Positions 1-64,000 of a stretch of DNA of 64,000 nt are shown here, one piece after another. This stretch comes from Muribaculum intestinale (lineage in GTDB: Bacteria; Bacteroidota; Bacteroidia; Bacteroidales; Muribaculaceae), in assembly GCF_002201515.1 (NCBI RefSeq), contig NZ_CP021421.1:372001-436000 (forward strand), written 5' to 3'. The position numbers and the translations under genes were made by a program. The notes below the pieces were generated by a model. It saw nothing but the letters and a program-made list of their open reading frames with translations. It ran no database searches and was not told where the DNA came from. The first letter of the stretch is position 1, and every line of letters starts with the position of its first letter.

Positions 1-98
1 AACGACTGTATCACAACAATATACGTATGGGGAAATCGTGCCCGCAGGCCCGGTTTCCCCATGCATCTATCCACCCCTGACACAAATTGACATCAAAA

Positions 99-533
99 AT
101 GACATCATACACAAGCCAGCCGAAAGAGGTAGATATGCCCGCTTCGGCAATATATGCCCGCATAAGCGACTTTTCAAAATTTGAAGACCTCGTGGCCAAA
201 CTGCCCGAAGAGGTACGCTCGCAACTGGGCGAGGTGAAATTCACCACCGACACTATTGTGATACCTCACAACATGCTCGGACAGATAACACTGCGCGTAA
301 GCGAACGAGTGCCCGACAAGCGCATCGCCCTCCAGGCCGAAAACGCCCCTGTCCCCATGTTCATGGCCATCAATCTCGAAGCAAAGGCGCCCGAACTCAC
401 AGAAGTGCAGACTGCCATCGACGTAGACATCCCCGCAATGCTAAAGCCCATGATTGGCCCGAAAATCGAGCCTATGCTGAAGCAGTCGGTTGAGAAATTC
501 GGCGAAATGATTGCCAACATAGTAAAAATCTAA
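99..533 (+). CDS. SRPBCC-fold protein of unknown ligand
   Basis: A 144-residue soluble protein without signal peptide or membrane segment. Its length and pattern (an N-terminal YARISDFSKFEDL-type helix after a strand, then alternating strands, and a long C-terminal helix ending near GEMIANIVKI) match the START-like SRPBCC family of Bacteroidales, whose members have a hydrophobic cavity but mostly no known ligand. An in-frame ATG lies 12 bases upstream at 87; I prefer 99 because related proteins begin just before the first strand. It sits ahead of argH on the same strand, separated by about 140 bases with a hairpin, so co-transcription is doubtful. The function is unknown; the fold is an inference from pattern. 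Confidence 0.7.
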   Translation: MTSYTSQPKEVDMPASAIYARISDFSKFEDLVAKLPEEVRSQLGEVKFTTDTIVIPHNMLGQITLRVSERVPDKRIALQAENAPVPMFMAINLEAKAPELTEVQTAIDVDIPAMLKPMIGPKIEPMLKQSVEKFGEMIANIVKI

Positions 534-548
534 GAATTACATAGACTA

Positions 549-584
549 TCCGGAAATATTCCATGACAGGAATATATTTCCGGA
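549..584 (+). terminator. Hairpin after SRPBCC gene
   Basis: Arms TCCGGAAATATTCC (549-562) and GGAATATATTTCCGGA (569-584) pair with a two-base bulge around a six-base loop. No T-run follows, so this is a stem-loop that may end or stabilise the upstream transcript rather than a textbook intrinsic terminator. The rest of the interval up to argH shows nothing I recognise. Confidence 0.45.
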
Positions 585-675
585 CAGTCATTTATGTCAT
601 CGGCCGATATACCAACGCCAAAGTCAGGCAGCGAGGCACGACGACCCCAATCCACTCTATTCTGTTTGTAATATC

Positions 676-2016
676 ATGGCATCAAAACTCTGGGAAAAGA
701 ACGTAACGGTAAACACCGACGTAGAGACCTATACCGTAGGACGCGACCGCGAGATGGACATGTATCTCGCACGCTTCGATGTGCTTGGCTCGCTGGCCCA
801 TATCACTATGCTACAGTCGGTAGAGCTGCTCACCAAGGAAGAACTCGACATCCTTACAGCCGAACTGCGCGACATCTACGCCATCATCGAGAAGGGCGAT
901 TTCGCCATCGAGCCCGACGTAGAGGATGTGCACTCGCAGGTTGAGCTCATGCTCACACGCCGCCTCGGCGACACCGGCAAGAAGATACACTCAGGCCGTT
1001 CGCGCAACGACCAGGTGCTCGTAGACCTCAAACTGTTTACCCGCGAGCGCATCGAGGATATCACCCGTGCGGTGGCCTCGCTCTTCAATACCCTCATCGA
1101 CCAGAGCGAACGCTACAAGAATGTGCTGATGCCGGGCTATACCCATCTGCAGGTGGCCATGCCCTCATCGTTCGGACTGTGGTTTGGCGCATATGCCGAA
1201 TCGCTCATCGATGACCTCACAGTGCTGTCGGCGGCCTACAAGGTGGCCAACCGCAATCCGCTTGGCTCCGCCGCCGGCTACGGCTCATCATTCCCCCTCG
1301 ACCGCTCGATGACCACCCGCCTGCTCGGATTCGAGTCGATGAACTATAATGTGGTCTACGCCCAGATGGGACGCGGCAAGACAGAGCGCATTGTGGCCCA
1401 GGCACTCGGCTCGATTGCAGCCACCGTAGGCAAACTCGCCTACGACGCCTGCCTGTTCAATTCACAGAATTTCGGCTTTATCAAACTGCCCGACCAGTAC
1501 ACTACAGGCTCGTCGATAATGCCACACAAGAAAAATCCCGATGTGTTTGAACTCACACGTGCCAAGTGCAACAAACTCCAGGCTCTCCCCTACGAGATAA
1601 CACTGATAACCACCAACCTGCCATCGGGATACTTCCGCGACCTCCAGCTCGTAAAAGAGAATTTCCTACCAGCATTCGACAATCTTGCCGACATCCTGTC
1701 GATGGTGACACGCATGGTGAGCGAGATAAAGGTCAACACCGAAATCCTCGACGACCCGCGCTACGACCTGATGTTCTCCGTCGAGGAAGTCAACCGTCTG
1801 GTAGTTGCCGGAATGCCGTTCCGCGACGCCTACAAGAAAGTAGGGCTCGACATCGAGAATGGCGACTTCACCGCGCGCAAGGCTGTCGACCATACCCACG
1901 AAGGCTCGATAGGCAATCTCTGCAACGACGCCCTGCGGGCATTGTTCGACAAGACCGTCGACTCATTCGACTTCACCACCTATCATGCCGCCGTCGATTC
2001 CCTGCTGGGACGATAA
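676..2016 (+). CDS. argH: Argininosuccinate lyase
   Basis: This 446-residue cytoplasmic enzyme splits argininosuccinate into arginine and fumarate, the last step of arginine synthesis. The fumarase/aspartase superfamily signature GSSIMPHKKNP is present near residue 280, and the N-terminal SGRSRNDQV stretch that binds substrate is intact. Length is normal for the family. The start ATG directly precedes the conserved KLWEK segment. The lipoprotein gene follows after 27 bases on the same strand, so the two may share a transcript. No other arginine gene is in the window. Assignment is secure. Confidence 0.97.
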   Translation: MASKLWEKNVTVNTDVETYTVGRDREMDMYLARFDVLGSLAHITMLQSVELLTKEELDILTAELRDIYAIIEKGDFAIEPDVEDVHSQVELMLTRRLGDTGKKIHSGRSRNDQVLVDLKLFTRERIEDITRAVASLFNTLIDQSERYKNVLMPGYTHLQVAMPSSFGLWFGAYAESLIDDLTVLSAAYKVANRNPLGSAAGYGSSFPLDRSMTTRLLGFESMNYNVVYAQMGRGKTERIVAQALGSIAATVGKLAYDACLFNSQNFGFIKLPDQYTTGSSIMPHKKNPDVFELTRAKCNKLQALPYEITLITTNLPSGYFRDLQLVKENFLPAFDNLADILSMVTRMVSEIKVNTEILDDPRYDLMFSVEEVNRLVVAGMPFRDAYKKVGLDIENGDFTARKAVDHTHEGSIGNLCNDALRALFDKTVDSFDFTTYHAAVDSLLGR

Positions 2017-2043
2017 GGCAACATCCTCTGCACATACAAGCCT

Positions 2044-2553
2044 ATGCCAAGACTGTCATATGCCATAGCGTCGGCAATCATATGCTCACTGTCGCTGTGC
2101 TCGTGCCATGATACCGTCGACAGCGAGCGCATCCCTTATGCCCCGGTTCATGTCGACCTTTCGGGGCAAGGCACGTGGGACACATACGGTGTACATGCCT
2201 TCGGCCAGGGACGCAAATTCATCCGCACGGGCAACAGTGCCGACCAGGAACCTAAAAATTTCCATTACAACGACCTTTCGGCCACCGGATTCGGAGGTCT
2301 GCTCCTCGTGGGCGACCTCGAAAACATGCCTCTCCTCTATGACCTTGCCTGTCCAGTGGAGCGCAAGCAGTCAGTACGCGTATCATACAATCCCGACACA
2401 CAGCTTGCCACTTGTCCGCAGTGTGGCTCGCAATACAATGTGTGCGAGCATTTCGGCTCGCCCGTGTCAGGACAGGCCTTCCAGCATAAATGGGGGCTTA
2501 AGCGCTACACTCCGCGCCCCTCGTCGCTTGGCGGATATATCCTCGCCAACTGA
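2044..2553 (+). CDS. Lipoprotein with degenerate Rieske-like domain
   Basis: A 169-residue protein with a short hydrophobic N-terminus ending in L-C-S-C, so Cys21 is the likely lipidated residue. The C-terminal third carries CPQCGS, then VCEHFGS and a PVSG turn, which resembles the cluster-binding loops of Rieske [2Fe-2S] proteins. The usual C-x-H and C-x-x-H ligand pairs are not both present: the first loop is C-x-x-C without histidine. It could bind zinc or another metal, or be only a structural relative. It lies 27 bases downstream of argH on the same strand and before the rpmE2 terminator. Exported, membrane-anchored, function unknown. Confidence 0.65.
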   Translation: MPRLSYAIASAIICSLSLCSCHDTVDSERIPYAPVHVDLSGQGTWDTYGVHAFGQGRKFIRTGNSADQEPKNFHYNDLSATGFGGLLLVGDLENMPLLYDLACPVERKQSVRVSYNPDTQLATCPQCGSQYNVCEHFGSPVSGQAFQHKWGLKRYTPRPSSLGGYILAN

Positions 2554-2608
2554 CCTGACCCGTCATCCTGCCGCCGTACACATCATCACTTCACCTGCAA
2601 CAAAAAAA

Positions 2609-2644
2609 CGCTCGGGCTGATATCGGTTGATATCAGCCCGAGCG
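2609..2644 (-). terminator. Intrinsic terminator of rpmE2
   Basis: A perfect 16-bp stem (2609-2624 with 2629-2644) around the loop GGTT. On the minus strand it is followed at once by seven T residues (the A-run at 2602-2608), the layout of a rho-independent terminator for the minus-strand rpmE2 gene. It may also stop plus-strand transcripts from argH and the lipoprotein gene. Confidence 0.9.
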
Positions 2645-2674
2645 GTATAAGAGGGATGTCGGTAGACTTCCGGA

Positions 2675-2929
2675 TTACTTCTTCTTGCGGTTGCCGTAGC
2701 GGCTCATGAACTTGTCTACGCGGCCTGCGGTGTCGACGAGCTTCTGCTTGCCGGTGAAGAAGGGGTGAGAGGAGCTGGTGATTTCCAGCTTGACCAGAGG
2801 ATAGGTCACGCCATCTACCTCGATAGTCTCCTTGGATGCAACGGTCGAACGGGTGATAAAGATTTCGTCGTTAGACATATCTTTGAACACTACTTCGCGG
2901 TAGTTGGAAGGATGGATGTCTGCTTTCAT
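2675..2929 (-). CDS. rpmE2: 50S ribosomal protein L31, type B
   Basis: An 84-residue basic protein starting MKADIHP with the [27 protein letters not shown] core of bacterial L31. It lacks the C-x-x-C zinc motif of type A L31, which makes it the zinc-free type B form usual in Bacteroidales. It is a structural protein of the large ribosomal subunit. It is a single-gene transcript by appearance: a consensus promoter lies about 90 bases upstream and a strong terminator directly downstream. Assignment is secure. Confidence 0.97.
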
Positions 2930-3017
2930 CTTGATGTCTGTTTTGTTGTGTACATTATTAATTACGCCGTCAAGCGCCGGAGCCGCCTCTAATGTGCCCC
3001 GATTCGTAATGGCGCGG

Positions 3018-3049
3018 CAAAGTTACGGATTAATATCCACTCCGCCAAA
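3018..3049 (-). promoter_or_regulatory. Bacteroidetes-type promoter for rpmE2
   Basis: On the minus strand a TTTG element (3046-3049) lies 20 bases before TAACTTTG (3018-3025), which fits the Bacteroidetes primary sigma consensus TTTG-N19-21-TAnnTTTG. Transcription should start near 3011. The remaining part of the 377-base interval between rpmE2 and oadA holds only a dispersed motif (3129-3148) and the oadA terminator. Confidence 0.75.
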
Positions 3050-3128
3050 CTTTTCACAGTCAATTTCAACACATTTAAACATTTTCCCGTTCAAAGCACT
3101 CATTACAGCTATGAAACAGATATGTAAC

Positions 3129-3148
3129 AGCTTGTTTAATAATAAATG
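3129..3148. repeat. Dispersed 20-base motif, copy 1
   Basis: AGCTTGTTTAATAATAAATG occurs here between rpmE2 and oadA. A copy with one mismatch is at 17097-17116, again between two minus-strand genes. Related fragments appear at about 11264 (AGAGCTTGTTAGA) and 33187. Its role is unknown. Confidence 0.5.
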
Positions 3149-3241
3149 TTGCCGCCAGGGTCGTATAGCTTGAGTCGATTTTCGACATGTGACGAAGGAG
3201 CGTACTTTATGTACATGACCGCAGGAACATGGCGAAAAGCA

Positions 3242-3270
3242 TAGAGCCGTGTACTACCTACACGGCTCTA
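3242..3270 (-). terminator. Terminator-like hairpin after oadA
   Basis: A perfect 12-bp stem (3242-3253 with 3259-3270) around CTACC lies 36 bases past the stop of the minus-strand carboxyltransferase gene. On the minus strand a short, interrupted T-stretch follows (complement of 3235-3238), so it is a plausible but not strong intrinsic terminator. Confidence 0.7.
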
Positions 3271-3306
3271 CGGGAATTATATCTCAACGATATCTGTCAA
3301 AATGAT

Positions 3307-5193
3307 TTACTCATACTCAATAAGAGCCTGATCGGTAGCCACCACCTGGTCGGGAGCAACGAGGATACGCTTTACAGTACCGTCAATCTCCGACGAGAGG
3401 TCGTTTTCCATCTTCATGGCCTCGTATACGAGCATTGTCTGGCCAAACTTGATTTTGTCGCCCGGCTTCACCTTGATTTCAACGATGCGTCCGCCCATCG
3501 GAGCATTGAGAGTGGGACCGGTCACCGGCTCTGCCTCGACAGCAGGCTTCTCCTCCACCTTTGGAGCGGCGGCAGCCTGTGTCTTCTCCCACTCTTCGGC
3601 GCGACGCTTGCGCAGGAAGCCGTTGGCCACGGTGGGGAGGAGCTCAAGGAGCAGATATTCCTCCTGATTTGATGCGAGCTTCACACCGCCCATATCTTCA
3701 AGCACAGGATTTTCGGGCTTTTTGTATTTTGTCACATCGTAAGGAGTCTCTACAGGAGTTCCGGCAATCTTCTCGCGGAATGCGGGGTCTACGGCTACCG
3801 GAGTGTGGCCGTATTCGCCCTTTACCAACGAGATAAACTGGTTTGAAGGATTGCTGTAGTCGGGATTTCCCTTCTTGCGGTCGAGGGCCACACTTACAGC
3901 CTGGCTGCCTACAATCTGGCTGGTAGGAGTCACAAGGGGCACAAGGCCGGCATCGCGGCGCACCTTGGGAATCAGGCGCATGGCGTCGTCGAGCAGGTCG
4001 CTCGCACCAAGAGCCTTGAGCTGGGCCACCATGTTGGAATACATACCTCCGGGCACCTCGGCATCCTTGACAAGCAGGTTGGGCTTGGGGAATCCGAAGT
4101 AATCTTCGATGGCATGGCAGGCGGCAAGCAGACTCTCCTCGTCGTTGGCCTTGGCGGCTGCGATGGCACGGTCGAACAGTGCATCGATTTCGGCAGGAAG
4201 TTTGTCGGCCAGCGGGTCGAACGCTTTCGGGAAATGATCCTTGTTGAGGTCGAATGCGGCGAGCTGCTTGCGCACGTCGTAAAGCTCGTTGCGGATTTTG
4301 CCCACAGCCTCCATGTTGGCCTCAAGCTCTATGCCGAGTTTCTGGCAGAAGATGTAGATAAGCTCGATGGCAGGGGCGGCAGAGCCTTCGCCGAACCACC
4401 AGATGTTGGTGTCGAGGATATCCACGCCGTTGATAATAGCCACGAGCGACGATGCAAGGCCATATCCGGGAGTACAGTGTGTGTGGAAATCGACCGGCAC
4501 ATTTACGGCAGCCTTGAGTTTGGGCATAAGCGATGCGATACGGGCGGGATTTACCAGACCGGCCATATCCTTGAGGGTAATGATTTTGGCACCAAATCCC
4601 TCCATTGCCTTGGCCTTCGACACGAAATATTCGTCGGTAAATATCTTTTCAGGAGCAGCGGGCACCTCGGCTTTCTTGCCGAAAAGTCGAGCGAAGAATC
4701 CCGGTTTTTCGGCGGGTTCCGCGGGTGCTTCCTCCTTGGGGTCGACGGTGTAGCATACAGCTCCGTCGGCTATACCGCCAAGCTCGTTGATCATGCGTAT
4801 CGACTCCTTCACGTTGTCGAGGTCGTTGAGAGCGTCGAAGATACGCATCACGTTAAGACCGTTATTGATAGCTTCCTTATAGAAACCCTCAAGCACACTG
4901 TCGGGATAAGGCACATAGCCGAAAAGGTTGCGGCCACGCGAGAGAGCCGAGAGCAGCGAGTGGCCTTTCATAGCCTTTGAGCAGATGCGCAGACGTTCCC
5001 ATGGTGATTCGTCAAGATAGCGCATGACCGAATCGGGCACTGCACCGCCCCACACTTCCATGATATAAAAGTTGGCACCCTCGTAAAGGGGGAGCAGACG
5101 GTCGATACACGCCTGAGGCATACGGGTCGCAAAGAGCGACTGCTGGCCGTCGCGCAACGTTAGGTCTCTGATTTTTAGCTTGCGATTTGCCAT
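3307..5193 (-). CDS. oadA: Biotin-dependent carboxyltransferase (oxaloacetate decarboxylase alpha type)
   Basis: A 628-residue protein. Residues 5-300 are an HMGL-like TIM barrel with the RDGQQS motif (15-20); a PYC/OADA conserved domain follows; residues ~555-628 are a biotinyl domain with AMKMEN, the modified lysine being about K594. It moves carboxyl groups between biotin and pyruvate/oxaloacetate. An acidic, Ala/Pro-rich insert with the amphipathic patch FFARLFGKK interrupts the barrel at about 153-183. Partner beta and gamma subunits are not adjacent, so whether it works as a Na+-pumping decarboxylase or as a carboxylase subunit is open. I chose the start MANRKL because it opens directly into the first barrel strand; the open frame reaches 5349. 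Confidence 0.9.
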   Translation of the reverse strand: MANRKLKIRDLTLRDGQQSLFATRMPQACIDRLLPLYEGANFYIMEVWGGAVPDSVMRYLDESPWERLRICSKAMKGHSLLSALSRGRNLFGYVPYPDSVLEGFYKEAINNGLNVMRIFDALNDLDNVKESIRMINELGGIADGAVCYTVDPKEEAPAEPAEKPGFFARLFGKKAEVPAAPEKIFTDEYFVSKAKAMEGFGAKIITLKDMAGLVNPARIASLMPKLKAAVNVPVDFHTHCTPGYGLASSLVAIINGVDILDTNIWWFGEGSAAPAIELIYIFCQKLGIELEANMEAVGKIRNELYDVRKQLAAFDLNKDHFPKAFDPLADKLPAEIDALFDRAIAAAKANDEESLLAACHAIEDYFGFPKPNLLVKDAEVPGGMYSNMVAQLKALGASDLLDDAMRLIPKVRRDAGLVPLVTPTSQIVGSQAVSVALDRKKGNPDYSNPSNQFISLVKGEYGHTPVAVDPAFREKIAGTPVETPYDVTKYKKPENPVLEDMGGVKLASNQEEYLLLELLPTVANGFLRKRRAEEWEKTQAAAAPKVEEKPAVEAEPVTGPTLNAPMGGRIVEIKVKPGDKIKFGQTMLVYEAMKMENDLSSEIDGTVKRILVAPDQVVATDQALIEYE

Positions 5194-5382
5194 ATTTATT
5201 TGTTTTTTATTAACCGATTCATAACTTTTCCGGGAACCCAGGCTACGGAATATAGTAGAAACGACATCTAAAGCCACTGGTATCCAGAAAGTTACGAGCC
5301 GCAACAGTTTAGGATGCAAAATTAATAATTTTTGATGACAATTATACATATTATTCTCTCAAAATAAATTCGAATTAGAGCT

Positions 5383-6726
5383 TTATCCCTTGCGGCGGCG
5401 CAGAAGATAGGCCCGGAATGTATCAAGGAGGTCGCGGAGTGCCAGCAGCTGTCCCTGCTGCTGACTCTGATACATCGACGCAGAAGTCACTCCCGAGGGA
5501 GTCTGGCCACGCAGAGCATCCCCCACCCCGCTCACCTCGCGCATCAGGCGCAACTGTGTGTCGAGCATCTGCTGTGTGCCCACTGAATTCACAGCGGTCA
5601 TCACCTGCTGCGGGCCCGGCACTCCCGGCTCGGGACGGTATATGACTATGCCGTCAGGCTCACGCAGTTTCTCAGCCACCATCGCCGCCGGCATCTGAGC
5701 CGAAAACTGATTCTCGGGAAAGAGTACCACCCCTTTTGCCGCCTGCGAAAGCATACGGTCGTTAAGAGTCATGAGCCAGTTGATGTTGTGCTGCTGGTCG
5801 ATGATATCCTCGACAAACGAGTGTATCTCGCCGTCAATCATCGGATAGAAACACATTGCATAGGGATGGCGAGGGGAAGTGACGGTGTCGAGCACACGGC
5901 CGTCGGTGGTCATAAACCGGCACACCCAGCGCGAGTCGACACACAGCCGCCACTGCAACGCCGCCTCTCCTCGCCGCTCGCGCTTGCGGTTGGCTGCGCG
6001 CAGGCGCTTCTCGGCATCGGCGGCGACAAGCGTGAGCGACCCGTCGGCAGGGTCATGCACACGCAGCATGCGGCGGCACTCTCTCGACCATATCTCGAAC
6101 ACCCTGAGCGTAGCCGCACGCGACGAGGAGTCAAACGTAAGCGAGTCGTCGGCACTCTCTCCGGCGCGGGGCAACTGCGCATCGGGAGAAGTGTCGGCCG
6201 AATGGCGCCTGAACACCGAGCGCAACATCTGCATGCGTCCTCCGTCGCCATGAGAGAAACGCTCGACAAGGGCCGCAAGCGAAAAGTCGTGGAGCTCGCC
6301 CATCAGTTCGGCTCCTGCCCCGTCGGGGGCTGTGAGTCTGTCGATGAAGAAACGCGCCGGACTCACTATCCTCGGGAGTCCGTCCGACGGTGCTATACGC
6401 TGTATGGCGCATCCCGATATGAGGAATTCCTGAAACGTGGCCGCATCTGTCTCGACCGTATCGGCCAGCAGCGCATCGCCGGCCACACTTTCGCGGAAGC
6501 AGCCGGTAATGGTCTTTACAAGCTGACGGATGACATTGTTGGTGACAGGCGTATAGCCGTTCTCTATGAGGTAATCGCCTTCGCTGCGTACGGTGCCGTT
6601 GTCGAGCAGACATGGGTCGAGCCACTGGCGTCCGAATGTATAGCGCTTGTAGCGGAGCCGGCGCGCCCGCAGAGTAGCGCCCGACTCCCAGGCCGCGCGG
6701 GCCCGGGATAATACTGTGTCGTTCAT
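5383..6726 (-). CDS. Phage portal-like protein, short
   Basis: A 447-residue protein with no signal peptide. The layout (basic N-terminus, YLIENGYTPVTNNVIRQLVK helix, a mixed central wing with SPARFFID, a segment about making a binding to EDIIDQQHNINWLM, then SAQMPAAMVAEKL and a Gln-rich SMYQSQQQGQLLALRDLL helix) resembles tailed-phage portal proteins that sit at the capsid vertex. It ends soon after that helix, whereas many portals of this type continue much further, so it may be truncated or a reduced form. It is the last gene of the minus-strand cassette, 20 bases after the adaptor-like gene. Start M chosen just after the upstream stop codon. Family call is from pattern only. Confidence 0.5.
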   Translation of the reverse strand: MNDTVLSRARAAWESGATLRARRLRYKRYTFGRQWLDPCLLDNGTVRSEGDYLIENGYTPVTNNVIRQLVKTITGCFRESVAGDALLADTVETDAATFQEFLISGCAIQRIAPSDGLPRIVSPARFFIDRLTAPDGAGAELMGELHDFSLAALVERFSHGDGGRMQMLRSVFRRHSADTSPDAQLPRAGESADDSLTFDSSSRAATLRVFEIWSRECRRMLRVHDPADGSLTLVAADAEKRLRAANRKRERRGEAALQWRLCVDSRWVCRFMTTDGRVLDTVTSPRHPYAMCFYPMIDGEIHSFVEDIIDQQHNINWLMTLNDRMLSQAAKGVVLFPENQFSAQMPAAMVAEKLREPDGIVIYRPEPGVPGPQQVMTAVNSVGTQQMLDTQLRLMREVSGVGDALRGQTPSGVTSASMYQSQQQGQLLALRDLLDTFRAYLLRRRKG

Positions 6727-6746
6727 AGTAGTTGTGTGTATGGGTT

Positions 6747-7298
6747 TCAGATGATTGGCTTGATGGTTGAGAGAGCGAGAGAGTCGATGCGGTAGATGCC
6801 GGGCGAATCGGTCACGGCATGACACGACAGCGGGCGCACTGTGCTACCCGGCGAGGCTGTCGGCGCTGGCGAGCATACACGCACGGCACGTCCGGTCACT
6901 ACGGCCACCGGAGTCCGATGGTCCGACCTCTGCCGGCCCGAAAGCTGCAGCGACGCCCCGGGGATAGTCCCGTCGGGAATAATAAGCGCCGGAGAGCTCC
7001 ATCCGGGGAGCAACAGATAGGAAAGACGCACGACATCATCCGGGAGCAAGAACCAGCCTGTGCCGTCGGAGAGAATCTCCACCTCCACACGTGCCGCGAT
7101 ATCTACCGGGGCGAGCATCTCCAATGGAGCCGTGCGTATAAGATTGTCGTACCAGGCCTGCATGCGCGTCTGCAGATGGGCGTCAAGGTCGATGCCGTCG
7201 AAACGCATCACGTCGCATCCCGAATTGACAGCCTCAGGGAAGGCGCGCAGACGCCACTCGGCCATCATACCGTCAAGGTCAAGAGTAAGAGCTGACAT
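6747..7298 (-). CDS. Phage adaptor-like protein
   Basis: A 183-residue soluble protein beginning MSALTLDLDGMMAEW. It has an N-terminal helical part (GIDLDAHLQTRMQAWYDNLI) and a C-terminal part rich in strands with ILSDGTGWFLLPDDVVRLSYLLLPGW. In position and size it fits the small protein that follows the capsid gene in SU10-like phages and joins head and tail, but I see no decisive motif. It lies between the IS21 element (left end 53 bases upstream) and the portal-like gene. The open frame extends into the insertion sequence; the internal ATG at 7298 is the first start outside it. Confidence 0.4.
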   Translation of the reverse strand: MSALTLDLDGMMAEWRLRAFPEAVNSGCDVMRFDGIDLDAHLQTRMQAWYDNLIRTAPLEMLAPVDIAARVEVEILSDGTGWFLLPDDVVRLSYLLLPGWSSPALIIPDGTIPGASLQLSGRQRSDHRTPVAVVTGRAVRVCSPAPTASPGSTVRPLSCHAVTDSPGIYRIDSLALSTIKPII

Positions 7299-7342
7299 AA
7301 TAATAGAAGAATTTTCATAGATTATAAGAGATAACGGAGTGA

Positions 7343-7350
7343 GAATTGGC
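7343..7350. repeat. Target-site duplication, left copy
   Basis: GAATTGGC directly abuts the left end of the IS21 element; the identical copy is at 9962-9969. Eight bases is within the range reported for IS21-family insertions. Confidence 0.9.
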
Positions 7351-7465
7351 TGCATCTAACATTTGAAAAGGGACCCAGGTAGAGCAATTGAAAAGGGACC
7401 CACCCCATGGGTAAGTTCAACCGGATATCGTTGATTAGAAAGAACGACATCAACGATTCCACAAA

Positions 7466-9067
7466 ATGCTACACATGGAGGAAAAAACATCCATTATTCT
7501 GTCTCATCGCCGCGAGGGGATGAGCATCCGCGAGATAGCGCGCCGCAACGGCATGAGCCGCAAGACCGTGCGCAAGTATCTGCGCGAGTTCGAGAGAGAG
7601 GCCGGCCCGTCACCGACAGAGCGGGAGGTTGACGATTATCTGCTGACCAGGCCGAAGTATGACAGCAGCGGACGCGTCAGGCGTGTTGTGACCGATGATG
7701 TCCGCCGTCGCATCGATGGTTTTATCGCCCGCAACCGGGAGAACGTCGCTGCCGGATTGCACAAGCAGCAGATGCGCAAGCTCGATATGTGGCGACGTCT
7801 TCAGGACGATGGCGTGCGTATCGCCTATTCCACAGTATGTCAGTATGTCCGTGCGCTGGAGGCAGCGCCGAAGTCGCAAGAAAAGCCTGCAAAGGCATAT
7901 ATCCGTCAGGACTATGAGCCTGGATTCCGTTGCGAGTTCGACTGGGGCGTGCTTACCCTGTGGATCGGTGGAGTCAGGACTCGCCTTCACATGGCGGTAT
8001 TCACCCTCGACCACAGCAATATGCGCAAGGCATATCTGTTTTCGCGCGAAGATACCCTGGCTCTTATGGAAGCCCACCGCAACTGCTTCCGGGAGTTGGG
8101 GGGCACCCCGCGCGTGATGGCCTATGACAACATGCGTACCGCCGTAAAGAAGTTCCTCGGGCGCGACCGCGAGCACACGGATGCGCTGCTGCGCATGGAG
8201 GTACACTACTGTTTCACACCCCATTTCTGCAACCCTCGCTCGGGATGGGAAAAAGGCAAGGTGGAACGTTCGGTGGAATATATCCGGCGTCGTGCATTCT
8301 CGTTCGAGGTCCGGTTTGACTCCCTGGATGCCGCGCAGACGCATCTGGCGGCAGTCTGCGACAGGCTCAACACAGAGGCGTCCAACATGTCGGCGGAAGA
8401 AAAACGCCTGCGCATACAGGCCGATCTGGCGGCGCTACGTCCGTTGGACCACGGTGACATCGGCTGCTTCGAGCAGCGGCTGTACCGCGTCGGAAAGTAT
8501 TCAACGATAACCGTTGACGGAGTGCACTACTCTGTGCCCGACCGTCTGGTGGGCTCGCAGGTGGCGGTAAAGCTGTATTCCGAGCGCATCGTGGTGCTTT
8601 ACGGACGCGACAAGGTGGCCAATCATGCCCGAAGCCGACGCTCCGGCGACTGGGTCATCGACCTGATGCATTATCTGGGTACATTCCTGCGCAAACCGGC
8701 CGCTCTGGGGCGGTCTGTGGCTCTGCAACAGGTACATCCGTCGGTGGCGGCGCTTTACCGCGAACACTTCCGCGAGTCTCCGCGAAGCTTCATAGAACTG
8801 CTTGTGTTCACCCGCGACAACAATCTGGCATACACTGACATCGTCCGTGCCGCCACAAGTCTTTCGTCCCGCGGGCTCCAGCGCCTCTCATCTGAACAGA
8901 TACAGGCTCAGATGATCTCGGCGGAAGGACATATGCAGTCAACCGCCGATATCGCGGCAACGAACGTTCCCGACCCGCAACAGGCTGAAATAGAAAGTTC
9001 GGCAAGCCATACCCTTGACATGCTTTCATCATTTATGGAATATACCCGCGCATCGCAGGCAGACTGA
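7466..9067 (+). CDS. istA: IS21 family transposase IstA
   Basis: A 533-residue DDE transposase. An N-terminal helix-turn-helix (about residues 20-40, SIREIARRNGMSRKTVRKYL) binds the element ends. The integrase-like catalytic core follows, with D159 in EFDWG, D221 in AYDN and E267 in WEKGKVE. A C-terminal region about 300-480 carries the YSVPDRLVGSQV beta-barrel typical of IstA. Two possible starts, at 7466 and 7475, differ by three residues. The gene lies 31 bases before istB and is transcribed with it, reading against the surrounding phage-like cassette. Confidence 0.95.
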   Translation: MLHMEEKTSIILSHRREGMSIREIARRNGMSRKTVRKYLREFEREAGPSPTEREVDDYLLTRPKYDSSGRVRRVVTDDVRRRIDGFIARNRENVAAGLHKQQMRKLDMWRRLQDDGVRIAYSTVCQYVRALEAAPKSQEKPAKAYIRQDYEPGFRCEFDWGVLTLWIGGVRTRLHMAVFTLDHSNMRKAYLFSREDTLALMEAHRNCFRELGGTPRVMAYDNMRTAVKKFLGRDREHTDALLRMEVHYCFTPHFCNPRSGWEKGKVERSVEYIRRRAFSFEVRFDSLDAAQTHLAAVCDRLNTEASNMSAEEKRLRIQADLAALRPLDHGDIGCFEQRLYRVGKYSTITVDGVHYSVPDRLVGSQVAVKLYSERIVVLYGRDKVANHARSRRSGDWVIDLMHYLGTFLRKPAALGRSVALQQVHPSVAALYREHFRESPRSFIELLVFTRDNNLAYTDIVRAATSLSSRGLQRLSSEQIQAQMISAEGHMQSTADIAATNVPDPQQAEIESSASHTLDMLSSFMEYTRASQAD

Positions 9068-9098
9068 ATACCCCCCCAAAAAACAACCAATACACTGA

Positions 9099-9887
9099 AT
9101 GACAATGACAGACATACATGAAACAGACCGTGACGGACTTCGGGAGCTCATTCGCTCATGCGCTTTCGACCTTAAACTCCCGCTTGTGCGGCGCGACATC
9201 GACCTGCTTATACAGCAGAGCGCCGACGAACAATGGAACCTATGGCGGTTTACAGCCGAACTGCTCCGGCGCGAAAAAGAGAACCGCTCTGAAAACCAGC
9301 GCCGTCACCGCATCAAAAACGCAGGGTTCCCGCAACTTCGCTATCTTAACGAAATCGACACCGACGCTCTGCCCGCCGATGCCCGGAAAGCGCTCCCGAC
9401 ACTCGAGACACTCGACTTCATCAAAAACGGACGCAACCTCATTCTATACGGCAATCCCGGAACAGGCAAGACTCATCTGGCGACAGCTCTCGGTATCGCC
9501 GCATGTAATGCCGGACACTCGGTGCTGTTCACATCCGTGCCAAGACTGCTCACGCAGATACGCGAGTGCCGCAACGCTTTGACACTCCGGTCGCTGGAAA
9601 ACAAGTTCGAGAGATACGACATGGTCATCTGTGATGAGTTCGGATACGTCTCCTGCGACAAGGCCGGCGCAGAGATGCTCTTTAACCATCTCTCCCTCCG
9701 CACCGACAAGAAGACGACCGTCGTCACAACCAATCTCGCCTTCAACCGCTGGAACGAGATTATTGACGACAAAGTACTGGTCACCGCAATGGTAGACCGC
9801 CTGACCCACAAGGCTATACTGCTTAACATGACAGGCAAATCATACCGCATGAAAGAAACTCAGGAAATGATGACTCAACAAATATAA
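9099..9887 (+). CDS. istB: IS21 helper ATPase IstB
   Basis: A 262-residue AAA+ ATPase of the DnaC/IstB family. Walker A is GNPGTGKT (118-125) and Walker B is MVICDEFG near 180. IstB assembles on target DNA and directs IstA-mediated insertion. The N-terminal helical IstB domain is present. It is the second gene of the element, ending 74 bases before the right end. Confidence 0.95.
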   Translation: MTMTDIHETDRDGLRELIRSCAFDLKLPLVRRDIDLLIQQSADEQWNLWRFTAELLRREKENRSENQRRHRIKNAGFPQLRYLNEIDTDALPADARKALPTLETLDFIKNGRNLILYGNPGTGKTHLATALGIAACNAGHSVLFTSVPRLLTQIRECRNALTLRSLENKFERYDMVICDEFGYVSCDKAGAEMLFNHLSLRTDKKTTVVTTNLAFNRWNEIIDDKVLVTAMVDRLTHKAILLNMTGKSYRMKETQEMMTQQI

Positions 9888-9960
9888 TTATCTTTGCATC
9901 CCCATCCCGGGTGGTCCCCTTTTCAAATGCTATCCGGGTCCCTTTTCAAATGTTAGATAC

Positions 9961-9993
9961 AGAATTGGCGCCATCGAGTCATGGCGCCATTCT
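9961..9993. other. Stem-loop at the IS21 target site
   Basis: AGAATTGGCGCCAT (9961-9974) pairs with ATGGCGCCATTCT (9981-9993) around CGAGTC, with one bulged T. It lies 31 bases beyond the stop of the capsid-like gene on the minus strand. The insertion target GAATTGGC is part of this stem, and the duplication restores it on the right side. No T-run follows on the minus strand, so a processing or stability role is as likely as termination. Confidence 0.65.
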
Positions 9994-10024
9994 CTGAAAC
10001 AGGGAGGTTGTACAGGCTACGGCG

Positions 10025-11248
10025 TCACTTTACACCGATAATACGCATATGGGCCTCAGGATAACGGAGCACAAGGCAGGAAGCCTCGGTGAGCACCACG
10101 GCATCGGAGTTGCGCTGGCCGCTCTTCTTAAGGTCGAGGAGCATGGCCGAGAACGGGATGTGGGTGTACTTCTGAAGATATTCCGGGTCGATTATGATGC
10201 CGTCGTCCTCATGTCCGCAAAGGTCGAAAGTCTCGCTGTGCACCACATAGAGAGTGCCGAAGTTCGACGATATCACCTTGAGGTTGAGCCCCCAGTGCAC
10301 CTCGGTCTCTACCGAGCCCATCTGCTTGACAGTGGCCTCCTTGGAAGGATTGACCAGAGTGCGCACACACTTCGAGCCGGCTATAAGCACCTTGCGTGCC
10401 GAGCCTCCGTGGCCGGTAAACGCCTGGCGGCAAAGCTCTACGAAATCGCCCGTGCACAACTGCGACGGAAGCCTGAACTCACGCGTAATCTGATGCCATA
10501 TGCCCCCGGTGAAGTATACATTCCCGTCGGGACCGCTCGTCTTCCTGCGCGAGCCGAAAATGAAATTTCGCTCCATGCCCATACGCATGTCGATAATGGC
10601 CGCCTCCTGCTGGTCGGTGAATGACATGTCGGCCTGCTTGAGCGCGGATGTCAGCACTGCTCCTTGTTCAACTTGAGCCTTGAATATTTGACAGAAATTA
10701 TGCTCAGGCTTAGGCACAAACGTGGTCTGAGGAGTCTGTACGTCGAGTTCGGCGGCAGCGCGCCCCATACGCACGATGGTGGATTCACCCTCGGCCTCGG
10801 TGTCGGCCACAAATCTATCGTCGGGACCGACATACTCCACCGAAAGTCCACGGATGTCGGCCTCTAATACATAAAAAGTATGCGACTTGCCGCCAGCCAG
10901 CGCCCCTGTAAGGAGCACGGTATCGGTTTTTGAAAATGCCTTGTAGTCGTTTTTTTCGACAAGCGCCATCAAAAATTCGCCGTCATTGCCGTCACTGCCG
11001 GCGACAGACTTTACCTCAGCCGATGACGGACGGCTGTCGACGGTGTAATACCTTACTTCCATCGAGCCCGACGCACGACTGCGGGCAGAACGCGAAATCT
11101 GGTCGACAGGAGTGGCCATAGGCCGTATCTTCAGCAAACGTCGGTCTATGTCAGGCAGTATCATGCCTGAGTCGATTGATTCGATTGAGGCGGCTGTGAG
11201 CGGAGTGCCTAACACATGGGTTGCGTGGGTTGTTGAAACTGTGTCCAT
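10025..11248 (-). CDS. Capsid-like protein, SU10/DUF5309 type
   Basis: A 407-residue protein without signal peptide. The N-terminal 90 residues are Ser/Thr- and Asp-rich with DIDRRLLKIRPMATPVDQI; the centre has KPEHNFCQIFKAQVEQG and a long helix TDQQEAAIIDMRMGMERN followed by FIFGSRR; the C-terminal half is strand-rich (NLKVISSNFGTLYVVHSETF). This order, the helix before an F-x-G turn, and the length fit SU10-type major capsid proteins (HK97 fold, DUF5309). No scaffold or protease gene is adjacent. It is the second gene of the cassette; a stem-loop and then IS21 separate it from the adaptor-like gene. The call rests on pattern; a structure prediction would settle it. Confidence 0.6.
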   Translation of the reverse strand: MDTVSTTHATHVLGTPLTAASIESIDSGMILPDIDRRLLKIRPMATPVDQISRSARSRASGSMEVRYYTVDSRPSSAEVKSVAGSDGNDGEFLMALVEKNDYKAFSKTDTVLLTGALAGGKSHTFYVLEADIRGLSVEYVGPDDRFVADTEAEGESTIVRMGRAAAELDVQTPQTTFVPKPEHNFCQIFKAQVEQGAVLTSALKQADMSFTDQQEAAIIDMRMGMERNFIFGSRRKTSGPDGNVYFTGGIWHQITREFRLPSQLCTGDFVELCRQAFTGHGGSARKVLIAGSKCVRTLVNPSKEATVKQMGSVETEVHWGLNLKVISSNFGTLYVVHSETFDLCGHEDDGIIIDPEYLQKYTHIPFSAMLLDLKKSGQRNSDAVVLTEASCLVLRYPEAHMRIIGVK

Positions 11249-11359
11249 AATAAGAAGATAAAGAGCTTGTTAGATGATTTATAGGTTATCTGAAATAAAA
11301 GTGTGTTTTCCAAGTAAGAAGAAAAAGAAAGGTTGTAAGATTACATCACATGCGGAATG

Positions 11360-11602
11360 TCAGTCCCACACTGAATATGCGTCGGGGAGGAAAAAAACGT
11401 CATGGGCCACGGGCTCCCCGTGCTGTCCGTCGGGATACGGTTCCTCGCCGCTGTCGGGACGGTTCAGCTCGGAAACAGCCCTTTCGTTAAGGCCTTTAAG
11501 ATAGCCGCGCATGTAGGCTTCTTTCAGTGGGTTAGTCTCTACATCGGTAGTCGGCGACGGAGAATTGTCATTTGGCGGAATTGGTGTCTTGTCCATAGTC
11601 AT
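11360..11602 (-). CDS. Small acidic protein ahead of capsid gene
   Basis: An 80-residue protein. Residues 1-22 are Pro/Asn/Thr-rich and disordered-looking; NPLKEAYMRGYLKGLNERAVSEL is one amphipathic helix; the tail ends FFLPDAYSVWD. The small helical proteins with R-G-Y-x-x-G-x-N-E patterns and a -VW- end are frequent beside phage-like genes in Bacteroidales, but their role is unknown; a scaffold or assembly role is only a guess. It is the first gene of the cassette, about 65 bases after the predicted transcription start, with a second in-frame ATG at 11596. The 111 bases before the capsid gene hold nothing recognisable except a partial copy of the dispersed motif. Confidence 0.5.
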   Translation of the reverse strand: MTMDKTPIPPNDNSPSPTTDVETNPLKEAYMRGYLKGLNERAVSELNRPDSGEEPYPDGQHGEPVAHDVFFLPDAYSVWD

Positions 11603-11671
11603 TGATAATATTAAGATGGTTTATAAAATAGTGTCGAAGCGATATGCTGTGTATTTCGACTTCTGACATTG

Positions 11672-11702
11672 CAAAGATACGCTACATATTTCAATCTACA
11701 AA
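11672..11702 (-). promoter_or_regulatory. Consensus promoter of capsid/portal cassette
   Basis: Minus-strand TTTG (11699-11702), 19 bases, then TATCTTTG (11672-11679): a full match to the Bacteroidetes primary sigma consensus. It should start transcription near 11665, about 60 bases before the 80-residue gene. It is back-to-back with the pepT promoter. Confidence 0.8.
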
Positions 11703-11814
11703 ACATTTTCACAATTATTTTTACAATATTTTTATTGCAGTTTAACAACATACTTATTAATAGCGGTTTATCAAATTTTCTACATGTACATGGCCATGAT
11801 TCACAAAAATAAAC

Positions 11815-11822
11815 TATCTTTG
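11815..11822 (+). promoter_or_regulatory. -7 box of pepT promoter
   Basis: TATCTTTG matches TAnnTTTG exactly. Transcription would start near 11829, leaving a leader of about 17 bases before the ATG at 11846 and arguing against the in-frame ATG at 11822. No clear TTTG is seen at the expected distance upstream. Confidence 0.65.
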
Positions 11823-11845
11823 TGAAAACCTTAATCCCTACTGAT

Positions 11846-13066
11846 ATGAACGTAGTCGACCGATTTCTACAATATGTAAAGTTTGACACTCAGAGCGACG
11901 AACTTACCAACATGTGGCCATCGACCCCCGGCCAGATGATATTTGCCCAGCATCTCGAACAGGAATTGCAGAAAATGGGCCTTACCGAGATTACGCTTGA
12001 CGACAACGGATACCTCATGGCGACCCTGCCGGCCAACACCACGCGCCATGTGCCGACTATCGGCTTCATCGCCCACCTCGACACATCGCCCGACATTAGC
12101 GGACGCCACGTAAATCCGCGCATCGTCGACAACTACGACGGACAGCCCATCACGCTCAACGCTGAAAAGGGTATCGTGCTCAGCCCGAGAGAATTCCCCG
12201 AGCTCGACCACTACAAGGGGCAGTCGCTTATAGTAACCGACGGCACCACACTGCTCGGAGCCGACGACAAGGCGGGAATCGCCGAAATAATCACCGCAGT
12301 GGCCTACCTGCAGCAGCATCCCGAAATCGAACATGGCAAAATACGCATCGCCTTCAATCCCGACGAAGAGATTGGTCAGGGAGCGCACAAATTTGATGTA
12401 GAGCAGTTTGGCGCCGACTGGGCATATACCATGGACGGAGGCGAAATCGGCGAACTCGAATATGAGAACTTCAACGCCGCAGTGGCCAAGGTGACATTTA
12501 CCGGACGAAACGTACACCCCGGGTATGCCAAACACAAGATGATCAACTCACAGCGCATCGCCAACCAGTTTATGTCGATGCTGCCCCGATGGGAGACCCC
12601 CGAGCATACCGAGGGATATGAAGGATTCTACCACCTCATCGCCACCGAAGGCAATGTGGAGAAGACCACCATCACATACATAATACGCGACCATGACCGC
12701 GACCGATTCGAACGCCGCAAAAAAGAGCTGGAGCATCTGGTAAGAAAAATCAACAACGAGTTCCCCAACTGCGTCTCCATAGAGATAAAGGATCAGTACT
12801 ACAACATGCGCGAGAAAATCGAACCCGTAAAATATGTGATCGACATCGCCGAGGAAGCCATGCGCAACGTAGGCGTGACACCCATCGTAGTGCCTATACG
12901 CGGAGGGACAGACGGAGCGCAGCTGTCGTTCAAGGGTCTACCCTGCCCCAACATATTCGCCGGAGGCCTCAACTTCCACGGACGCTATGAATTTGTGCCC
13001 ATCCCCTCGATGGAGAAAGCCACGGAAGTGATAATAGAAATCGCAAGGCTCGTAGCCAACCGATAG
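11846..13066 (+). CDS. pepT: Peptidase T (tripeptide aminopeptidase)
   Basis: A 406-residue M20-family zinc peptidase that removes N-terminal residues from tripeptides in the cytoplasm. Visible metal-site motifs are HLDTSPD, the DDKAGIAEI segment, DEEIGQG and the C-terminal [11 protein letters not shown]. Family length is about 405-410 residues. The start MNVVDRF is chosen because it matches the family N-terminus and fits the promoter; an in-frame ATG 24 bases upstream lies on the -7 box. A perfect 16-bp hairpin follows the gene. Confidence 0.95.
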
Positions 13067-13135
13067 CCAGACAACCGCCACATGCCTGCCGCCTTCAATC
13101 GACGACCGGCGCTACAATAGCCCCCTAAACATACA

Positions 13136-13178
13136 TGTCATAATCCATCCCCGCAAATCATCGGGATGGATTATGACA
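13136..13178 (+). terminator. Terminator-like hairpin after pepT
   Basis: Perfect 16-bp arms (13136-13151 and 13163-13178) around an 11-base loop, followed by a T-rich TCTGTTTCTG. It lies between pepT and miaA, so it probably ends the pepT transcript. Confidence 0.7.
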
Positions 13179-13250
13179 TCTGTTTCTGTCGGTACGGGAA
13201 TCCTGAAAAAATCCCGTTAAAACCCACCGTATTATCCGCCACTCATCCAT

Positions 13251-14186
13251 ATGAAACCTCTGCTTATCGTAGTGACCGGCCCAACCGGCTCGGGCAAGAC
13301 ATCGCTCGCCATAGAAATCGCGCAGACTCTGCACTGCGATATAATATCGGCCGATTCGCGACAGCTGTTCCGCGACATCCCCATCGGCACTGCCGCCCCA
13401 TCGCCAGAGGAACTTGCCGCCGCGCGCCACCATTTCATCGGCACTCTGGCGCTCGACGAATACTACAGCGCGGCACGCTTCGAGGAGGATGTGATGGCAC
13501 TGCTCCCCCGGCTTTTCCAGCGCGACGGATGCGCGGTGATGTGCGGCGGCTCAATGATGTATGTCGACGCCGTATGCCGCGGTATCGACGAGTTGCCCAC
13601 CGTATCCCCACAAGTGCGCGCCGACACTCTCGCGCTCTACCAACGGGATGGACTCGAAGGACTGCGCGCCACTCTGCGCAATCTCGACCCCGAGTATCTG
13701 GCCGGAGCCGACCTGTCGAATCCGCGGCGCCTCATCCACGCCATAGAGATAAGCATCGAAGCAGGGGTGCCCTACTCGTCGCTGAGGGTAGGAGCCGTAA
13801 GGGAGCGCCCGTTCCGCACTCTCAAATTCATAATCGACCATCCGCGCGAAGTGCTATTCAGCCGCATCAACACAAGGGTTGACCGCATGATGGCCGACGG
13901 ACTGCTCGACGAGGCCCGCAAGGTATATCCGATGCGCAGTCTCAACTCGCTCAACACTGTAGGATTCAAAGAAATGTTTGCATATCTCGACGGTGAGATG
14001 GACTACGACACCGCAGTGGCCCGCATCAAGAAAAACACCCGTGTATATGCCAAGAAACAGCTCACATGGCTCAAACGCGACCCGTCGGTGATACATCTCG
14101 ACCCGTCGCACCCGCTGCTTCCCCAGGCCATGGCGCAAATCGGTCCGGCAATGCCCTCTCCACCAACCGACCGGCCTGAGATTTGA
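13251..14186 (+). CDS. miaA: tRNA dimethylallyltransferase
   Basis: A 311-residue enzyme that adds the dimethylallyl group to A37 of tRNAs reading UNN codons. The P-loop GPTGSGKTSLA is at residues 10-20, and the DSRQ of SADSRQLFRDIPIGTA and the C-terminal NTVGFKEMF region are intact. Length is usual. It stands alone between the pepT hairpin and the rubrerythrin gene on the same strand, with about 220 bases of AT-rich spacer after it that contain the next promoter. Confidence 0.96.
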   Translation: MKPLLIVVTGPTGSGKTSLAIEIAQTLHCDIISADSRQLFRDIPIGTAAPSPEELAAARHHFIGTLALDEYYSAARFEEDVMALLPRLFQRDGCAVMCGGSMMYVDAVCRGIDELPTVSPQVRADTLALYQRDGLEGLRATLRNLDPEYLAGADLSNPRRLIHAIEISIEAGVPYSSLRVGAVRERPFRTLKFIIDHPREVLFSRINTRVDRMMADGLLDEARKVYPMRSLNSLNTVGFKEMFAYLDGEMDYDTAVARIKKNTRVYAKKQLTWLKRDPSVIHLDPSHPLLPQAMAQIGPAMPSPPTDRPEI

Positions 14187-14228
14187 GGCCGCTCCGACAA
14201 CAATACATCATATTTTTTTCGTTACTTT

Positions 14229-14260
14229 TTTGGCAATATTGAGTAATTTATGCAATTTTG
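14229..14260 (+). promoter_or_regulatory. Probable rubrerythrin promoter
   Basis: TTTG (14229-14232), 20 bases, then CAATTTTG (14253-14260), one base off TAnnTTTG. Transcription from about 14267 would leave a leader of about 138 bases before the gene, long for an unregulated gene. Confidence 0.45.
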
Positions 14261-14404
14261 CATTACGAACTCAATCCTCATAACCAAATATTATCGTATC
14301 CTGATGTGATTCACACCATCCGGTTCGCCGGTGGAAAGGCTATGAAAATTACAATGTCCCGAATCATATCGTATCATTTAACCAATCGTATAATTTCCAA
14401 GAAA

Positions 14405-14956
14405 ATGAGCAAGAAATTCATCTGTACAGTCTGCGGCTACGTTCACGAAGGTGACGCAGCTCCCGAAAAGTGTCCCCAGTGTGGTGTGCCCGCATCCAAG
14501 TTCAAGGAACTCGACGAGACAGCACTTCTCCAGTTTGTAACCGAGCACGTAATCGGCATCGCCAAAGATACCGACGACCAGATGCGCGCCGACCTCAACG
14601 CACACTTCATGGGTGAGTGCACCGAAGTAGGCATGTACCTTGCCATGTCGCGTCAGGCCGACCGCGAAGGCTATCCCGAAGTAGCCGAGGCTTTCAAGCG
14701 CTATGCATTTGAAGAAGCCGAGCACGCAGCCAAGTTTGCCGAACTCCTCGGCGACGTAGTGTGGGACACCAAGACCAACCTCGAAAAGCGCATGGCTGCA
14801 GAAGCCGGTGCCAACGCCGACAAGATGCGCATCGCCAAGCGCGCCAAGGAACTCAACCTCGACGCCATCCACGACACCGTACATGAAATGGCCAAGGACG
14901 AGGCTCGCCACGGACAGGGCTTCCAGGGTCTCTACAACCGTCACTTCAAAAAGTAA
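14405..14956 (+). CDS. Rubrerythrin-type peroxidase with N-terminal rubredoxin
   Basis: A 183-residue protein that detoxifies peroxide in anaerobes. Residues 5-35 form a rubredoxin domain with CTVCGY and CPQCGVP, the four iron-binding cysteines. The rest is a four-helix ferritin-like domain with EEAEHAAKF and DEARHGQGF di-iron motifs. Having the rubredoxin part first is the reverse arrangement often annotated as NADH peroxidase in Bacteroides. The open frame extends upstream to 14258, but [12 protein letters not shown] is the family start. A near-consensus promoter lies 145 bases upstream, and a terminator follows. Likely induced by oxidative stress, by analogy. Confidence 0.93.
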
Positions 14957-15007
14957 GACGGATATAAGCTACTTTTAAACAGTTGCTTATCCGCATCCGA
15001 TACGTTC

Positions 15008-15038
15008 AGCGGCGATATCTCCAGGAGATATCGCCGCT
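15008..15038 (+). terminator. Terminator after rubrerythrin gene
   Basis: AGCGGCGATATC and GATATCGCCGCT pair (15008-15038) around TCCAGGA, followed by GTTCTTTTGC. Strong G+C stem with a moderate T-stretch; it could also serve the convergent EFR1 gene. Confidence 0.75.
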
Positions 15039-15089
15039 GTTCTTTTGCTGACTTAAGAACTTGTCTAAAGTACGTCGGATTTTCAGGGT

Positions 15090-15881
15090 CTAAAGCGCGT
15101 CGGAGGGTGTATGTACCCTCCCCTTGCCACGCGTGAAACATCTGTATCCGATGGCGTCGTGAGGACAGCGGTGATAGCATGCCAGACACATCGTGCAGTC
15201 ACTGCCCCATCGCGGACAACTGCCGTCGACCGTGATATTATCCATCGGACACACCGACGAGCAGACTCCGCATGAATTGCATTTTCCTCGGTCAACACGA
15301 AATCCGCGCGGCGACATAAGAAACGCATTGAAGAGCGGGCGCAATATGTGGCTTTTCGCCCACGGCATACTGCCCGGCGTCACCTGCCTCATGCCGTCGG
15401 CACGGTTGTCGGCTATGCGCGAGGCTATTGCCTCAATGCCGGCAGAGGCACTGTCGAGCTTATCAGCCGCGAGCTCGGCCGAATCCGTATCAAATCCGGG
15501 CAGACACACATATGTGTTGGGCATCGTCAGAGAGAAGACTCCACCCACTCGCCATCCGCGGGCTCGTATCATAGCGGCCCAGAGACGGTCGGTGCGGCCT
15601 ATATCGTCGCCGCATGTAGCCACCATATGGTGCACAGAGCCGGCACCACCATCCGGAGTGTCAGACGCAAGCCTCTCGATAAACTCCTCAACCACACGCG
15701 GCACACCCCACGCATGTACCGGAAACACCCACACCGAGGCCTCGTCGGGAGTCGGTGGCTCAGCCGCATGGGCATTGTCAATCTCACGGCGAGTAATGCG
15801 GCATATCTCCATGCCGAGGGCCTTTCCGAGGGCTATGGCCGCCGCGCGCGAATTGCCCTGTCCCGAAAAGTAGTATACCAT
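15090..15881 (-). CDS. Flavodoxin/ferredoxin fusion protein, EFR1 family
   Basis: A 263-residue protein. The N-terminal flavodoxin-like part starts YYFSGQGNSR, the FMN phosphate-binding loop type. The C-terminal part has two 4Fe-4S motifs, CNSCGVCSSVCPM near 205 and CTMCLACYHRCPHDAI near 235. Such EFR1-type proteins pass electrons between flavin and iron-sulfur centres; the partner is not known. It is 11 bases downstream of the DUF2027-Smr gene on the minus strand and is probably co-transcribed with it. The carboxy-terminal half contains an unusual SHILRPLFNAFLMSPR linker common to the family. Confidence 0.85.
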   Translation of the reverse strand: MVYYFSGQGNSRAAAIALGKALGMEICRITRREIDNAHAAEPPTPDEASVWVFPVHAWGVPRVVEEFIERLASDTPDGGAGSVHHMVATCGDDIGRTDRLWAAMIRARGWRVGGVFSLTMPNTYVCLPGFDTDSAELAADKLDSASAGIEAIASRIADNRADGMRQVTPGSMPWAKSHILRPLFNAFLMSPRGFRVDRGKCNSCGVCSSVCPMDNITVDGSCPRWGSDCTMCLACYHRCPHDAIGYRCFTRGKGRVHTPSDAL

Positions 15882-15892
15882 AAGTCGCGAGG

Positions 15893-17077
15893 TTATCTTA
15901 TAGTCACCTGTGTGGCTCCGAAGCCGTATTCGCGAAACGAGGCATCCTGCACCTCACACGACTTGTACTTATAGGAAAGTTCCTTCAGTATGGCCTTGCG
16001 CAGCACTCCCTCGCCCTTGCCGTGGATGAATACAATCTTGCGCCCCTTGGCAGCGCGGTTCTCCTCCATCACACGGTTGAACTCGTGCAACTGCACCTGA
16101 AGCATGTCGGCATTGTCGAGCCCGGCAGTGTTGTCTAGCAACTCCGATATGTGCAGGTCGACCACAATCGGCTCATTGACGTTCTTGCGGTCGTTGCGGC
16201 TCACACGACGTGCCTGAGGCTGCTCGTCGCCGCGACGCTTGGAACGCATGGCATCCTCCAGACGGCCCGAGTCGATGACCACCGGACGCTGCGGCACGTC
16301 GTTGCGGGTGATGTCGATTGCGATTACGGGAGTGTCGAAATATACGTTGTCGCGGAAGCAGTGAAGTTTGAAAAACTTAGTCGTGTCGATGGAATGCTCG
16401 ACGGCCACAGGCGATTTCAGACGGAACTCACGTCCGGACTTGTAAGCCACGTACTGTACGCTCACGCGGTCCATCGCCACGAGGTCGTCGCGGGTGATAT
16501 GCTGTACCGGCACCTGCATGTGTGGCTCGATTGCCTCGGCAAAACGCAGAGTCCACCCCTTGTCGCTGTCGGAGCGTGTGAGGTAGGTGAGAAACAGCGT
16601 ATAGTTTGAGTCGTTGACTATGTATGCGTCATACTCGGTAGTGTTGAGATGGCGCGGCTCCTCGGCCTCGAAAGCGAGCACGATGTTGAGCATCTCTCCC
16701 TCGGGAGTATCATCTGGGTCGGGGGCAGGCTCAGGCTTGGGCGATATCGTGCCCTTTCCGGCAAATCCTTCGGGAGCTACCTTTCCGACCGTAGGGTCAT
16801 ATACGGGCTTCTCCTTCGACGGAGCTTTCTCCTTCTTGCCTTTCAACTCTTTCTCCCACCAGCGGTCGCCGGAGGAAGCGCTCTGACCGGCTCCGCTCTT
16901 TGCCGCGCGTGCCGCCGGAGCCGCCTGCTGTGCCGGCACCACTACCACACATTCGCGCAGAAGCACCGGAGTCTCGAAGCCGTCTTCGTCAACATAGGCC
17001 ACCTGGCCCTCAATCCTTACCACTCGGCCGCCACCTACCGAATTGAGGTAGCGCACCATATCTCCTATCTGTGCCAT
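15893..17077 (-). CDS. DUF2027 and Smr domain protein
   Basis: A 394-residue cytoplasmic protein. It starts with MAQIGDMVRYLNSVGGGRV, the DUF2027 N-terminus with an SH3-like strand pattern, continues through a Lys/Glu/Pro-rich linker (about 60-125) and a beta-sandwich (125-270), and ends with an Smr domain carrying VVDLHISELLD and FIHGKGEG. Smr domains are nucleases or nucleic-acid binders related to the MutS2 C-terminus. The family is widespread in Bacteroidetes and lacks the MutS ATPase. It precedes the EFR1 gene in a two-gene unit. The DxH and HGxG motifs are intact, so nuclease activity is possible; the substrate is unknown. Confidence 0.85.
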   Translation of the reverse strand: MAQIGDMVRYLNSVGGGRVVRIEGQVAYVDEDGFETPVLLRECVVVVPAQQAAPAARAAKSGAGQSASSGDRWWEKELKGKKEKAPSKEKPVYDPTVGKVAPEGFAGKGTISPKPEPAPDPDDTPEGEMLNIVLAFEAEEPRHLNTTEYDAYIVNDSNYTLFLTYLTRSDSDKGWTLRFAEAIEPHMQVPVQHITRDDLVAMDRVSVQYVAYKSGREFRLKSPVAVEHSIDTTKFFKLHCFRDNVYFDTPVIAIDITRNDVPQRPVVIDSGRLEDAMRSKRRGDEQPQARRVSRNDRKNVNEPIVVDLHISELLDNTAGLDNADMLQVQLHEFNRVMEENRAAKGRKIVFIHGKGEGVLRKAILKELSYKYKSCEVQDASFREYGFGATQVTIR

Positions 17078-17096
17078 ATATATTTCTGTTTTTTAG

Positions 17097-17116
17097 AGCT
17101 TGTTTAATAATACATG
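17097..17116. repeat. Dispersed 20-base motif, copy 2
   Basis: AGCTTGTTTAATAATACATG, one mismatch from the copy at 3129-3148. It occupies the short gap between the DUF6056 stop (17119) and the start of the DUF2027-Smr gene. Confidence 0.5.
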
Positions 17117-17118
17117 CC

Positions 17119-18774
17119 TCAGAAGCGGTCGCCCCAATGAGGCCGGTAGGGACGCGTGTAGTAATATGTGCGTCCCTCCTTCTCAAAAGGTATAACCCAA
17201 TTGCGGCTGCAATATTGTGAGCCGAAATCATATATATTGAAATGCTGCGACTCCGCACTCTCAGCCTTGCCGACATAGAGCCGGGCCCATCCCGGAGATT
17301 CGGGGAACACCGCATCGGCGGGAGGCATAAGCGCAACAGAGCCTATTGTGAGGTATTTTGTTTCAAATTTCAACGCCTTGCACGGCCGGAAGTTCGCCCA
17401 GTCGATTGCCGCCGCAGAGGCGGGAAGATTGATAAGCGGGCAATCCTTCTTATAGTACAGGCGCAATCCATAGTGAGTGTAATCGTCCTCCGGGCGAAGA
17501 TAGCGCACACGCGAGAACACCCACAGAGGCAGGCGGCTGTCGTCGGGCATGTCGTAGCACACAATGCCGTCGGGCGACGCGGCATAGAGCGAGCGCAGCT
17601 CACTGTCGGCCTTCCAGCCGATATAGCTGTAACGGTCTACCTCAACCATCTGGACGACAGCCGACATTCCGAGCGACAGAGCGACAAGGCCTCCGTCCAC
17701 AAGACTGACACGATATCGCCCTACAGGGTCGTACCATTGCCATAAAGCTATAAGGGCAAAAATCTGTGAGAACCAGCCGCTGCGCCCCACAATCCCCCCG
17801 ACAGCCACAAACGCCAGACCTGCGATGGCGCTTACGACCCACATGCCCCGGTCGGACACCATCACCCGGCGCAATCTATCGCGGCCGTTACGGCTCATCA
17901 GCGACATGAGTATCACAAAAAGCAGAATCAGGGTAATCGGAGCCGACTTGAGCACCACCACCCACCATACATCGTCGGGGGAACTCCCGCCGACAGCGCG
18001 CATGATAATGCCCGGAGAAAGAGCGGCCACAGCCGCCCCGGCAAAAAACGCCCCGAGCATCCATCGCAGCTGACGCGACATCCGTCGCCATCCGCCTGAG
18101 GATATATCGCCCCGCATCCATGCCGTCCACACAATGCCCGCGCAGAGCGACAGTGTGGCGGCCTCATGAATCATGCCCGCAAAGAGGCAGAACATAGCCA
18201 CACATGCGGTAGTAATGAGCCCCGAGCGGTCGGATATACTCCCCACTCTTCCGAGCCATCCGCGGCCGTCATGCCGTAGCATTACTAAAACCGCAAGCGG
18301 CATAGCCGTGGCCCATACGTAGTTGAAATTGACATCAATGAGCGAAAAAGAGTCCCACCATGGAAACAGAAACGCGATTACGGCAATCACCACGGTGGCT
18401 GCCACTCCTCTCCCCTTGCAAGGGAACAGGCGACAGAAGTAAAGCACGAAAAGGTACATGGCCCCTACAGCCATACCGCACATCACCGACACCATCCAAT
18501 GCGGGAGGATGCCCATGAAGAGCGACGCAAACAGGTTGGCCGACCGGCCGTTGGTGTACATCCAGTGGCGCGCCCAATATCGCGGGAACTCCCACACTGC
18601 ATATGCCCCGGTACCAATCCCGTCGGCACGCCTGAGTATGGAGGTGTATATCAGGTCGTCGCCCATTGGCAATGTGAATATATACATCACACTCCATGCC
18701 ACGGCAAGAGCCGCGACCACCGATAGCACCCACAGTGTAGGGATATTTATATATGATTTCTGTCGGTCGGACAT
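17119..18774 (-). CDS. DUF6056-type multispanning membrane protein
   Basis: A 552-residue inner-membrane protein with about ten hydrophobic segments (for example LWVLSVVAALAVAWSVMYIF at the start) and a C-terminal soluble domain of about 150 residues. The early motif P-M-G-D-D-L after the first segment and the RWARHWMYTNGR-like loop match DUF6056 proteins, which share a layout with GT-C glycosyltransferases. A sugar-lipid dependent transferase is possible but not shown. The start MSDRQKSY avoids a 13-residue extension that lacks coding character. It is divergent from the double phosphoesterase gene. Confidence 0.65.
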   Translation of the reverse strand: MSDRQKSYINIPTLWVLSVVAALAVAWSVMYIFTLPMGDDLIYTSILRRADGIGTGAYAVWEFPRYWARHWMYTNGRSANLFASLFMGILPHWMVSVMCGMAVGAMYLFVLYFCRLFPCKGRGVAATVVIAVIAFLFPWWDSFSLIDVNFNYVWATAMPLAVLVMLRHDGRGWLGRVGSISDRSGLITTACVAMFCLFAGMIHEAATLSLCAGIVWTAWMRGDISSGGWRRMSRQLRWMLGAFFAGAAVAALSPGIIMRAVGGSSPDDVWWVVVLKSAPITLILLFVILMSLMSRNGRDRLRRVMVSDRGMWVVSAIAGLAFVAVGGIVGRSGWFSQIFALIALWQWYDPVGRYRVSLVDGGLVALSLGMSAVVQMVEVDRYSYIGWKADSELRSLYAASPDGIVCYDMPDDSRLPLWVFSRVRYLRPEDDYTHYGLRLYYKKDCPLINLPASAAAIDWANFRPCKALKFETKYLTIGSVALMPPADAVFPESPGWARLYVGKAESAESQHFNIYDFGSQYCSRNWVIPFEKEGRTYYYTRPYRPHWGDRF

Positions 18775-18929
18775 TTCAGAGATTGTCTCAGATTCACGGC
18801 ATGCGCAAAACATGCACTAACATTACCTCGTCTGAATTACTTTACTTACTTCTACAAATTTAGCCACTTTCACAGATACTCGCAATAAAAAACATTGAGA
18901 TAGCCCATCGGTCATTACAGATATTTCAT

Positions 18930-18937
18930 TAATTTTG
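18930..18937 (+). promoter_or_regulatory. -7 box for double phosphoesterase gene
   Basis: TAATTTTG matches TAnnTTTG. Transcription would start near 18944, which excludes the ATG at 18943 and supports a start at 18970 or 18988. No clear -33 element. Confidence 0.5.
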
Positions 18938-18987
18938 TCTGTATGGGTAATCTTATCTCTACCACCAGCATGCTTAACCTTTCAAAT

Positions 18988-20850
18988 ATGTGCAAATTTA
19001 GTATAATCCAACGATTTACTGTTGCCGTAATTATGGCCATCGCGTTTCTGACAATATCGCAGGGAGCAGAGGCACGCGACATCAGAATGATGAGTTATAA
19101 CATCCGCAATGCCACCGGGCTCGACGGTAAAATCGACACAAGGAGGATAGCCTCGGTCATCGACAGTGTGGCGCCTGATGTTGTCGCCATTCAGGAAATC
19201 GACAGCATCACCGGGCGTAGCCACGGCCGTAACCTTCTGGCCGAAATCGCTGGCTACGCCGGAATGCGTCATGTCTATGCTCCGGCAATAGATTTCGACG
19301 GGGGCAAGTATGGCATCGGCATCATATGCAAGGAGAAACCGATAAAAGAGATAAGGGTCGCTCTTCCCGGACGTGAGGAGCATCGTGCGCTTCTCGCTGT
19401 CGAGTTTAAGGATTACATATTTGCATGCACTCACCTTTCGCTCACCGAACAGGACCGTCTCGCATCGCTGACCCGGATAGACAGCGTGGCTTCGCTGTCC
19501 GACAAACCGTTTTTCATAGCCGGCGATTTCAACTCACATCCGGGTGACCGGTTCATGGAGCGGTTCACCAAGAAATTCGACATTCTTTCAACCACGGAAG
19601 AGATGTCGTTTCCGGCTGACAAGCCTGTTGAGCTGCTCGATTACATTGCCGTAAAGAAAGGTACCCCCGAAATTGCCGGAACGAGAAAGAGCAATGTTGT
19701 CGAGGAGCCTGTGGCTTCGGACCACAGACCGGTATATGCCTGTGTGACAATGAAGCAACGCCACGACAAGATAATCCGTGTCAAGCCATATCTCCAGAAT
19801 CCGACCGACGGCGGCATAACGGTTATGTGGCAGACAAGCGTACCCTCCACCGGTGTGGTGGAGTACGGCACATCGCCCGACAGCATGACACGCGAGCGCA
19901 CTCTTCTCGACGGACAGGCCGACTGGGGCACTATGCACAAGGTGCGTCTCAGCGGACTCAAGCCCGGCCGGAAATACTATTATCGGGTAATCTCGCGCGA
20001 GATACTCCGGTATGGCGCTTACCGCAAAACGTTTGGCGACTCAGCCACAAGCGAGCTGAAGTCGTTTACACTTCCATCGCCTGCATCAACGGATTTCACG
20101 GCCATTGTATTCAACGACCTCCATCAGCATTCCGAGACATTCAAGGCCCTATGCAAACATATCAAGAAGGTGGACTATGACTTTGTGGTGTTCAACGGCG
20201 ACTGTATAGATGACCCGCAGAGCCATGCCCAGGCGACACGCTTTCTCAAGGAACTCAACAAAGGAGTTGGGGCCGACAGTGTGCCGGTGTTCTATATCCG
20301 CGGCAATCATGAGATACGAGGCGCATTTTCGACCGGTCTGCGCGATTTGTTTGATTATGCGGGAGGGAAGGTTTATTCGGCATTCAACTGGGGCGACACA
20401 CGTTTTGTGATTCTCGACTGCGGAGAGGACAAACCCGATACCACGAGCGTATACTACGGCATGAACGATTTCACCCGTCTGCGTCAGGATCAGGTACAAT
20501 TTCTTAAAGAGGAATTAAAGACAAAAGAGTTCAAGAAATCAGGCAAGAAGGTGCTGCTGCACCACGCCCCGGTATATGGACTCGATGTCAGCTACACCGA
20601 TTACAATCCGTGTCTTGAAATGTGGGGCCCTATTTTAGAGAAGGCGCCTTTCGATGTGGCAATCAATGCCCATACCCACAAGTATGCATTTCATCCGCGC
20701 GGCAGCCGGGGCAACAACTATCCGGTAGTAGTGGGCGGAGGTTATAAGATGGACAGTGCCACCGTCATGATTTTAAGCCGCAAAGGGTCGGAACTCCGCC
20801 TGAAAGTACTGAACACCAAAGGCGATGTCCTCCTTGACAAACTAATGTAA
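18988..20850 (+). CDS. Exported EEP nuclease/phosphatase fused to calcineurin-like phosphoesterase
   Basis: About 620 residues. A hydrophobic signal segment (FTVAVIMAIAFLTISQG) is followed by an endonuclease/exonuclease/phosphatase domain (about 30-255) with YNIRN, IQEID, AGDFNSHPGD and SDHRP, then a fibronectin-like PAP N-terminal domain (about 265-360; TVMWQT, LKPGRKYYYRV), then a calcineurin-like metallophosphatase (about 370-605) with NDLHQH, NGDCIDD, RGNHE, HHAPVYG and NAHTHKY. Both metal-dependent active sites look complete. It likely acts outside the cytoplasm on phosphodiesters and phosphomonoesters in sequence, which is inference. The start at 18988 follows from the -7 box. No SusC/D or phosphate transport gene is adjacent. 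Confidence 0.85.
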   Translation: MCKFSIIQRFTVAVIMAIAFLTISQGAEARDIRMMSYNIRNATGLDGKIDTRRIASVIDSVAPDVVAIQEIDSITGRSHGRNLLAEIAGYAGMRHVYAPAIDFDGGKYGIGIICKEKPIKEIRVALPGREEHRALLAVEFKDYIFACTHLSLTEQDRLASLTRIDSVASLSDKPFFIAGDFNSHPGDRFMERFTKKFDILSTTEEMSFPADKPVELLDYIAVKKGTPEIAGTRKSNVVEEPVASDHRPVYACVTMKQRHDKIIRVKPYLQNPTDGGITVMWQTSVPSTGVVEYGTSPDSMTRERTLLDGQADWGTMHKVRLSGLKPGRKYYYRVISREILRYGAYRKTFGDSATSELKSFTLPSPASTDFTAIVFNDLHQHSETFKALCKHIKKVDYDFVVFNGDCIDDPQSHAQATRFLKELNKGVGADSVPVFYIRGNHEIRGAFSTGLRDLFDYAGGKVYSAFNWGDTRFVILDCGEDKPDTTSVYYGMNDFTRLRQDQVQFLKEELKTKEFKKSGKKVLLHHAPVYGLDVSYTDYNPCLEMWGPILEKAPFDVAINAHTHKYAFHPRGSRGNNYPVVVGGGYKMDSATVMILSRKGSELRLKVLNTKGDVLLDKLM

Positions 20851-21009
20851 ACCGCGCACTCCGCTCACCATGGAATGAAAAGATAGACAAGTTGGCAGAA
20901 AAACAAGTTTGGTTCAGTTTTAGATATATACATATAATAAACTGAACCAAAACAATCGATAATATAAGCCAAACTCACTGTATAGATTAGATTATGCTCC
21001 AATCTATAG

Positions 21010-24000
21010 TTACTTGCCGGAGGCGGCCCAGCGGATGATGTTGCCGAAGAGTTTGCGCGCAGGTTCGGCCGCCGGCTCCGGCGACAGAAGGGGCTCACAC
21101 AGGCGAAGGGTGGTATAAAGCACCCTGCCTTTGCCACAAGGAGTCTCGCCCATTGCAGTGCCGAGATGGAACGGCCACGAACGGTAGGCACCGGCTATGA
21201 AACGCTCGTCGGCTATCTTGAATCCAAGGCGGCTGTTTCCTTCCTTTACGAGCTCCTGATATGGCCAGTTCATGGCGGTATTGACAGGCAATCCGCTCAG
21301 TACGGGATGGTCGGTGACGAAATGAACTCCTCCTACCCAATCGGTGCCGACAGTGAAGTTGCTCTCATACCCTATGCCGGCGGCAGGATTGAGAAACTGC
21401 ATCCACGACTCGGGCGACTTCAGCAGAAGCAGTGTCGTGCCGTCGGACACCGCACGGTCGACAACCGACTCGGGAGCAATCTCCGACGTGCCGGGCATAG
21501 TCCACACGAGTCTGACCTTTCCGTCGGGACGCGTCTGGCGGTACTGTACCATGATGTCGACTTTCTCACCCTTTTCGAAATAAAACGGCGATGTAAACGA
21601 TGCCTCCTTGTTGTTACCCCAATCGTCGGCTATGCGCTGTCCTTTGACCTCCATGCGAACACCTCTGTCGGTATTTATCCCTATCAGATAATTGCCCGAC
21701 TCGGGAGCAACGAGCGTACCCTCCCATATTGCCGAGAATTCCTGGTTGGCCGGAATAAGAGGGTCGGGCTGTGCTCCGCCTACAAACCGGCGGTCGAGGC
21801 AGTTGTCGGACGATGTGCCTGCCGGAGCGAAAATGTCGTTGTCGTGAAACCACGTAACCCGGAATGCCGGACCGGAGGCATTGTCAAAGTACCCCACAGG
21901 TATCGGCGTGGCCTCGTCAAGGGCCGGACGTGTGACTATAAGCCAGTCGAGACGCTCCATCGAAGGGTCGTACGCAGGGAGCTCACGACCGGTAACGGAC
22001 TTATAGTACCGCGCCACAGGGTCGTCAGGCTCTCCGTATATCGCCCCGCGTCCGGGCAGAGCGGCTTCGTCGGGCACCAGACCGAGCACTTCTTCATATC
22101 CGTCGGCCACAGTGCGCCCCGAGGCATCGGTCAGACGGGCGGATATGGTGTATAGTCCGTCGCCCCCTTTCAGCTCAAGAGGCTCAGCCTCGGCAAGCAG
22201 CTGTCCGAATGTATCGCCTCCCGCCACCTCGACATCGCGTGAAAGCAATCTTCTCTTTTCTCCGTCCGGTGCCGTACTCTCGACGACAAGGGTAAAACGA
22301 CCGTTTAGATCCGCCTCATTGACTATATGGAAGTCGACTTCGACAGTGCCCGGTAGCCTCACAAACTGTGTGCGCGGCGATACCGCCACATATAGCGGGC
22401 GTGTAAAGCGCGCTATCGTATTGACATTGCCTTTGCAGTTGCGGTAATTGTCGACAACACCCGAATGATTGTCGTAAAGCATCGACTCCCATCCGTTGAT
22501 GACATATGCATCGCCGAGATTTCCCATGCGCATGCCCTGAATGCGGCGCCCCTGGTGGTAAAGCTGAATGTCGCCGAGCGAGCGTGTCAGTGAATCAAGA
22601 TTACCGAAGCCGGCTGCAAGATTTTTGCGGCGGAAATAACTGTGCCACTCCCTTGCCTGGTCGCGCCAGAAAGCGCCGTCCCATCCGTCGGTGCCGGAAG
22701 AGTCAATCGCACGTTCGATGAGAGCGATACGCGGAGGGGTGGATATGGCGCCCTCCTCGCCGCGCATATATACTTCAGTATGATTGTCGCAATACATCAG
22801 TTGGTCGATCGGATTGCGATACAGGGCGTCGTGCCATGTGGCAGGGCCTCCGGCGCGATGATTATCATACCAGCCACGGAAATATGGCACGGGGTCGAAC
22901 GGACGCATGTGGAACTTCGAGTCCTCCTCACTCTTTTCATTGGAAGCCCAGCCTGAGGTAAGCGTCATCACACGCGACGGGTCGATTGACCGGGCCTCGA
23001 CAAGATCGGCACGCCGCTTTGCCATCAGAGCCGTATCGGCGGCACGCACTCCGCCGAGTTCGTTTATAAGATTGTAGATTACCAGCGAAGGATGGGAGCG
23101 GTCGCGCTTTACCATGCGCTTCAGCTTGGTGTTGACAATCGCGCGTATGAAGGGGTCGTGGTCGGCAGAGTGTATTGCGCCCGGCTCTTCGTAGTATAGT
23201 ATACCCATCGAGTCGGCCTGTTCGAGCACTACCGGAGAGCCAATCGACCGATGGAAATTGAGCATATTGAGCCCCATGGACTTAGCTACGGCAATCTGCT
23301 TGCGTGCCATATCCGGCCGCGCATGCAGTCCGGTGGCCGGCCAGTAGCCCCAGCTTATCGCCGAGCGCAGCATCACGCGCCTGCCGTTGAGCCTCAGTAC
23401 GGCCTCCTCGCCGATACCATCGGGCGAGAACCACCGGAAACCGAAAGTGCGCCTGTCGCTGTCGACCGGTCGCTTGCCGTCGGACAAGGTAACATCACAC
23501 TGATACAGTTCGGGCGAATCGATGTCCCACAGACGCGCGTCGGGCACATCAATCTCCAGTTCCACGCTGTTGTCGCCAGGCTCCAGATACAACTTGCGCG
23601 AGCCGCGTGCCACCACCTTGTCCGACACGTTCTTTGGTGTAACAGTATACCCGACAGTACGCACTGCCACCTTGGGACTTGTGTTACGCACATTCACTAT
23701 CGCTTTCACGCGGGTTGGCACAGGCTGATTCTGCATATATATGTCCTCGATGTATACCGCGTCGACAACATCGAGCCTGACCCTGCCGACAAGACCACCG
23801 AATCCGCGTCCGGGCGGAATCTTGTAATCACCCCAGCGCATCTGAGTAAAATCCTGCCAGTGGAAATTACCTCCGGGATTGGTGACACGCACTGCAAGAG
23901 TGTGTGTTTTGCCCGGGACGAGGGCATCGGTAATGTCGACGTCAAAAGGCGACTCGCCGATGATGTCGTAGCCGACAAGCCGACCGTCGAGATACACCTC

Positions 24001-24417
24001 GGCACGCATTCTCACCGACTCGAAGTGAAGCATGGCACGGCGTCCTTTCAGATTCCCCGGCACACTGACGGTGGTGAACCACCAGCTCACGCCCTTGAAA
24101 TCGTCGGGCGAAGGACGCTTCGATGTCGTAAGATACTCCTCGACTGTGCCCGGCACACTCACACTGACGGCATTTTCGGGGGTAAGCATCTCCCACCCTC
24201 CTGTAGGTGCGTTCACCGGCAGATACTCTATAGAAGTTATCTCTTCAGGCAGATAAAGCCTGTCGTGTTCCCACGATGCGGCGGTATCGCGCATCATATG
24301 CCAGCGCGGGCCGTCAAGCGAAAGAGTGTAGCGCGGCGAAGAGGCCGACGGCATGGAGTGGCCCGACGCTGAAAGCATGGCCGCAACGGCCAATACAATG
24401 GTCTTTAAGGTTCTCAT
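21010..24417 (-). CDS. Exported GH2 glycosidase with PA14 domain
   Basis: A 1135-residue protein with a signal peptide (about 1-25). GH2 sugar-binding jelly-roll (about 35-220), Ig-like domain (220-335), TIM barrel (335-660) with RSHPSLVIYNLINE, where N452-E453 is the acid/base pair; the nucleophile is probably the E in CDNHTEVYMRGEEG. An Ig-like domain follows, then a PA14-like beta-barrel at about 860-960 (WEGTLVAPESGNYLIGINTDRGVRM) and a ThuA/GATase-like tail region. GH2 includes beta-galactosidases, mannosidases and glucuronidases; specificity cannot be read from sequence. It is divergent from the sulfatase, which suggests a sulfated glycan substrate. No SusC/SusD pair is near. Confidence 0.85.
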   Translation of the reverse strand: MRTLKTIVLAVAAMLSASGHSMPSASSPRYTLSLDGPRWHMMRDTAASWEHDRLYLPEEITSIEYLPVNAPTGGWEMLTPENAVSVSVPGTVEEYLTTSKRPSPDDFKGVSWWFTTVSVPGNLKGRRAMLHFESVRMRAEVYLDGRLVGYDIIGESPFDVDITDALVPGKTHTLAVRVTNPGGNFHWQDFTQMRWGDYKIPPGRGFGGLVGRVRLDVVDAVYIEDIYMQNQPVPTRVKAIVNVRNTSPKVAVRTVGYTVTPKNVSDKVVARGSRKLYLEPGDNSVELEIDVPDARLWDIDSPELYQCDVTLSDGKRPVDSDRRTFGFRWFSPDGIGEEAVLRLNGRRVMLRSAISWGYWPATGLHARPDMARKQIAVAKSMGLNMLNFHRSIGSPVVLEQADSMGILYYEEPGAIHSADHDPFIRAIVNTKLKRMVKRDRSHPSLVIYNLINELGGVRAADTALMAKRRADLVEARSIDPSRVMTLTSGWASNEKSEEDSKFHMRPFDPVPYFRGWYDNHRAGGPATWHDALYRNPIDQLMYCDNHTEVYMRGEEGAISTPPRIALIERAIDSSGTDGWDGAFWRDQAREWHSYFRRKNLAAGFGNLDSLTRSLGDIQLYHQGRRIQGMRMGNLGDAYVINGWESMLYDNHSGVVDNYRNCKGNVNTIARFTRPLYVAVSPRTQFVRLPGTVEVDFHIVNEADLNGRFTLVVESTAPDGEKRRLLSRDVEVAGGDTFGQLLAEAEPLELKGGDGLYTISARLTDASGRTVADGYEEVLGLVPDEAALPGRGAIYGEPDDPVARYYKSVTGRELPAYDPSMERLDWLIVTRPALDEATPIPVGYFDNASGPAFRVTWFHDNDIFAPAGTSSDNCLDRRFVGGAQPDPLIPANQEFSAIWEGTLVAPESGNYLIGINTDRGVRMEVKGQRIADDWGNNKEASFTSPFYFEKGEKVDIMVQYRQTRPDGKVRLVWTMPGTSEIAPESVVDRAVSDGTTLLLLKSPESWMQFLNPAAGIGYESNFTVGTDWVGGVHFVTDHPVLSGLPVNTAMNWPYQELVKEGNSRLGFKIADERFIAGAYRSWPFHLGTAMGETPCGKGRVLYTTLRLCEPLLSPEPAAEPARKLFGNIIRWAASGK

Positions 24418-24448
24418 GTTTTAATAATTTTCGATAACTGATATATCG

Positions 24449-24456
24449 CAAAGATA
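24449..24456 (-). promoter_or_regulatory. -7 box of GH2 gene
   Basis: Minus-strand TATCTTTG, exact TAnnTTTG match, 32 bases before the GH2 start. The -33 element is not clear. Confidence 0.6.
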
Positions 24457-24552
24457 GTGATTTATCTGCTACGATGCATCCTGCTCTAATGATTTTCAGT
24501 TGCAATACGACAGTTTTTACGCAATGATGCCGGAAATGATGGATATTTTGAT

Positions 24553-24560
24553 TAAGTTTG
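24553..24560 (+). promoter_or_regulatory. -7 box of sulfatase gene
   Basis: TAAGTTTG matches TAnnTTTG and would start transcription near 24567, about 78 bases before the sulfatase ATG. No good -33 element. Confidence 0.45.
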
Positions 24561-24644
24561 CAGATAATAACGATATATAAGCCGAAAAATATCTTTTACG
24601 ACCTACCACGTCCTGCCTATGTAGGATAAACCAACCCTTATTAC

Positions 24645-26228
24645 ATGAACAAACTACAGTCCGGATTACTTTTTTCCCTCACGGGGATTACCGCCGCCGC
24701 GTCGCTGCCGTCGTGCACGTCGCAGAAAAAGGCCGATGAGCAAAAGCCCTACAACATTGTGTACATAATGACCGACGACCATACGGCCCAGATGATGAGC
24801 TGCTATGACAAGCGGTACATGGAGACTCCCAATCTCGACCGTATAGCCAACGATGGCGTGCGCTTCACCAACAGTTTTGTGGCAAACTCGCTCAGCGGTC
24901 CCAGCCGTGCGTGCATGATTACCGGCAAGCACAGCTGCGCCAACAAATTCTACGACAATACTACCTGTGTGTTCGACAACACCCAGCAGACTTTCCCGAA
25001 ACTGCTGCAAAAGGGCGGCTACCAGACAGCCCTCGTGGGGAAATGGCATCTTGAGAGCCTTCCCACCGGATTTGACTACTGGGAAATCGTGCCCGGCCAG
25101 GGCGATTACTACAACCCCGATTTCATAACCCAGGACAACGACACTATACAGAAACACGGGTATCTGACAAATATCATCACCGACGATGCCATCGACTGGA
25201 TGGAAAACAAGCGCGACAAAGAGAAACCGTTCTGCATACTCATACATCACAAGGCTATTCACCGCAACTGGCTTTCGGACACATGCAACCTGTCGCTGTA
25301 CGAGGACAAGACATTCCCACTGCCCGACAATTTCTTTGACGACTACGAGGGACGTCCCGCCGCTGCCGCCCAGGAGATGGGTATCGTGAAGGATATGGAC
25401 ATGATATACGACCTCAAGATGCTGCGTCCCGACAAGGACTCACGCCTGCGCTCACTCTATGAAAGCTATATCGGGCGCATGGACAAGGAGCAGCGCGCCG
25501 CCTGGGACCGTTTTTACGGGCCTATAATCGAGGATTTCTACAAAAAGAATCCTCAGGGAAAGGAGCTCGCCGACTGGAAATTCCAGCGCTATATGCGCGA
25601 CTACATGAAGACCGTGAAGTCGCTTGACGACAATGTGGGGCGCGTGCTCGATTATCTTGAAGAAAAGGGCCTGCTCGACAACACTCTCGTAGTCTACACA
25701 TCCGACCAGGGATTCTACATGGGAGAACACGGATGGTTTGACAAGCGCTTCATGTATGAGGAGTCGATGCGCACTCCGCTCATCATGCGTCTGCCCGCTG
25801 GATTCGACCGCAAAGGCGATATCGACGCTCTCGTGCAGAACATCGACTATGCACCGACATTCCTCGAACTGGCCGGACAGCCAGTGCCCGACGACATTCA
25901 GGGCGTGTCACTTCTGCCGTTGCTTAAGGGCGAGCAGACCGACACTCCGCGCAAATCGCTGTACTACCACTTTTATGAATACCCCGCTGAGCATATGGTA
26001 AAGCGCCACTACGGCGTGCGCACCGACCGATACAAACTGATACACTTCTACAACGACATCGATGTATGGGAACTGTACGACCTGCAGAGCGACCCATCGG
26101 AGATGCACAATCTCTATGGCCTCAAAGAGTATGAGCCTGTTGTGGCCGAACTCAAAGAGGAGCTAAAGCGCCTCCAGGAGCAGTATGACGACCCAGTACG
26201 CTTCTCTCCCGACCGCGACAAGGAGTAA
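24645..26228 (+). CDS. Sulfatase, serine-type, exported lipoprotein
   Basis: A 527-residue S1-family sulfatase. The N-terminus has a hydrophobic segment and a SLPSC lipobox, so Cys24 is probably lipidated. Metal and active-site motifs are MTDDH (about 42-46), S84-G-P-S-R with serine as the formylglycine precursor, GKWHLES, and YTSDQGFYMGEHGWFDKR. Serine-type sulfatases need an anaerobic radical-SAM maturase (anSME), which is not in this window. Family resemblance is to glycosaminoglycan or mucin sulfatases, but the substrate is not determinable here. It stands between the divergent GH2 gene and a bidirectional terminator. Confidence 0.9.
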   Translation: MNKLQSGLLFSLTGITAAASLPSCTSQKKADEQKPYNIVYIMTDDHTAQMMSCYDKRYMETPNLDRIANDGVRFTNSFVANSLSGPSRACMITGKHSCANKFYDNTTCVFDNTQQTFPKLLQKGGYQTALVGKWHLESLPTGFDYWEIVPGQGDYYNPDFITQDNDTIQKHGYLTNIITDDAIDWMENKRDKEKPFCILIHHKAIHRNWLSDTCNLSLYEDKTFPLPDNFFDDYEGRPAAAAQEMGIVKDMDMIYDLKMLRPDKDSRLRSLYESYIGRMDKEQRAAWDRFYGPIIEDFYKKNPQGKELADWKFQRYMRDYMKTVKSLDDNVGRVLDYLEEKGLLDNTLVVYTSDQGFYMGEHGWFDKRFMYEESMRTPLIMRLPAGFDRKGDIDALVQNIDYAPTFLELAGQPVPDDIQGVSLLPLLKGEQTDTPRKSLYYHFYEYPAEHMVKRHYGVRTDRYKLIHFYNDIDVWELYDLQSDPSEMHNLYGLKEYEPVVAELKEELKRLQEQYDDPVRFSPDRDKE

Positions 26229-26251
26229 CCCCAAACTGAAAAAAGAGACTA

Positions 26252-26306
26252 CAATATTTACCCCCGTCAATATCCGGCTGCCGGATATTGACGGGGGTAA
26301 ATATTG
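26252..26306. terminator. Bidirectional terminator, 26-bp perfect stem
   Basis: Arms 26252-26277 and 26281-26306 are perfect inverted repeats with a three-base loop. It lies between the convergent sulfatase and nitric-oxide reductase genes. On the minus strand a T-run (complement of A-run 26239-26245) follows a few bases on. Confidence 0.85.
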
Positions 26307-26322
26307 TATTGCCATAGTAAAA

Positions 26323-28581
26323 TCAATCTTCAACCGCATGGCGCGACTGCCAGTTGATCCACCAGGCCTTGCATGCTCCTATGAAGAAAGGCACCGCTCC
26401 AAAAAGTATGAACACCACATCTCCCGGCATGCGCAGCCATCCGGTAAGGCTCATGGTCCTGTTGGTAACAAACTCTATCGAGCGTGCATGCCAGTAGCCG
26501 TTGTGTATCACGTCCCAGAGCTGGATAAATCCTGATGGGAGCAGACTGAGAGCTATCATCATGGCCAGACCGATGTTGAATCCCCAGAACGAACATTTTA
26601 TCCACGGTTTTACCGATGCCCATTGCGCATCATTCAGATTCTTGCGAAGAGCATATACACACAGTCCAAGAGAGAGGAAACCAAATACTCCGAACAATGC
26701 GGCATGCCCGTGATTGGGAGTAAGATATGTGCCGATTTCGAAATAGCTCACAATCGGCATGTTGATGAGAAAACCAAACACCCCGGCTCCGATGAAGTTC
26801 CAGAATCCGACTGCCATGAAGTAATTGAACACCCATTTATGCTGCTGACCGACACCTTCGGCACCTCCGACACGTGAGATGCGGTAAAAACGCCATCCTT
26901 CAAGGCATAACAACACGAGAGGCACTACCTCCATGGCAGAGAAACAGGAAGAAACCGCCATATTGAATGTGCTTTGTCCTTCGAAATACCAATGGTGGCC
27001 GGTGCCGATAATACCGCCCATAAAAGTAAGTATCGCCTCAAGAATGATAATCTTGATGCCCCTTTGGCGGCTTACAATACCCATCTCCACAAATATCATG
27101 GCCACCATTGTAGTGGCAAACGCCTCAAAGAATCCTTCTACCCATAGATGAATCATCCAGAAACGCCATGTATCGACCACAGTGTAATTGGTCATATCGT
27201 CGAAGAATATCGCCGGAATGTAGAACACCGGCACACATATTGCAAACGCCAGAAACACCCATGCCAGGAATCTCTTGCCCGGCACCTTCAGCGCCGGCAT
27301 CGTGTTGCGTATCAGCACGTATGCCCACACGAGGAATCCGACAATCATTATCAGCTGGAAAGCGCGTCCCATCTCGACATACTCCCAACCCTGACTGCCA
27401 AGCCAGAACGAACCGGAGCCATTGCCCCACCATCCTGCCAAACCTGCCCACTCGGCCAGAAGCGAGCCGAATATCACAAAGCCGAAAGCCCCGAACAGAA
27501 AGTATGTCATCGTGGCGAGTCCTTTCCATTCCTTTCCGCCGAATATGCGGGATATGATAAGTCCGCCAAGTACAAATCCGGTAGCAACCCATAGTATGGC
27601 AAGCTGTATATGCCACGTTCTTACCAACTGGCTCGGGAACACGGAAGAAAGATCAAGTCCGTAGAACGATCCGGGATCAGCACGGTAATGGGCCACGGCC
27701 CCCCCGACGAGAGTCTGCCCGAGCAGCAGTAAACCCACTACCACTACAAACTTGAGCAATCCCCTTACCGAAGCGGGCTGATTGCCGTCGGCGCTCATCA
27801 TCGGATACGGAGGGACAGAGGCCTTCCAGTCGGCCTCCTTATCGCGTCCGACAAAAAGCAGGCATGCTCCTATGCCGATAAGCAGAAACAACAGGGAGGC
27901 CACACTCCATACGGTGAGTGCGTCAGCCGGCCCCTGGTCTATCGTAGGCTCGTAGGGGAAGTTGTTGGTATAGGAGTAATCCTCACCCGGACGATTGGCC
28001 ACACACGCCCATGCCGACCACGCGAAGAAAGCACACAACTTATGCAATTCGGCGTCATCATCGATAAGATTATAGGGGAGGCCTCCGTTGTTCACCGGCG
28101 TGCTGAAGTATTTTCTCCAGTAGGCCGGAGCGTCGGCGAATACAGAAGCCTGAGCCTCGTCCATGACAAGCACACCCGTAGACGCATCATAACGGTTGGT
28201 CTTGGCTTTGGCATTAAGCTCCGACATCGATAGCCGTGGATTCATCTCTCGCGTTGCAACCGCTACCTGATGAAGATAATCTGATGAGAAATCAGGACCG
28301 AGGTAGGCACCGTGGCCCCATATTGAGCCATTGTCATGCAGTCCGTAGCGAAGAAAGACCGACTGTCCCTGCCGGATATCATCACCGGTAAACATCACAT
28401 TCCCTGCCATATCCTTTACCACCTCAGGTACCGGAGGTTTATCGGAATATGCTTTTACAGTAACCGTAATCAGAACAGAGAATCCATAGATAAACACAAA
28501 GGCAAGGACAAGTATCCACCACCTTGAGATTACCGGCGATGAGTAATCCCTTTCAAACTGTAGGTCGGAGCGCTCCATCAT
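26323..28581 (-). CDS. norB: Quinol-dependent nitric oxide reductase
   Basis: A 752-residue membrane protein of the qNOR type: an N-terminal cytochrome-c-like extension without heme motif (about 45-230) fused to the 12-helix haem-copper oxidase core. Conserved histidines are visible in RTWHIQLAILW, MIHLWVEGFFE, GTGHHWYFEG and TPNHGHAALFG, which hold haem b, haem b3 and the non-haem iron. It reduces NO to N2O with electrons from quinol, normally as a defence in anaerobes. It is divergent from lutABC with 136 AT-rich bases between, which contain a palindrome. The first two codons are both Met. Assignment is firm. Confidence 0.94.
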   Translation of the reverse strand: MMERSDLQFERDYSSPVISRWWILVLAFVFIYGFSVLITVTVKAYSDKPPVPEVVKDMAGNVMFTGDDIRQGQSVFLRYGLHDNGSIWGHGAYLGPDFSSDYLHQVAVATREMNPRLSMSELNAKAKTNRYDASTGVLVMDEAQASVFADAPAYWRKYFSTPVNNGGLPYNLIDDDAELHKLCAFFAWSAWACVANRPGEDYSYTNNFPYEPTIDQGPADALTVWSVASLLFLLIGIGACLLFVGRDKEADWKASVPPYPMMSADGNQPASVRGLLKFVVVVGLLLLGQTLVGGAVAHYRADPGSFYGLDLSSVFPSQLVRTWHIQLAILWVATGFVLGGLIISRIFGGKEWKGLATMTYFLFGAFGFVIFGSLLAEWAGLAGWWGNGSGSFWLGSQGWEYVEMGRAFQLIMIVGFLVWAYVLIRNTMPALKVPGKRFLAWVFLAFAICVPVFYIPAIFFDDMTNYTVVDTWRFWMIHLWVEGFFEAFATTMVAMIFVEMGIVSRQRGIKIIILEAILTFMGGIIGTGHHWYFEGQSTFNMAVSSCFSAMEVVPLVLLCLEGWRFYRISRVGGAEGVGQQHKWVFNYFMAVGFWNFIGAGVFGFLINMPIVSYFEIGTYLTPNHGHAALFGVFGFLSLGLCVYALRKNLNDAQWASVKPWIKCSFWGFNIGLAMMIALSLLPSGFIQLWDVIHNGYWHARSIEFVTNRTMSLTGWLRMPGDVVFILFGAVPFFIGACKAWWINWQSRHAVED

Positions 28582-28638
28582 AATATATTAGTATTTTATG
28601 TAGGTTGAATATGATTTTAATAAATAAGATATGTATGA

Positions 28639-28664
28639 AAACAATTATTAAATAACGATTGTTT
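28639..28664. promoter_or_regulatory. Palindrome in norB-lutA divergent promoter region
   Basis: AAACAAT, 12 bases, ATTGTTT: a 7-bp dyad in the middle of the shared upstream region. The size fits a dimeric regulator site. Which regulator binds is unknown. Confidence 0.4.
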
Positions 28665-28717
28665 AAGACATATAATTTTATCAAATTCTAACGACTTACA
28701 CCACTACATTTACTTCT

Positions 28718-29473
28718 ATGAAGATTGGCTTCTTTGTCCCATGCTACATCGACGCGATACATCCGCAGGCAGCCATCTCTACATATAGCCTGCTGGAAAA
28801 GCTCGGGCTGGACGTAGAATTTATAGAACGCGGCAGTTGCTGCGGTCTGCCGGAACTCGACATGGGATATATCAAACATTCGTGTTCACTTGAAAAGGGC
28901 ATCGTACCGCTTATATCCGACAAGGGATACGACTATGTCGTAGTACCGTCAGGCATATGTACCGACCAGTTTCGCGACCACTTCAATGAGGTGGAGCAGA
29001 CTCCCGAAATAGAGCATTTCAGAGCTACTGTACACGACCCTGTGGAATTTCTTCATGACATACTTAAAATCACCGAACTGCCGGGACATCCGCGATTCCC
29101 CTATCGTGTGGCACTGCACAACGGTTGTCATTCTCTGCGCTATCTCAATGAAGCGCGGCCGACAGAACTGATGATAAAGCCGTTTGACAAATGCGCCGAC
29201 TTGCTTAAACTCGTCGACGGCCTTGAAGTAGGCTACGCCACACGCCGCGACGAATGCTGCGGATTCGGAGGCACCTACTCCATATGGGACTCCTCATGCT
29301 CAGGGCAGCAGGGACGCGACAAGGTAAGCGACTATGTCCGCAATGGATTCAAGTATGTGACATCGCAGGACATGTCGTGCATGATACACCAGCAGACAAT
29401 AGCCCGCAAGAACGGACTCGATCTGAAAATGTTTTATATCACTGAAATTCTTAACGGAGACGCAAAGCCATGA
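28718..29473 (+). CDS. lutA: Lactate utilization protein A
   Basis: A 251-residue soluble iron-sulfur protein of the LutA/YkgE type, related to the CCG-domain subunit of glycolate oxidase and heterodisulfide reductase. Two cysteine-rich CCG motifs are seen, GSCCGLPE near 46 and DECCGFGGTYS near 180. With LutB and LutC it oxidises L-lactate to pyruvate. It overlaps lutB by four bases (ATGA), so the two are translationally coupled. It is divergent from the NO reductase. Confidence 0.93.
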   Translation: MKIGFFVPCYIDAIHPQAAISTYSLLEKLGLDVEFIERGSCCGLPELDMGYIKHSCSLEKGIVPLISDKGYDYVVVPSGICTDQFRDHFNEVEQTPEIEHFRATVHDPVEFLHDILKITELPGHPRFPYRVALHNGCHSLRYLNEARPTELMIKPFDKCADLLKLVDGLEVGYATRRDECCGFGGTYSIWDSSCSGQQGRDKVSDYVRNGFKYVTSQDMSCMIHQQTIARKNGLDLKMFYITEILNGDAKP

Positions 29474-30858
29474 GACAGGTAAACCAGGTAAAGCTCGGAG
29501 CCGAATTTATAGACAAACAGGCACACCGCGAGATGCACGACCGCTGCCTCTGGGCGGCACGTATGAGACGCGACAAGGTTGCAGCATCCATACCCGAATG
29601 GGAGGAGATGCGCGAGCTGGCATCTCAGATAAAGCTACACACACTGTCGGAACTCGACAAATATCTGCAACAGTTCGCAACCAACGCCGAAGCCAACGGA
29701 ATACATGTGCACTGGGCCCGCGACGCCGAAGAGCACAACAACATAATACTCGACATATTTCGGCAGCACAATGTAAAGACCGTGACCAAAGGCAAGTCCA
29801 TGACAATGGACGAATGCGGCATGCGCGAGTTCATGGGGCGTCACGGTATCGACATCTACGAGGCCGACCTCGGAGAACGCATACAGCAACTCGACAACCA
29901 GCGGCCATCGCATATAGTGATGCCTGCAATCCACAAACTGCGCAGTGACGTTGCGTCGCTGTTCGCCCGGACTCTCGGCTCTGACAAGGATATAGACGAC
30001 CCGCATTACCTCAACAGTGTGATGCGTGCCGACATGCGTAAGAAATATATTAAAGTCGACGCCGGCATGTCGGGTGTAAATTTCGGAATAGCCGAGACCG
30101 GGGGCATAGTCGTGTGCACCAACGAGGGCAACGCCGACATTAGCGCCAACCTTCCGCCGCTCTATGTGACCACAATGGGACTTGAAAAGCTGATACCGCG
30201 CCAGAGCGACCTGCCCCTGTTCATACGTCTGCTCTCCCGCAGCGCTCTCGGACTGGACATGACACAGTATACCTCACACTACCACGGCCCGCGCAAAGGA
30301 CAGGAGATGCATCTTGTGATTCTCGACAACGGCCGTAGCGAGCGACTTACATCGCCCGACTACTGGGAGGTGCTCAAATGTATCCGATGTGGGGCATGCA
30401 TGAACACGTGTCCGGTATTCCGTCGCACATCAGGCATCAGTTACGACGCCATCTACATGGGGCCGATAGGTATAGTGCTCGAGCCGAGCTACGATCTCTA
30501 CAAGTATGCACGTCTTCCATATTCGTGTACCCATTGCGGATCGTGCGGCGATGTCTGCCCGGTGAAAGTGCCCATACCACATCTCGTATTCTACTGGCGG
30601 TCGGAGGTGGTGAAACACGGCTTCGGGCAGTTTACACACAATGTGGAAGAGGACCTCGCCGAGCCAATACTGAAGAGCACCACCAATCTGGCAATGGCAG
30701 AAAAGATGGGGCTATGGGCACTACGAAATATACCTAAGTCGATAATGGAGTCTCCGCTCAATCCATGGGCTAAAGAGCATAGCGACCCTATAGCTCCGGA
30801 GGAGACATTCCGCCAGTACTATGAGCGTAACATCAAACCACACAAAGAGAACGACTGA
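29470..30858 (+). CDS. lutB: Lactate utilization protein B, iron-sulfur
   Basis: A 462-residue protein with an N-terminal LUD domain (about 60-290) and a ferredoxin part carrying CIRCGACMNTCPVF and CTHCGSCGDVCPVK, the two 4Fe-4S sites. It forms the electron-transfer core of the LutABC lactate oxidation complex, delivering electrons to the membrane quinone pool, in line with the family. It starts inside the lutA stop. The lutC start lies 22 bases after it. Length and motifs are normal. Confidence 0.93.
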   Translation: MRQVNQVKLGAEFIDKQAHREMHDRCLWAARMRRDKVAASIPEWEEMRELASQIKLHTLSELDKYLQQFATNAEANGIHVHWARDAEEHNNIILDIFRQHNVKTVTKGKSMTMDECGMREFMGRHGIDIYEADLGERIQQLDNQRPSHIVMPAIHKLRSDVASLFARTLGSDKDIDDPHYLNSVMRADMRKKYIKVDAGMSGVNFGIAETGGIVVCTNEGNADISANLPPLYVTTMGLEKLIPRQSDLPLFIRLLSRSALGLDMTQYTSHYHGPRKGQEMHLVILDNGRSERLTSPDYWEVLKCIRCGACMNTCPVFRRTSGISYDAIYMGPIGIVLEPSYDLYKYARLPYSCTHCGSCGDVCPVKVPIPHLVFYWRSEVVKHGFGQFTHNVEEDLAEPILKSTTNLAMAEKMGLWALRNIPKSIMESPLNPWAKEHSDPIAPEETFRQYYERNIKPHKEND

Positions 30859-30880
30859 AAATCCAAGAAACAATGCCGAT

Positions 30881-31543
30881 ATGGACCAACAAGAAACAAA
30901 AAACAGCATACTCGCCCGCATCCGTGCCGGCAAACCGTCATTCCATCCCCTCCCTGAGGTGCCCTGCTACGGTTATCCCGGCGACCCTGTGACCAACTTT
31001 GTAAACAAACTGCTCGAATTCGACGGAAGAGCCATAAAGTTCAAGACCCGTCAGGATGCCATAGAATGGCTCAGCAAGCAACCGGAGACGGACAGTGGGA
31101 AAAACGTAATATATTCATCGGCCGACGGTGTGGATGGAAATATCACGGAAGATGAACTCAGCGACCTCCATAATGCCCATCGTATAGAGACATGCGTGAC
31201 GGACAGCCACCTCGGCGTGGGAGAAATGGGATCAGTGTGGGTGACTGACAACACTCTGCGGCATGCGGCATGCGCTCTGCTGTCGCGACGCCTCTTCATA
31301 TTTCTCGACAGCAACGACATAGTCGGCGGCCTGCATGATGCATACTCAGGTATCCGACTCGCCGACCACCAGTACGGCTCTTTCTACACGGGGCCTTCGG
31401 CCACAGCCGACATTGAGGCTGTGCATATCACCGGCGCACAAGGTCCGCTCGCCCTCACGGTAATGCTCTACAACTGTGATGATGCTCCCGCCGAGCCACT
31501 GCTCATGACCAGTCCCAATGCAGACACTTCGGTATGGCAATAA
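30881..31543 (+). CDS. lutC: Lactate utilization protein C
   Basis: A 220-residue LUD-domain protein (MDQQETKNSILARIRAG start) with the family glycine-rich segments GVGEMGSVWV and DAYSGIRLADHQYGSF. It completes the LutABC set. An upstream in-frame ATG at 30821 overlaps lutB; the ATG at 30881 gives the normal N-terminus. A strong terminator follows 32 bases later. Confidence 0.9.
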   Translation: MDQQETKNSILARIRAGKPSFHPLPEVPCYGYPGDPVTNFVNKLLEFDGRAIKFKTRQDAIEWLSKQPETDSGKNVIYSSADGVDGNITEDELSDLHNAHRIETCVTDSHLGVGEMGSVWVTDNTLRHAACALLSRRLFIFLDSNDIVGGLHDAYSGIRLADHQYGSFYTGPSATADIEAVHITGAQGPLALTVMLYNCDDAPAEPLLMTSPNADTSVWQ

Positions 31544-31575
31544 GAGCGCTTACTCAACAAACTCGAACTAATGAC

Positions 31576-31611
31576 AAAAGGTGCTGTGTCGGAGTCGACA
31601 CAGCACCTTTT
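31576..31611. terminator. Bidirectional intrinsic terminator
   Basis: Perfect 16-bp arms (31576-31591 and 31596-31611) with loop GAGT, the stem itself beginning AAAA and ending TTTT, so each strand has a T-stretch. It ends lutABC on the plus strand and the L28-L33-DUF4295 unit on the minus strand. Confidence 0.9.
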
Positions 31612-31639
31612 ATATTGTATCTTGGGGGATTGGTTACTC

Positions 31640-31789
31640 TTACTTGAGAGCGGCCTTAACCTGTTCGTTGGGAACCATCTCTTCCTTGAAGACGTATGCG
31701 CCTGTTTTGGGTGATTTTTCCATCTTGATCACCTTGCTGTAAGTACGTCCTTCACCTTTCTGCAGTGATGCAACGGTTTTCTTTGCCAT
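31640..31789 (-). CDS. DUF4295 small basic protein
   Basis: A 49-residue lysine-rich protein, MAKKTVASLQKGEGR at the start and VPNEQVKAALK at the end. It matches the short DUF4295 family found directly after rpmB-rpmG in Bacteroidetes. It lies 21 bases after rpmG on the same strand and just before the terminator. The conserved position and the basic composition suggest a ribosome-associated role, which is inference. No membrane segment or cysteine motif. Confidence 0.9.
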   Translation of the reverse strand: MAKKTVASLQKGEGRTYSKVIKMEKSPKTGAYVFKEEMVPNEQVKAALK

Positions 31790-31810
31790 ATCGTGGAGAT
31801 GTTAAAGTGC

Positions 31811-31999
31811 TTATTTGATTTCTTTGTGAATCGTCATGCGCTTGAGGATGGGATTGTACTTCTTCAGCTCAAGACGTTCGGTAGTATTCTTACGGTTCTT
31901 GGTAGTGATGTAACGCGAAGTGCCGGGCATGCCGCTGGCCTTGTGCTCGGTGCATTCGAGGATGACCTGGACGCGATTACCTTTAGCTTTCTTTGCCAT
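31811..31999 (-). CDS. rpmG: 50S ribosomal protein L33
   Basis: A 62-residue basic protein, [20 protein letters not shown], with a single cysteine and not the four zinc cysteines of some L33 forms. It follows rpmB after three bases, so both are on one transcript. Confidence 0.97.
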
Positions 32000-32002
32000 A
32001 GC

Positions 32003-32263
32003 TTAGTCTATAAATTTGATGTCTTTACCAGTTAAATAACCCTTTCCGGCTGCCTGCTGCATAGCGGCGTTGAGGCCGAGCTTATTGATGGTGCGGAGAC
32101 CGGCTGCGCTGATGGTCAGACGGATCCATGCGTCCTGTTCTACCCAGTAGAACTTCTTCTCAAAGAGGTTGACATTGAACGTGCGCTTTGTACGACGCTT
32201 CGAGTGCGACACGTTATTGCCCACCATAGCTTTCTTGCCTGTAATCTGACAAATCTTTGACAT
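32003..32263 (-). CDS. rpmB: 50S ribosomal protein L28
   Basis: An 86-residue protein starting [11 protein letters not shown] with [16 protein letters not shown], the L28 core. First gene of the rpmB-rpmG-DUF4295 unit. The 192 bases upstream hold the promoter region; TTACTTTG at 32391-32398 on the minus strand is one base off the -7 consensus. Confidence 0.97.
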
Positions 32264-32455
32264 GGCTGTTCTGTTATCTTTTGTTTTGTTGAATTTCGTA
32301 TTTCAGTCATTAGGCCGCCATCTCAGTCTCATATCATTGCTAAGTGCATCATTCTCAACAATTTTACAGGATGAGCCTAAAAACAGTGTGCAAAGTAACG
32401 ATTTTTTTCGCAATTACGCAAGTTTTCACGCTTTTTTGTTGTCACGTGCGATTTT

Positions 32456-33145
32456 TTACCACCACGAATAGCGGATATTCGTGTCGAATGTGTCGAGACG
32501 CTCGATGCGCTTTATGTAGCGCACCACACGGATTGTGACCGGAAGGATTATAATCTCGTAGAGTGTCTTGAGGCATGTCTGCGCCACGATTAGCTCGACA
32601 ATGACATCGGCGGGGAGCACTCCCCAGAATGCAAGCGGGAAAAATATCAGTGAATCGGCACCCTCGCCAAAGACGGTCGACAAGATGGCGCGCAAAGAAA
32701 AGTATCGCCCGTTGCTAGCCACTTTCATCTTGCTCATCACAAGCGCATTGACCATGGAGCCGCAGACAAATGCGATAAACGAGGCTGTAAGTATGCGCGG
32801 CACTCCGCCATAAATGGCTTCCATGGCCGCCTGCGACTGCCACTCTCCGGCTCCGGGCAGGATGATAGCGAGCTGAAGCATGACGGTGACGAAGAAATTC
32901 ATTGCAAATCCGAGCCATATCACCATGCGGGCCTTACGGAAACCGTACACCTCGACTATGCAGTCGTTGATGATATAACTGAGGGGGAATACCACCATGC
33001 CAGCGGTAATGGTAGTGAATCCGACATCGACTGTCTTTATTTCGACAAGGTTGGCTACGATGAGACACACGCAGAACACAACCGTAAAGATAAGAAACGG
33101 GAGGGTGAAGGCTGTGCCTTCTTTCTGAACTGATTGTTTTGTCAT
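32456..33145 (-). CDS. Queuosine precursor transporter (VUT family)
   Basis: A 229-residue inner-membrane protein with six hydrophobic helices (starting LPFLIFTVVFCVCLIVANLV) and the family motif EGADSLIFFPLAFWG. VUT/YhhQ proteins import queuine or preQ0/preQ1 for tRNA modification. A GTG start 30 bases upstream is possible; I prefer the ATG of MTKQSVQ. It is downstream of tonB on the same strand with a 108-base gap. Confidence 0.88.
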   Translation of the reverse strand: MTKQSVQKEGTAFTLPFLIFTVVFCVCLIVANLVEIKTVDVGFTTITAGMVVFPLSYIINDCIVEVYGFRKARMVIWLGFAMNFFVTVMLQLAIILPGAGEWQSQAAMEAIYGGVPRILTASFIAFVCGSMVNALVMSKMKVASNGRYFSLRAILSTVFGEGADSLIFFPLAFWGVLPADVIVELIVAQTCLKTLYEIIILPVTIRVVRYIKRIERLDTFDTNIRYSWW

Positions 33146-33253
33146 TTTTCTTGTTTTTAACGAGGTAGCAAGCACTCGGGATTAAGAGTTTTTGTTTAAT
33201 AATTGATATCGACAGTCTCCTGTCGCGACAGACTGCCGGAAGTATACCGGCTT

Positions 33254-34069
33254 TTACTTGAATGTCCAGGTAATAGTGCCTACCTGCTCGGCAGGGGCGT
33301 CGAGGTCGACCGAGAAGCGCGAGGAGCGTGCGGCCGCTATACAGCTCCGGCGCACCTGTATGCTGGCAGCCGCGGGCCCTGTGCCGCCTACATATATAGG
33401 AGAGCCAACGACATGGCCCTGGCGGTTGACACTCACACGTATGACTATGCTCCCTGCGAGAGTGCTTCGTGTAGCTCCCCACGATTCGGGAGTACGCCCC
33501 TTGAGGCTGAAGCCGGGGGTGCCTGACAGCACACCGCTGTCGGAATTGCCGTCGGGCGAACCGGGGGTGCCGGCCGCGGGCTTACTGTTCTGCTTGAAAC
33601 TATTTTTAATGCCTGAGCTGATTTTTTTGCTCTGTGCCTCCTGCTCTTTCTGTCGCTTTATGCGTTCGCGTTCGGCAAGTTCTTCCTTGGTCGGACCTTT
33701 CTTTTCGGGAGTCTCGGGTTTCTTCTCGACTTTCATGGGCGAGGGACGCTCGGAAGCAGTGGTGACCGGCGGGATATCGGTTTTCTGCCCTGCGTCGGAC
33801 ATATCCGTCCCCTCATAGGCAGGCTCCTCGGCCGATTCCTGTGGCTGAGCCTCGGCCTGCTCCTGCGGTACAGGCTGCGGCATATCGCCCAACTTGACAT
33901 ATTCGCCTCCAAACACTATCTCGCTTGAATCGACAGGCGGCCACTTGCGGCTGTCGAGTTCGTCGATATTTATGCGGAACTCTGACAGCGCAATCCACAG
34001 CAGCAACAGAGCCAAGACAAGCAGAGTGCCGATAACAGCTATTATACGGTCTTTATCGCTTTGCTGCAT
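33254..34069 (-). CDS. TonB-family energy transducer
   Basis: A 271-residue protein: cytoplasmic tail, one membrane helix (VIGTLLVLALLLLWIAL, about 11-28), a long Pro/Glu/Lys linker (about 60-150, with KPETPEKKGPTKEELAERE), and a C-terminal TonB-like domain (SIVIRVSVNRQGHVVGS to the end). It transmits proton-motive force from ExbB-ExbD to outer-membrane receptors. Start MQQSDKD is seven bases past exbD, so the two are in one operon with exbB. The open frame continues upstream inside exbD, which is not coding for this protein. Confidence 0.88.
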   Translation of the reverse strand: MQQSDKDRIIAVIGTLLVLALLLLWIALSEFRINIDELDSRKWPPVDSSEIVFGGEYVKLGDMPQPVPQEQAEAQPQESAEEPAYEGTDMSDAGQKTDIPPVTTASERPSPMKVEKKPETPEKKGPTKEELAERERIKRQKEQEAQSKKISSGIKNSFKQNSKPAAGTPGSPDGNSDSGVLSGTPGFSLKGRTPESWGATRSTLAGSIVIRVSVNRQGHVVGSPIYVGGTGPAAASIQVRRSCIAAARSSRFSVDLDAPAEQVGTITWTFK

Positions 34070-34076
34070 GGCTGTG

Positions 34077-34538
34077 TCATAGCTTTGTAGATGATTCCGG
34101 GCCGGTATATGCAGCCTTACGTGAATTGGTCGGACGGGTAGCAAGCACCATTTTCAGATTGTTGCGTGCGCCGAGGTCAAGCACCTCGACGATTTTACCG
34201 TAGGGCACTTCTTCATCGGCATATATCGCTATGAAAGCCTCGTCGGCAGAGGCGTTCTGTGCGGCAAGCTGAAGAAACGGAAGAAGCGCACTCTCCTCGA
34301 CCGGCTGAGGCTCCTCGTCGCCGAAAGAGGCATAGAGTTTCTCGTCCTTGTCGATATACACACGTGTGCCGGGCTTAAGGGCCGTCTGTACGGTGCTCTG
34401 CGGGAGGTTAACCTCCAGAGCCGTAGGGAATACGAACGTTGAAGTTATCATGAAGAAGATGAGCAACAGGAAGATGACATCGGTCATCGATGCCATCGAG
34501 AACATTGCCATCATATCGTGCTGACGTTTCAGTGCCAT
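34077..34538 (-). CDS. exbD: Biopolymer transport protein ExbD
   Basis: A 153-residue protein with one N-terminal membrane helix; the essential aspartate is in MTDVIFLLLIFFM. The periplasmic domain has IAIYADEEVPYGKIVEVLDLG. It forms the proton channel with ExbB. Located between exbB and the TonB gene. Confidence 0.94.
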   Translation of the reverse strand: MALKRQHDMMAMFSMASMTDVIFLLLIFFMITSTFVFPTALEVNLPQSTVQTALKPGTRVYIDKDEKLYASFGDEEPQPVEESALLPFLQLAAQNASADEAFIAIYADEEVPYGKIVEVLDLGARNNLKMVLATRPTNSRKAAYTGPESSTKL

Positions 34539-34595
34539 AGGTATACGGGGTGTGGAGAGAGCGTGGATTACACAAAGAAAAACCGGATGAATGCC

Positions 34596-35429
34596 TTATT
34601 CGGCGGGCTCGTTGAGGAGGTCCATAAACTCCATGGTCTTGCCTTCGAGGAGCTTCATCACTCCGTTTATGCGCGCTACCAGAGCATTGTAGGCAAAGAG
34701 TGCCACAATGCCTACAGCCAGACCGGCAACAGTAGTCACAAGGGCCTCGTAGATGCCTCCTGCAAGCACACTGATGTTGGCCGACGAACCGGCATTGGCA
34801 AGAGCGAAGAACGCCTCGACCATACCGATAACCGTGCCGAGGAATCCGAGCATAGGTGCTCCCGCGGCGGTGGTTGCAAGCCATGTGAGTCCCTTGCCGA
34901 GGTTGGCGATTTCGAGATTTCCGGTATTCTCTATCGCCACGAGCACATCGTTCATCGGGCGTCCGATACGGCTTATGCCTTTGAGGATAAGGCGTGCGTA
35001 GGGGGTGCCGTTTTTCTTGCACAGCAGTTTGGCGCTGTCTATCTCTCCGTCGTGGATGTAATCCTTGATACGCTTCATGAATGTAGCGTCCTCACGGTCG
35101 GCACGACGTATCACGATATATCGCTCGATGAATATATATATACTGATTACAAGCAGTATGGCAAGCGGAATCATGATGAAGCCTCCCTTGAGGCAGAGAT
35201 CCCACACCGACATGCTGGCGGTTGTGGCGGCCGCCTCAGCCGGAGCAGTGGCGGCGGTTTCACTTATTATATTGACAGTGTCGGTGACAGTTTCCGGCAC
35301 CTGGGCAAATATCATATTCAGTATTGACATTGCTGATGATAGGTTAGAAAGTATTGAATCGCTTATCATTGTAATTGTATCGGCCAGAATGCCGGCCACC
35401 TGAATCAATGCCGAAAGTATGCTTGTCAT
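34596..35429 (-). CDS. exbB: MotA/TolQ/ExbB proton channel protein
   Basis: A membrane protein of 277 residues as read; an in-frame ATG at 35330 would give 244 residues and the N-terminus more usual for Bacteroidales. It has the three-helix ExbB pattern, with GGFIMIPLAILLVISIYIFIE, then a cytoplasmic loop, then ATTAAGAPMLGFLGTVIGM and ALVTTVAGLAVGIVALFAY. It uses the proton gradient to energise TonB. Order pdxJ-exbB-exbD-tonB on the minus strand is a Bacteroidetes arrangement. Confidence 0.92.
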   Translation of the reverse strand: MTSILSALIQVAGILADTITMISDSILSNLSSAMSILNMIFAQVPETVTDTVNIISETAATAPAEAAATTASMSVWDLCLKGGFIMIPLAILLVISIYIFIERYIVIRRADREDATFMKRIKDYIHDGEIDSAKLLCKKNGTPYARLILKGISRIGRPMNDVLVAIENTGNLEIANLGKGLTWLATTAAGAPMLGFLGTVIGMVEAFFALANAGSSANISVLAGGIYEALVTTVAGLAVGIVALFAYNALVARINGVMKLLEGKTMEFMDLLNEPAE

Positions 35430-35506
35430 TATAATCGGAGAATATGATAATGTATATTAATTAATGTGTGATGATGTCAGGCGGATACAGCAGCCGGAGC
35501 CATGAC

Positions 35507-36220
35507 TTATTGCAGGCAGGCTTTGTACTGGCGTATGGCGGCTTCCAGTCCGAGATATAGAGCGTCGGAGATTATGGCATGGCCTATCGACACCTCGTTG
35601 AGGTAAGGTAGACGCTCGTGGAAAAACTTGAGGTTCTCAAGATTCAGGTCGTGGCCGGCGTTGACACCCAGCCCGGCCTTGTGGGCAGCCATGCTCGCTT
35701 CGACATATGGAGCTACAGCGGCCTCGGGGTCGGAAGGATACATGTCGGCATACGGCTTTGTGTACAGCTCCACACGGTCGGCACCGGTGGCGGCTGCCGC
35801 CTTGATGTTGGCCGGATCGGTACCCACAAAAATCGAGGCTCTTACCCCGACCTCGTGCAGACGGTCGACTATAGATGTAAGCATCTCCATATGTGCGGCC
35901 ACATCCCATCCGGCGCTTGAGGTGATGGCATCGGGAGCATCGGGCACAAGAGTCACCTGCTCGGGGCGCACCATAAGCACCAGACGCATGAAATCGTCGG
36001 AGGGATAGCCTTCGATGTTGAACTCGGTCTTTACAAGCGGGCGCAGAGCTATCACGTCGTCGTGGCGTATATGGCGTTCATCGGGACGCGGATGCACGGT
36101 TATGCCGTCGGCACCGAAACGCTCGCAGTCTACGGCCACACGCTCCACATCGGGAGTATTCTCCCCGCGCGCATTGCGCAGAGTGGCTACCTTGTTGATA
36201 TTTACGCTTAGATTAGTCAT
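35507..36220 (-). CDS. pdxJ: Pyridoxine 5'-phosphate synthase
   Basis: A 237-residue TIM barrel enzyme that joins 1-deoxyxylulose 5-phosphate and 3-amino-2-oxopropyl phosphate to give pyridoxine 5'-phosphate. N-terminus [16 protein letters not shown], phosphate-binding HPRPDERHI, and [13 protein letters not shown] near the end are family motifs. It heads the pdxJ-exbB-exbD-tonB minus-strand unit. The complementary enzyme PdxA is encoded at 61314. Confidence 0.96.
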
Positions 36221-36296
36221 CCTTATTATCGGTTGATGCGTTGTTAAAAGTAAAACGGCCTATTGGCTCCGGGCAGGAAAAGTCAGAAAAATTTCT

Positions 36297-36304
36297 TAAA
36301 TTTG
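36297..36304 (+). promoter_or_regulatory. -7 box of CBS-nadK unit
   Basis: TAAATTTG matches TAnnTTTG; transcription would begin near 36311, 76 bases before the CBS gene. A minus-strand TAATTTTG at 36351-36358 could serve pdxJ. Confidence 0.45.
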
Positions 36305-36386
36305 TAGCCTTTTCGTGATGCATATATAGCATTGCCCATTTTAGCAACTGCAAAATTAATGAGAAATAAGTAAACCGCGAAACGTT

Positions 36387-37055
36387 TTGACAGCAAAAGA
36401 TGCCATATCATCCCAAATCGAGGCCCTGAACGGGGAAATGACCATTGGTGAATCCATCGACCGACTCTGTATCGCCATCGAACGCCGCGGTCCGCTTCCG
36501 GTAGTCGATGATTCCGGGCGGTATCTCGGCATGGCCGACGCTTCGGCACTTGGAGCCCCGCGCGGCTCACAGCTCGGCAATCTGGCCAATGGCACACGCC
36601 CGATGTCGGCTTCATCGCCCGTGTCGCTGCTTCTTGAGCGCATGGCAGCCGGCGAGACGGTAATCCCCATTGTCGACGATGTATCGTCTGAAATGTATAT
36701 AGGAGCTGCCGACCGCGAGTCGGCCATGCGCATGGCCGCATCCCTGTTTCCTCAGCTCGATGACTACACCGAGCTTACCGTAGTATGTCCGTCGGGAGAA
36801 TACAGCGCCTCGGCCATAGCCCATGCCGTGGAGGATGCCGACGCCCATCTGCTCAACCTCAATGTTGTGGCAGGCACACAGCCCAATTCACCTACCACGG
36901 TAATCCTCCGTGTAAACCATTCGCGCGGGGATTCGGTGGCGCGCTCGCTTGCCCGCTACGGATACGATACGGTGGAAATGGCCGGGACGCCGGGGCTACT
37001 CAACGCCGATATGATTGAGCGCGTCAACTCTCTGCTACACTATCTTGAAGTGTAG
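36387..37055 (+). CDS. CBS domain protein (AcuB-like)
   Basis: A 222-residue protein with a CBS pair (about 5-120; GPLPVVDDSGRYLGMADA and ETVIPIVDDVSSEMYIG) and a C-terminal ACT-like domain (about 125-222). CBS pairs bind adenosine nucleotides and regulate partners. The likely start is TTG at 36387; the next in-frame ATG would remove 17 residues of the first CBS helix. It is 29 bases upstream of nadK, a stable Bacteroidales neighbour pair. Regulation of a B6- or NAD-related enzyme is a guess. Confidence 0.8.
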   Translation: MTAKDAISSQIEALNGEMTIGESIDRLCIAIERRGPLPVVDDSGRYLGMADASALGAPRGSQLGNLANGTRPMSASSPVSLLLERMAAGETVIPIVDDVSSEMYIGAADRESAMRMAASLFPQLDDYTELTVVCPSGEYSASAIAHAVEDADAHLLNLNVVAGTQPNSPTTVILRVNHSRGDSVARSLARYGYDTVEMAGTPGLLNADMIERVNSLLHYLEV

Positions 37056-37084
37056 GCATTCATAAGTAACCAAATTACCGACAT

Positions 37085-37957
37085 ATGCGCATCGCTATCT
37101 ACGGCAACACCTATCAGGAACGACATATCGGAGAGCTTGTCCACTTCTTCGACGCCCTATGCCGCCAGAATGTGTGGGTCGAGGTCGAAGAATCGTTCTA
37201 CAGATACCTGTGCGGGGTACTCCCCTCGCCCCCCGTGGTCAACGATATAATCCGCGGCTCCGACTTCAATGCGGCCATAGCCATCAGTATCGGCGGCGAC
37301 GGCACATTTCTGCACACGGCACAGTGGGTAGGCGACAAGCAGATACCCATACTCGGCATCAACACGGGCCATCTGGGATATCTTGCGGCAACACACATGA
37401 AAGACGCCGACGAATGGATAGGGCGCCTTCTAAAGGGAGATTACGACATAGAGACGCGCACCCTCATCGAGGTGGAGGCCGACTGTCACCTTGCCGAGGA
37501 GATATGGCCGTATGCGCTCAACGAAGTGGCGGTGCTAAAACAGGACACCTCGTCGATGATAGAAATGAAGGCGCGCATCAACGGTACGTCGCTGGCTGTA
37601 TATCTGGCCGACGGACTGATTGTGTCGACCCCGACCGGCTCAACAGGCTACAATCTGTCGGTCAGCGGCCCTATTCTGGAGCCTTCTGCACCGGTATGGG
37701 CCGTATCTCCCATCGCGGCACACTCGCTCACGATGCGTCCGCTGGTGGTACGCGACGACAGTGTGATAGCGATTACCACATGTTCGCGCTCCGGTGCCTA
37801 CCGCCTCAGCCTCGACGGACGGTTTCTGTCGCTCCCGGCCAAGAGTACGGTGACTCTGCGCAAGGCATCGTTTGCCACACGCGTGATAAAGCGTCCGGGC
37901 CATCACTTTACCGACACCCTGCGCGACAAACTCATGTGGGGTCTCGACACAAGATAA
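37085..37957 (+). CDS. nadK: NAD kinase
   Basis: A 290-residue kinase that makes NADP from NAD. Motifs SIGGDGTFLH (the GGDGT active site), NTGHLGYLA and TPTGSTGYNLS are intact. It is downstream of the CBS gene and 21 bases before the SUMF1-sialidase gene. Confidence 0.97.
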   Translation: MRIAIYGNTYQERHIGELVHFFDALCRQNVWVEVEESFYRYLCGVLPSPPVVNDIIRGSDFNAAIAISIGGDGTFLHTAQWVGDKQIPILGINTGHLGYLAATHMKDADEWIGRLLKGDYDIETRTLIEVEADCHLAEEIWPYALNEVAVLKQDTSSMIEMKARINGTSLAVYLADGLIVSTPTGSTGYNLSVSGPILEPSAPVWAVSPIAAHSLTMRPLVVRDDSVIAITTCSRSGAYRLSLDGRFLSLPAKSTVTLRKASFATRVIKRPGHHFTDTLRDKLMWGLDTR

Positions 37958-37978
37958 CGTGCAAACTGATAATATATC

Positions 37979-39970
37979 ATGAAATCAACAGCAATGGCTG
38001 TCGCCATGGCCATGACGGTCTGCGCCGTAGCCACAGGCTCGGAGCCTATAAAAATGGTCGATATTCCGGCAGGATATTTTTACATGGGGAGCCGCGCTCT
38101 CGGCGAGAATTTCGACGAAGGGCCGGTGCATAAGGTGACTCTGACCCGCCCGATGCGCATGAGCGCCACAGAAATCACCAATGCCCAGTATGAGGAATTC
38201 TTTCCGGAACACCGTGCCCTACGCGGCAAAAACGGAGTGTCGGCTGATGATAATGATGCCGTGGTCAACGTAAGTTATCACGATGCTCTGGAATTCTGTA
38301 AGAAACTGGGCCAACGAGAAGGCCGCATCTACCGGCTCCCCACCGAAGCCGAGTGGGAGTACGCATGCCGCGGAGGTACATATACATTATATAATACCGG
38401 CGACTGGTTTCCCGACTCTTGCCACAAGTCGCAGCGTGTGGCGCGCGATTTCGACCCCGTGTCGCTGCGTGTCGGACAATTCGCTCCCAATGCGTTCGGG
38501 CTGTATGACATGCATGGCAATGTCGAGGAGTGGTGTATGGACTACTACGGGCCATATACCGCAGACGAAGCGACCGACCCATGCGGACCGGCGCAGGGAG
38601 AATACCGGGTAACGCGCGGTGGGAGCCACCACACGCCTGTGAAGTATCTGCGCAGTGCCAACCGAAGCGCCATGCTCCCCGACGACCGTCATTCCCAGAC
38701 CGGATTCCGCATAGTGGAGTCGGACGCCGAGCTTCAGCACTCAGGCGAAGAATGGAGTGTGCCGGCAGTACGCCGCGACATATCGGCCGGAGAATTCATG
38801 TGGGACACTCCGTCAGACACCCCCTTTTACCTGCCGCCGATACCGTTTGTCGTCGCTCCGCAATGTGGCAACGGCGTACCATTTTACCGCCACAACCACC
38901 AGCCGGCGGTGACATGGTGTGACAACGGCGACCTGCTTGCCATATGGTTTTCGGCCAACGAAGAGAACGGACGCGAGGTGACGGTGCTGTCGTCGCGTCT
39001 TAAAGCCGGGTGCGGAGAATGGGAGGAGGCGCGCGAATTCTTCCGTGTGTCCGACCGCAACCTTACCGGCAGTTCGCTGCTCAACGACGGCAACGGCACA
39101 CTGCTCCACATCAATGGCATGGAAGCGTCGGGTGACTGGCAGAACCTCGCCATGATCGCACGCCGCAGCCATGACAACGGAGCCACATGGTCGGCGCCGG
39201 AAATCATCGCTCCCGAACATACACGCCGCCACCAGGTAATAGCCGGCCCGTCGATAACCGCCGAGGGGTGGATAATCCAGGCGTGCGACGCCGGCCCGGG
39301 AGGCAACGACGGTACAGCACTACACATAAGCCGCGACGGCGGCCACACATGGGAAGACCCTTGGGACGGCGCTCCACTTCCCGACTTCAGCGACGGTGGC
39401 GTCGGAAGCACCATCGCCGGTATTCATGCCGGAGTGGTACAACTCGCCGACGGGTCGCTCATGGCTCTCGGCCGGGGCAACAGTATCGCCGGAAGTGACG
39501 GGAAGCTGCATATGCCGATGAGTATCTCCCGCGACATGGGACGCACATGGACCTACAGCGCCTCCCCTCTCCCGCCAATCGACGGCGGCCAACGTCTTGT
39601 ACTGCGCAGGCTCAACGAGGGACCGCTGCTGCTCGTATCATTCACCGGCCATCCGCAGCGCACCCCCGAGACCGACCGAGGGATGGAATTCACAGCTCCC
39701 GACGGAACCAAGGCTAAAGGTTACGGAATGTATGCCGCAGTATCGTTCGACGACGGACGCACATGGCCCGTACGCAGGCTTGTCACCGACTCCGTGCCGC
39801 GATTTCTCGACGGTGGAGCCTGGACAGGATTTTTCGAGTCAGACTCCACCCATGCCGAACCGCGCGGATACCTGTGCGCCACACAGACGCCCGACGGCAT
39901 AATCCATCTGCTCAGCTCAAGGCTCCACTACCGGTTCAATCTGGCATGGCTCCTCGAGGCAATGCAATGA
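37979..39970 (+). CDS. Exported SUMF1-like domain fused to sialidase-fold domain
   Basis: A 663-residue protein with a signal peptide (about 1-20). Residues ~24-250 are a formylglycine-generating-enzyme-like domain (DIPAGYFYMGS, LPTEAEWEYACRGG, MHGNVEEW, RGGSHH). The two catalytic cysteines expected near the end of that domain are absent (RGGSHHTPVKYLRSANR), so sulfatase activation is unlikely. Residues ~290-660 are a sialidase-type six-bladed propeller with four Asp boxes (RSHDNGATW, SRDGGHTW, SRDMGRTW, FDDGRTW). Whether the propeller cleaves sialic acid or another sugar, or binds only, is open. It follows nadK after 21 bases and converges on amt. Confidence 0.8.
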   Translation: MKSTAMAVAMAMTVCAVATGSEPIKMVDIPAGYFYMGSRALGENFDEGPVHKVTLTRPMRMSATEITNAQYEEFFPEHRALRGKNGVSADDNDAVVNVSYHDALEFCKKLGQREGRIYRLPTEAEWEYACRGGTYTLYNTGDWFPDSCHKSQRVARDFDPVSLRVGQFAPNAFGLYDMHGNVEEWCMDYYGPYTADEATDPCGPAQGEYRVTRGGSHHTPVKYLRSANRSAMLPDDRHSQTGFRIVESDAELQHSGEEWSVPAVRRDISAGEFMWDTPSDTPFYLPPIPFVVAPQCGNGVPFYRHNHQPAVTWCDNGDLLAIWFSANEENGREVTVLSSRLKAGCGEWEEAREFFRVSDRNLTGSSLLNDGNGTLLHINGMEASGDWQNLAMIARRSHDNGATWSAPEIIAPEHTRRHQVIAGPSITAEGWIIQACDAGPGGNDGTALHISRDGGHTWEDPWDGAPLPDFSDGGVGSTIAGIHAGVVQLADGSLMALGRGNSIAGSDGKLHMPMSISRDMGRTWTYSASPLPPIDGGQRLVLRRLNEGPLLLVSFTGHPQRTPETDRGMEFTAPDGTKAKGYGMYAAVSFDDGRTWPVRRLVTDSVPRFLDGGAWTGFFESDSTHAEPRGYLCATQTPDGIIHLLSSRLHYRFNLAWLLEAMQ

Positions 39971-39981
39971 CAGAGCATACA

Positions 39982-41421
39982 TCAGCTCTCTTCAACACTG
40001 CGCATCCAGTCATTGTCGCTAATGGCATCTTCTACCAGACCTGTACCTCCTTCCGCTCCGTATTCCTCACCATGCTGCGATATGTCGAGACCGACCTCCT
40101 CGCTATGGCGTGACACTCGCAACGGAACCACCTTGTTGGTAATCCAATAAAGAAGGTAACTGGCGGCAAACGTGTAGACAAACACCATAATCAGCACTAT
40201 GATATGATTCCAGAAAAATTCCATACGCGATATCATGTCAGGTTCCTGGGAAGCAAAGAAATCATAGGCGAAATAACCGGTAAGCACTGTGCCGAGTATT
40301 CCACCCAGACCATGTGTAGGGAATACGTCAAGAGCATCGTCGAGCATATGGCTGTACCCCTTCCACGACACCGCAAGATTGCAGCATATGGTAATCAGGA
40401 GAGATATGAATACACTCTGTCCGACGGTAACCCATCCGGCACAAGGTGTAATGGCCACCAGCCCCACGACAGCGCCTATTGCAGCACCCATGGCAGAAGG
40501 TTTGCGTCCGCGTAGAGCGTCAAATGCCACCCATGTGACCATAGCCGTCGCAGCGGCGGTGTTTGTATTCAGGAACGCCGAGATGGCTACCCCGTCGGCG
40601 GCAAGCGAACTGCCGCCGTTGAATCCGAACCACCCGAGCCACAGTAAAGCCGCGCCGAGAAGCACAAACGGCACATTGGCCGGCTTGGCCGCATCCTGTG
40701 ATGGTGTGCGGCGACCCAGGAATATAGCTCCGGCAAGAGCGGCGATGCCCGAGGCGGCATGCACCACTATGCCTCCGGCAAAATCGTGGACATGCATCAT
40801 GGCAAACAATCCGTCGGGATGCCATGTACAATGAGCAAGCGGACAATATACAACGACTATCCACAATACCATGAAGAGCAGATAGCCGGAAAAGTGCACA
40901 CGCTCAGCAAACGATCCCGTGATAAGAGACGGTGTGATAATGGCGAACTTCATCTGAAACAGAGCGAAAAGGGCCAAAGGTATGGTGGTCGTGGCCATGC
41001 CAATCTGCGACAATAGCGGGGAGTCAGGCTCCGTCACGTTGCTGACACCAACATTATTAAACATAAAGAAGTCGCAAGGATTGCCGATAACATGGTCTAT
41101 ATCGTTGCCGAATGCGAGACCAAAGCCAAACACAACCCATATCACACTCACAAATCCCATCACGATGAAACTCTGAAGCATCGTGGAGATTACATTCTTC
41201 ACCCGTACCATGCCTCCATAGAAAAACGATAGCCCGGGAGTCATCATAAGTACAAAGATAGTAGCCGTTATCATCCATGCCACATTCGCAAAAAGATGAT
41301 TGTTGGGCATGTTGAACGAACCGGCACCCGAAGTATCAACCACCCCTACTATACCGATTACAAGCAACAAAACGAACACTGACAGCCATCCATAGCTGAT
41401 TTTACGTCCTTTAACAGTCAT
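39982..41421 (-). CDS. amt: Ammonium transporter
   Basis: A 479-residue Amt/MEP/Rh protein with 11 membrane segments. Family motifs seen are ATIFVLMMTPGLSFFYGGMVR, the twin-histidine region (HDFAGGIVVHAASG) and FPTHGLGGILGTVLTG. It passes NH3/NH4+ across the inner membrane. A hydrophilic tail of about 40 acidic residues ends the protein. No glnK neighbour is present. Its stop lies 11 bases from the convergent SUMF1-sialidase stop, with no room for a terminator between them. Confidence 0.95.
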   Translation of the reverse strand: MTVKGRKISYGWLSVFVLLLVIGIVGVVDTSGAGSFNMPNNHLFANVAWMITATIFVLMMTPGLSFFYGGMVRVKNVISTMLQSFIVMGFVSVIWVVFGFGLAFGNDIDHVIGNPCDFFMFNNVGVSNVTEPDSPLLSQIGMATTTIPLALFALFQMKFAIITPSLITGSFAERVHFSGYLLFMVLWIVVVYCPLAHCTWHPDGLFAMMHVHDFAGGIVVHAASGIAALAGAIFLGRRTPSQDAAKPANVPFVLLGAALLWLGWFGFNGGSSLAADGVAISAFLNTNTAAATAMVTWVAFDALRGRKPSAMGAAIGAVVGLVAITPCAGWVTVGQSVFISLLITICCNLAVSWKGYSHMLDDALDVFPTHGLGGILGTVLTGYFAYDFFASQEPDMISRMEFFWNHIIVLIMVFVYTFAASYLLYWITNKVVPLRVSRHSEEVGLDISQHGEEYGAEGGTGLVEDAISDNDWMRSVEES

Positions 41422-41616
41422 AATGCAACAAATTTATTTTAGAGAATCATAGCACAATACCACCGCTCATAAGAATGCGGTAGCATTATTCCATAAACAA
41501 CGCCGCAAAATAAGCAAATAGAGACCAATTCGCCAAATATTTTAGCAAAAATATATCCACCAAATATTGCTTAGATTTTTTTAAAATCATATAAACGGGC
41601 AAGTGCAGGATTTTCG

Positions 41617-41624
41617 TAACTTTG
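41617..41624 (+). promoter_or_regulatory. -7 box of priA
   Basis: TAACTTTG matches TAnnTTTG. Predicted start of transcription is about 41631, at the first ATG (41632), so either the mRNA is leaderless or translation begins at 41692. Confidence 0.55.
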
Positions 41625-41631
41625 TAGGACT

Positions 41632-44160
41632 ATGCATGATGCCAAAGAGAAAAGCGATGCCACCGTACGCCCTTACGCCGGCGCAGGCTTAATGTATGCG
41701 GAAGTGATATTGCCTCTGCCGCTTGGGGCCACGTTTACCTACCGCATACCGCAGGAGCTTGACGGAAAGGTAAGCATCGGCAGCCGGATTATCGTGCCGT
41801 TCGGACGCAAAAAGCTGTATACAGCCATCGTATGCGGTCTTTCGCCCATCGCGCCGGAAGATATGCAGATAAAGGACGTAATGACTGTACTCGACCCCTG
41901 GCCGATAGTGCGGCATCCGCAACTGCGTCTGTGGGAATGGATTGGCGAATACTATCTGTGCAGCATAGGCGATGTAATGAAAGCGGCCCTCCCGGCGGGA
42001 CTGAAAGTTGAGAGCGAGACCTTTGTAGAAGTCAATCCCGACTACGAGGAGGACACCTCGGCGCGGCTTACCGAGACCGAGGCTGTGCTGCTCCAGACTG
42101 TCGACCACCACGGGCGTATATCCGTGGCCGACCTCGAACACCGCACAGGCATCACGCGAACCACACAGACGGTGGCACGCCTTGTAGAGCGCTGCGCACT
42201 GATGATATCGGAGAAACTTGTGGAACGGTACCGGGCCAAACGCGAGACAATCGTAAGTCTTGCATTCCCTCATGACGACACCGACTCCATGCACCGCGCA
42301 TTCGACTCGGTACGTGGCGCGCCCAAGCAGGAACAGCTGCTCATCGCCCTCATCGACATGCTCAACAAGAAGCGCCACGAGGGACGCGACCCCGAGGTAC
42401 TGAGGTCCGATCTGCTGACCTCCACCGGACTGAGCACCGCAATCGTATCGGCACTGTCGGCCAAAGGTATAATCCGCATCACGACACGCGAAGTCAACCG
42501 GTTCGGGTTTACCGGAGTGGCTACCGGCACATTGCCCTCACTCACCGACCACCAGGCCGAGGCTCTTGACCGCATACACCTCGGATTTCTGAAACGTGAC
42601 GTAGTGCTGCTCCACGGAGTCACATCGAGCGGGAAGACCGAACTCTATATCCACCTCATCGATTTCGTGCTCCGCAAGGGGGAACAGGCATTGTATCTTG
42701 TGCCGGAAATAGCGCTCACCACCCAGCTTACCCGCAGACTTCAGAAAGTGTTCGGCGACAAAGTGGTGATATACCACTCGAAATTTTCCGACAACGAGCG
42801 CGTCGACATATGGAAGAAACTGCTCCACGACAATTCGCCATGTGTGGTAATCGGCGCACGCTCGTCGCTCTTCCTCCCCTACTCACGCCTCGGCATAGTA
42901 ATCGTAGACGAAGAGCATGAGTCGAGCTACAAGCAATACGACCCGGCACCCCGCTACAATGCCCGCGACACCGCCATCGTGCTCGCGTCGATGCATGGCG
43001 CCAAGACACTGCTCGGGAGCGCTACCCCTGCAGTCGAGACCTACTACAAGGCCCTGTCGGGACGCTACGGACTTGTCGAGCTTACCGAGCGCTACGAAGG
43101 CGCCCGTCTGCCCGATATCGAGATTATCGACATGCTCGACGAGAAAAAGCGCGGACGTTCCTCCGGCTCACCGCTCTCGATGCGTCTGCTCGGGCTTACA
43201 CGCGAGACGGTAGACCACGGACGCCAGGCGATACTATTCCACAACCGACGCGGATTTGCTCCGGTAGTGATGTGCAAGCAGTGTGCCTACGTGCCCAAAT
43301 GCCAGTACTGCGATGTATCGCTCACCTACCACAGGCGTCAGGACGAGATGGTGTGCCACTACTGCGGGGCCACATACAAGCTGCCTACCATATGTCCGTC
43401 GTGCAAAGAACCCGCCATAGATGTGTTCGGCTACGGAACCGAACGCCTTGAGGATATCGCCGACGGAGCATTCGGCGACGCCAAGGTGCTGCGCATGGAC
43501 CTCGACACCACGCGCAACAAAGACGGATACGACAAAATAATAACCGACTTTTCGGCCGGAAAGGCACAGATACTTGTCGGGACACAGATGGTGACAAAGG
43601 GGCTCGACTTTGCCGGAGTGAGCCTCGTAGGCGTGCTCAACGCCGACACTCTCATCAACTTCCCCGACTTCCGCTCGGCCGAACGGGCGTTCAACATGCT
43701 TGAGCAGGTAGCCGGACGTGCCGGACGTCGCGACGACATCCCGGGACGTGTTGTCGTGCAGACCACACGCCCCGACCATCCCGTAATCAACTTCCTGCGC
43801 GAGCACGACTACAAGGGCTTCTATGCCCATGAGATTGAAGAGCGTCGACTCTACAGTTACCCTCCGTTCACGCGTGTAATCAACATCTACCTCAAGCACC
43901 GCGACCTCAGCGTGGTGGCCGACGCGTCGGTGCGCTATACCAGGCGCCTGCAGGAATTGTTTGGCAACAGGGTGTTCGGGCCCGAAGAGCCGCATGTGAG
44001 CCGCATACAGTCGCTCTACATACGCAAGATAATGCTCAAGATAGAGACCGAGGCATCCATGCGTAAGGTGAAGGCCATACTCCGCAACGTCTACGAGGAG
44101 TTCATGGTCGAGAAGTCCCTGCGTTCGATGATAGTATACTACGACGTCGATCCCAACTGA
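41632..44160 (+). CDS. priA: Primosomal protein N' (replication restart helicase)
   Basis: An 842-residue superfamily 2 helicase. N-terminal DNA-binding domain with YAEVILPLPLGATFTY, Walker A GVTSSGKTELY, Walker B VDEEHESSYKQ, and zinc sites CKQCAYVPKCQYC and CHYCG...CPSC. PriA reloads the replisome at stalled forks. The family usually starts near MYAEVILPL (41692), and the -7 box places transcription start at 41631, so the first 20 residues may not be translated. A hairpin terminator follows. Confidence 0.95.
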   Translation: MHDAKEKSDATVRPYAGAGLMYAEVILPLPLGATFTYRIPQELDGKVSIGSRIIVPFGRKKLYTAIVCGLSPIAPEDMQIKDVMTVLDPWPIVRHPQLRLWEWIGEYYLCSIGDVMKAALPAGLKVESETFVEVNPDYEEDTSARLTETEAVLLQTVDHHGRISVADLEHRTGITRTTQTVARLVERCALMISEKLVERYRAKRETIVSLAFPHDDTDSMHRAFDSVRGAPKQEQLLIALIDMLNKKRHEGRDPEVLRSDLLTSTGLSTAIVSALSAKGIIRITTREVNRFGFTGVATGTLPSLTDHQAEALDRIHLGFLKRDVVLLHGVTSSGKTELYIHLIDFVLRKGEQALYLVPEIALTTQLTRRLQKVFGDKVVIYHSKFSDNERVDIWKKLLHDNSPCVVIGARSSLFLPYSRLGIVIVDEEHESSYKQYDPAPRYNARDTAIVLASMHGAKTLLGSATPAVETYYKALSGRYGLVELTERYEGARLPDIEIIDMLDEKKRGRSSGSPLSMRLLGLTRETVDHGRQAILFHNRRGFAPVVMCKQCAYVPKCQYCDVSLTYHRRQDEMVCHYCGATYKLPTICPSCKEPAIDVFGYGTERLEDIADGAFGDAKVLRMDLDTTRNKDGYDKIITDFSAGKAQILVGTQMVTKGLDFAGVSLVGVLNADTLINFPDFRSAERAFNMLEQVAGRAGRRDDIPGRVVVQTTRPDHPVINFLREHDYKGFYAHEIEERRLYSYPPFTRVINIYLKHRDLSVVADASVRYTRRLQELFGNRVFGPEEPHVSRIQSLYIRKIMLKIETEASMRKVKAILRNVYEEFMVEKSLRSMIVYYDVDPN

Positions 44161-44168
44161 CAAAAACA

Positions 44169-44212
44169 ATCGCCTCTGTCACGGATTTGCGATAAACCGT
44201 GGCAGAGGCGAT
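44169..44212. terminator. Terminator between priA and malQ
   Basis: 16-bp stem (44169-44184 with 44197-44212, one G-U pair) between convergent genes, with A-run before and TAATATATAATAATG after. It can serve both strands. Confidence 0.8.
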
Positions 44213-44237
44213 AATATATAATAATGTATGTTTCCGG

Positions 44238-46916
44238 CTATCGGGCCGATTCCTTTATTTTGTCGCTGACAAGGCGGTTGAAGTCGCCGGCCTCAATCAG
44301 GGCTTCCGCAGTGAGGTGCATACGATAACGCCAATAGTGGCGCGGATTGGCCGGAATATTTATCAGTTCCTCGCGCGGGTCCTGACGGCGAAGCTCGCCC
44401 GACATCGACAGCCAGTCCTGAAGGGGGAATATGGCAAGCATCGACGGCGACTTGAGATTGAGCGCCAGTATCTTCTCGCATATCCACGGCTCGGCGTACA
44501 TCGGAGCCGCCCCCTGCTCTCCGAGCACATCGTTGAAATAGCACTGTGTCACTTCCCGGTCTTCTTCCCACCACTGTCGTATGCCGCCCATATCGTGGGT
44601 AGATGTAGTGCATACCGACAGATACGGATATCCCCATGTGTTGCCGAATCTGGCTTGCGGATCCTTAGGCATACGCTGTATCTCAAGCGACAGCATCTGC
44701 AGTCGGTCCATAACGGCGGGCACACAGTCGGGAATCATGCCGAGATCCTCGGCGCAGGTAAGCATCGATGTGGCGTCGAGCAGCGGAGGGAGCTTCCACA
44801 TGGCCTTGCCGTACCAGAAATCGTTGTGGCGCCTGTAGTAGAAATCATTGTACAGACGGTTGAAGCACCACTTCTCATAGTCGGTAAGCGAGCGGTAGGC
44901 ATATGTGTTCTGCGCGGCAATACGCGGGTGGTACTTGCCCTTCTCATACGGGTCTTCGATAAACAATACCTCGTCAATCAGGCCAAGCAGAGCATTGCAC
45001 AGACGGTTGTTCTTGTCATTCTTCTCCTCTGCGGCAAAGTAGTCGGCCACCTTGCGCTGGGTGTCAAACTCCGGACGCAGACTGTAGCGTTCATAGCCGG
45101 AGTCGAGCAGGAATCGCTTGCGGGCTTCGTCAGTGTATTCTCCGAAGAAATCGTAGAGGAAGTAGTCGCAGATAAACGGTCTGGTCTGCATATCCACATT
45201 AATCCAGAAGTCGTAGTTGTGGCGCAGCTCGTCGGGCGTGAAAGGCATCGCCGGATTAAATATGCCGAGCAGCCCGTGGACGGCATCCATCGGTATCTGC
45301 CATATACGGAAGAATCCAAGCACATGGTCGATGCGGTAAGCGTCGAAATAATCGGCCATCTTGCGGAAACGCGCCTTCCACCATGCAAATCCGTCGCGGG
45401 CCATCTCCTCCCAGTTGTAGGTAGGGAATCCCCAGTTTTGGCCAAGCACCGAGAAATCATCCGGCGGCGCGCCGGCCTGGCAGTCCATATTATAGAGACG
45501 CGGATTTATCCATGCATCGGCGCTGTCGCGCGATATGCCGATAGGTATGTCGCCCTTGAAGGCCACACCCTTCGAACGGGCATAATCGTGGACGGCACGC
45601 ATCTGCCGGTCAAGATGATACTGCACGTAGCACACAAAGTCGACATCCTCCTTATGCGCGGCCATAAACTCCTCGACCATAGCGGCATCGTATACGGCAT
45701 AGTTGCCCCACTTGCTGAAATCGGGAGTGCCGTTGATGTCGCGCAGCACACAGAACGCGGCATACGGACGCAGCCAGTCGCCGTTGATACGGCAGAATTC
45801 CCGGAACGATTCGCTGTCGAGTGTGTCACGGCCCTGTTCGGCAAAAATTTCGCGCATGTATTCGTTTTTGGCGTTGTTGACACGCTCGTACTCCACCGTG
45901 GGACTTGCGTTGAGCTCGCGGCGAAGGTCTTCGTAGTATTGCATACGTCCTTTGTCGCTAAGACGTCCGAGCTGCTCCAGACGCATATACATGGGATGAA
46001 GCGCAAAAGTAGAGCAGGCGTTGTAGGGATAAGAGTCGGTCCACGTATGGGTCATTGTGGTATCGTTGATAGGGAGTATCTGAAGGAACTTCTGCCCTGT
46101 AGCCACTGCCCAGTCGACCATCTTCATAAGGTCGAAGAAATCGCCCACACCGAAATCCTCCTCTGTGCGCACGGAGAATGTAGGTATGGCCACACCGGCG
46201 CAACGCCATGCCGGACGGGGGTTGACCATACGCTGTCCGAGCACCATCAGGGCATCATGCTTGTGGGCGGGCACAATGTTCATCACTCTGTTGTCGCCAC
46301 CCTCCCAGGCCTTCAGTTCATGAGTGGCGCGGTCGAGAATCACAAACTTGTATCTGAAGGGCAACGACACCTCACGCAGGTCGATGCTTGCCGTCCAGCG
46401 GGGGAAATCATGGTCATTCATTACAAGGGCACCGTCCGGATTCCAGGCGCCAAGCGTCTCGTCATCGCCGCATATGGCCACTACTTCATCGGAAGCCACC
46501 ATAGGGGCCTCGACATCGATAGTGACAGTCCCGCCGGTGACGGGCAACAGCAGGTCGCGGTTGTCGCGGCGGTTCATGCACTCGGTAAATACCGAGGAAT
46601 AATATGATTTTTCGACTGGCTGATCGCTCCAGTGGTCGTAAATCTCATATCCCGGTATATCAATCCCGGGCACAAAGCGGTGAGGTGCGCCCCATTCGCG
46701 GCGCACGTAGCCGTTGTCGTGGCGCACGATGTAGCGGTATTCAAACTCCCCGGTATCATCAGGAAGGTCTATTTCAAATGTCCAGCGCCCTACGCCGTCC
46801 ATTTCAAGTTTTCGGGCAGCCTCTTCATTTCCGCCTCCGAGAGCCGGGCATGTCCCTACTATGTAGAGCCACTCGCCCCAGCTGGTGCGGTAGTCGATGT
46901 TGAAGTTTAATTTCAT
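44238..46916 (-). CDS. malQ: 4-alpha-glucanotransferase with two CBM20 domains
   Basis: An 892-residue amylomaltase (GH77). Two starch-binding CBM20 modules (about 1-125 and 130-250) precede the catalytic barrel. Visible GH77 elements: AYRIDHVLGFFRIW with the nucleophile aspartate, CAEDLGMIP with the acid/base glutamate, and STHDMGGIRQW. It moves alpha-1,4-glucan segments between chains and releases glucose. The CBM20 pair resembles plant DPE2 and the long Bacteroidetes forms. It is about 4.4 kb from the glycogen cluster, on the opposite strand. No signal peptide, so cytoplasmic. Confidence 0.94.
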   Translation of the reverse strand: MKLNFNIDYRTSWGEWLYIVGTCPALGGGNEEAARKLEMDGVGRWTFEIDLPDDTGEFEYRYIVRHDNGYVRREWGAPHRFVPGIDIPGYEIYDHWSDQPVEKSYYSSVFTECMNRRDNRDLLLPVTGGTVTIDVEAPMVASDEVVAICGDDETLGAWNPDGALVMNDHDFPRWTASIDLREVSLPFRYKFVILDRATHELKAWEGGDNRVMNIVPAHKHDALMVLGQRMVNPRPAWRCAGVAIPTFSVRTEEDFGVGDFFDLMKMVDWAVATGQKFLQILPINDTTMTHTWTDSYPYNACSTFALHPMYMRLEQLGRLSDKGRMQYYEDLRRELNASPTVEYERVNNAKNEYMREIFAEQGRDTLDSESFREFCRINGDWLRPYAAFCVLRDINGTPDFSKWGNYAVYDAAMVEEFMAAHKEDVDFVCYVQYHLDRQMRAVHDYARSKGVAFKGDIPIGISRDSADAWINPRLYNMDCQAGAPPDDFSVLGQNWGFPTYNWEEMARDGFAWWKARFRKMADYFDAYRIDHVLGFFRIWQIPMDAVHGLLGIFNPAMPFTPDELRHNYDFWINVDMQTRPFICDYFLYDFFGEYTDEARKRFLLDSGYERYSLRPEFDTQRKVADYFAAEEKNDKNNRLCNALLGLIDEVLFIEDPYEKGKYHPRIAAQNTYAYRSLTDYEKWCFNRLYNDFYYRRHNDFWYGKAMWKLPPLLDATSMLTCAEDLGMIPDCVPAVMDRLQMLSLEIQRMPKDPQARFGNTWGYPYLSVCTTSTHDMGGIRQWWEEDREVTQCYFNDVLGEQGAAPMYAEPWICEKILALNLKSPSMLAIFPLQDWLSMSGELRRQDPREELINIPANPRHYWRYRMHLTAEALIEAGDFNRLVSDKIKESAR

Positions 46917-47102
46917 GCTATCTTGGTTATTCGGTTTCGTTCTATCTTCAGAATCAGGTATGATGCGGAGGAATACCGACGTATCCTCCCCTACTTAATA
47001 AGTAAGAAATCTCGGGTAAAGTTAATGAAAAATCGGGAATTAACGTGTTTTAAGGAAAAAATATTACCAACCGATTTCCAGTGATTAACCGTCAAATATT
47101 CG

Positions 47103-47110
47103 TATCTTTG
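47103..47110 (+). promoter_or_regulatory. -7 box of GH20 gene
   Basis: TATCTTTG, exact consensus, 23 bases before the ATG. The -33 region is unclear. Confidence 0.65.
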
Positions 47111-47133
47111 CCCCTGAATCAATTTCTGACCCG

Positions 47134-48966
47134 ATGAAACACATTATCACACTAATTCTGGCTGTCATGGCCATGTCCGTAAGAATCGCCGCTTCAGTCG
47201 AGCAGAGTCTTTCTCTGATTCCACAGCCACGGGAGATAAAGTGGATTGGCCAAACAGCCACACTCCCGGAAGATACCGTGCCTGAAATCAGAATCGCAGC
47301 CGGAACAATCGCGGGATACGATTCGCCGGAAGCATATAGAATCACAATAACTCCGGACAACATATCAATAGATGCCAACAGCGGACAAGGCGCTGTCTGG
47401 GCCCGACAGACATTGAGACAGCTCAGATATCCGGACGGCACATATCCCCGGGTACAGATAGTCGATGCTCCCGAATTTCCGATACGTGGATTTATGTATG
47501 ACGACGGACGCAACTTTGCCGGTATCGGACGTATCAAAATTTATATTGACCTTATGTCGGCCTATAAGCTCAACGTATTCCAGTGGCACCTGACCGACAA
47601 ACCTGCCTGGCGTATAGAATGCAGAGCATACCCACGGCTCAACGATGGCAGATTCCAGCGGCCGGGCCGGGACCAGGGCAAGTTCTACACATACGATGAA
47701 ATACGCGATGTGATTGAATATGCACGCCAGCGAGGCATAACGGTCATACCCGAAATCGACATGCCCGGCCACAGCGACTACTTCCAGACAACATTCGGAA
47801 TACCGATGGACAGCGGGGAAGGCATGAATATACTTGAGGACTGTATTGACGAATTCTGTCGTGAGATTCCGGCTGAATCATGCCCGTATATACATATCGG
47901 GTCAGATGAAGTACATATCAATGATGCCGGGGGGTTCATGAGATGGGCGCAGGATGTCATCGGCCGGCATGGACGCCGTGCGCTTGTTTGGGATCCGGGA
48001 CTACCAGCCGACAGCCTGACCATACGCCAGTTCTGGAGAGAAGGGCGGCCGAACGATCTGGAATACCCAAAAGGTGTGCCGTTTGTCGATTCCGGGATGG
48101 GATACCTTAACAACTATGACCCGCTGCTCTCACCGTTCAAGATATATTTCCACCCATTGTGTGGAACCGGAAGCTCCGACCGGCACAGACTTGGAGGTAT
48201 CATATGCCTCTGGAATGATGTGCGTGTGGCCGACAAAAACCTTACCGCAATACACAACGGTATGCCCGGAGGCATTATGGCATTCAGCGAAAGAGCATGG
48301 CGTGGCGGCGACATCGCCACATGCGACCACGGCCCTTACGGCACAGTCATACCCCGGCATGACGAGGCCGGCATGAAAGGGTTCGAAGAGTTCCAGAAGC
48401 GGATGGCCAACCACAAAGAACGCTTTCTGAAAAAAGAAATGTCATACTGGACACCTTTACATGCGTCGGAATGGCATGTGGAGATAACCGGTGATTCAAT
48501 CAGCCGGAAATTCACGGCATACGGCGATGTGCTCGATCTCGATGCGCTGTGTGCGTCTCATGGCATATCAGCAGCGGCGCCTGTCACATGCCGCATAAGC
48601 CGAGACATCGTAAGCGACACTGATACGGTACGTTATTTCAAGATAGGATTCGAGGCCCCGGCCCGATCCAACCGCAACTCCGATGGTGTTGCAGCCATTG
48701 GAAAATGGCCGAACTTCGGCGAGGTGACTGTAAACGGAGTTCCCGTCGCTCCTCCTCACTGGAAAGAGCCCGGTGCATACCGTTACCATTATAATACCTG
48801 GGCGAGACTCGAAGAGGAACTCCCATATACAGATGAACAATTATACTGGATGCGCGACCCTGTTCCCGTCACCCTTAACAAAGGTAAAAATACAGTAACG
48901 CTTACTCTGCGCCGACATTTCAAAGGACAACATTTTCAGGCCGCTTTTATCGAAGCGCCGATGTAA
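47134..48966 (+). CDS. Exported GH20 beta-N-acetylhexosaminidase
   Basis: A 610-residue protein with a signal peptide (about 1-21). An N-terminal GH20b domain (about 22-110) precedes the GH20 barrel, with FMYDDGRNF, FQWHLTDKPAWRIE and HIGSDEVH; D258-E259 is the catalytic pair. It removes terminal GlcNAc or GalNAc from glycans, probably host mucin. The C-terminal ~150 residues are strand-rich, possibly carbohydrate-binding. Its neighbours (malQ divergent, EamA transporter downstream) do not form a polysaccharide locus. Confidence 0.93.
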   Translation: MKHIITLILAVMAMSVRIAASVEQSLSLIPQPREIKWIGQTATLPEDTVPEIRIAAGTIAGYDSPEAYRITITPDNISIDANSGQGAVWARQTLRQLRYPDGTYPRVQIVDAPEFPIRGFMYDDGRNFAGIGRIKIYIDLMSAYKLNVFQWHLTDKPAWRIECRAYPRLNDGRFQRPGRDQGKFYTYDEIRDVIEYARQRGITVIPEIDMPGHSDYFQTTFGIPMDSGEGMNILEDCIDEFCREIPAESCPYIHIGSDEVHINDAGGFMRWAQDVIGRHGRRALVWDPGLPADSLTIRQFWREGRPNDLEYPKGVPFVDSGMGYLNNYDPLLSPFKIYFHPLCGTGSSDRHRLGGIICLWNDVRVADKNLTAIHNGMPGGIMAFSERAWRGGDIATCDHGPYGTVIPRHDEAGMKGFEEFQKRMANHKERFLKKEMSYWTPLHASEWHVEITGDSISRKFTAYGDVLDLDALCASHGISAAAPVTCRISRDIVSDTDTVRYFKIGFEAPARSNRNSDGVAAIGKWPNFGEVTVNGVPVAPPHWKEPGAYRYHYNTWARLEEELPYTDEQLYWMRDPVPVTLNKGKNTVTLTLRRHFKGQHFQAAFIEAPM

Positions 48967-49003
48967 CGTCAATGACAATCGAAAAGAAACCAGCGTGCCG
49001 TCT

Positions 49004-49951
49004 ATGATACAGATTTCAAACAAGACAAAAGGATACATTTGCGCCGCAGTCGCGGCCTGCACCTATGGCATCAACCCGTTGCTGACCCTGCCGCTCTATG
49101 CGCGCGGCATGAATGCCGACAGTGTGCTATTCTTCCGCTACGGATTTGCAGGCCTGATGCTCTTGGGCCTGATGCTGGTGATGCACAAGCCTCTACGATT
49201 GCCCCGCCGGCAGATTCCGATGATGATAGTGGCGGCAATACTGATGGCGTTGTCATCACTGCTGCTATTCGAGGCCTACAATTATATGGATGTGGGGATA
49301 GCCTCCACACTGCTGTTTGTATATCCTGTGATGGTGGCCATAATCAATACGATATTCTACCGCGAGCGACTATCGGCTGTCACCATATCGGCTATAGCGA
49401 TGGCTACCGCCGGCATCATGCTGCTGTACGAGGGCGACGGCACTGCCACGCTTAATATCACCGGTACCGCTCTTGTGTTGCTTGCCGCCCTGTCGTATTC
49501 CATATATATGGTGGCCGTCAACCGCACAAGCCTATGCAAAGTAGAGTCGATGGCGCTTACGTTCTATTCCGTAGGGATAGGCATAGTGGTATTCATTGCC
49601 GGCATGGCATGGAACGGATTCACTCCAGTGACCGGTGCGCTGGGTTGGACATGTGTGCTGTCGCTGGCACTGTTCCCCACCATAATATCGCTTGTTACAA
49701 TGGTAATCGCCATCCACAATATAGGCTCGACTCCGACAGCTATACTTGGCGCACTCGAGCCAGTGACGGCCCTCGTAATAGGAGTATGCGTGTTCGGCGA
49801 ACGCCTGAGCTTCGGAGCCTGTGTCGGAATAGTGCTTGTGGTAGGGTCTGTCACCATGCTTATAGCAGCCCGCCCCGCCGCACGCCTGGTAAAACAGTTT
49901 ATCCACTCCCACCATTTCCATCTTCTCCACCACAACCATACCGCCGGATAA
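49004..49951 (+). CDS. EamA/DMT-family transporter
   Basis: A 315-residue protein with ten hydrophobic helices in two repeated halves (EamA pattern; YGINPLLTLPLY and FRYGFAGLMLLGLML in the first, SIYMVAVNRTSL and GALEPVTALVIGVCVFGE in the second). Probably exports or imports a small metabolite; the substrate is unknown. The ATG at 49004 is preferred to a GTG nine bases upstream. Confidence 0.88.
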   Translation: MIQISNKTKGYICAAVAACTYGINPLLTLPLYARGMNADSVLFFRYGFAGLMLLGLMLVMHKPLRLPRRQIPMMIVAAILMALSSLLLFEAYNYMDVGIASTLLFVYPVMVAIINTIFYRERLSAVTISAIAMATAGIMLLYEGDGTATLNITGTALVLLAALSYSIYMVAVNRTSLCKVESMALTFYSVGIGIVVFIAGMAWNGFTPVTGALGWTCVLSLALFPTIISLVTMVIAIHNIGSTPTAILGALEPVTALVIGVCVFGERLSFGACVGIVLVVGSVTMLIAARPAARLVKQFIHSHHFHLLHHNHTAG

Positions 49952-50018
49952 TAGCGCTGACCGCAAATATGTCTGCGGAAAACCTACCCGATTGTAGTAA
50001 AATTTGGAGGGAATTCGC

Positions 50019-50026
50019 TAAATTTG
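50019..50026 (+). promoter_or_regulatory. -7 box of lipid kinase gene
   Basis: TAAATTTG matches TAnnTTTG and lies 37 bases before the ATG. Confidence 0.45.
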
Positions 50027-50063
50027 CAAAGTAACACACTCCAAACTCCACCCTACAGAAACG

Positions 50064-51041
50064 ATGGAAGCAACCAATCGCCGCCTCCTGCTCATAATCA
50101 ACCCGATATCCGGACTCGGAAGCAAAGAGACTTTCGAGCCTCTCGTGCGTAAGACTCTCGAGCCAATCGGCTATGAAGTAAAGACAGTATACACATGTGC
50201 GCGGGGCGACGCCACACGGCTCGCCCGTCAGGCTGTAAAAGAAGGATATTATGGAGTACTGGCCGCCGGCGGCGACGGTACGGTAAACGAAACCGCACGC
50301 GCCCTCTGCCATACCGACACGATACTCGGCATAATACCCTGCGGCTCGGGCAACGGTCTGGCTCGCCATCTTGGCATACCTATCGACCCGGCCTCTGCCG
50401 TGCGCATAATCGCCGAGGGCCATGTGACGGAGAGCGACTTCGGCGCTGTCAACGGGCGCCCGTTCTTCTGCACCTTCGGTGTAGGCTTCGATGCCGCAGT
50501 AAGCTCCAACTTCGCACGCCAGCACCGCCGCGGCCCCTTGACATATATAAGGAGCACGATAGCGGAATACATAAAGTTTCATCCACAGGTGTATACCGTA
50601 AGCGCCAACGGACATGTACTCACCGAGAAGGCATTCCTGATAGCCGTGTGCAACGCCTCCCAGTATGGCAACAACGCCTATATAGCCCCGCGCGCGTCGA
50701 TTACCGACGGCGAACTCGACATAACCATCATACACGCCGGCAATCCGCTCGATACGGCGATGGTGGGCATGGATTTGTTTACCGGCTACATCAACCAGAA
50801 CACCCTGATACATTCGTTCCGCGCACCGGCAGCCGTAATCTACCGTCAGCAGACGGGTCCGGCTCATCTCGACGGCGAACCGCTGACAATCGACGACACG
50901 ATGGAAATAAAATGTCATCCCGCCGGATTGCGGATTTTCACACCCGAACAGGAGGTAGTGTTCCGTCCGCTGATTACACCGATAGAAAATGCCGCAAGAG
51001 ACATTGCATGTTCTGTAACACGGCTTTTTAACAGAAAATAA
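50064..51041 (+). CDS. Diacylglycerol kinase-family lipid kinase
   Basis: A 325-residue YegS/DagK-type protein. LLLIINPISGLGS and the nucleotide-binding AAGGDGTVNETARAL are conserved, as are PCGSGNGLARHLG and FGVGFDA. It phosphorylates diacylglycerol or a sphingoid lipid; Bacteroidales make sphingolipids, so a long-chain-base substrate is possible but unproven. Cytoplasmic or membrane-associated. A strong terminator follows. Confidence 0.9.
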   Translation: MEATNRRLLLIINPISGLGSKETFEPLVRKTLEPIGYEVKTVYTCARGDATRLARQAVKEGYYGVLAAGGDGTVNETARALCHTDTILGIIPCGSGNGLARHLGIPIDPASAVRIIAEGHVTESDFGAVNGRPFFCTFGVGFDAAVSSNFARQHRRGPLTYIRSTIAEYIKFHPQVYTVSANGHVLTEKAFLIAVCNASQYGNNAYIAPRASITDGELDITIIHAGNPLDTAMVGMDLFTGYINQNTLIHSFRAPAAVIYRQQTGPAHLDGEPLTIDDTMEIKCHPAGLRIFTPEQEVVFRPLITPIENAARDIACSVTRLFNRK

Positions 51042-51048
51042 GCATCTG

Positions 51049-51081
51049 AAAAGCGCAAATTCCTCCGGAAAATGCGCTTTT
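51049..51081 (+). terminator. Intrinsic terminator after lipid kinase gene
   Basis: AAAAGCGCA (51049-51057) and TGCGCTTTT (51073-51081) form the stem, followed by TAATTTTTTTT. Textbook rho-independent form. Confidence 0.9.
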
Positions 51082-51306
51082 TAATTTTTTTTGCCGGATT
51101 TTTTGCATATGCGGCGAAAAAATTGTAACATTGTGAAATCAAAATATAGTATACACCGCAACAGGGTATAATCTCTCGTCCCCTCGAAGCTCTCCATCAA
51201 AACAGAGTACGCTGAAAATCTATAACCATACCAATACCGATTGTATTTATTCTCTGTACTCCCTGACTTTAGAAATCTAAAACTAAAATTCTAACCATAT
51301 CACCAA

Positions 51307-53250
51307 ATGAGTTATCTTAAATTTGATAAAAACCTCATGATTAACTTGGAGCAGTCGCTCAATAAAGAGATGCTCCGTACGAATCAGGCCGGCGCTTATC
51401 ACTGCTCATCGATTGTAGGGTGCAACACCCGCAAGCAGCATGGACTTCTGGTGATTCCGATTCCCGAGCTCGGCAACAAAAACTTTGTGATGCTGTCGTC
51501 GCTCGATGAAACGGTAATCCAGCACGGCGCACCATTCAATCTCGGACTCCACCGCTATCAGGGAGGTGTATACAGTCCAAACGGACACAAGTATATCCGC
51601 GAATACGACTGTGAGACAGTGCCCCGCACCACATACCGCGTAGGTGGTGTGATTCTTACCAAAGAAGCCGTATTTATCTCGCAGGAAAACCGTATACTCA
51701 TCCGATACACTCTTGTCGACGCCCACTCCGACACCACGCTCCAGTTCCGCCCGTTCCTTGCATTCCGCGAAGCCAACGACCTGGTGGTACAGAACAACCG
51801 CCTCAACCAGGACTTCACCGAAGTGGACAACGGCGTAGGCTTCTGTCTGTATCCCGGATTTCCGACGCTGTACATGCAGTTCAGCCAGAAAGCCAAATGG
51901 GTCAGCAACCCCAACTGGTACAACGGCATCGAATACATCAAGGACCTTGAAAGAGGTATCCCCTACACCGAAGATCTCTGGGTGCCCGGATACTTCGAGA
52001 TACCCATAAAGAAGGGCGAGTCGATTATCTTCTCGGCCGGAACAAGCGAGGTAAAACACCGTTCGCTCAGCAAACTGTACGAAACAGAAATAGCAGGCCG
52101 CACACGCCGCACATCGTTCTATAACTGCCTGAAGAACGCGGCCAAGCAGTTCTATATAAAGGAAGGCAAAGAGATGTACCTCACCTCGGGATATCCGTGG
52201 GGCTCAATACGCGCACGCGACACATTCATGGCGCTACCGGGCTGCACGCTTGCCATTGACCATCTCGACGATTACCATGCTATCATGGGCACTATCCTCA
52301 AGGCGCTCAACAACTATATCGACAACGAGATGCTCGACGAGCGTATCCATGGCATCGACCTTCCCGACATACCCCTGTGGTGCATATGGGCCATACAGCA
52401 GTATGCCCGCTACCAGGGTATCGAGGCCGCCAGAAAAGAGTATCTGCCCGAAGTGGCGCGCATACTCGACTGGATTATAGCCGGCGGACATCCCAACCTC
52501 GCCGTGGAGACCAACGGACTGGTTGGCACTACCGGCACCAACACTCCGGTATCGTGGATGAACGCCACCTCAAATGGCTGGCCGCTGATACCGCGCACCG
52601 GACTGCTTGTCGAGTTCAACGCATTATGGTACAACGCTCTGATGTTTGCCTCGGCGCTTGCCGCCGATGTGCCCGGCTACGAAAAACGCCGCGACGAATG
52701 GACTACCCTCGCCGACGAGGCAAAGCCCGCATTCATCGACACATTCCTCAACGAGCACGGCTACCTCTATGATTATGTCAACGGCACATACGCCGACCCG
52801 TCGGTACGCCCGAATATGGCTGTGGCCATCGGACTCGACTACTCCCCGCTCGACCGTCGCCAGCGCAAGGGTGTGCTCGACGTCGTGACCCGCGAGCTGC
52901 TGACGCCAAAGGGTCTGCGCACACTGTCGCCCAAGAGCTACGGTTACCGTCCGTTCTATGTAGGCTCGCCTCAGGAGCGCGAACAGGCCTACCACAACGG
53001 CCCAGCCCGCCCATGGCTCATAGGAGCCTATGCCGACGCCTATCTGAAGGTCTACGGCCACTCGGGTGTAGGATATATCGACCGCATGCTCATTGGCTTC
53101 GAGGACGAGATGAGCCAGAACTGCATCGGCTCCGTATCGCAGATGTACGACGGCAACCCGCCATACAGCGGCCACGGAGCGATATCACAGGTATCCAACG
53201 TAGCCGAAGTGCTCCGCACTCTCCGCACTCTCAAAAAGTTAAACATGTAA
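51307..53250 (+). CDS. Glycogen debranching enzyme (amylo-alpha-1,6-glucosidase)
   Basis: A 647-residue cytoplasmic enzyme: an N-terminal GDE_N domain (about 1-240; SSIVGCNTRKQHGLLV) and an (alpha/alpha)6 GDE_C domain (260-647; LTSGYPWGSIRARDTFMALPG). It cleaves alpha-1,6 branches of glycogen. It starts the GDE-GT-GH57 unit, 12 bases before the glycosyltransferase gene. Upstream the 220 bases after the terminator hold no clear consensus promoter. Confidence 0.94.
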   Translation: MSYLKFDKNLMINLEQSLNKEMLRTNQAGAYHCSSIVGCNTRKQHGLLVIPIPELGNKNFVMLSSLDETVIQHGAPFNLGLHRYQGGVYSPNGHKYIREYDCETVPRTTYRVGGVILTKEAVFISQENRILIRYTLVDAHSDTTLQFRPFLAFREANDLVVQNNRLNQDFTEVDNGVGFCLYPGFPTLYMQFSQKAKWVSNPNWYNGIEYIKDLERGIPYTEDLWVPGYFEIPIKKGESIIFSAGTSEVKHRSLSKLYETEIAGRTRRTSFYNCLKNAAKQFYIKEGKEMYLTSGYPWGSIRARDTFMALPGCTLAIDHLDDYHAIMGTILKALNNYIDNEMLDERIHGIDLPDIPLWCIWAIQQYARYQGIEAARKEYLPEVARILDWIIAGGHPNLAVETNGLVGTTGTNTPVSWMNATSNGWPLIPRTGLLVEFNALWYNALMFASALAADVPGYEKRRDEWTTLADEAKPAFIDTFLNEHGYLYDYVNGTYADPSVRPNMAVAIGLDYSPLDRRQRKGVLDVVTRELLTPKGLRTLSPKSYGYRPFYVGSPQEREQAYHNGPARPWLIGAYADAYLKVYGHSGVGYIDRMLIGFEDEMSQNCIGSVSQMYDGNPPYSGHGAISQVSNVAEVLRTLRTLKKLNM

Positions 53251-53262
53251 TCCCCTCTGCCA

Positions 53263-54522
53263 ATGAAAGCATTAATGTTCGGGTGGGAATTCCCACCTCA
53301 TATCCTCGGCGGTCTGGGCACTGCCAGCTATGGTCTCACCAAAGGCATGTGGGAGTGCGGTGACATGGATATCACCTTCGTCATCCCCAAACCCTGGGGC
53401 GACGAAGACCGCTCATTCGCCAAGATAATCGGAGCGTCGCAGGTGCCTGTAGGATGGCGCGACGTAAGCCGCGAATATGTAGAAAGCCGCATCGGCAATG
53501 TAATGGACCCCGACGAATACTTCCGTCTGCGCGACCATATCTATGCCGACTTCAACTATATGCGCCTCAACGACCTGGGCTGTATAGAATTTTCCGGACG
53601 CTATCCCGATAACCTTCTGGAGGAAATCAACAACTACTCGATATGCGCCGGTGTCATCGCCCGTACCGAGGAGTTTGACGTAATCCACTCCCACGACTGG
53701 CTCACATATCCCGCAGGCATACATGCCAAGCAGGTGACCGGCAAGCCGATGGTAATCCACGTACACGCCACCGACTTCGACCGCTCGCGCGGCAATGTGA
53801 ACCCGACCGTGTTCAACATCGAGCGTGATGGTATGCTCCACGCCGACCACATAATCACGGTAAGTAATCTCACCCGCGCCACGGTAATCGACAAATACGG
53901 CATCGACCCGGCCAAGGTGACTACCGTACACAATGCCGTGACTCCACTGAGCGAGGAGCTGCTCAATGTGAATCCGCCGCGCTGCAAGGAGAAGGTAGTG
54001 ACATTCCTGGGACGTATCACCATGCAGAAAGGTCCGGAATATTTCGTAGAGGCCGCCGCAAAAGTGCTGCGCAACAATCCGCAGGTGCGCTTTGTGATGG
54101 CCGGCAGCGGCGACATGATGGACAAGATGATTGACCTCGCCGCCGCACGAGGTATCGCCGACCGGTTCCACTTCCCCGGATTTCAGAAAGGAAAGCAGGT
54201 ATACGAGATGCTGAAAGCCAGCGATGTCTACATTATGCCTTCGGTGTCCGAGCCGTTTGGAATATCGCCTCTCGAGGCCATGCAGATGGGCGTGCCGTCG
54301 ATTATATCGAAACAGAGCGGATGCGCCGAAATCCTGACCAATGTGATAAAGACCGACTACTGGGACATCGATGCCATGGCCGACGCGATTAACGCTATCG
54401 TAAGCTATCCGGCCATGCACGACCAGCTCAAAGAGGACGGCCTCGCCGAGGTAAACCAGATTACATGGGACAAGGCAGGACAGAAAGTCATCAATATCTA
54501 CAATCAGGTGCTCCACCGCTAA
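53263..54522 (+). CDS. Glycogen/starch synthase-type glycosyltransferase
   Basis: A 419-residue GT-B enzyme with FGWEFPPHILGGLGTA at the N-terminus (the sugar-donor loop of GT4/GT5) and SVSEPFGISPLEAMQMG, the E-x7-E donor-binding motif, near 330. In this context it probably elongates alpha-1,4-glucan. Whether it uses ADP- or UDP-glucose is not evident. Spacing of 12 bases from GDE and 53 bases to GH57 suggests one operon. Confidence 0.9.
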   Translation: MKALMFGWEFPPHILGGLGTASYGLTKGMWECGDMDITFVIPKPWGDEDRSFAKIIGASQVPVGWRDVSREYVESRIGNVMDPDEYFRLRDHIYADFNYMRLNDLGCIEFSGRYPDNLLEEINNYSICAGVIARTEEFDVIHSHDWLTYPAGIHAKQVTGKPMVIHVHATDFDRSRGNVNPTVFNIERDGMLHADHIITVSNLTRATVIDKYGIDPAKVTTVHNAVTPLSEELLNVNPPRCKEKVVTFLGRITMQKGPEYFVEAAAKVLRNNPQVRFVMAGSGDMMDKMIDLAAARGIADRFHFPGFQKGKQVYEMLKASDVYIMPSVSEPFGISPLEAMQMGVPSIISKQSGCAEILTNVIKTDYWDIDAMADAINAIVSYPAMHDQLKEDGLAEVNQITWDKAGQKVINIYNQVLHR

Positions 54523-54575
54523 ACAGAGAATCAATAACAACAAATACCGAATAAATTAAAATACCATATAGGCTT

Positions 54576-56078
54576 ATGAAAGCTATCTGCTTCTATTTCC
54601 AGATCCATCAGCCCTTCCGTCTAAAACGCTACCGCTTCTTCGATATCGGCAACGACCACTACTACGACGACGAGTTTACCAACGAGGATATCCTCTCGCG
54701 TATAGCCCACCGCAGCTACATCCCCGCCGCCGAATCGTTGCTGCGCATGATTGAGGAGAGCAAGGGCAAATTCCGCTGCGCCATATCACTCACAGGCGTG
54801 GTAATCGAGCAACTCGAAATCTACGTGCCCGAGTTCCTCGACCTGCTTAAGAAACTGGCCGACACCGGATGTGTCGAATTCCTTGCCGAAACATATTCCC
54901 ACTCTCTGGCTTCGCTCATCGACCCTGAAGAGTTTGAGGCACAGGTAAAAGCCCATGACCAGCTCATATACGAGAAATTTGGACAGCACCCAAAGGTCCT
55001 GCGCAATACCGAGCTTATCTACTGCGACGAGATGGCCCCGATGATTCACTCGATGGGATACAAAGGCGTAATCACCGAAGGCGCAAAGCATATCCTCGGA
55101 TGGAAATCGCCCAACTACGTATATCAGGCCGCATCATGCCCGAAGCTCAAGCTGCTGCTTAAGAACGACAAACTGTCGGATGACATCGCCCGCAACTTCT
55201 CCAACACATCATGGGAGGCATACCCGCTTACAGCCGACAAATATATCGACTGGATTGCATCGACCCCCGCCGACGAGCAGGTAGTAAACCTCTTCATGAA
55301 TCTGGAGACATTCGGCGACTTCCAACCGCGCGAAACCGGCATATTCCAGTTCCTTGAAGCTCTGCCCCGATTTGCTGCCGAACGCGGCGTGGAATTCATC
55401 ACTCCATCAGACGCTATCAGCAAGCTCAAACCGGTAGCCGAACTGAGCGTACTCCACCCCATCTCATGGGCCGACGAAGCACACGACACCTCGGCATGGC
55501 TCGGCAACAAGCTCCAGAATGAGGCATTCAACAAGCTCTACTCAGTGGCCGAACGCGTACGCCTCTGTACCGACCGCCGACTCAAGCAGGACTGGAACCA
55601 TCTGCAGTCGTCCGACCACTTCTTCTACATGTCGACCAAGCACTTCAACGACGGAGCCGCCCATGCGATGTTCTCGCCCTACGAGACACCCTATCAGGCA
55701 TTCACCAATTATATGAATGTACTGGCCGACTTCCTCGTGCGCGTCGACGAGCAATATCCCAAGTCGATCGACAATGAAGAGCTCAACGCCCTGCTCTCAA
55801 CCATCAACAACCAGAACTCGGAAATCGAGATGCTCAACAAAGAGCTCCAGTCGATGCGCAACAACCTCGAGCACCTCAACGAGGAGCACGCCACACGTGC
55901 TGCTGTAGCCCAGGGTAAGAAACTTGACGAAAATCTCCAGGTAGAGGAAGCTCCCGCCAAGAAAGCAACCGTCAAGAAAGGATGCAAAAAAAACGTCGAA
56001 AAAGCACCGAAAGCCGAAAAGAAACCCCGCGCTTCCAAAAAGGCTAAAAACGACGCAGCCGACGAGCCCAAAGCCTAA
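54576..56078 (+). CDS. GH57 alpha-amylase family enzyme with basic tail
   Basis: A 500-residue protein. The GH57 catalytic part (about 1-390) begins ICFYFQIHQPFRLKRYRF and has RNTELIYCDEMAP, where the glutamate is the family nucleophile, and LETFGDFQ with the acid/base aspartate. Residues ~405-450 form a coiled coil (NNQNSEIEMLNKELQSMRNN). The last ~50 residues are a Lys/Ala/Pro tail (KKATVKKGCKKNVEKAPKAEK) that resembles eukaryotic H1-like or bacterial Hc1-like tails. It acts on alpha-glucan, perhaps as an amylase or branching enzyme. The tail could bind nucleic acid or an anionic polymer, or direct the enzyme to glycogen; this is speculative. Confidence 0.9.
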   Translation: MKAICFYFQIHQPFRLKRYRFFDIGNDHYYDDEFTNEDILSRIAHRSYIPAAESLLRMIEESKGKFRCAISLTGVVIEQLEIYVPEFLDLLKKLADTGCVEFLAETYSHSLASLIDPEEFEAQVKAHDQLIYEKFGQHPKVLRNTELIYCDEMAPMIHSMGYKGVITEGAKHILGWKSPNYVYQAASCPKLKLLLKNDKLSDDIARNFSNTSWEAYPLTADKYIDWIASTPADEQVVNLFMNLETFGDFQPRETGIFQFLEALPRFAAERGVEFITPSDAISKLKPVAELSVLHPISWADEAHDTSAWLGNKLQNEAFNKLYSVAERVRLCTDRRLKQDWNHLQSSDHFFYMSTKHFNDGAAHAMFSPYETPYQAFTNYMNVLADFLVRVDEQYPKSIDNEELNALLSTINNQNSEIEMLNKELQSMRNNLEHLNEEHATRAAVAQGKKLDENLQVEEAPAKKATVKKGCKKNVEKAPKAEKKPRASKKAKNDAADEPKA

Positions 56079-56109
56079 ACCGGAATATTACTGATATTCA
56101 TAATCACAT

Positions 56110-56143
56110 ACAGGTGTGTCGCTACGATTGGCGACACACCTGT
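56110..56143 (+). terminator. Terminator of glycogen operon
   Basis: ACAGGTGTGTCGC (56110-56122) and GCGACACACCTGT (56131-56143) form a perfect 13-bp stem with an 8-base loop, followed by TTTTTGC. Strong intrinsic terminator. Confidence 0.92.
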
Positions 56144-56231
56144 TTTTTGCTTAAAAGCGAATGGTTTTAGTGGAATAAATTCAATAATTTGGCAAAAATT
56201 TGTTAAATACACTATTTGGAGCACGATTTTT

Positions 56232-56262
56232 TTTGGTATTAACAAAACTATCCTTAACTTTG
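56232..56262 (+). promoter_or_regulatory. Consensus promoter upstream of U32 gene
   Basis: TTTG (56232-56235), 19 bases, then TAACTTTG (56255-56262): full Bacteroidetes consensus. Transcription should start near 56269, 134 bases before the ATG at 56403. Confidence 0.8.
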
Positions 56263-56268
56263 TCTCAG

Positions 56269-56331
56269 TTTTTCATGGTATTAGATTTAAGGTAAAAAGA
56301 TTATTCGTCGTGATGACGAGTAATTTTTTTA
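56269..56331 (+). ncRNA. Candidate short RNA or attenuated leader
   Basis: Between the consensus promoter and the U32 gene lies a hairpin (56300-56309 with 56315-56324, loop GTGAT, one G-U pair) followed directly by a T-run (56324-56330). The predicted product is a transcript of about 60 bases ending there, with longer read-through into the U32 gene. Whether it is a regulatory leader or a separate small RNA cannot be told. The remaining leader (56332-56402) shows nothing else. Confidence 0.45.
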
Positions 56332-56402
56332 TTTTATACAGATACCTCCAGTAAAGTCAAGACTTTTAAATCCTGACACTCAATATTTTGCATTCTAAGC
56401 CT

Positions 56403-58265
56403 ATGACACCCCGCCATATCGAACTGCTCGCTCCGGCACGTACAGCCGACATTGCCCGCGCCGCCATTGACTGCGGAGCCGACGCTGTATATATCGGAGC
56501 CGACCGCTTCGGCGCACGCGCGGCAGCCGCCAATACAGTCGACGAAATCGCCAGTCTGTGCGACTATGCCCACCGGTTTCGCGTACGCATCTACGCCACC
56601 CTCAACACAATAATATATGAAGACGAGCTGCGTCAGGCCGAACTGCTTGCCAAGAGATTGTGGAAAGCGGGAGTCGATGCGCTTATCGTACAGGACATGG
56701 CCATGCTCCGGCTCGACCTGCCACCGATAGCCCTACATGCATCTACACAATGCGACATACGCACTGCGGAGAAGGCACGTTTTCTGGCCGCACTCGGATT
56801 CAGCCAGCTGGTACTCCCGCGCGAGTTGACCCTCGACGAGATAAAAGAGATACACGATGCGGCGCCGGACACTCCGCTTGAGGCGTTTGTACACGGTGCG
56901 CTATGCGTAAGCTACAGCGGCGACTGCCAGGCAAGCTATGTCGCGGGCGGACGAAGCGCCAACCGCGGAGAGTGCGCACAGATATGCCGTCTGCCGTTCA
57001 CCCTTACCGATGGCAACGGAAAGGCTTTTGGCGATATGCCTCGCCACTACCTGTCGCTGCGCGACCTGCGACGGGCCGAGGCTCTGCTACCGATGATTGA
57101 GGCTGGCGTGTCATCGTTTAAAATCGAGGGGCGACTGAAGGACGAGTCGTATGTGAAAAATGTCACTGCCTACTACCGCCAGGCAATTGACAAAATCATT
57201 GACAAGAATCCCGATATATACCTACGCAGTTCGGCAGGGGAAAGCGCCATACCGTTTACTCCGTCGCTCGAAAAGAGCTTTAACCGCGGATTTACGCCCT
57301 ATTTTCTCACCAATGGTCGTCCGGATATGAAAATGGCTTCCATGCTCACCCCGAAATCCCAAGGTGAAAAGGTGGGCAAGGTAAAAAGCGTTAAACCCGA
57401 CGGCTCGATAATCGCGGCACTCGACACACCGCTCGCCAATGGCGACGGACTCGGATATTTCGACCCTACAGGCCGGTTTACCGGCTTCAGAGTAAACCGC
57501 GTGGAGGGTTCACGCATATTTCCGGCAACGAGAGTATCACCGCGCTCCGGCACAGTGCTTTACCGCAACAGCGACATGGAGTTTGAGCGCGAGAGTTCAC
57601 GCGCGGCCACAAGGACACTACTGGTCGACATGGCTCTGCGAGCAGTCGGTAGCGATGGAATAGCGCTCAATCTGACCGACGCACGCGGTATCAACATATC
57701 AACAGCCATTTACGGTGTAGGCCACGACATGGCCCGCACACCGCAGACCGACTCCCAGCAACGCGTTCTGGCAAAGCTCGGCGGCACCATATACCAAACC
57801 GGGGAAATCGACAATTCCTCTACCGCAGATATATTCATACCGGCATCGGCACTGACCTCACTTAGGAGAAACGCTTTCGCCCTGCTCGACCGCACGGCGG
57901 CAATCACATACCGCCGCGACATGCGCCGCAAAGAGAATCCTGACACAATGTGGCCCGCAGGCACATCTCTGTCGCGCCACGACAACGTGGCAAACACCCT
58001 TGCCTGCCAGGTATACCGCGACCATGGTGTAAGCGGAAAAATCTCTCCGGCCACAGAGACAGCGCCCCGGATAGAAGAGAATCCGACTGTAATGACCACA
58101 CGCTACTGTGTAAGGCGCGAGCTCGGAGCATGTCTGCGCACACCGTCGGGCACATCATTGAAAGGACCGCTCACACTCACGGCTGATATCGCCGGCGGAC
58201 GCAGGCTTACTCTACGGCTCGACTTCGATTGTACGGCATGTCGCATGAAGGTTGTCAAACTCTGA
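56403..58265 (+). CDS. U32 peptidase-family protein (rRNA/tRNA hydroxylation type)
   Basis: A 620-residue protein with a U32 TIM-barrel (about 1-290; ELLAPARTADIARAAIDCGADAVYIG) and a long C-terminal region with DUF3656-like beta-domains (about 370-620). The cysteine motif of GDCQASYVAGG and GECAQICRLPF is intact; it holds an iron-sulfur or iron centre in the family. Long members (RlhA type) hydroxylate 23S rRNA, short ones hydroxylate tRNA; the length here favours the RlhA-like group. Start ATG 56403 is preferred to an upstream TTG at 56388. Not a proven peptidase. Confidence 0.85.
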   Translation: MTPRHIELLAPARTADIARAAIDCGADAVYIGADRFGARAAAANTVDEIASLCDYAHRFRVRIYATLNTIIYEDELRQAELLAKRLWKAGVDALIVQDMAMLRLDLPPIALHASTQCDIRTAEKARFLAALGFSQLVLPRELTLDEIKEIHDAAPDTPLEAFVHGALCVSYSGDCQASYVAGGRSANRGECAQICRLPFTLTDGNGKAFGDMPRHYLSLRDLRRAEALLPMIEAGVSSFKIEGRLKDESYVKNVTAYYRQAIDKIIDKNPDIYLRSSAGESAIPFTPSLEKSFNRGFTPYFLTNGRPDMKMASMLTPKSQGEKVGKVKSVKPDGSIIAALDTPLANGDGLGYFDPTGRFTGFRVNRVEGSRIFPATRVSPRSGTVLYRNSDMEFERESSRAATRTLLVDMALRAVGSDGIALNLTDARGINISTAIYGVGHDMARTPQTDSQQRVLAKLGGTIYQTGEIDNSSTADIFIPASALTSLRRNAFALLDRTAAITYRRDMRRKENPDTMWPAGTSLSRHDNVANTLACQVYRDHGVSGKISPATETAPRIEENPTVMTTRYCVRRELGACLRTPSGTSLKGPLTLTADIAGGRRLTLRLDFDCTACRMKVVKL

Positions 58266-58310
58266 GAAGAAAAACAAAGGGCGCCGGAGAGTTTTTCCGA
58301 CGGCCTTCAT

Positions 58311-59744
58311 TCAGCGCCCTTGGAGAGCAAAGCGGCGTGTAACCGACTCAGGCACTTCAGGCAGATAGTGGGTGACGTAGACCAAAGTCGGAGAGTCGCG
58401 TCGCGCTATCTCGTTGACCACGGCACGCACAGCACGCTTGCGCGCGGCGTCAAGGCCATGAAGCGGCTCGTCGAAGATAAGCAGGTCGGGATGCTTGATG
58501 AATGTCCTTGCTATCAGAACAAGACGCTGCATGCCGGCCGAAAGATTGCGGTAAGGCATATCGGCCACTCCCTCGAGATGAAACAGTCGCAACCAGCGCA
58601 TGGCCTCCTCGCGGGCCTCGGCTGAGACTGAGCCGAAATTGCCTATTGTGTCGCGCAGACCCTGTGCCACAACTTCAGCCACAGTGCCTCCCGAGCGGAA
58701 ATACAGATGCATCTCGGGCGACACATATCCTATACGCCTCTTAATGTCCCAGATGCTTTCACCCGAACCTCTACGCTTGTCGAATATTGTGATATCATTG
58801 GAATAGGCCTGTGGATTGTCGGCAAATATCAGGCTAAGCAACAATGACTTGCCCGAGCCGTTTGGCCCGGACAATGACCAGCACTCACCCTTCCTTACAG
58901 TCCAGTCGACATGGTCGAGCACAACCGTAGAGCCATATGCCACCCTACAGTCGCGCAAAGCGAATGTAATGTCATGGGGAGTCACCTCCATGCGGCGCAA
59001 AGGTATTGCCGACAAATCCACCGCATAGTCCATCATCGACCATGCCGTCTCTCTCATGGCCGTTACATCATCACAGCCATTCTGAGCATATATTGGATTG
59101 CCGAGCTCCATACCGTCAATCGGAAGAAACATGTCCGTGAAGTCGGGTATCTCGGCCGGATTACACAAAAGCAGCATCACGGATGTACCCTCACGGGCTA
59201 CCTCGCGGAGGGTGTCATTAAACACATCGCGCGACACTGCGTCGAGCCCTATATACGGATTGTCGAGTACAAGCAATTCGGGAGCATCGAGCAAGGCATT
59301 GACGAGCAACAGCTTGCGCAGCTCTCCGCTCGACAGGTAGTTGACTTTCTTTTCTACCGTATGCTCAAGTGAGAAACGCGATGCAAGCTCACCCCATCGT
59401 GGCATTGCCATGCGCGTTCCCAGCAAGTCGCCGACAGAAGGGACATCATCGTTCATCGTCGCCTCCAGACGCTGCTGGTAATATTCTGTATGGAATCCGG
59501 CAAGCGAATGTATGTCGCCGAATTCAATCATCTTTACCGACGGCTTCTGCTCACGCGAGGTGGTGATGCGGTTGGTGGTGATGTTCCATCCCTTTGCGAT
59601 AATATTTCCGAGGGTAGACTTGCCTGCGCCGTTAGGACCGAACACAACGGTCACACCCTCGGGGATTACTACTCCGGCGGGTACCGCTATCTTCTGCATC
59701 CGCCATGTAAGCATGGGGCTGCACAGAGTGAAAAGTTCTTTCAT
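58311..59744 (-). CDS. Tandem ABC ATPase (two NBDs, no membrane part)
   Basis: A 477-residue protein with two nucleotide-binding domains. First: Walker A GPNGAGKST, signature LSSGELRK, Walker B LLVLDNPYIGLD. Second: Walker A GPNGSGKSLLLSLI, signature LSAGMQRL (not the usual LSGGQ), Walker B LLIFDEPLHGLD. This resembles ModF-type tandem ATPases; no transmembrane helices or transporter subunits are beside it, so it may act in a soluble process. The stop is at the base of a G+C hairpin reading into the U32 gene end. It follows the kinase gene after 14 bases on the minus strand. Confidence 0.85.
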   Translation of the reverse strand: MKELFTLCSPMLTWRMQKIAVPAGVVIPEGVTVVFGPNGAGKSTLGNIIAKGWNITTNRITTSREQKPSVKMIEFGDIHSLAGFHTEYYQQRLEATMNDDVPSVGDLLGTRMAMPRWGELASRFSLEHTVEKKVNYLSSGELRKLLLVNALLDAPELLVLDNPYIGLDAVSRDVFNDTLREVAREGTSVMLLLCNPAEIPDFTDMFLPIDGMELGNPIYAQNGCDDVTAMRETAWSMMDYAVDLSAIPLRRMEVTPHDITFALRDCRVAYGSTVVLDHVDWTVRKGECWSLSGPNGSGKSLLLSLIFADNPQAYSNDITIFDKRRGSGESIWDIKRRIGYVSPEMHLYFRSGGTVAEVVAQGLRDTIGNFGSVSAEAREEAMRWLRLFHLEGVADMPYRNLSAGMQRLVLIARTFIKHPDLLIFDEPLHGLDAARKRAVRAVVNEIARRDSPTLVYVTHYLPEVPESVTRRFALQGR

Positions 59745-59758
59745 AATCAGGCTGGATA

Positions 59759-60850
59759 TCACCCGGCAGCGACCGACTTGATATACTCGTGCATCTCACG
59801 GGTATGGGAGTCGACACTGTGAAGCAGCTTGAGCTGGGCGCGGGTGCGCACAAGATTATGCTCGGGATACTGTATTTTGTAATATGTATCGCCGTTGATA
59901 TAGTCGGCCAGGAATCTTACGGCCTGCATGTAGGGGAACATGGCCGCCGCATAGGGCAGATTCTCTATTTCAACCGGAGTGAGAAACGCGCCGGCTCCGG
60001 CAAGATAACCCTTGGTAAACGCCCGGAATATATCCATATCGAACTCTACATGGTCGAGGTCGCGGTCATCCTCATCGCCCTTGTTGGCTCCCGTACGCAG
60101 GAAGTCGCCATAGTCGCTGAACACGTAGCTGGGCATCACGGTGTCGAGATCAATCACACACAGCATACGCCCCTGCTCGTCAAACATCATGTTATTGACC
60201 TTTGTGTCGCAGTGGCATATACGTTTTGGCAGACGCCCCTCGCGATGAAGCCGTTCGGCAAGGCACATCTCGTCGGCACGGCTCTCGATTTCGTCAATAA
60301 GGTCGCGCACACCTGCAACACGCCCCTTGGGGTCGCTCGCCACAGCCTCGCGCAACTGGCGCAGACGCAACTCCATGTTATGGAAATCAGGGATACTTTC
60401 CTTCAGGTCGGCATTGATATCGACAAGCATCGACTGGAATTCGCCGAACGCTTTTCCGGCACAACGCGACGATTCGGGAGTGACAGCCTCAAGAGTATGT
60501 GCGCCGGGAATGAATACCATCATGCGCCAATAGTTTTCACCGTCATGATAATAAGTCTTTCCACCCTCTTTTACAGGAATAAAGCGGAGCACCTTGCGGT
60601 CGATATCGTCGGTACCGGCCTCCTGGAGTTTACGACGTATATGTGCGGTAACAGCCTCGATGTTTCCCTGCAATACATCGACATCCGTGAATATATGATG
60701 ATTGATACGCTGCAGCACATAATCGGGCGCATCGGTCTCCGAGGTACGCACCACATAAGTATCGTTGATCAGACCGTTACCGAGCGCCTTCACACTCTCA
60801 ACGGTACCAAGGGTGGCAAATTGAGCCACTATTTTATGGAAGTCAGTCAT
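59759..60850 (-). CDS. Phosphotransferase, N-acetylhexosamine 1-kinase-like
   Basis: A 363-residue protein kinase-fold enzyme of the APH/choline kinase family. N-terminal glycine-rich GNGLINDTYVV, catalytic HCDTKVNNMMF and metal-binding VIDLDTVM are visible. Bacteroidales proteins of this kind are related to NahK, which phosphorylates GlcNAc/GalNAc at C1. Substrate is not certain from sequence. It is directly upstream of the tandem ABC gene on the minus strand and divergent from pdxA. Confidence 0.8.
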   Translation of the reverse strand: MTDFHKIVAQFATLGTVESVKALGNGLINDTYVVRTSETDAPDYVLQRINHHIFTDVDVLQGNIEAVTAHIRRKLQEAGTDDIDRKVLRFIPVKEGGKTYYHDGENYWRMMVFIPGAHTLEAVTPESSRCAGKAFGEFQSMLVDINADLKESIPDFHNMELRLRQLREAVASDPKGRVAGVRDLIDEIESRADEMCLAERLHREGRLPKRICHCDTKVNNMMFDEQGRMLCVIDLDTVMPSYVFSDYGDFLRTGANKGDEDDRDLDHVEFDMDIFRAFTKGYLAGAGAFLTPVEIENLPYAAAMFPYMQAVRFLADYINGDTYYKIQYPEHNLVRTRAQLKLLHSVDSHTREMHEYIKSVAAG

Positions 60851-61313
60851 AGTTGAAAAGTTATATCCACAAATTTAATCATTTTTACATATAAATTCCA
60901 CCACACTTTTCTTTTATTGGCATTATATTTGCAACAACCCCACTGCACAACCTTGCCAAATTGTTAACACTTGATGTAAACTCCTATACATAATAGTCGT
61001 AACAGCATATTATGCACACTACCGCACGCCCAACAACAATGGTTATACGGTGGAAAATGGTTGCGGGGTTGGAGGGAATTGAAAAAATGAGTAATTTTAC
61101 GGGCAAATTGGGGCAATAGGTCATTGAAGAATGCCGGAGCCGGAGTATCGCCATTCGCATACTCCGTACACAGGCATCTCAGATGGCCGCCAAGACACCA
61201 AATAATCCGAATCGGGAGTATTGAATTACGTGTCTCATGCATCACCCAATTTTATATCATATATTTGTGCCGGACAATGCTCCGTCATCTCATTTTCACA
61301 ACGACACCCTACA
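60851..61313. other. 463-base intergenic region, kinase-pdxA
   Basis: Two -7 boxes on the plus strand: TATATTTG at 60924-60931 and TATATTTG at 61260-61267. The second would give a leader of about 40 bases for pdxA. No good gene, hairpin terminator or tRNA was found; the open frames present are short and lack coding pattern. Confidence 0.5.
61260..61267 (+). promoter_or_regulatory. -7 box of pdxA
   Basis: TATATTTG, exact TAnnTTTG match; predicted start near 61274. No clear -33 element. Confidence 0.5.
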
Positions 61314-62417
61314 ATGAGCAAAAAAATAAAAGTAGGTATCACCCACGGCGACCCCAACGGCATCGGCTATGAGGTGATATTAAAGACATTAAGCGACACT
61401 CGGATTCCCGAGCTGTGTACTCCGATAGTATACGGATCGGCCAAAATAGCCGCCTACTACAGAAAAGGGATGGAACTTCCCCAGGTGGCCATGAACACAA
61501 TCACTGCCGCAGGGCAGGCCAAGGATGATGCTGTAAACATAATAAATGTAATAGGCGAGGATTTCAAAATCGAGCCGGGTGTAGCCTCAAAGAGCGCCGG
61601 CGAAGCTGCATTCATAGCCCTTGAGCGCGCTGTAGCCGATTTGCGTGCCGGCGAGATTGATGTAATCGTCACAGCTCCCATAAGCAAGGATACAATCCAG
61701 AGCGAGACATTCCACTTCCCGGGACATACCGAATATCTCGAATCGTCGCTTGGCGACGGCGACAAGGCCCTGATGATACTGGCCAACGACCGTCTGCGCA
61801 TAGCGCTCGTGACCACTCATCTGCCCATTGCAAAAATAGCCGACGCGATTACACGCGATGCCGTACTCGACAAACTGCGCATATTCAATCGCTCGCTACG
61901 CCGCGACTTCAACATCGACACTCCGCGTATAGCTGTACTGTCGCTCAACCCCCATGCTGGTGAGGGCGGCCTGCTCGGCAACGAGGAGAACGAAATAATC
62001 GCTCCGGCCCTTGAAGAAGCCCGCAATGAAAAGATACTCGCATTCGGTCCGTATGCCGCCGACGGATTCTTCGGCACCGAGGCCTACCGCAAGTTTGACG
62101 GAGTGCTTGCAATGTACCACGACCAGGGACTCGCCCCATTCAAGACTATCGCAATGGACTCCGGCGTCAACTTTACTGCCGGACTTCCCTACGTGCGCAC
62201 ATCGCCCGACCACGGCACGGGATTCGACATCGCCGGACAAGGCAAAGCCTCCGACGAATCTTTCCGACAGGCAATCTATATGGCCATCGATACATTCCGC
62301 TCACGCCGGCATTTCGATGAGGCATACGCCAATCCCCTGCGACGCCAGTACTTCGACAAAGGAAAAGACAACGTAGTGCTCGATCTGAGCAAGGATGACA
62401 GCAATCCCCAGGAGTAA
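61314..62417 (+). CDS. pdxA: 4-hydroxythreonine-4-phosphate dehydrogenase
   Basis: A 367-residue enzyme that oxidises 4-phosphohydroxythreonine to 3-amino-2-oxopropyl phosphate, the partner substrate for PdxJ. ITHGDPNGIGYEV, HFPGHTEYL, MYHDQGLAPFKT and TSPDHGTGFDIAG are conserved. The frame is open further upstream to 61221, but the start MSKKIKVGITHGDPNG fits the family. The nucleotidyltransferase gene begins 48 bases later on the same strand. Confidence 0.96.
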   Translation: MSKKIKVGITHGDPNGIGYEVILKTLSDTRIPELCTPIVYGSAKIAAYYRKGMELPQVAMNTITAAGQAKDDAVNIINVIGEDFKIEPGVASKSAGEAAFIALERAVADLRAGEIDVIVTAPISKDTIQSETFHFPGHTEYLESSLGDGDKALMILANDRLRIALVTTHLPIAKIADAITRDAVLDKLRIFNRSLRRDFNIDTPRIAVLSLNPHAGEGGLLGNEENEIIAPALEEARNEKILAFGPYAADGFFGTEAYRKFDGVLAMYHDQGLAPFKTIAMDSGVNFTAGLPYVRTSPDHGTGFDIAGQGKASDESFRQAIYMAIDTFRSRRHFDEAYANPLRRQYFDKGKDNVVLDLSKDDSNPQE

Positions 62418-62465
62418 TAGAGCATACACGAGCATATTAGAATCCATCATATCACCACAACTACA

Positions 62466-63176
62466 GTGCATTACGCCATAATAGCCGCCGGAGAAGGTTC
62501 GCGGCTTGTACAAGAGGGCATACAACTGCCCAAACCGCTCGTCGACCTCGACGGGCGTCCTATGATAAAGCGTCTCATCGACATCATGCTCGACTGCGAC
62601 GCCGAGTCGCTGTCGGTAATCGTCAACGAGCAGATGACCGACGTACGCGATTATCTCGAGAGCCTGACACTCCCCGTGCCATTCAATCTGGTCGTGAAGA
62701 CTACTCCCAGCTCTATGCATTCGTTTTATGAGGTAAGCCGGACATTCCCTTCAAGCGGAAAGTTTGTGCTCACCACTGTCGACACGATATTCCACGAGAC
62801 CGACTTCCGCCGCTACGTAAAGGCATTTGCCGATAGCGACGATGCCGACGGCTACATGGGGGTAACCACTTTCATCGACGACGAAAAACCATTGTATATA
62901 GATGTCGACGAGCCATCTATGACAATCACAGCCTTCCGCGACAAGCCCTGGGTGGGCGTACGCTACATCTCAGGAGGCATATACGGGCTTACCCCACCCG
63001 CCCTCGGCATACTCGACCGCTGTCTGGCACAGGGCACAAGCCGCATGCGCAACTACCAGCGAGCTCTCGTCGACGGAGGCCTCACCCTTAAGGCCTTCCC
63101 TTTCAGCAAGATTGTCGACGTTGACCATGCCGGCGATATAGAGACAGCCCGACGGTTCATATCGCAGGGTGAATAA
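62466..63176 (+). CDS. Sugar-type nucleotidyltransferase
   Basis: A 236-residue enzyme with the nucleotide-binding start YAIIAAGEGSRL and KPLVDLDGRPM, typical of GT-A-fold NTP transferases. Such proteins make NDP-sugars or CDP-alcohols. The start is GTG (62466). It is 57 bases before the ATP-grasp gene, and both are in the same direction, so a common pathway is likely; the product is unknown. Bacteroidales NTP transferases of this size are found in inositol- or polyol-lipid clusters, but nothing here proves that. Confidence 0.8.
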   Translation: MHYAIIAAGEGSRLVQEGIQLPKPLVDLDGRPMIKRLIDIMLDCDAESLSVIVNEQMTDVRDYLESLTLPVPFNLVVKTTPSSMHSFYEVSRTFPSSGKFVLTTVDTIFHETDFRRYVKAFADSDDADGYMGVTTFIDDEKPLYIDVDEPSMTITAFRDKPWVGVRYISGGIYGLTPPALGILDRCLAQGTSRMRNYQRALVDGGLTLKAFPFSKIVDVDHAGDIETARRFISQGE

Positions 63177-63233
63177 ACGGCTCATCACAATCACACCAAT
63201 TGTCAACACCTCTTTCTAACAACAATAAAAGCA

Positions 63234-64000
63234 ATGGCTGAAATCAATATTGCCGGCATAATGCGTGCCGGAGCATATTCGCCAAACCATATCGGCAACG
63301 ACGCCGCGATATTCAACGCTGTGGCTGACCAACTGCGCAAACGCGGATGCATAGTCAATATCTACAGCGAGGAACAGTTCAACAACGGCCAGGTAAACGA
63401 ACCGGTAATCATCAACATGTGCCGTGAAATGAAATCGATACAGCGCCTGCAGCAACTCGAGGATGAAGGTGTGCTTGTAATCAATTCAGGCTACGGCATC
63501 GAGAACTGCACACGCGAACGCATGACCCGCATACTCGTAGGGAGCAATATCCCATACCCCGAGAGTCTTATCGTAAACACCGACGAGAGTGTGAAGGGTG
63601 CACTGAAGGATGCCGCGTTCAGCCAGTGCTGGATAAAACGCGGCGACTTCCATGCCATGCACAAAGAGGATGTAAGCTATGTGCGCCATCCCGAGGAAGC
63701 ACAGGAAGTACTTCAGGAGTACTTTCTCCGCGGTATAAAGCGTGCCGTCATCAACCGACATCTCGTAGGCGACCTGATTAAATTCTATGGCGTGCAGGGC
63801 ACACCGTTCTTCTTCTGGTTCTATCCGTTCGACGAAGGCCACTCCAAATATGGCCACGAAGCCATCAACGGAAAGAGCAAAGGGATAGAATTTGACCGGC
63901 AGCATATGCGCGACATATGCCAGCGCGCATCAGAAGTACTTGATGTAAAGATATATGGTGGTGACTGCATAGTAAGTCCCGACGGAGACATACGCATAAT
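63234..64000 (+). CDS. ATP-grasp-like protein, cut by window end
   Basis: At least 255 residues; the gene runs past the window end. It opens MAEINIAGIMRAGAYSPNH with a Rossmann-like first part (about 1-100), followed by an ATP-grasp-type region: CWIKRGDFHAMHKEDVSY, ATP-lid-like HLVGDLIKFYG, and YGGDCIVSPDGDIR at the cut. It probably ligates an amino or carboxyl group to another substrate. It likely belongs with the preceding nucleotidyltransferase. The missing C-terminus would hold the metal-binding residues, so the call is tentative. Confidence 0.6.
   Translation, partial: MAEINIAGIMRAGAYSPNHIGNDAAIFNAVADQLRKRGCIVNIYSEEQFNNGQVNEPVIINMCREMKSIQRLQQLEDEGVLVINSGYGIENCTRERMTRILVGSNIPYPESLIVNTDESVKGALKDAAFSQCWIKRGDFHAMHKEDVSYVRHPEEAQEVLQEYFLRGIKRAVINRHLVGDLIKFYGVQGTPFFFWFYPFDEGHSKYGHEAINGKSKGIEFDRQHMRDICQRASEVLDVKIYGGDCIVSPDGDIRI

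Follow-up and report, generated by a model that had tools for sequence, protein, structure and literature searches.

Phage head genes and a packing motor kept apart on the chromosome in most relatives of Muribaculum intestinale suggest a tamed DNA-moving particle

The head-gene cassette and its surroundings

We analyzed a window of 64,000 nt from the genome of Muribaculum intestinale (GCF_002201515.1, contig NZ_CP021421.1; G000 below), in which four minus-strand ORFs appeared to encode a scaffold-like protein, an SU10-type capsid protein, an adaptor and a short P22-type portal (Table 1). A previous sequence-only reading had described four phage-structural genes behind a consensus promoter, placed between oadA and pepT with no other phage function in the window. 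All of this could be confirmed: capsid and portal matched Pfam families in a scan of six window ORFs, the other two were supported by profile matches, the promoter and both flanking genes are present, and no further phage function could be recognized by eye in the ORF lists.

Table 1. Features of the cassette, with positions counted from the first letter of the window
Feature	Positions	Strand	Basis or remark
Portal protein, 447 aa	5383..6726	-	Pfam PF16510 (P22_portal), E 2e-23
Head-to-tail adaptor-like protein	6747..7298	-	Homology to phage proteins and gene position
IS21-family element	7357..9955	+	Pfam IstB_IS21, E 5e-57; inverted ends
istA	7466-9067	+	In IS21-family element
istB	9099-9887	+	In IS21-family element
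Major capsid protein, SU10/DUF5309 type, 407 aa	10025..11248	-	Pfam PF17236 (SU10_MCP), E 3e-45
Scaffold-like protein, 80 aa	11360..11602	-	Probably a shortened scaffold
Bacteroidetes-type promoter, TTTG-N19-TATCTTTG	11672..11702	-	Upstream of the cassette

The capsid profile matched the solved VP1 capsid 9in6 (E 7e-20) and the portal profile matched solved portals (best 8jov, E 1e-5); capsid, portal and the large terminase TerL (see below) were supported by Pfam, PHROG and PDB profiles. The P22_portal match ended at profile position 430 of 594, and when aligned with two prophage portals (645 and 664 aa), the window portal falls short of the phage protein by roughly 140 residues at the C-terminal end. 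In-frame stops were flagged in some portal matches, and the portal ORF of G057 itself has 456 aa. The adaptor has 183 aa when the start found in relatives is used, the mechanical ORF of 202 aa opening at the IS junction. Neither it nor the 80-aa protein had a Pfam match. However, the Muribaculaceae adaptor profile matched the protein that occupies the adaptor position in other families (E 5.8e-22) and in prophage-like loci (E 1.6e-12). A sequence search of solved structures returned nothing useful for the adaptor or for the tail-hub-like protein described below, and therefore both proteins are named from their gene position and their phage homologs. The 80-aa protein is probably a shortened scaffold: in hhalign, its Muribaculaceae profile matched the protein of 251-331 aa that other families have in scaffold position, with E 2.5e-07 but across only 37 columns. 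A scan of named loci, limited to the best 80 of 341, gave 51 scaffold-like homologs, and a C-terminal VWD-type motif was present in 46 of them.

The IS21-family element, overlooked by the sequence-only reading, splits the cassette between the capsid and adaptor genes. It lies outside the system proper; no clear target duplication was seen, and G106 has no such element at the corresponding place. Three promoter matches were observed in the window against 0.36 expected, and three or more occurred in 1 of 100 shuffles. In G000, G106 and G144, an element of this kind lies 69-78 nt ahead of the scaffold-like gene, and the first two of these genomes also have one before the tail-hub-like gene, which is unlinked. 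A promoter common to the whole system was considered and rejected: the strict element was found at only 3 (scaffold-like gene) and 2 (tail hub) of the 16 Muribaculaceae loci scanned, so that shared regulation is unsupported beyond the near relatives of the window. Synteny at the pepT-oadA site, the comparison proposed earlier, was similarly restricted, both flanks being found in only G106 and G144 among 20 loci while the others differed; in G155 and G119, miaA and pepT lie within about 6 kb of the locus, without oadA.

Terminase, tail hub and scattered layout

The cassette had been called isolated and without terminase, which is correct for the window but not for the genome. In G000, a TerL of the matching phage kind (G000:C1:333873-335756; cassette at 377383-383602) and a conserved tail-hub-like protein of ~820 aa are encoded ~42 kb from the cassette, with cellular genes between; a transposase gene separates tail hub and TerL. 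Scattering was also observed in two single-contig genomes, with system genes at four sites over about 1 Mb in G173 and as islands amid cellular genes in G453. Two other relatives (L260 and L270) carry a contiguous cluster of ~10 kb. The TerL ATPase motifs KARQxGxST, SE and ESTANG and the nuclease acidic residues were invariant in an alignment of 23 rows (20 Muribaculaceae and 3 prophage-like), and the TerL profile matched T4 gp17 (E 2e-19).

The order of the capsid, adaptor and portal genes was constant across 15 of 20 loci, whose neighbors differed. The tail-hub-like gene lay away from TerL in 4 of 19 TerL loci and was not found in G076. A TerS-like protein was present in most relatives tested but undetected in G000, G106, G144, G007 and G284, and a wider profile still gave no match in G000. 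An ejection-like protein was found in only 3 of 23 Muribaculaceae, and a lysis candidate was seen in four loci only. By inspection, no tail fiber was recognized in the Muribaculaceae loci read, and no integrase or replication gene was seen in the loci read.

The earlier suggestion of a stand-alone nanocompartment or defense device is weakened by these results: an unlinked terminase, portal and tail-hub-like genes and, in most relatives tested, a TerS-like gene co-occur with the capsid, which is more in line with a particle that packages DNA than with an empty shell or a defense device, and the four window proteins had no PADLOC match at E <= 1. Encapsulin nanocompartments are HK97-type shells kept by the cell, for which we know of no expected portal, terminase or tail part; whereas an encapsulin would combine shell and cargo enzyme without packaging machinery, TerL, portal and a tail part are co-conserved in Muribaculaceae.

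Occurrence, inheritance and phage relatives

In a sample of 198 Muribaculaceae genomes, capsid, TerL and portal were matched in 176, 180 and 186 genomes (22, 18 and 12 without a match) at E <= 1e-3, counts that may include prophage copies; the corresponding numbers for the 141 good genomes were 129, 133 and 135. All three occurred together in 164 of the 198 and none in 5, as tallied by hand from the no-match lists, with two unlisted capsid misses taken to be G182 and G187. Among 25 capsid-bearing genomes of six other Bacteroidales families, TerL was found in 25, portal in 24 and tail hub in 24, whereas TerL and portal were found in none of 15 hand-chosen, capsid-negative control genomes. Additional portal matches, with open frames of about 650-710 aa, occur in some Muribaculaceae genomes and probably belong to prophages of the matching phage kind.

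The dN/dS values of system genes ranged from 0.04 to 0.22 (0.12 for miaA), so that the selection check proposed by the sequence-only reading returned purifying selection. Frame breaks exist in single genomes, affecting capsid in G106, portal in G052 (L041) and adaptor in G119 (L043). Distances correlated with those of a core gene read as infB (Mantel, 29 genomes, p 0.0005; r 0.68 for capsid and 0.84 for TerL), also within Muribaculaceae alone (0.63 and 0.81). The TerL tree recovered seven families as monophyletic, two of them with weak support, and the TerLs of the system formed one clade (support 1.0) set apart from phage TerLs. The picture from capsid trees was less clear, with Muribaculaceae and family f60 not monophyletic.

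Only 3 of 50,697 phage records matched the capsid (E <= 1e-3), namely the Bacteroides phages BF1-TP2, BKO1-TP3 and BS-TP4 (PQ571263, PQ571269 and PQ571277), whose capsids share 34-35% identity with that of the window. Temperate BF1-TP2 has homologs of all eight proteins searched (capsid, scaffold, adaptor, TerL, portal, tail hub, TerS-like and ejection-like), and the adaptor matched its gp54 with E 1e-35. On the other hand, the three phages have genomes of 64-68 kb, and BF1-TP2 has annotated tyrosine recombinase, repressor, replication initiation and recombination genes, a portal of 622 aa and a scaffold of 283 aa.

Gene transfer agent reading and its alternatives

On the basis of these comparisons, we consider it probable that the cassette represents the head genes of a domesticated, streamlined, podovirus-like and vertically inherited gene transfer agent (GTA), derived from a temperate phage. 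In favor of this reading are the co-occurrence and dispersal of the parts, the conserved TerL motifs, purifying selection, distances in step with those of a core gene, and an origin from a known kind of phage. Three of the six GTA criteria given in Kogay 2022 (PMC9662315) have sequence counterparts here: proteins derived from tailed phages (profiles for capsid, portal and TerL; eight BF1-TP2 homologs), endogenization, often at multiple loci (two known loci in G000, four sites in G173, islands in G453), and mostly vertical inheritance (Mantel correlations and the TerL tree, the capsid tree being less clear). A fourth, that the agent is unable to package its own genome in full, bears on the sites of G173, which lie up to ~1 Mb apart, and on the clusters of L260 and L270, which are contiguous over 10 kb; the other two are a cargo of mostly random host DNA and its delivery to other cells. 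Counted against a GTA were the IS21 split, the transposase by TerL, the frame breaks, the patchy TerS-like, ejection-like, tail hub and lysis genes, the lack of a recognized tail fiber in the loci read, the genomes without matches and the weak capsid trees; adding the frame breaks lowered our confidence slightly.

We infer that such a GTA would assemble, carry random DNA, leave by lysis, deliver its content and benefit the host as follows. A few cells would switch on the scattered loci under some signal, and the short scaffold-like protein would direct capsid assembly around the portal. Terminase would then pack chromosomal DNA by headful, adaptor and tail-hub-like protein would seal the head and make a short tail, and cell lysis would let the particles carry DNA to kin.

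RcGTA is siphovirus-like. This agent of Rhodobacter capsulatus (Rhodogtaviriformidae) is described as phage-derived, vertically inherited and encoded at five loci; the likeness to it (phage origin, vertical inheritance, scattered genes) is one of description, and its host is alphaproteobacterial (PMC9662315). The same paper describes the BhGTA genome as likely dispersed and GTA groups as independently exapted, and the GTAs of Brachyspira (BhGTA/VSH-1) and Bartonella are, by description, likewise domesticated tailed-phage particles of unrelated hosts (PMC9662315). FpGTA of Faecalibacterium prausnitzii, again by description, shares a gut host, is most likely podovirus-like and occupies two operons, but belongs to Bacillota and has baseplate, fiber, holin and endolysin genes; packaged DNA was observed there, whereas the Muribaculaceae system is known from its genes (PMC12946183).

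A domesticated DNA-packaging particle kept for another use, such as DNA release in biofilms, killing of competitors or interference with related phages, appears unlikely, although co-conservation and selection fit it equally well. Related phages may meet these hosts, given the extra portals, and the ejection-like protein is rare in Muribaculaceae, as would suit a particle no longer able to infect. However, a shell or an interference protein would not need all that is retained together (TerL including its ATPase and nuclease motifs, the portal, the adaptor and the tail hub), and the PADLOC result also speaks against this alternative.

The sequence-only reading had left a choice between domestication and decay. 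Presence in most of the family, purifying selection and core-gene tracking favor the former, and a decayed prophage is disfavored as a general reading by selection, spread and distances. Pieces of one integrated phage eroding in place could account for the IS21 insertion, the frame breaks, the 22 genomes without capsid and the lack of recognized integrase, replication and fiber genes in Muribaculaceae loci; yet the gene order retained despite differing neighbors, the wide occurrence of capsid, dN/dS values around that of miaA and a TerL tree that recovers seven families, rather than relaxed selection and sporadic presence, make this very improbable. Hardly any weight can be given to a mobile satellite that forms capsids, or to a merely apparent scattering of the genes of a phage, even though IMG/VR lists contigs bearing these genes as viral and the prophage-like loci L093 and L095 hold them linked (L094 most of them), since the distances track infB, the TerLs stand apart from those of phages, and by eye no integrase or replication gene was recognized in L260 and L270. 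A functional prophage would have integration, replication and full structural genes linked, and by eye none were recognized beside the cassette, at the TerL locus or in these two clusters.

The chances appear evenly balanced that one ancient domestication, of a phage like BF1-TP2, founded a core, vertically inherited GTA in a whole group of gut Bacteroidales families and that its Muribaculaceae form shrank to about six to eight proteins (80-aa scaffold, C-terminally truncated portal, ejection protein largely lost) with scattered genes. This form would rank with the smallest particles known to transfer DNA and would be a main, hidden path for gene exchange in the mouse gut. To our knowledge, known GTAs come from a handful of lineages, and our literature searches found no paper describing the Muribaculaceae system. 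If true, Bacteroidota would gain what is, as far as our searches show, their first GTA, a core one spanning Muribaculaceae and six related families, and DNA exchange among dominant gut bacteria would have a concrete mechanism open to genetic tests. The reduced portal and scaffold would also illustrate how small a part of a phage head suffices to pack and deliver DNA. It should also be noted that virus collections would then hold pieces of such systems labeled as viruses; two IMG/VR contigs fell inside the TerL clade of the system and five inside the corresponding node of the capsid tree (support 0.37).

Composition and spread of the cassette

The sequence-only reading had proposed four minus-strand phage-structural genes, with an SU10-type capsid, a short portal and a consensus promoter. 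ORF calls, gene order and Pfam matches agreed with this proposal (see table); the P22_portal match stopped at profile position 430 of 594, and a Bacteroidetes-type promoter precedes the cassette. In PHROGs, the portal was assigned to phrog_156 (portal, E 1e-33) and the capsid to phrog_26635, a family of unknown function (E 3e-66). The IS21-family element inside the cassette, which is absent from the corresponding place in the compared genome G106, might impair the cassette in this strain.

Features of the cassette, the window and related loci (window positions unless a genome or locus is named)
Feature	Position	Strand	Evidence or remark
Scaffold-like protein, 80 aa	11360-11602	minus	ORF
Major capsid protein, 407 aa	10025-11248	minus	Pfam SU10_MCP, E 3e-45
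IS21-family element	7357-9955	opposite to cassette	between capsid and adaptor genes
Adaptor-like protein	6747-7298	minus	ORF
Portal, 447 aa	5383-6726	minus	Pfam P22_portal, E 2e-23
Promoter match	56232-56262		before FopS
FopS small RNA	56266-56333		Rfam RF04319, 61.7 bits
Terminase large subunit (TerL)	G000:C1:333873-335756		window's own genome
DDE transposase gene	G000:C1:332931-333845 (L128:7931-8845)		between tail-hub-like gene and TerL
Spanin-like ORF	L033:12511-12891		
Spanin-like ORF	L034:7187-7444		
Spanin-like ORF	L036:7261-7638		
Spanin-like ORF	L042:6320-6691		
BF1-TP2 terminase	L339:22118-24145 (PQ571263.1)		annotated 'tail spike protein'

No further phage genes were recognised in the window's ORF lists. 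The claimed lack of a terminase held there but not for the genome, in which a stretch of ∼42 kb containing cellular genes separates TerL from the cassette. Nor could the cassette be regarded as isolated: besides this TerL elsewhere on the chromosome, capsid matches were found in 176 of 198 evenly drawn Muribaculaceae genomes (29 of 30 genera), mostly as a single copy, and TerL and portal matches in 180 and 186 of them, respectively. The two closest capsids showed 69% and (partial) 90% identity to the window capsid, and the remaining strong matches among those listed about 43–51%.

The order capsid, adaptor, portal was kept in 15 of the 20 Muribaculaceae loci read, a scaffold-like gene being recognised ahead of it in 13. 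The five exceptions are L040, L044, L047, L048 and L050, where adaptor and portal do not adjoin the capsid. The neighbouring genes vary from locus to locus. Among the best 80 of 341 loci, all from named genomes, the three genes were linked in 57, some contigs ending close by. Frame breaks in 3 of the 20 loci (capsid in L032 of G106, portal in L041 of G052 and adaptor in L043 of G119) reflect either sequencing error or real loss.

Terminase, tail-hub-like protein and dispersed layouts

Every one of the 23 rows in the TerL alignment keeps the ATPase and nuclease residues, and the TerL profile matched T4 gp17 (E 2e-19). Directly upstream of TerL, in 15 of 19 Muribaculaceae TerL loci read and also in the Muribaculaceae locus L049, where TerL is ∼7.5 kb from the capsid, stands an ∼820-aa protein that matched neither Pfam nor PHROGs at E ⩽ 0.1. 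Its profile matched an 878-aa protein adjoining the portal in the prophage-like locus L095 (E 5e-16) and, with the L095 row included, gp33 of the temperate Bacteroides phage BF1-TP2 (E 1e-31); we infer a tail-hub (nozzle)-like protein. A transposase gene lies at the TerL locus of the window's genome, so that, with the IS21-family element, both known loci there carry insertions.

The capsid query matched 33 of 393 Bacteroidales genomes (sampled number per family not given): 6 belong to Muribaculaceae and 25 to six other families, while the matches in the remaining 2 (G216 and G505) look like prophages. The 25 genomes all contained TerL, and 24 contained portal and tail hub, both lacking in G460; none of the three was present in 15 hand-chosen capsid-negative controls. 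A protein resembling T7 gp14, a likeness of only Pfam E 0.007 and under the family cut-off, occurred in 17/17 genomes of the six families, 3/23 Muribaculaceae and 0/6 controls, and a terminase small subunit (TerS)-like protein in 16/17, 18/23 and 0/6, respectively. A wider TerS-like profile gained G119 and G173, with no match in G000 (the window's genome), G106, G144, G007, G284 or any of 11 controls.

The genes may be widely separated. In the single contig of G453, they form separate islands: scaffold-capsid-adaptor beside fumarase (by Pfam on the L088 homologue), ejection-like genes and TerL beside a secA-like gene, and divergent portal and tail hub before suf-like, infB-like and nusA-like genes (the last four names read from ORFs). 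G486 has tail hub at ∼1.13 Mb, portal and ejection genes at 1.15, TerS-like at 1.29, capsid at 1.39 and TerL at 1.43 Mb; G173 has tail hub and TerL at 0.93 Mb, portal at 1.36, TerS-like at 1.82 and capsid at 1.89 Mb. Tail hub, TerL, scaffold-like, capsid, adaptor and portal genes are contiguous in L260 and L270 (named genomes) and L275 (IMG/VR); a TerS-like gene and a 161-aa gene come next in the first two, whose flanking genes read as cellular.

Inheritance, selection and the gene transfer agent reading

Protein distances were correlated with those of infB for capsid (r 0.68) and TerL (r 0.84; 29 genomes) and portal (r 0.55; 17 genomes), each with p 0.0005, and capsid with TerL distances inside Muribaculaceae (r 0.49, p 0.0025). 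In a small TerL tree, the seven families were monophyletic, Muribaculaceae and the family f60 with weak support; these two were not monophyletic in the capsid tree. A larger TerL tree, with the prophage-like L094 as root, placed the 31 sequences read as gene transfer agent (GTA) in one clade (support 1.0). Of the 18 sequences from phages, prophage-like loci and IMG/VR, 16 fell outside this clade and two (L275 and L276, IMG/VR) nested within its Muribaculaceae; the matching capsid-tree node had support 0.37 and five IMG/VR contigs inside. L273–L276 are short IMG/VR 'viral' contigs resembling Muribaculaceae GTA loci.

The capsid matched only 3 of 50,697 phage records, all Bacteroides phages. BF1-TP2 encodes a homologue of each of the eight proteins searched, and its annotation includes recombinase, repressor and replication genes.

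Estimates of dN/dS across strains, suggested earlier as a check, ranged from 0.043 to 0.223 for cassette, TerL and tail-hub genes. Between G000 and G106, values were 0.043 for portal, 0.058 for TerL, 0.121 for adaptor, 0.189 for tail hub and 0.223 for the scaffold-like gene, with oadA (0.028), pepT (0.029) and miaA (0.117) as references; the capsid gave 0.154 (G000–G144) and 0.064 (G155–G119), dS being high and some G144 pairs saturated.

GTAs are defined by six features in PMC9662315, and phage ancestry, an endogenised multi-locus genome and vertical inheritance were found here. Because of the geometry in dispersed genomes, the GTA genome is likely not wholly self-packaged; the two other features would be a random DNA content and delivery. 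Judged from sequence, these points together suggest that the system would work like, and probably is, a GTA, short of proof; the three frame breaks slightly lower our confidence. PMC12946183 reports GTA activity for Faecalibacterium and its relatives, and for Bacteroides it reports lateral transduction; its main text does not contain 'Muribacul', 'Barnesiella' or 'Coprobacter'. The titles and abstract openings listed on Bacteroidota GTAs, Muribaculaceae virus-like particles and transduction, SU10/DUF5309 capsids and BF1-TP2 (subscription papers and preprints being outside this scope) held no description of the system.

Protein sizes and minor observations

The C-terminal part of two aligned prophage portals is missing from those of Muribaculaceae. 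Across the named loci (best 80 of 341), 63 portals had a median length of 463 aa, one reaching 600. The scaffold-like protein has 69–185 aa in Muribaculaceae, whereas it has 251–331 aa in other families. A strongly hydrophobic, membrane-like capsid N-terminus, which is unusual for a major capsid protein, was seen in several GTA lineages and prophage-like loci (L040, L044, L078, L088, L089, L092, L093, L094 and L095) and not in the window capsid; it passed the threshold in 26 of 79 capsids of the named loci (best 80 of 341).

Directly after the portal in four loci (L033, L034, L036 and L042) stands a lipoprotein-like ORF whose C-terminus carries a membrane segment, resembling a one-piece spanin. 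Its profile matched Rz1-like ORFs of prophage-like loci and L089 (hhalign E 5e-10); none was seen in G000, and it is a possible lysis gene of the window's genus. Elsewhere in the window, a promoter match stands before a FopS small RNA.
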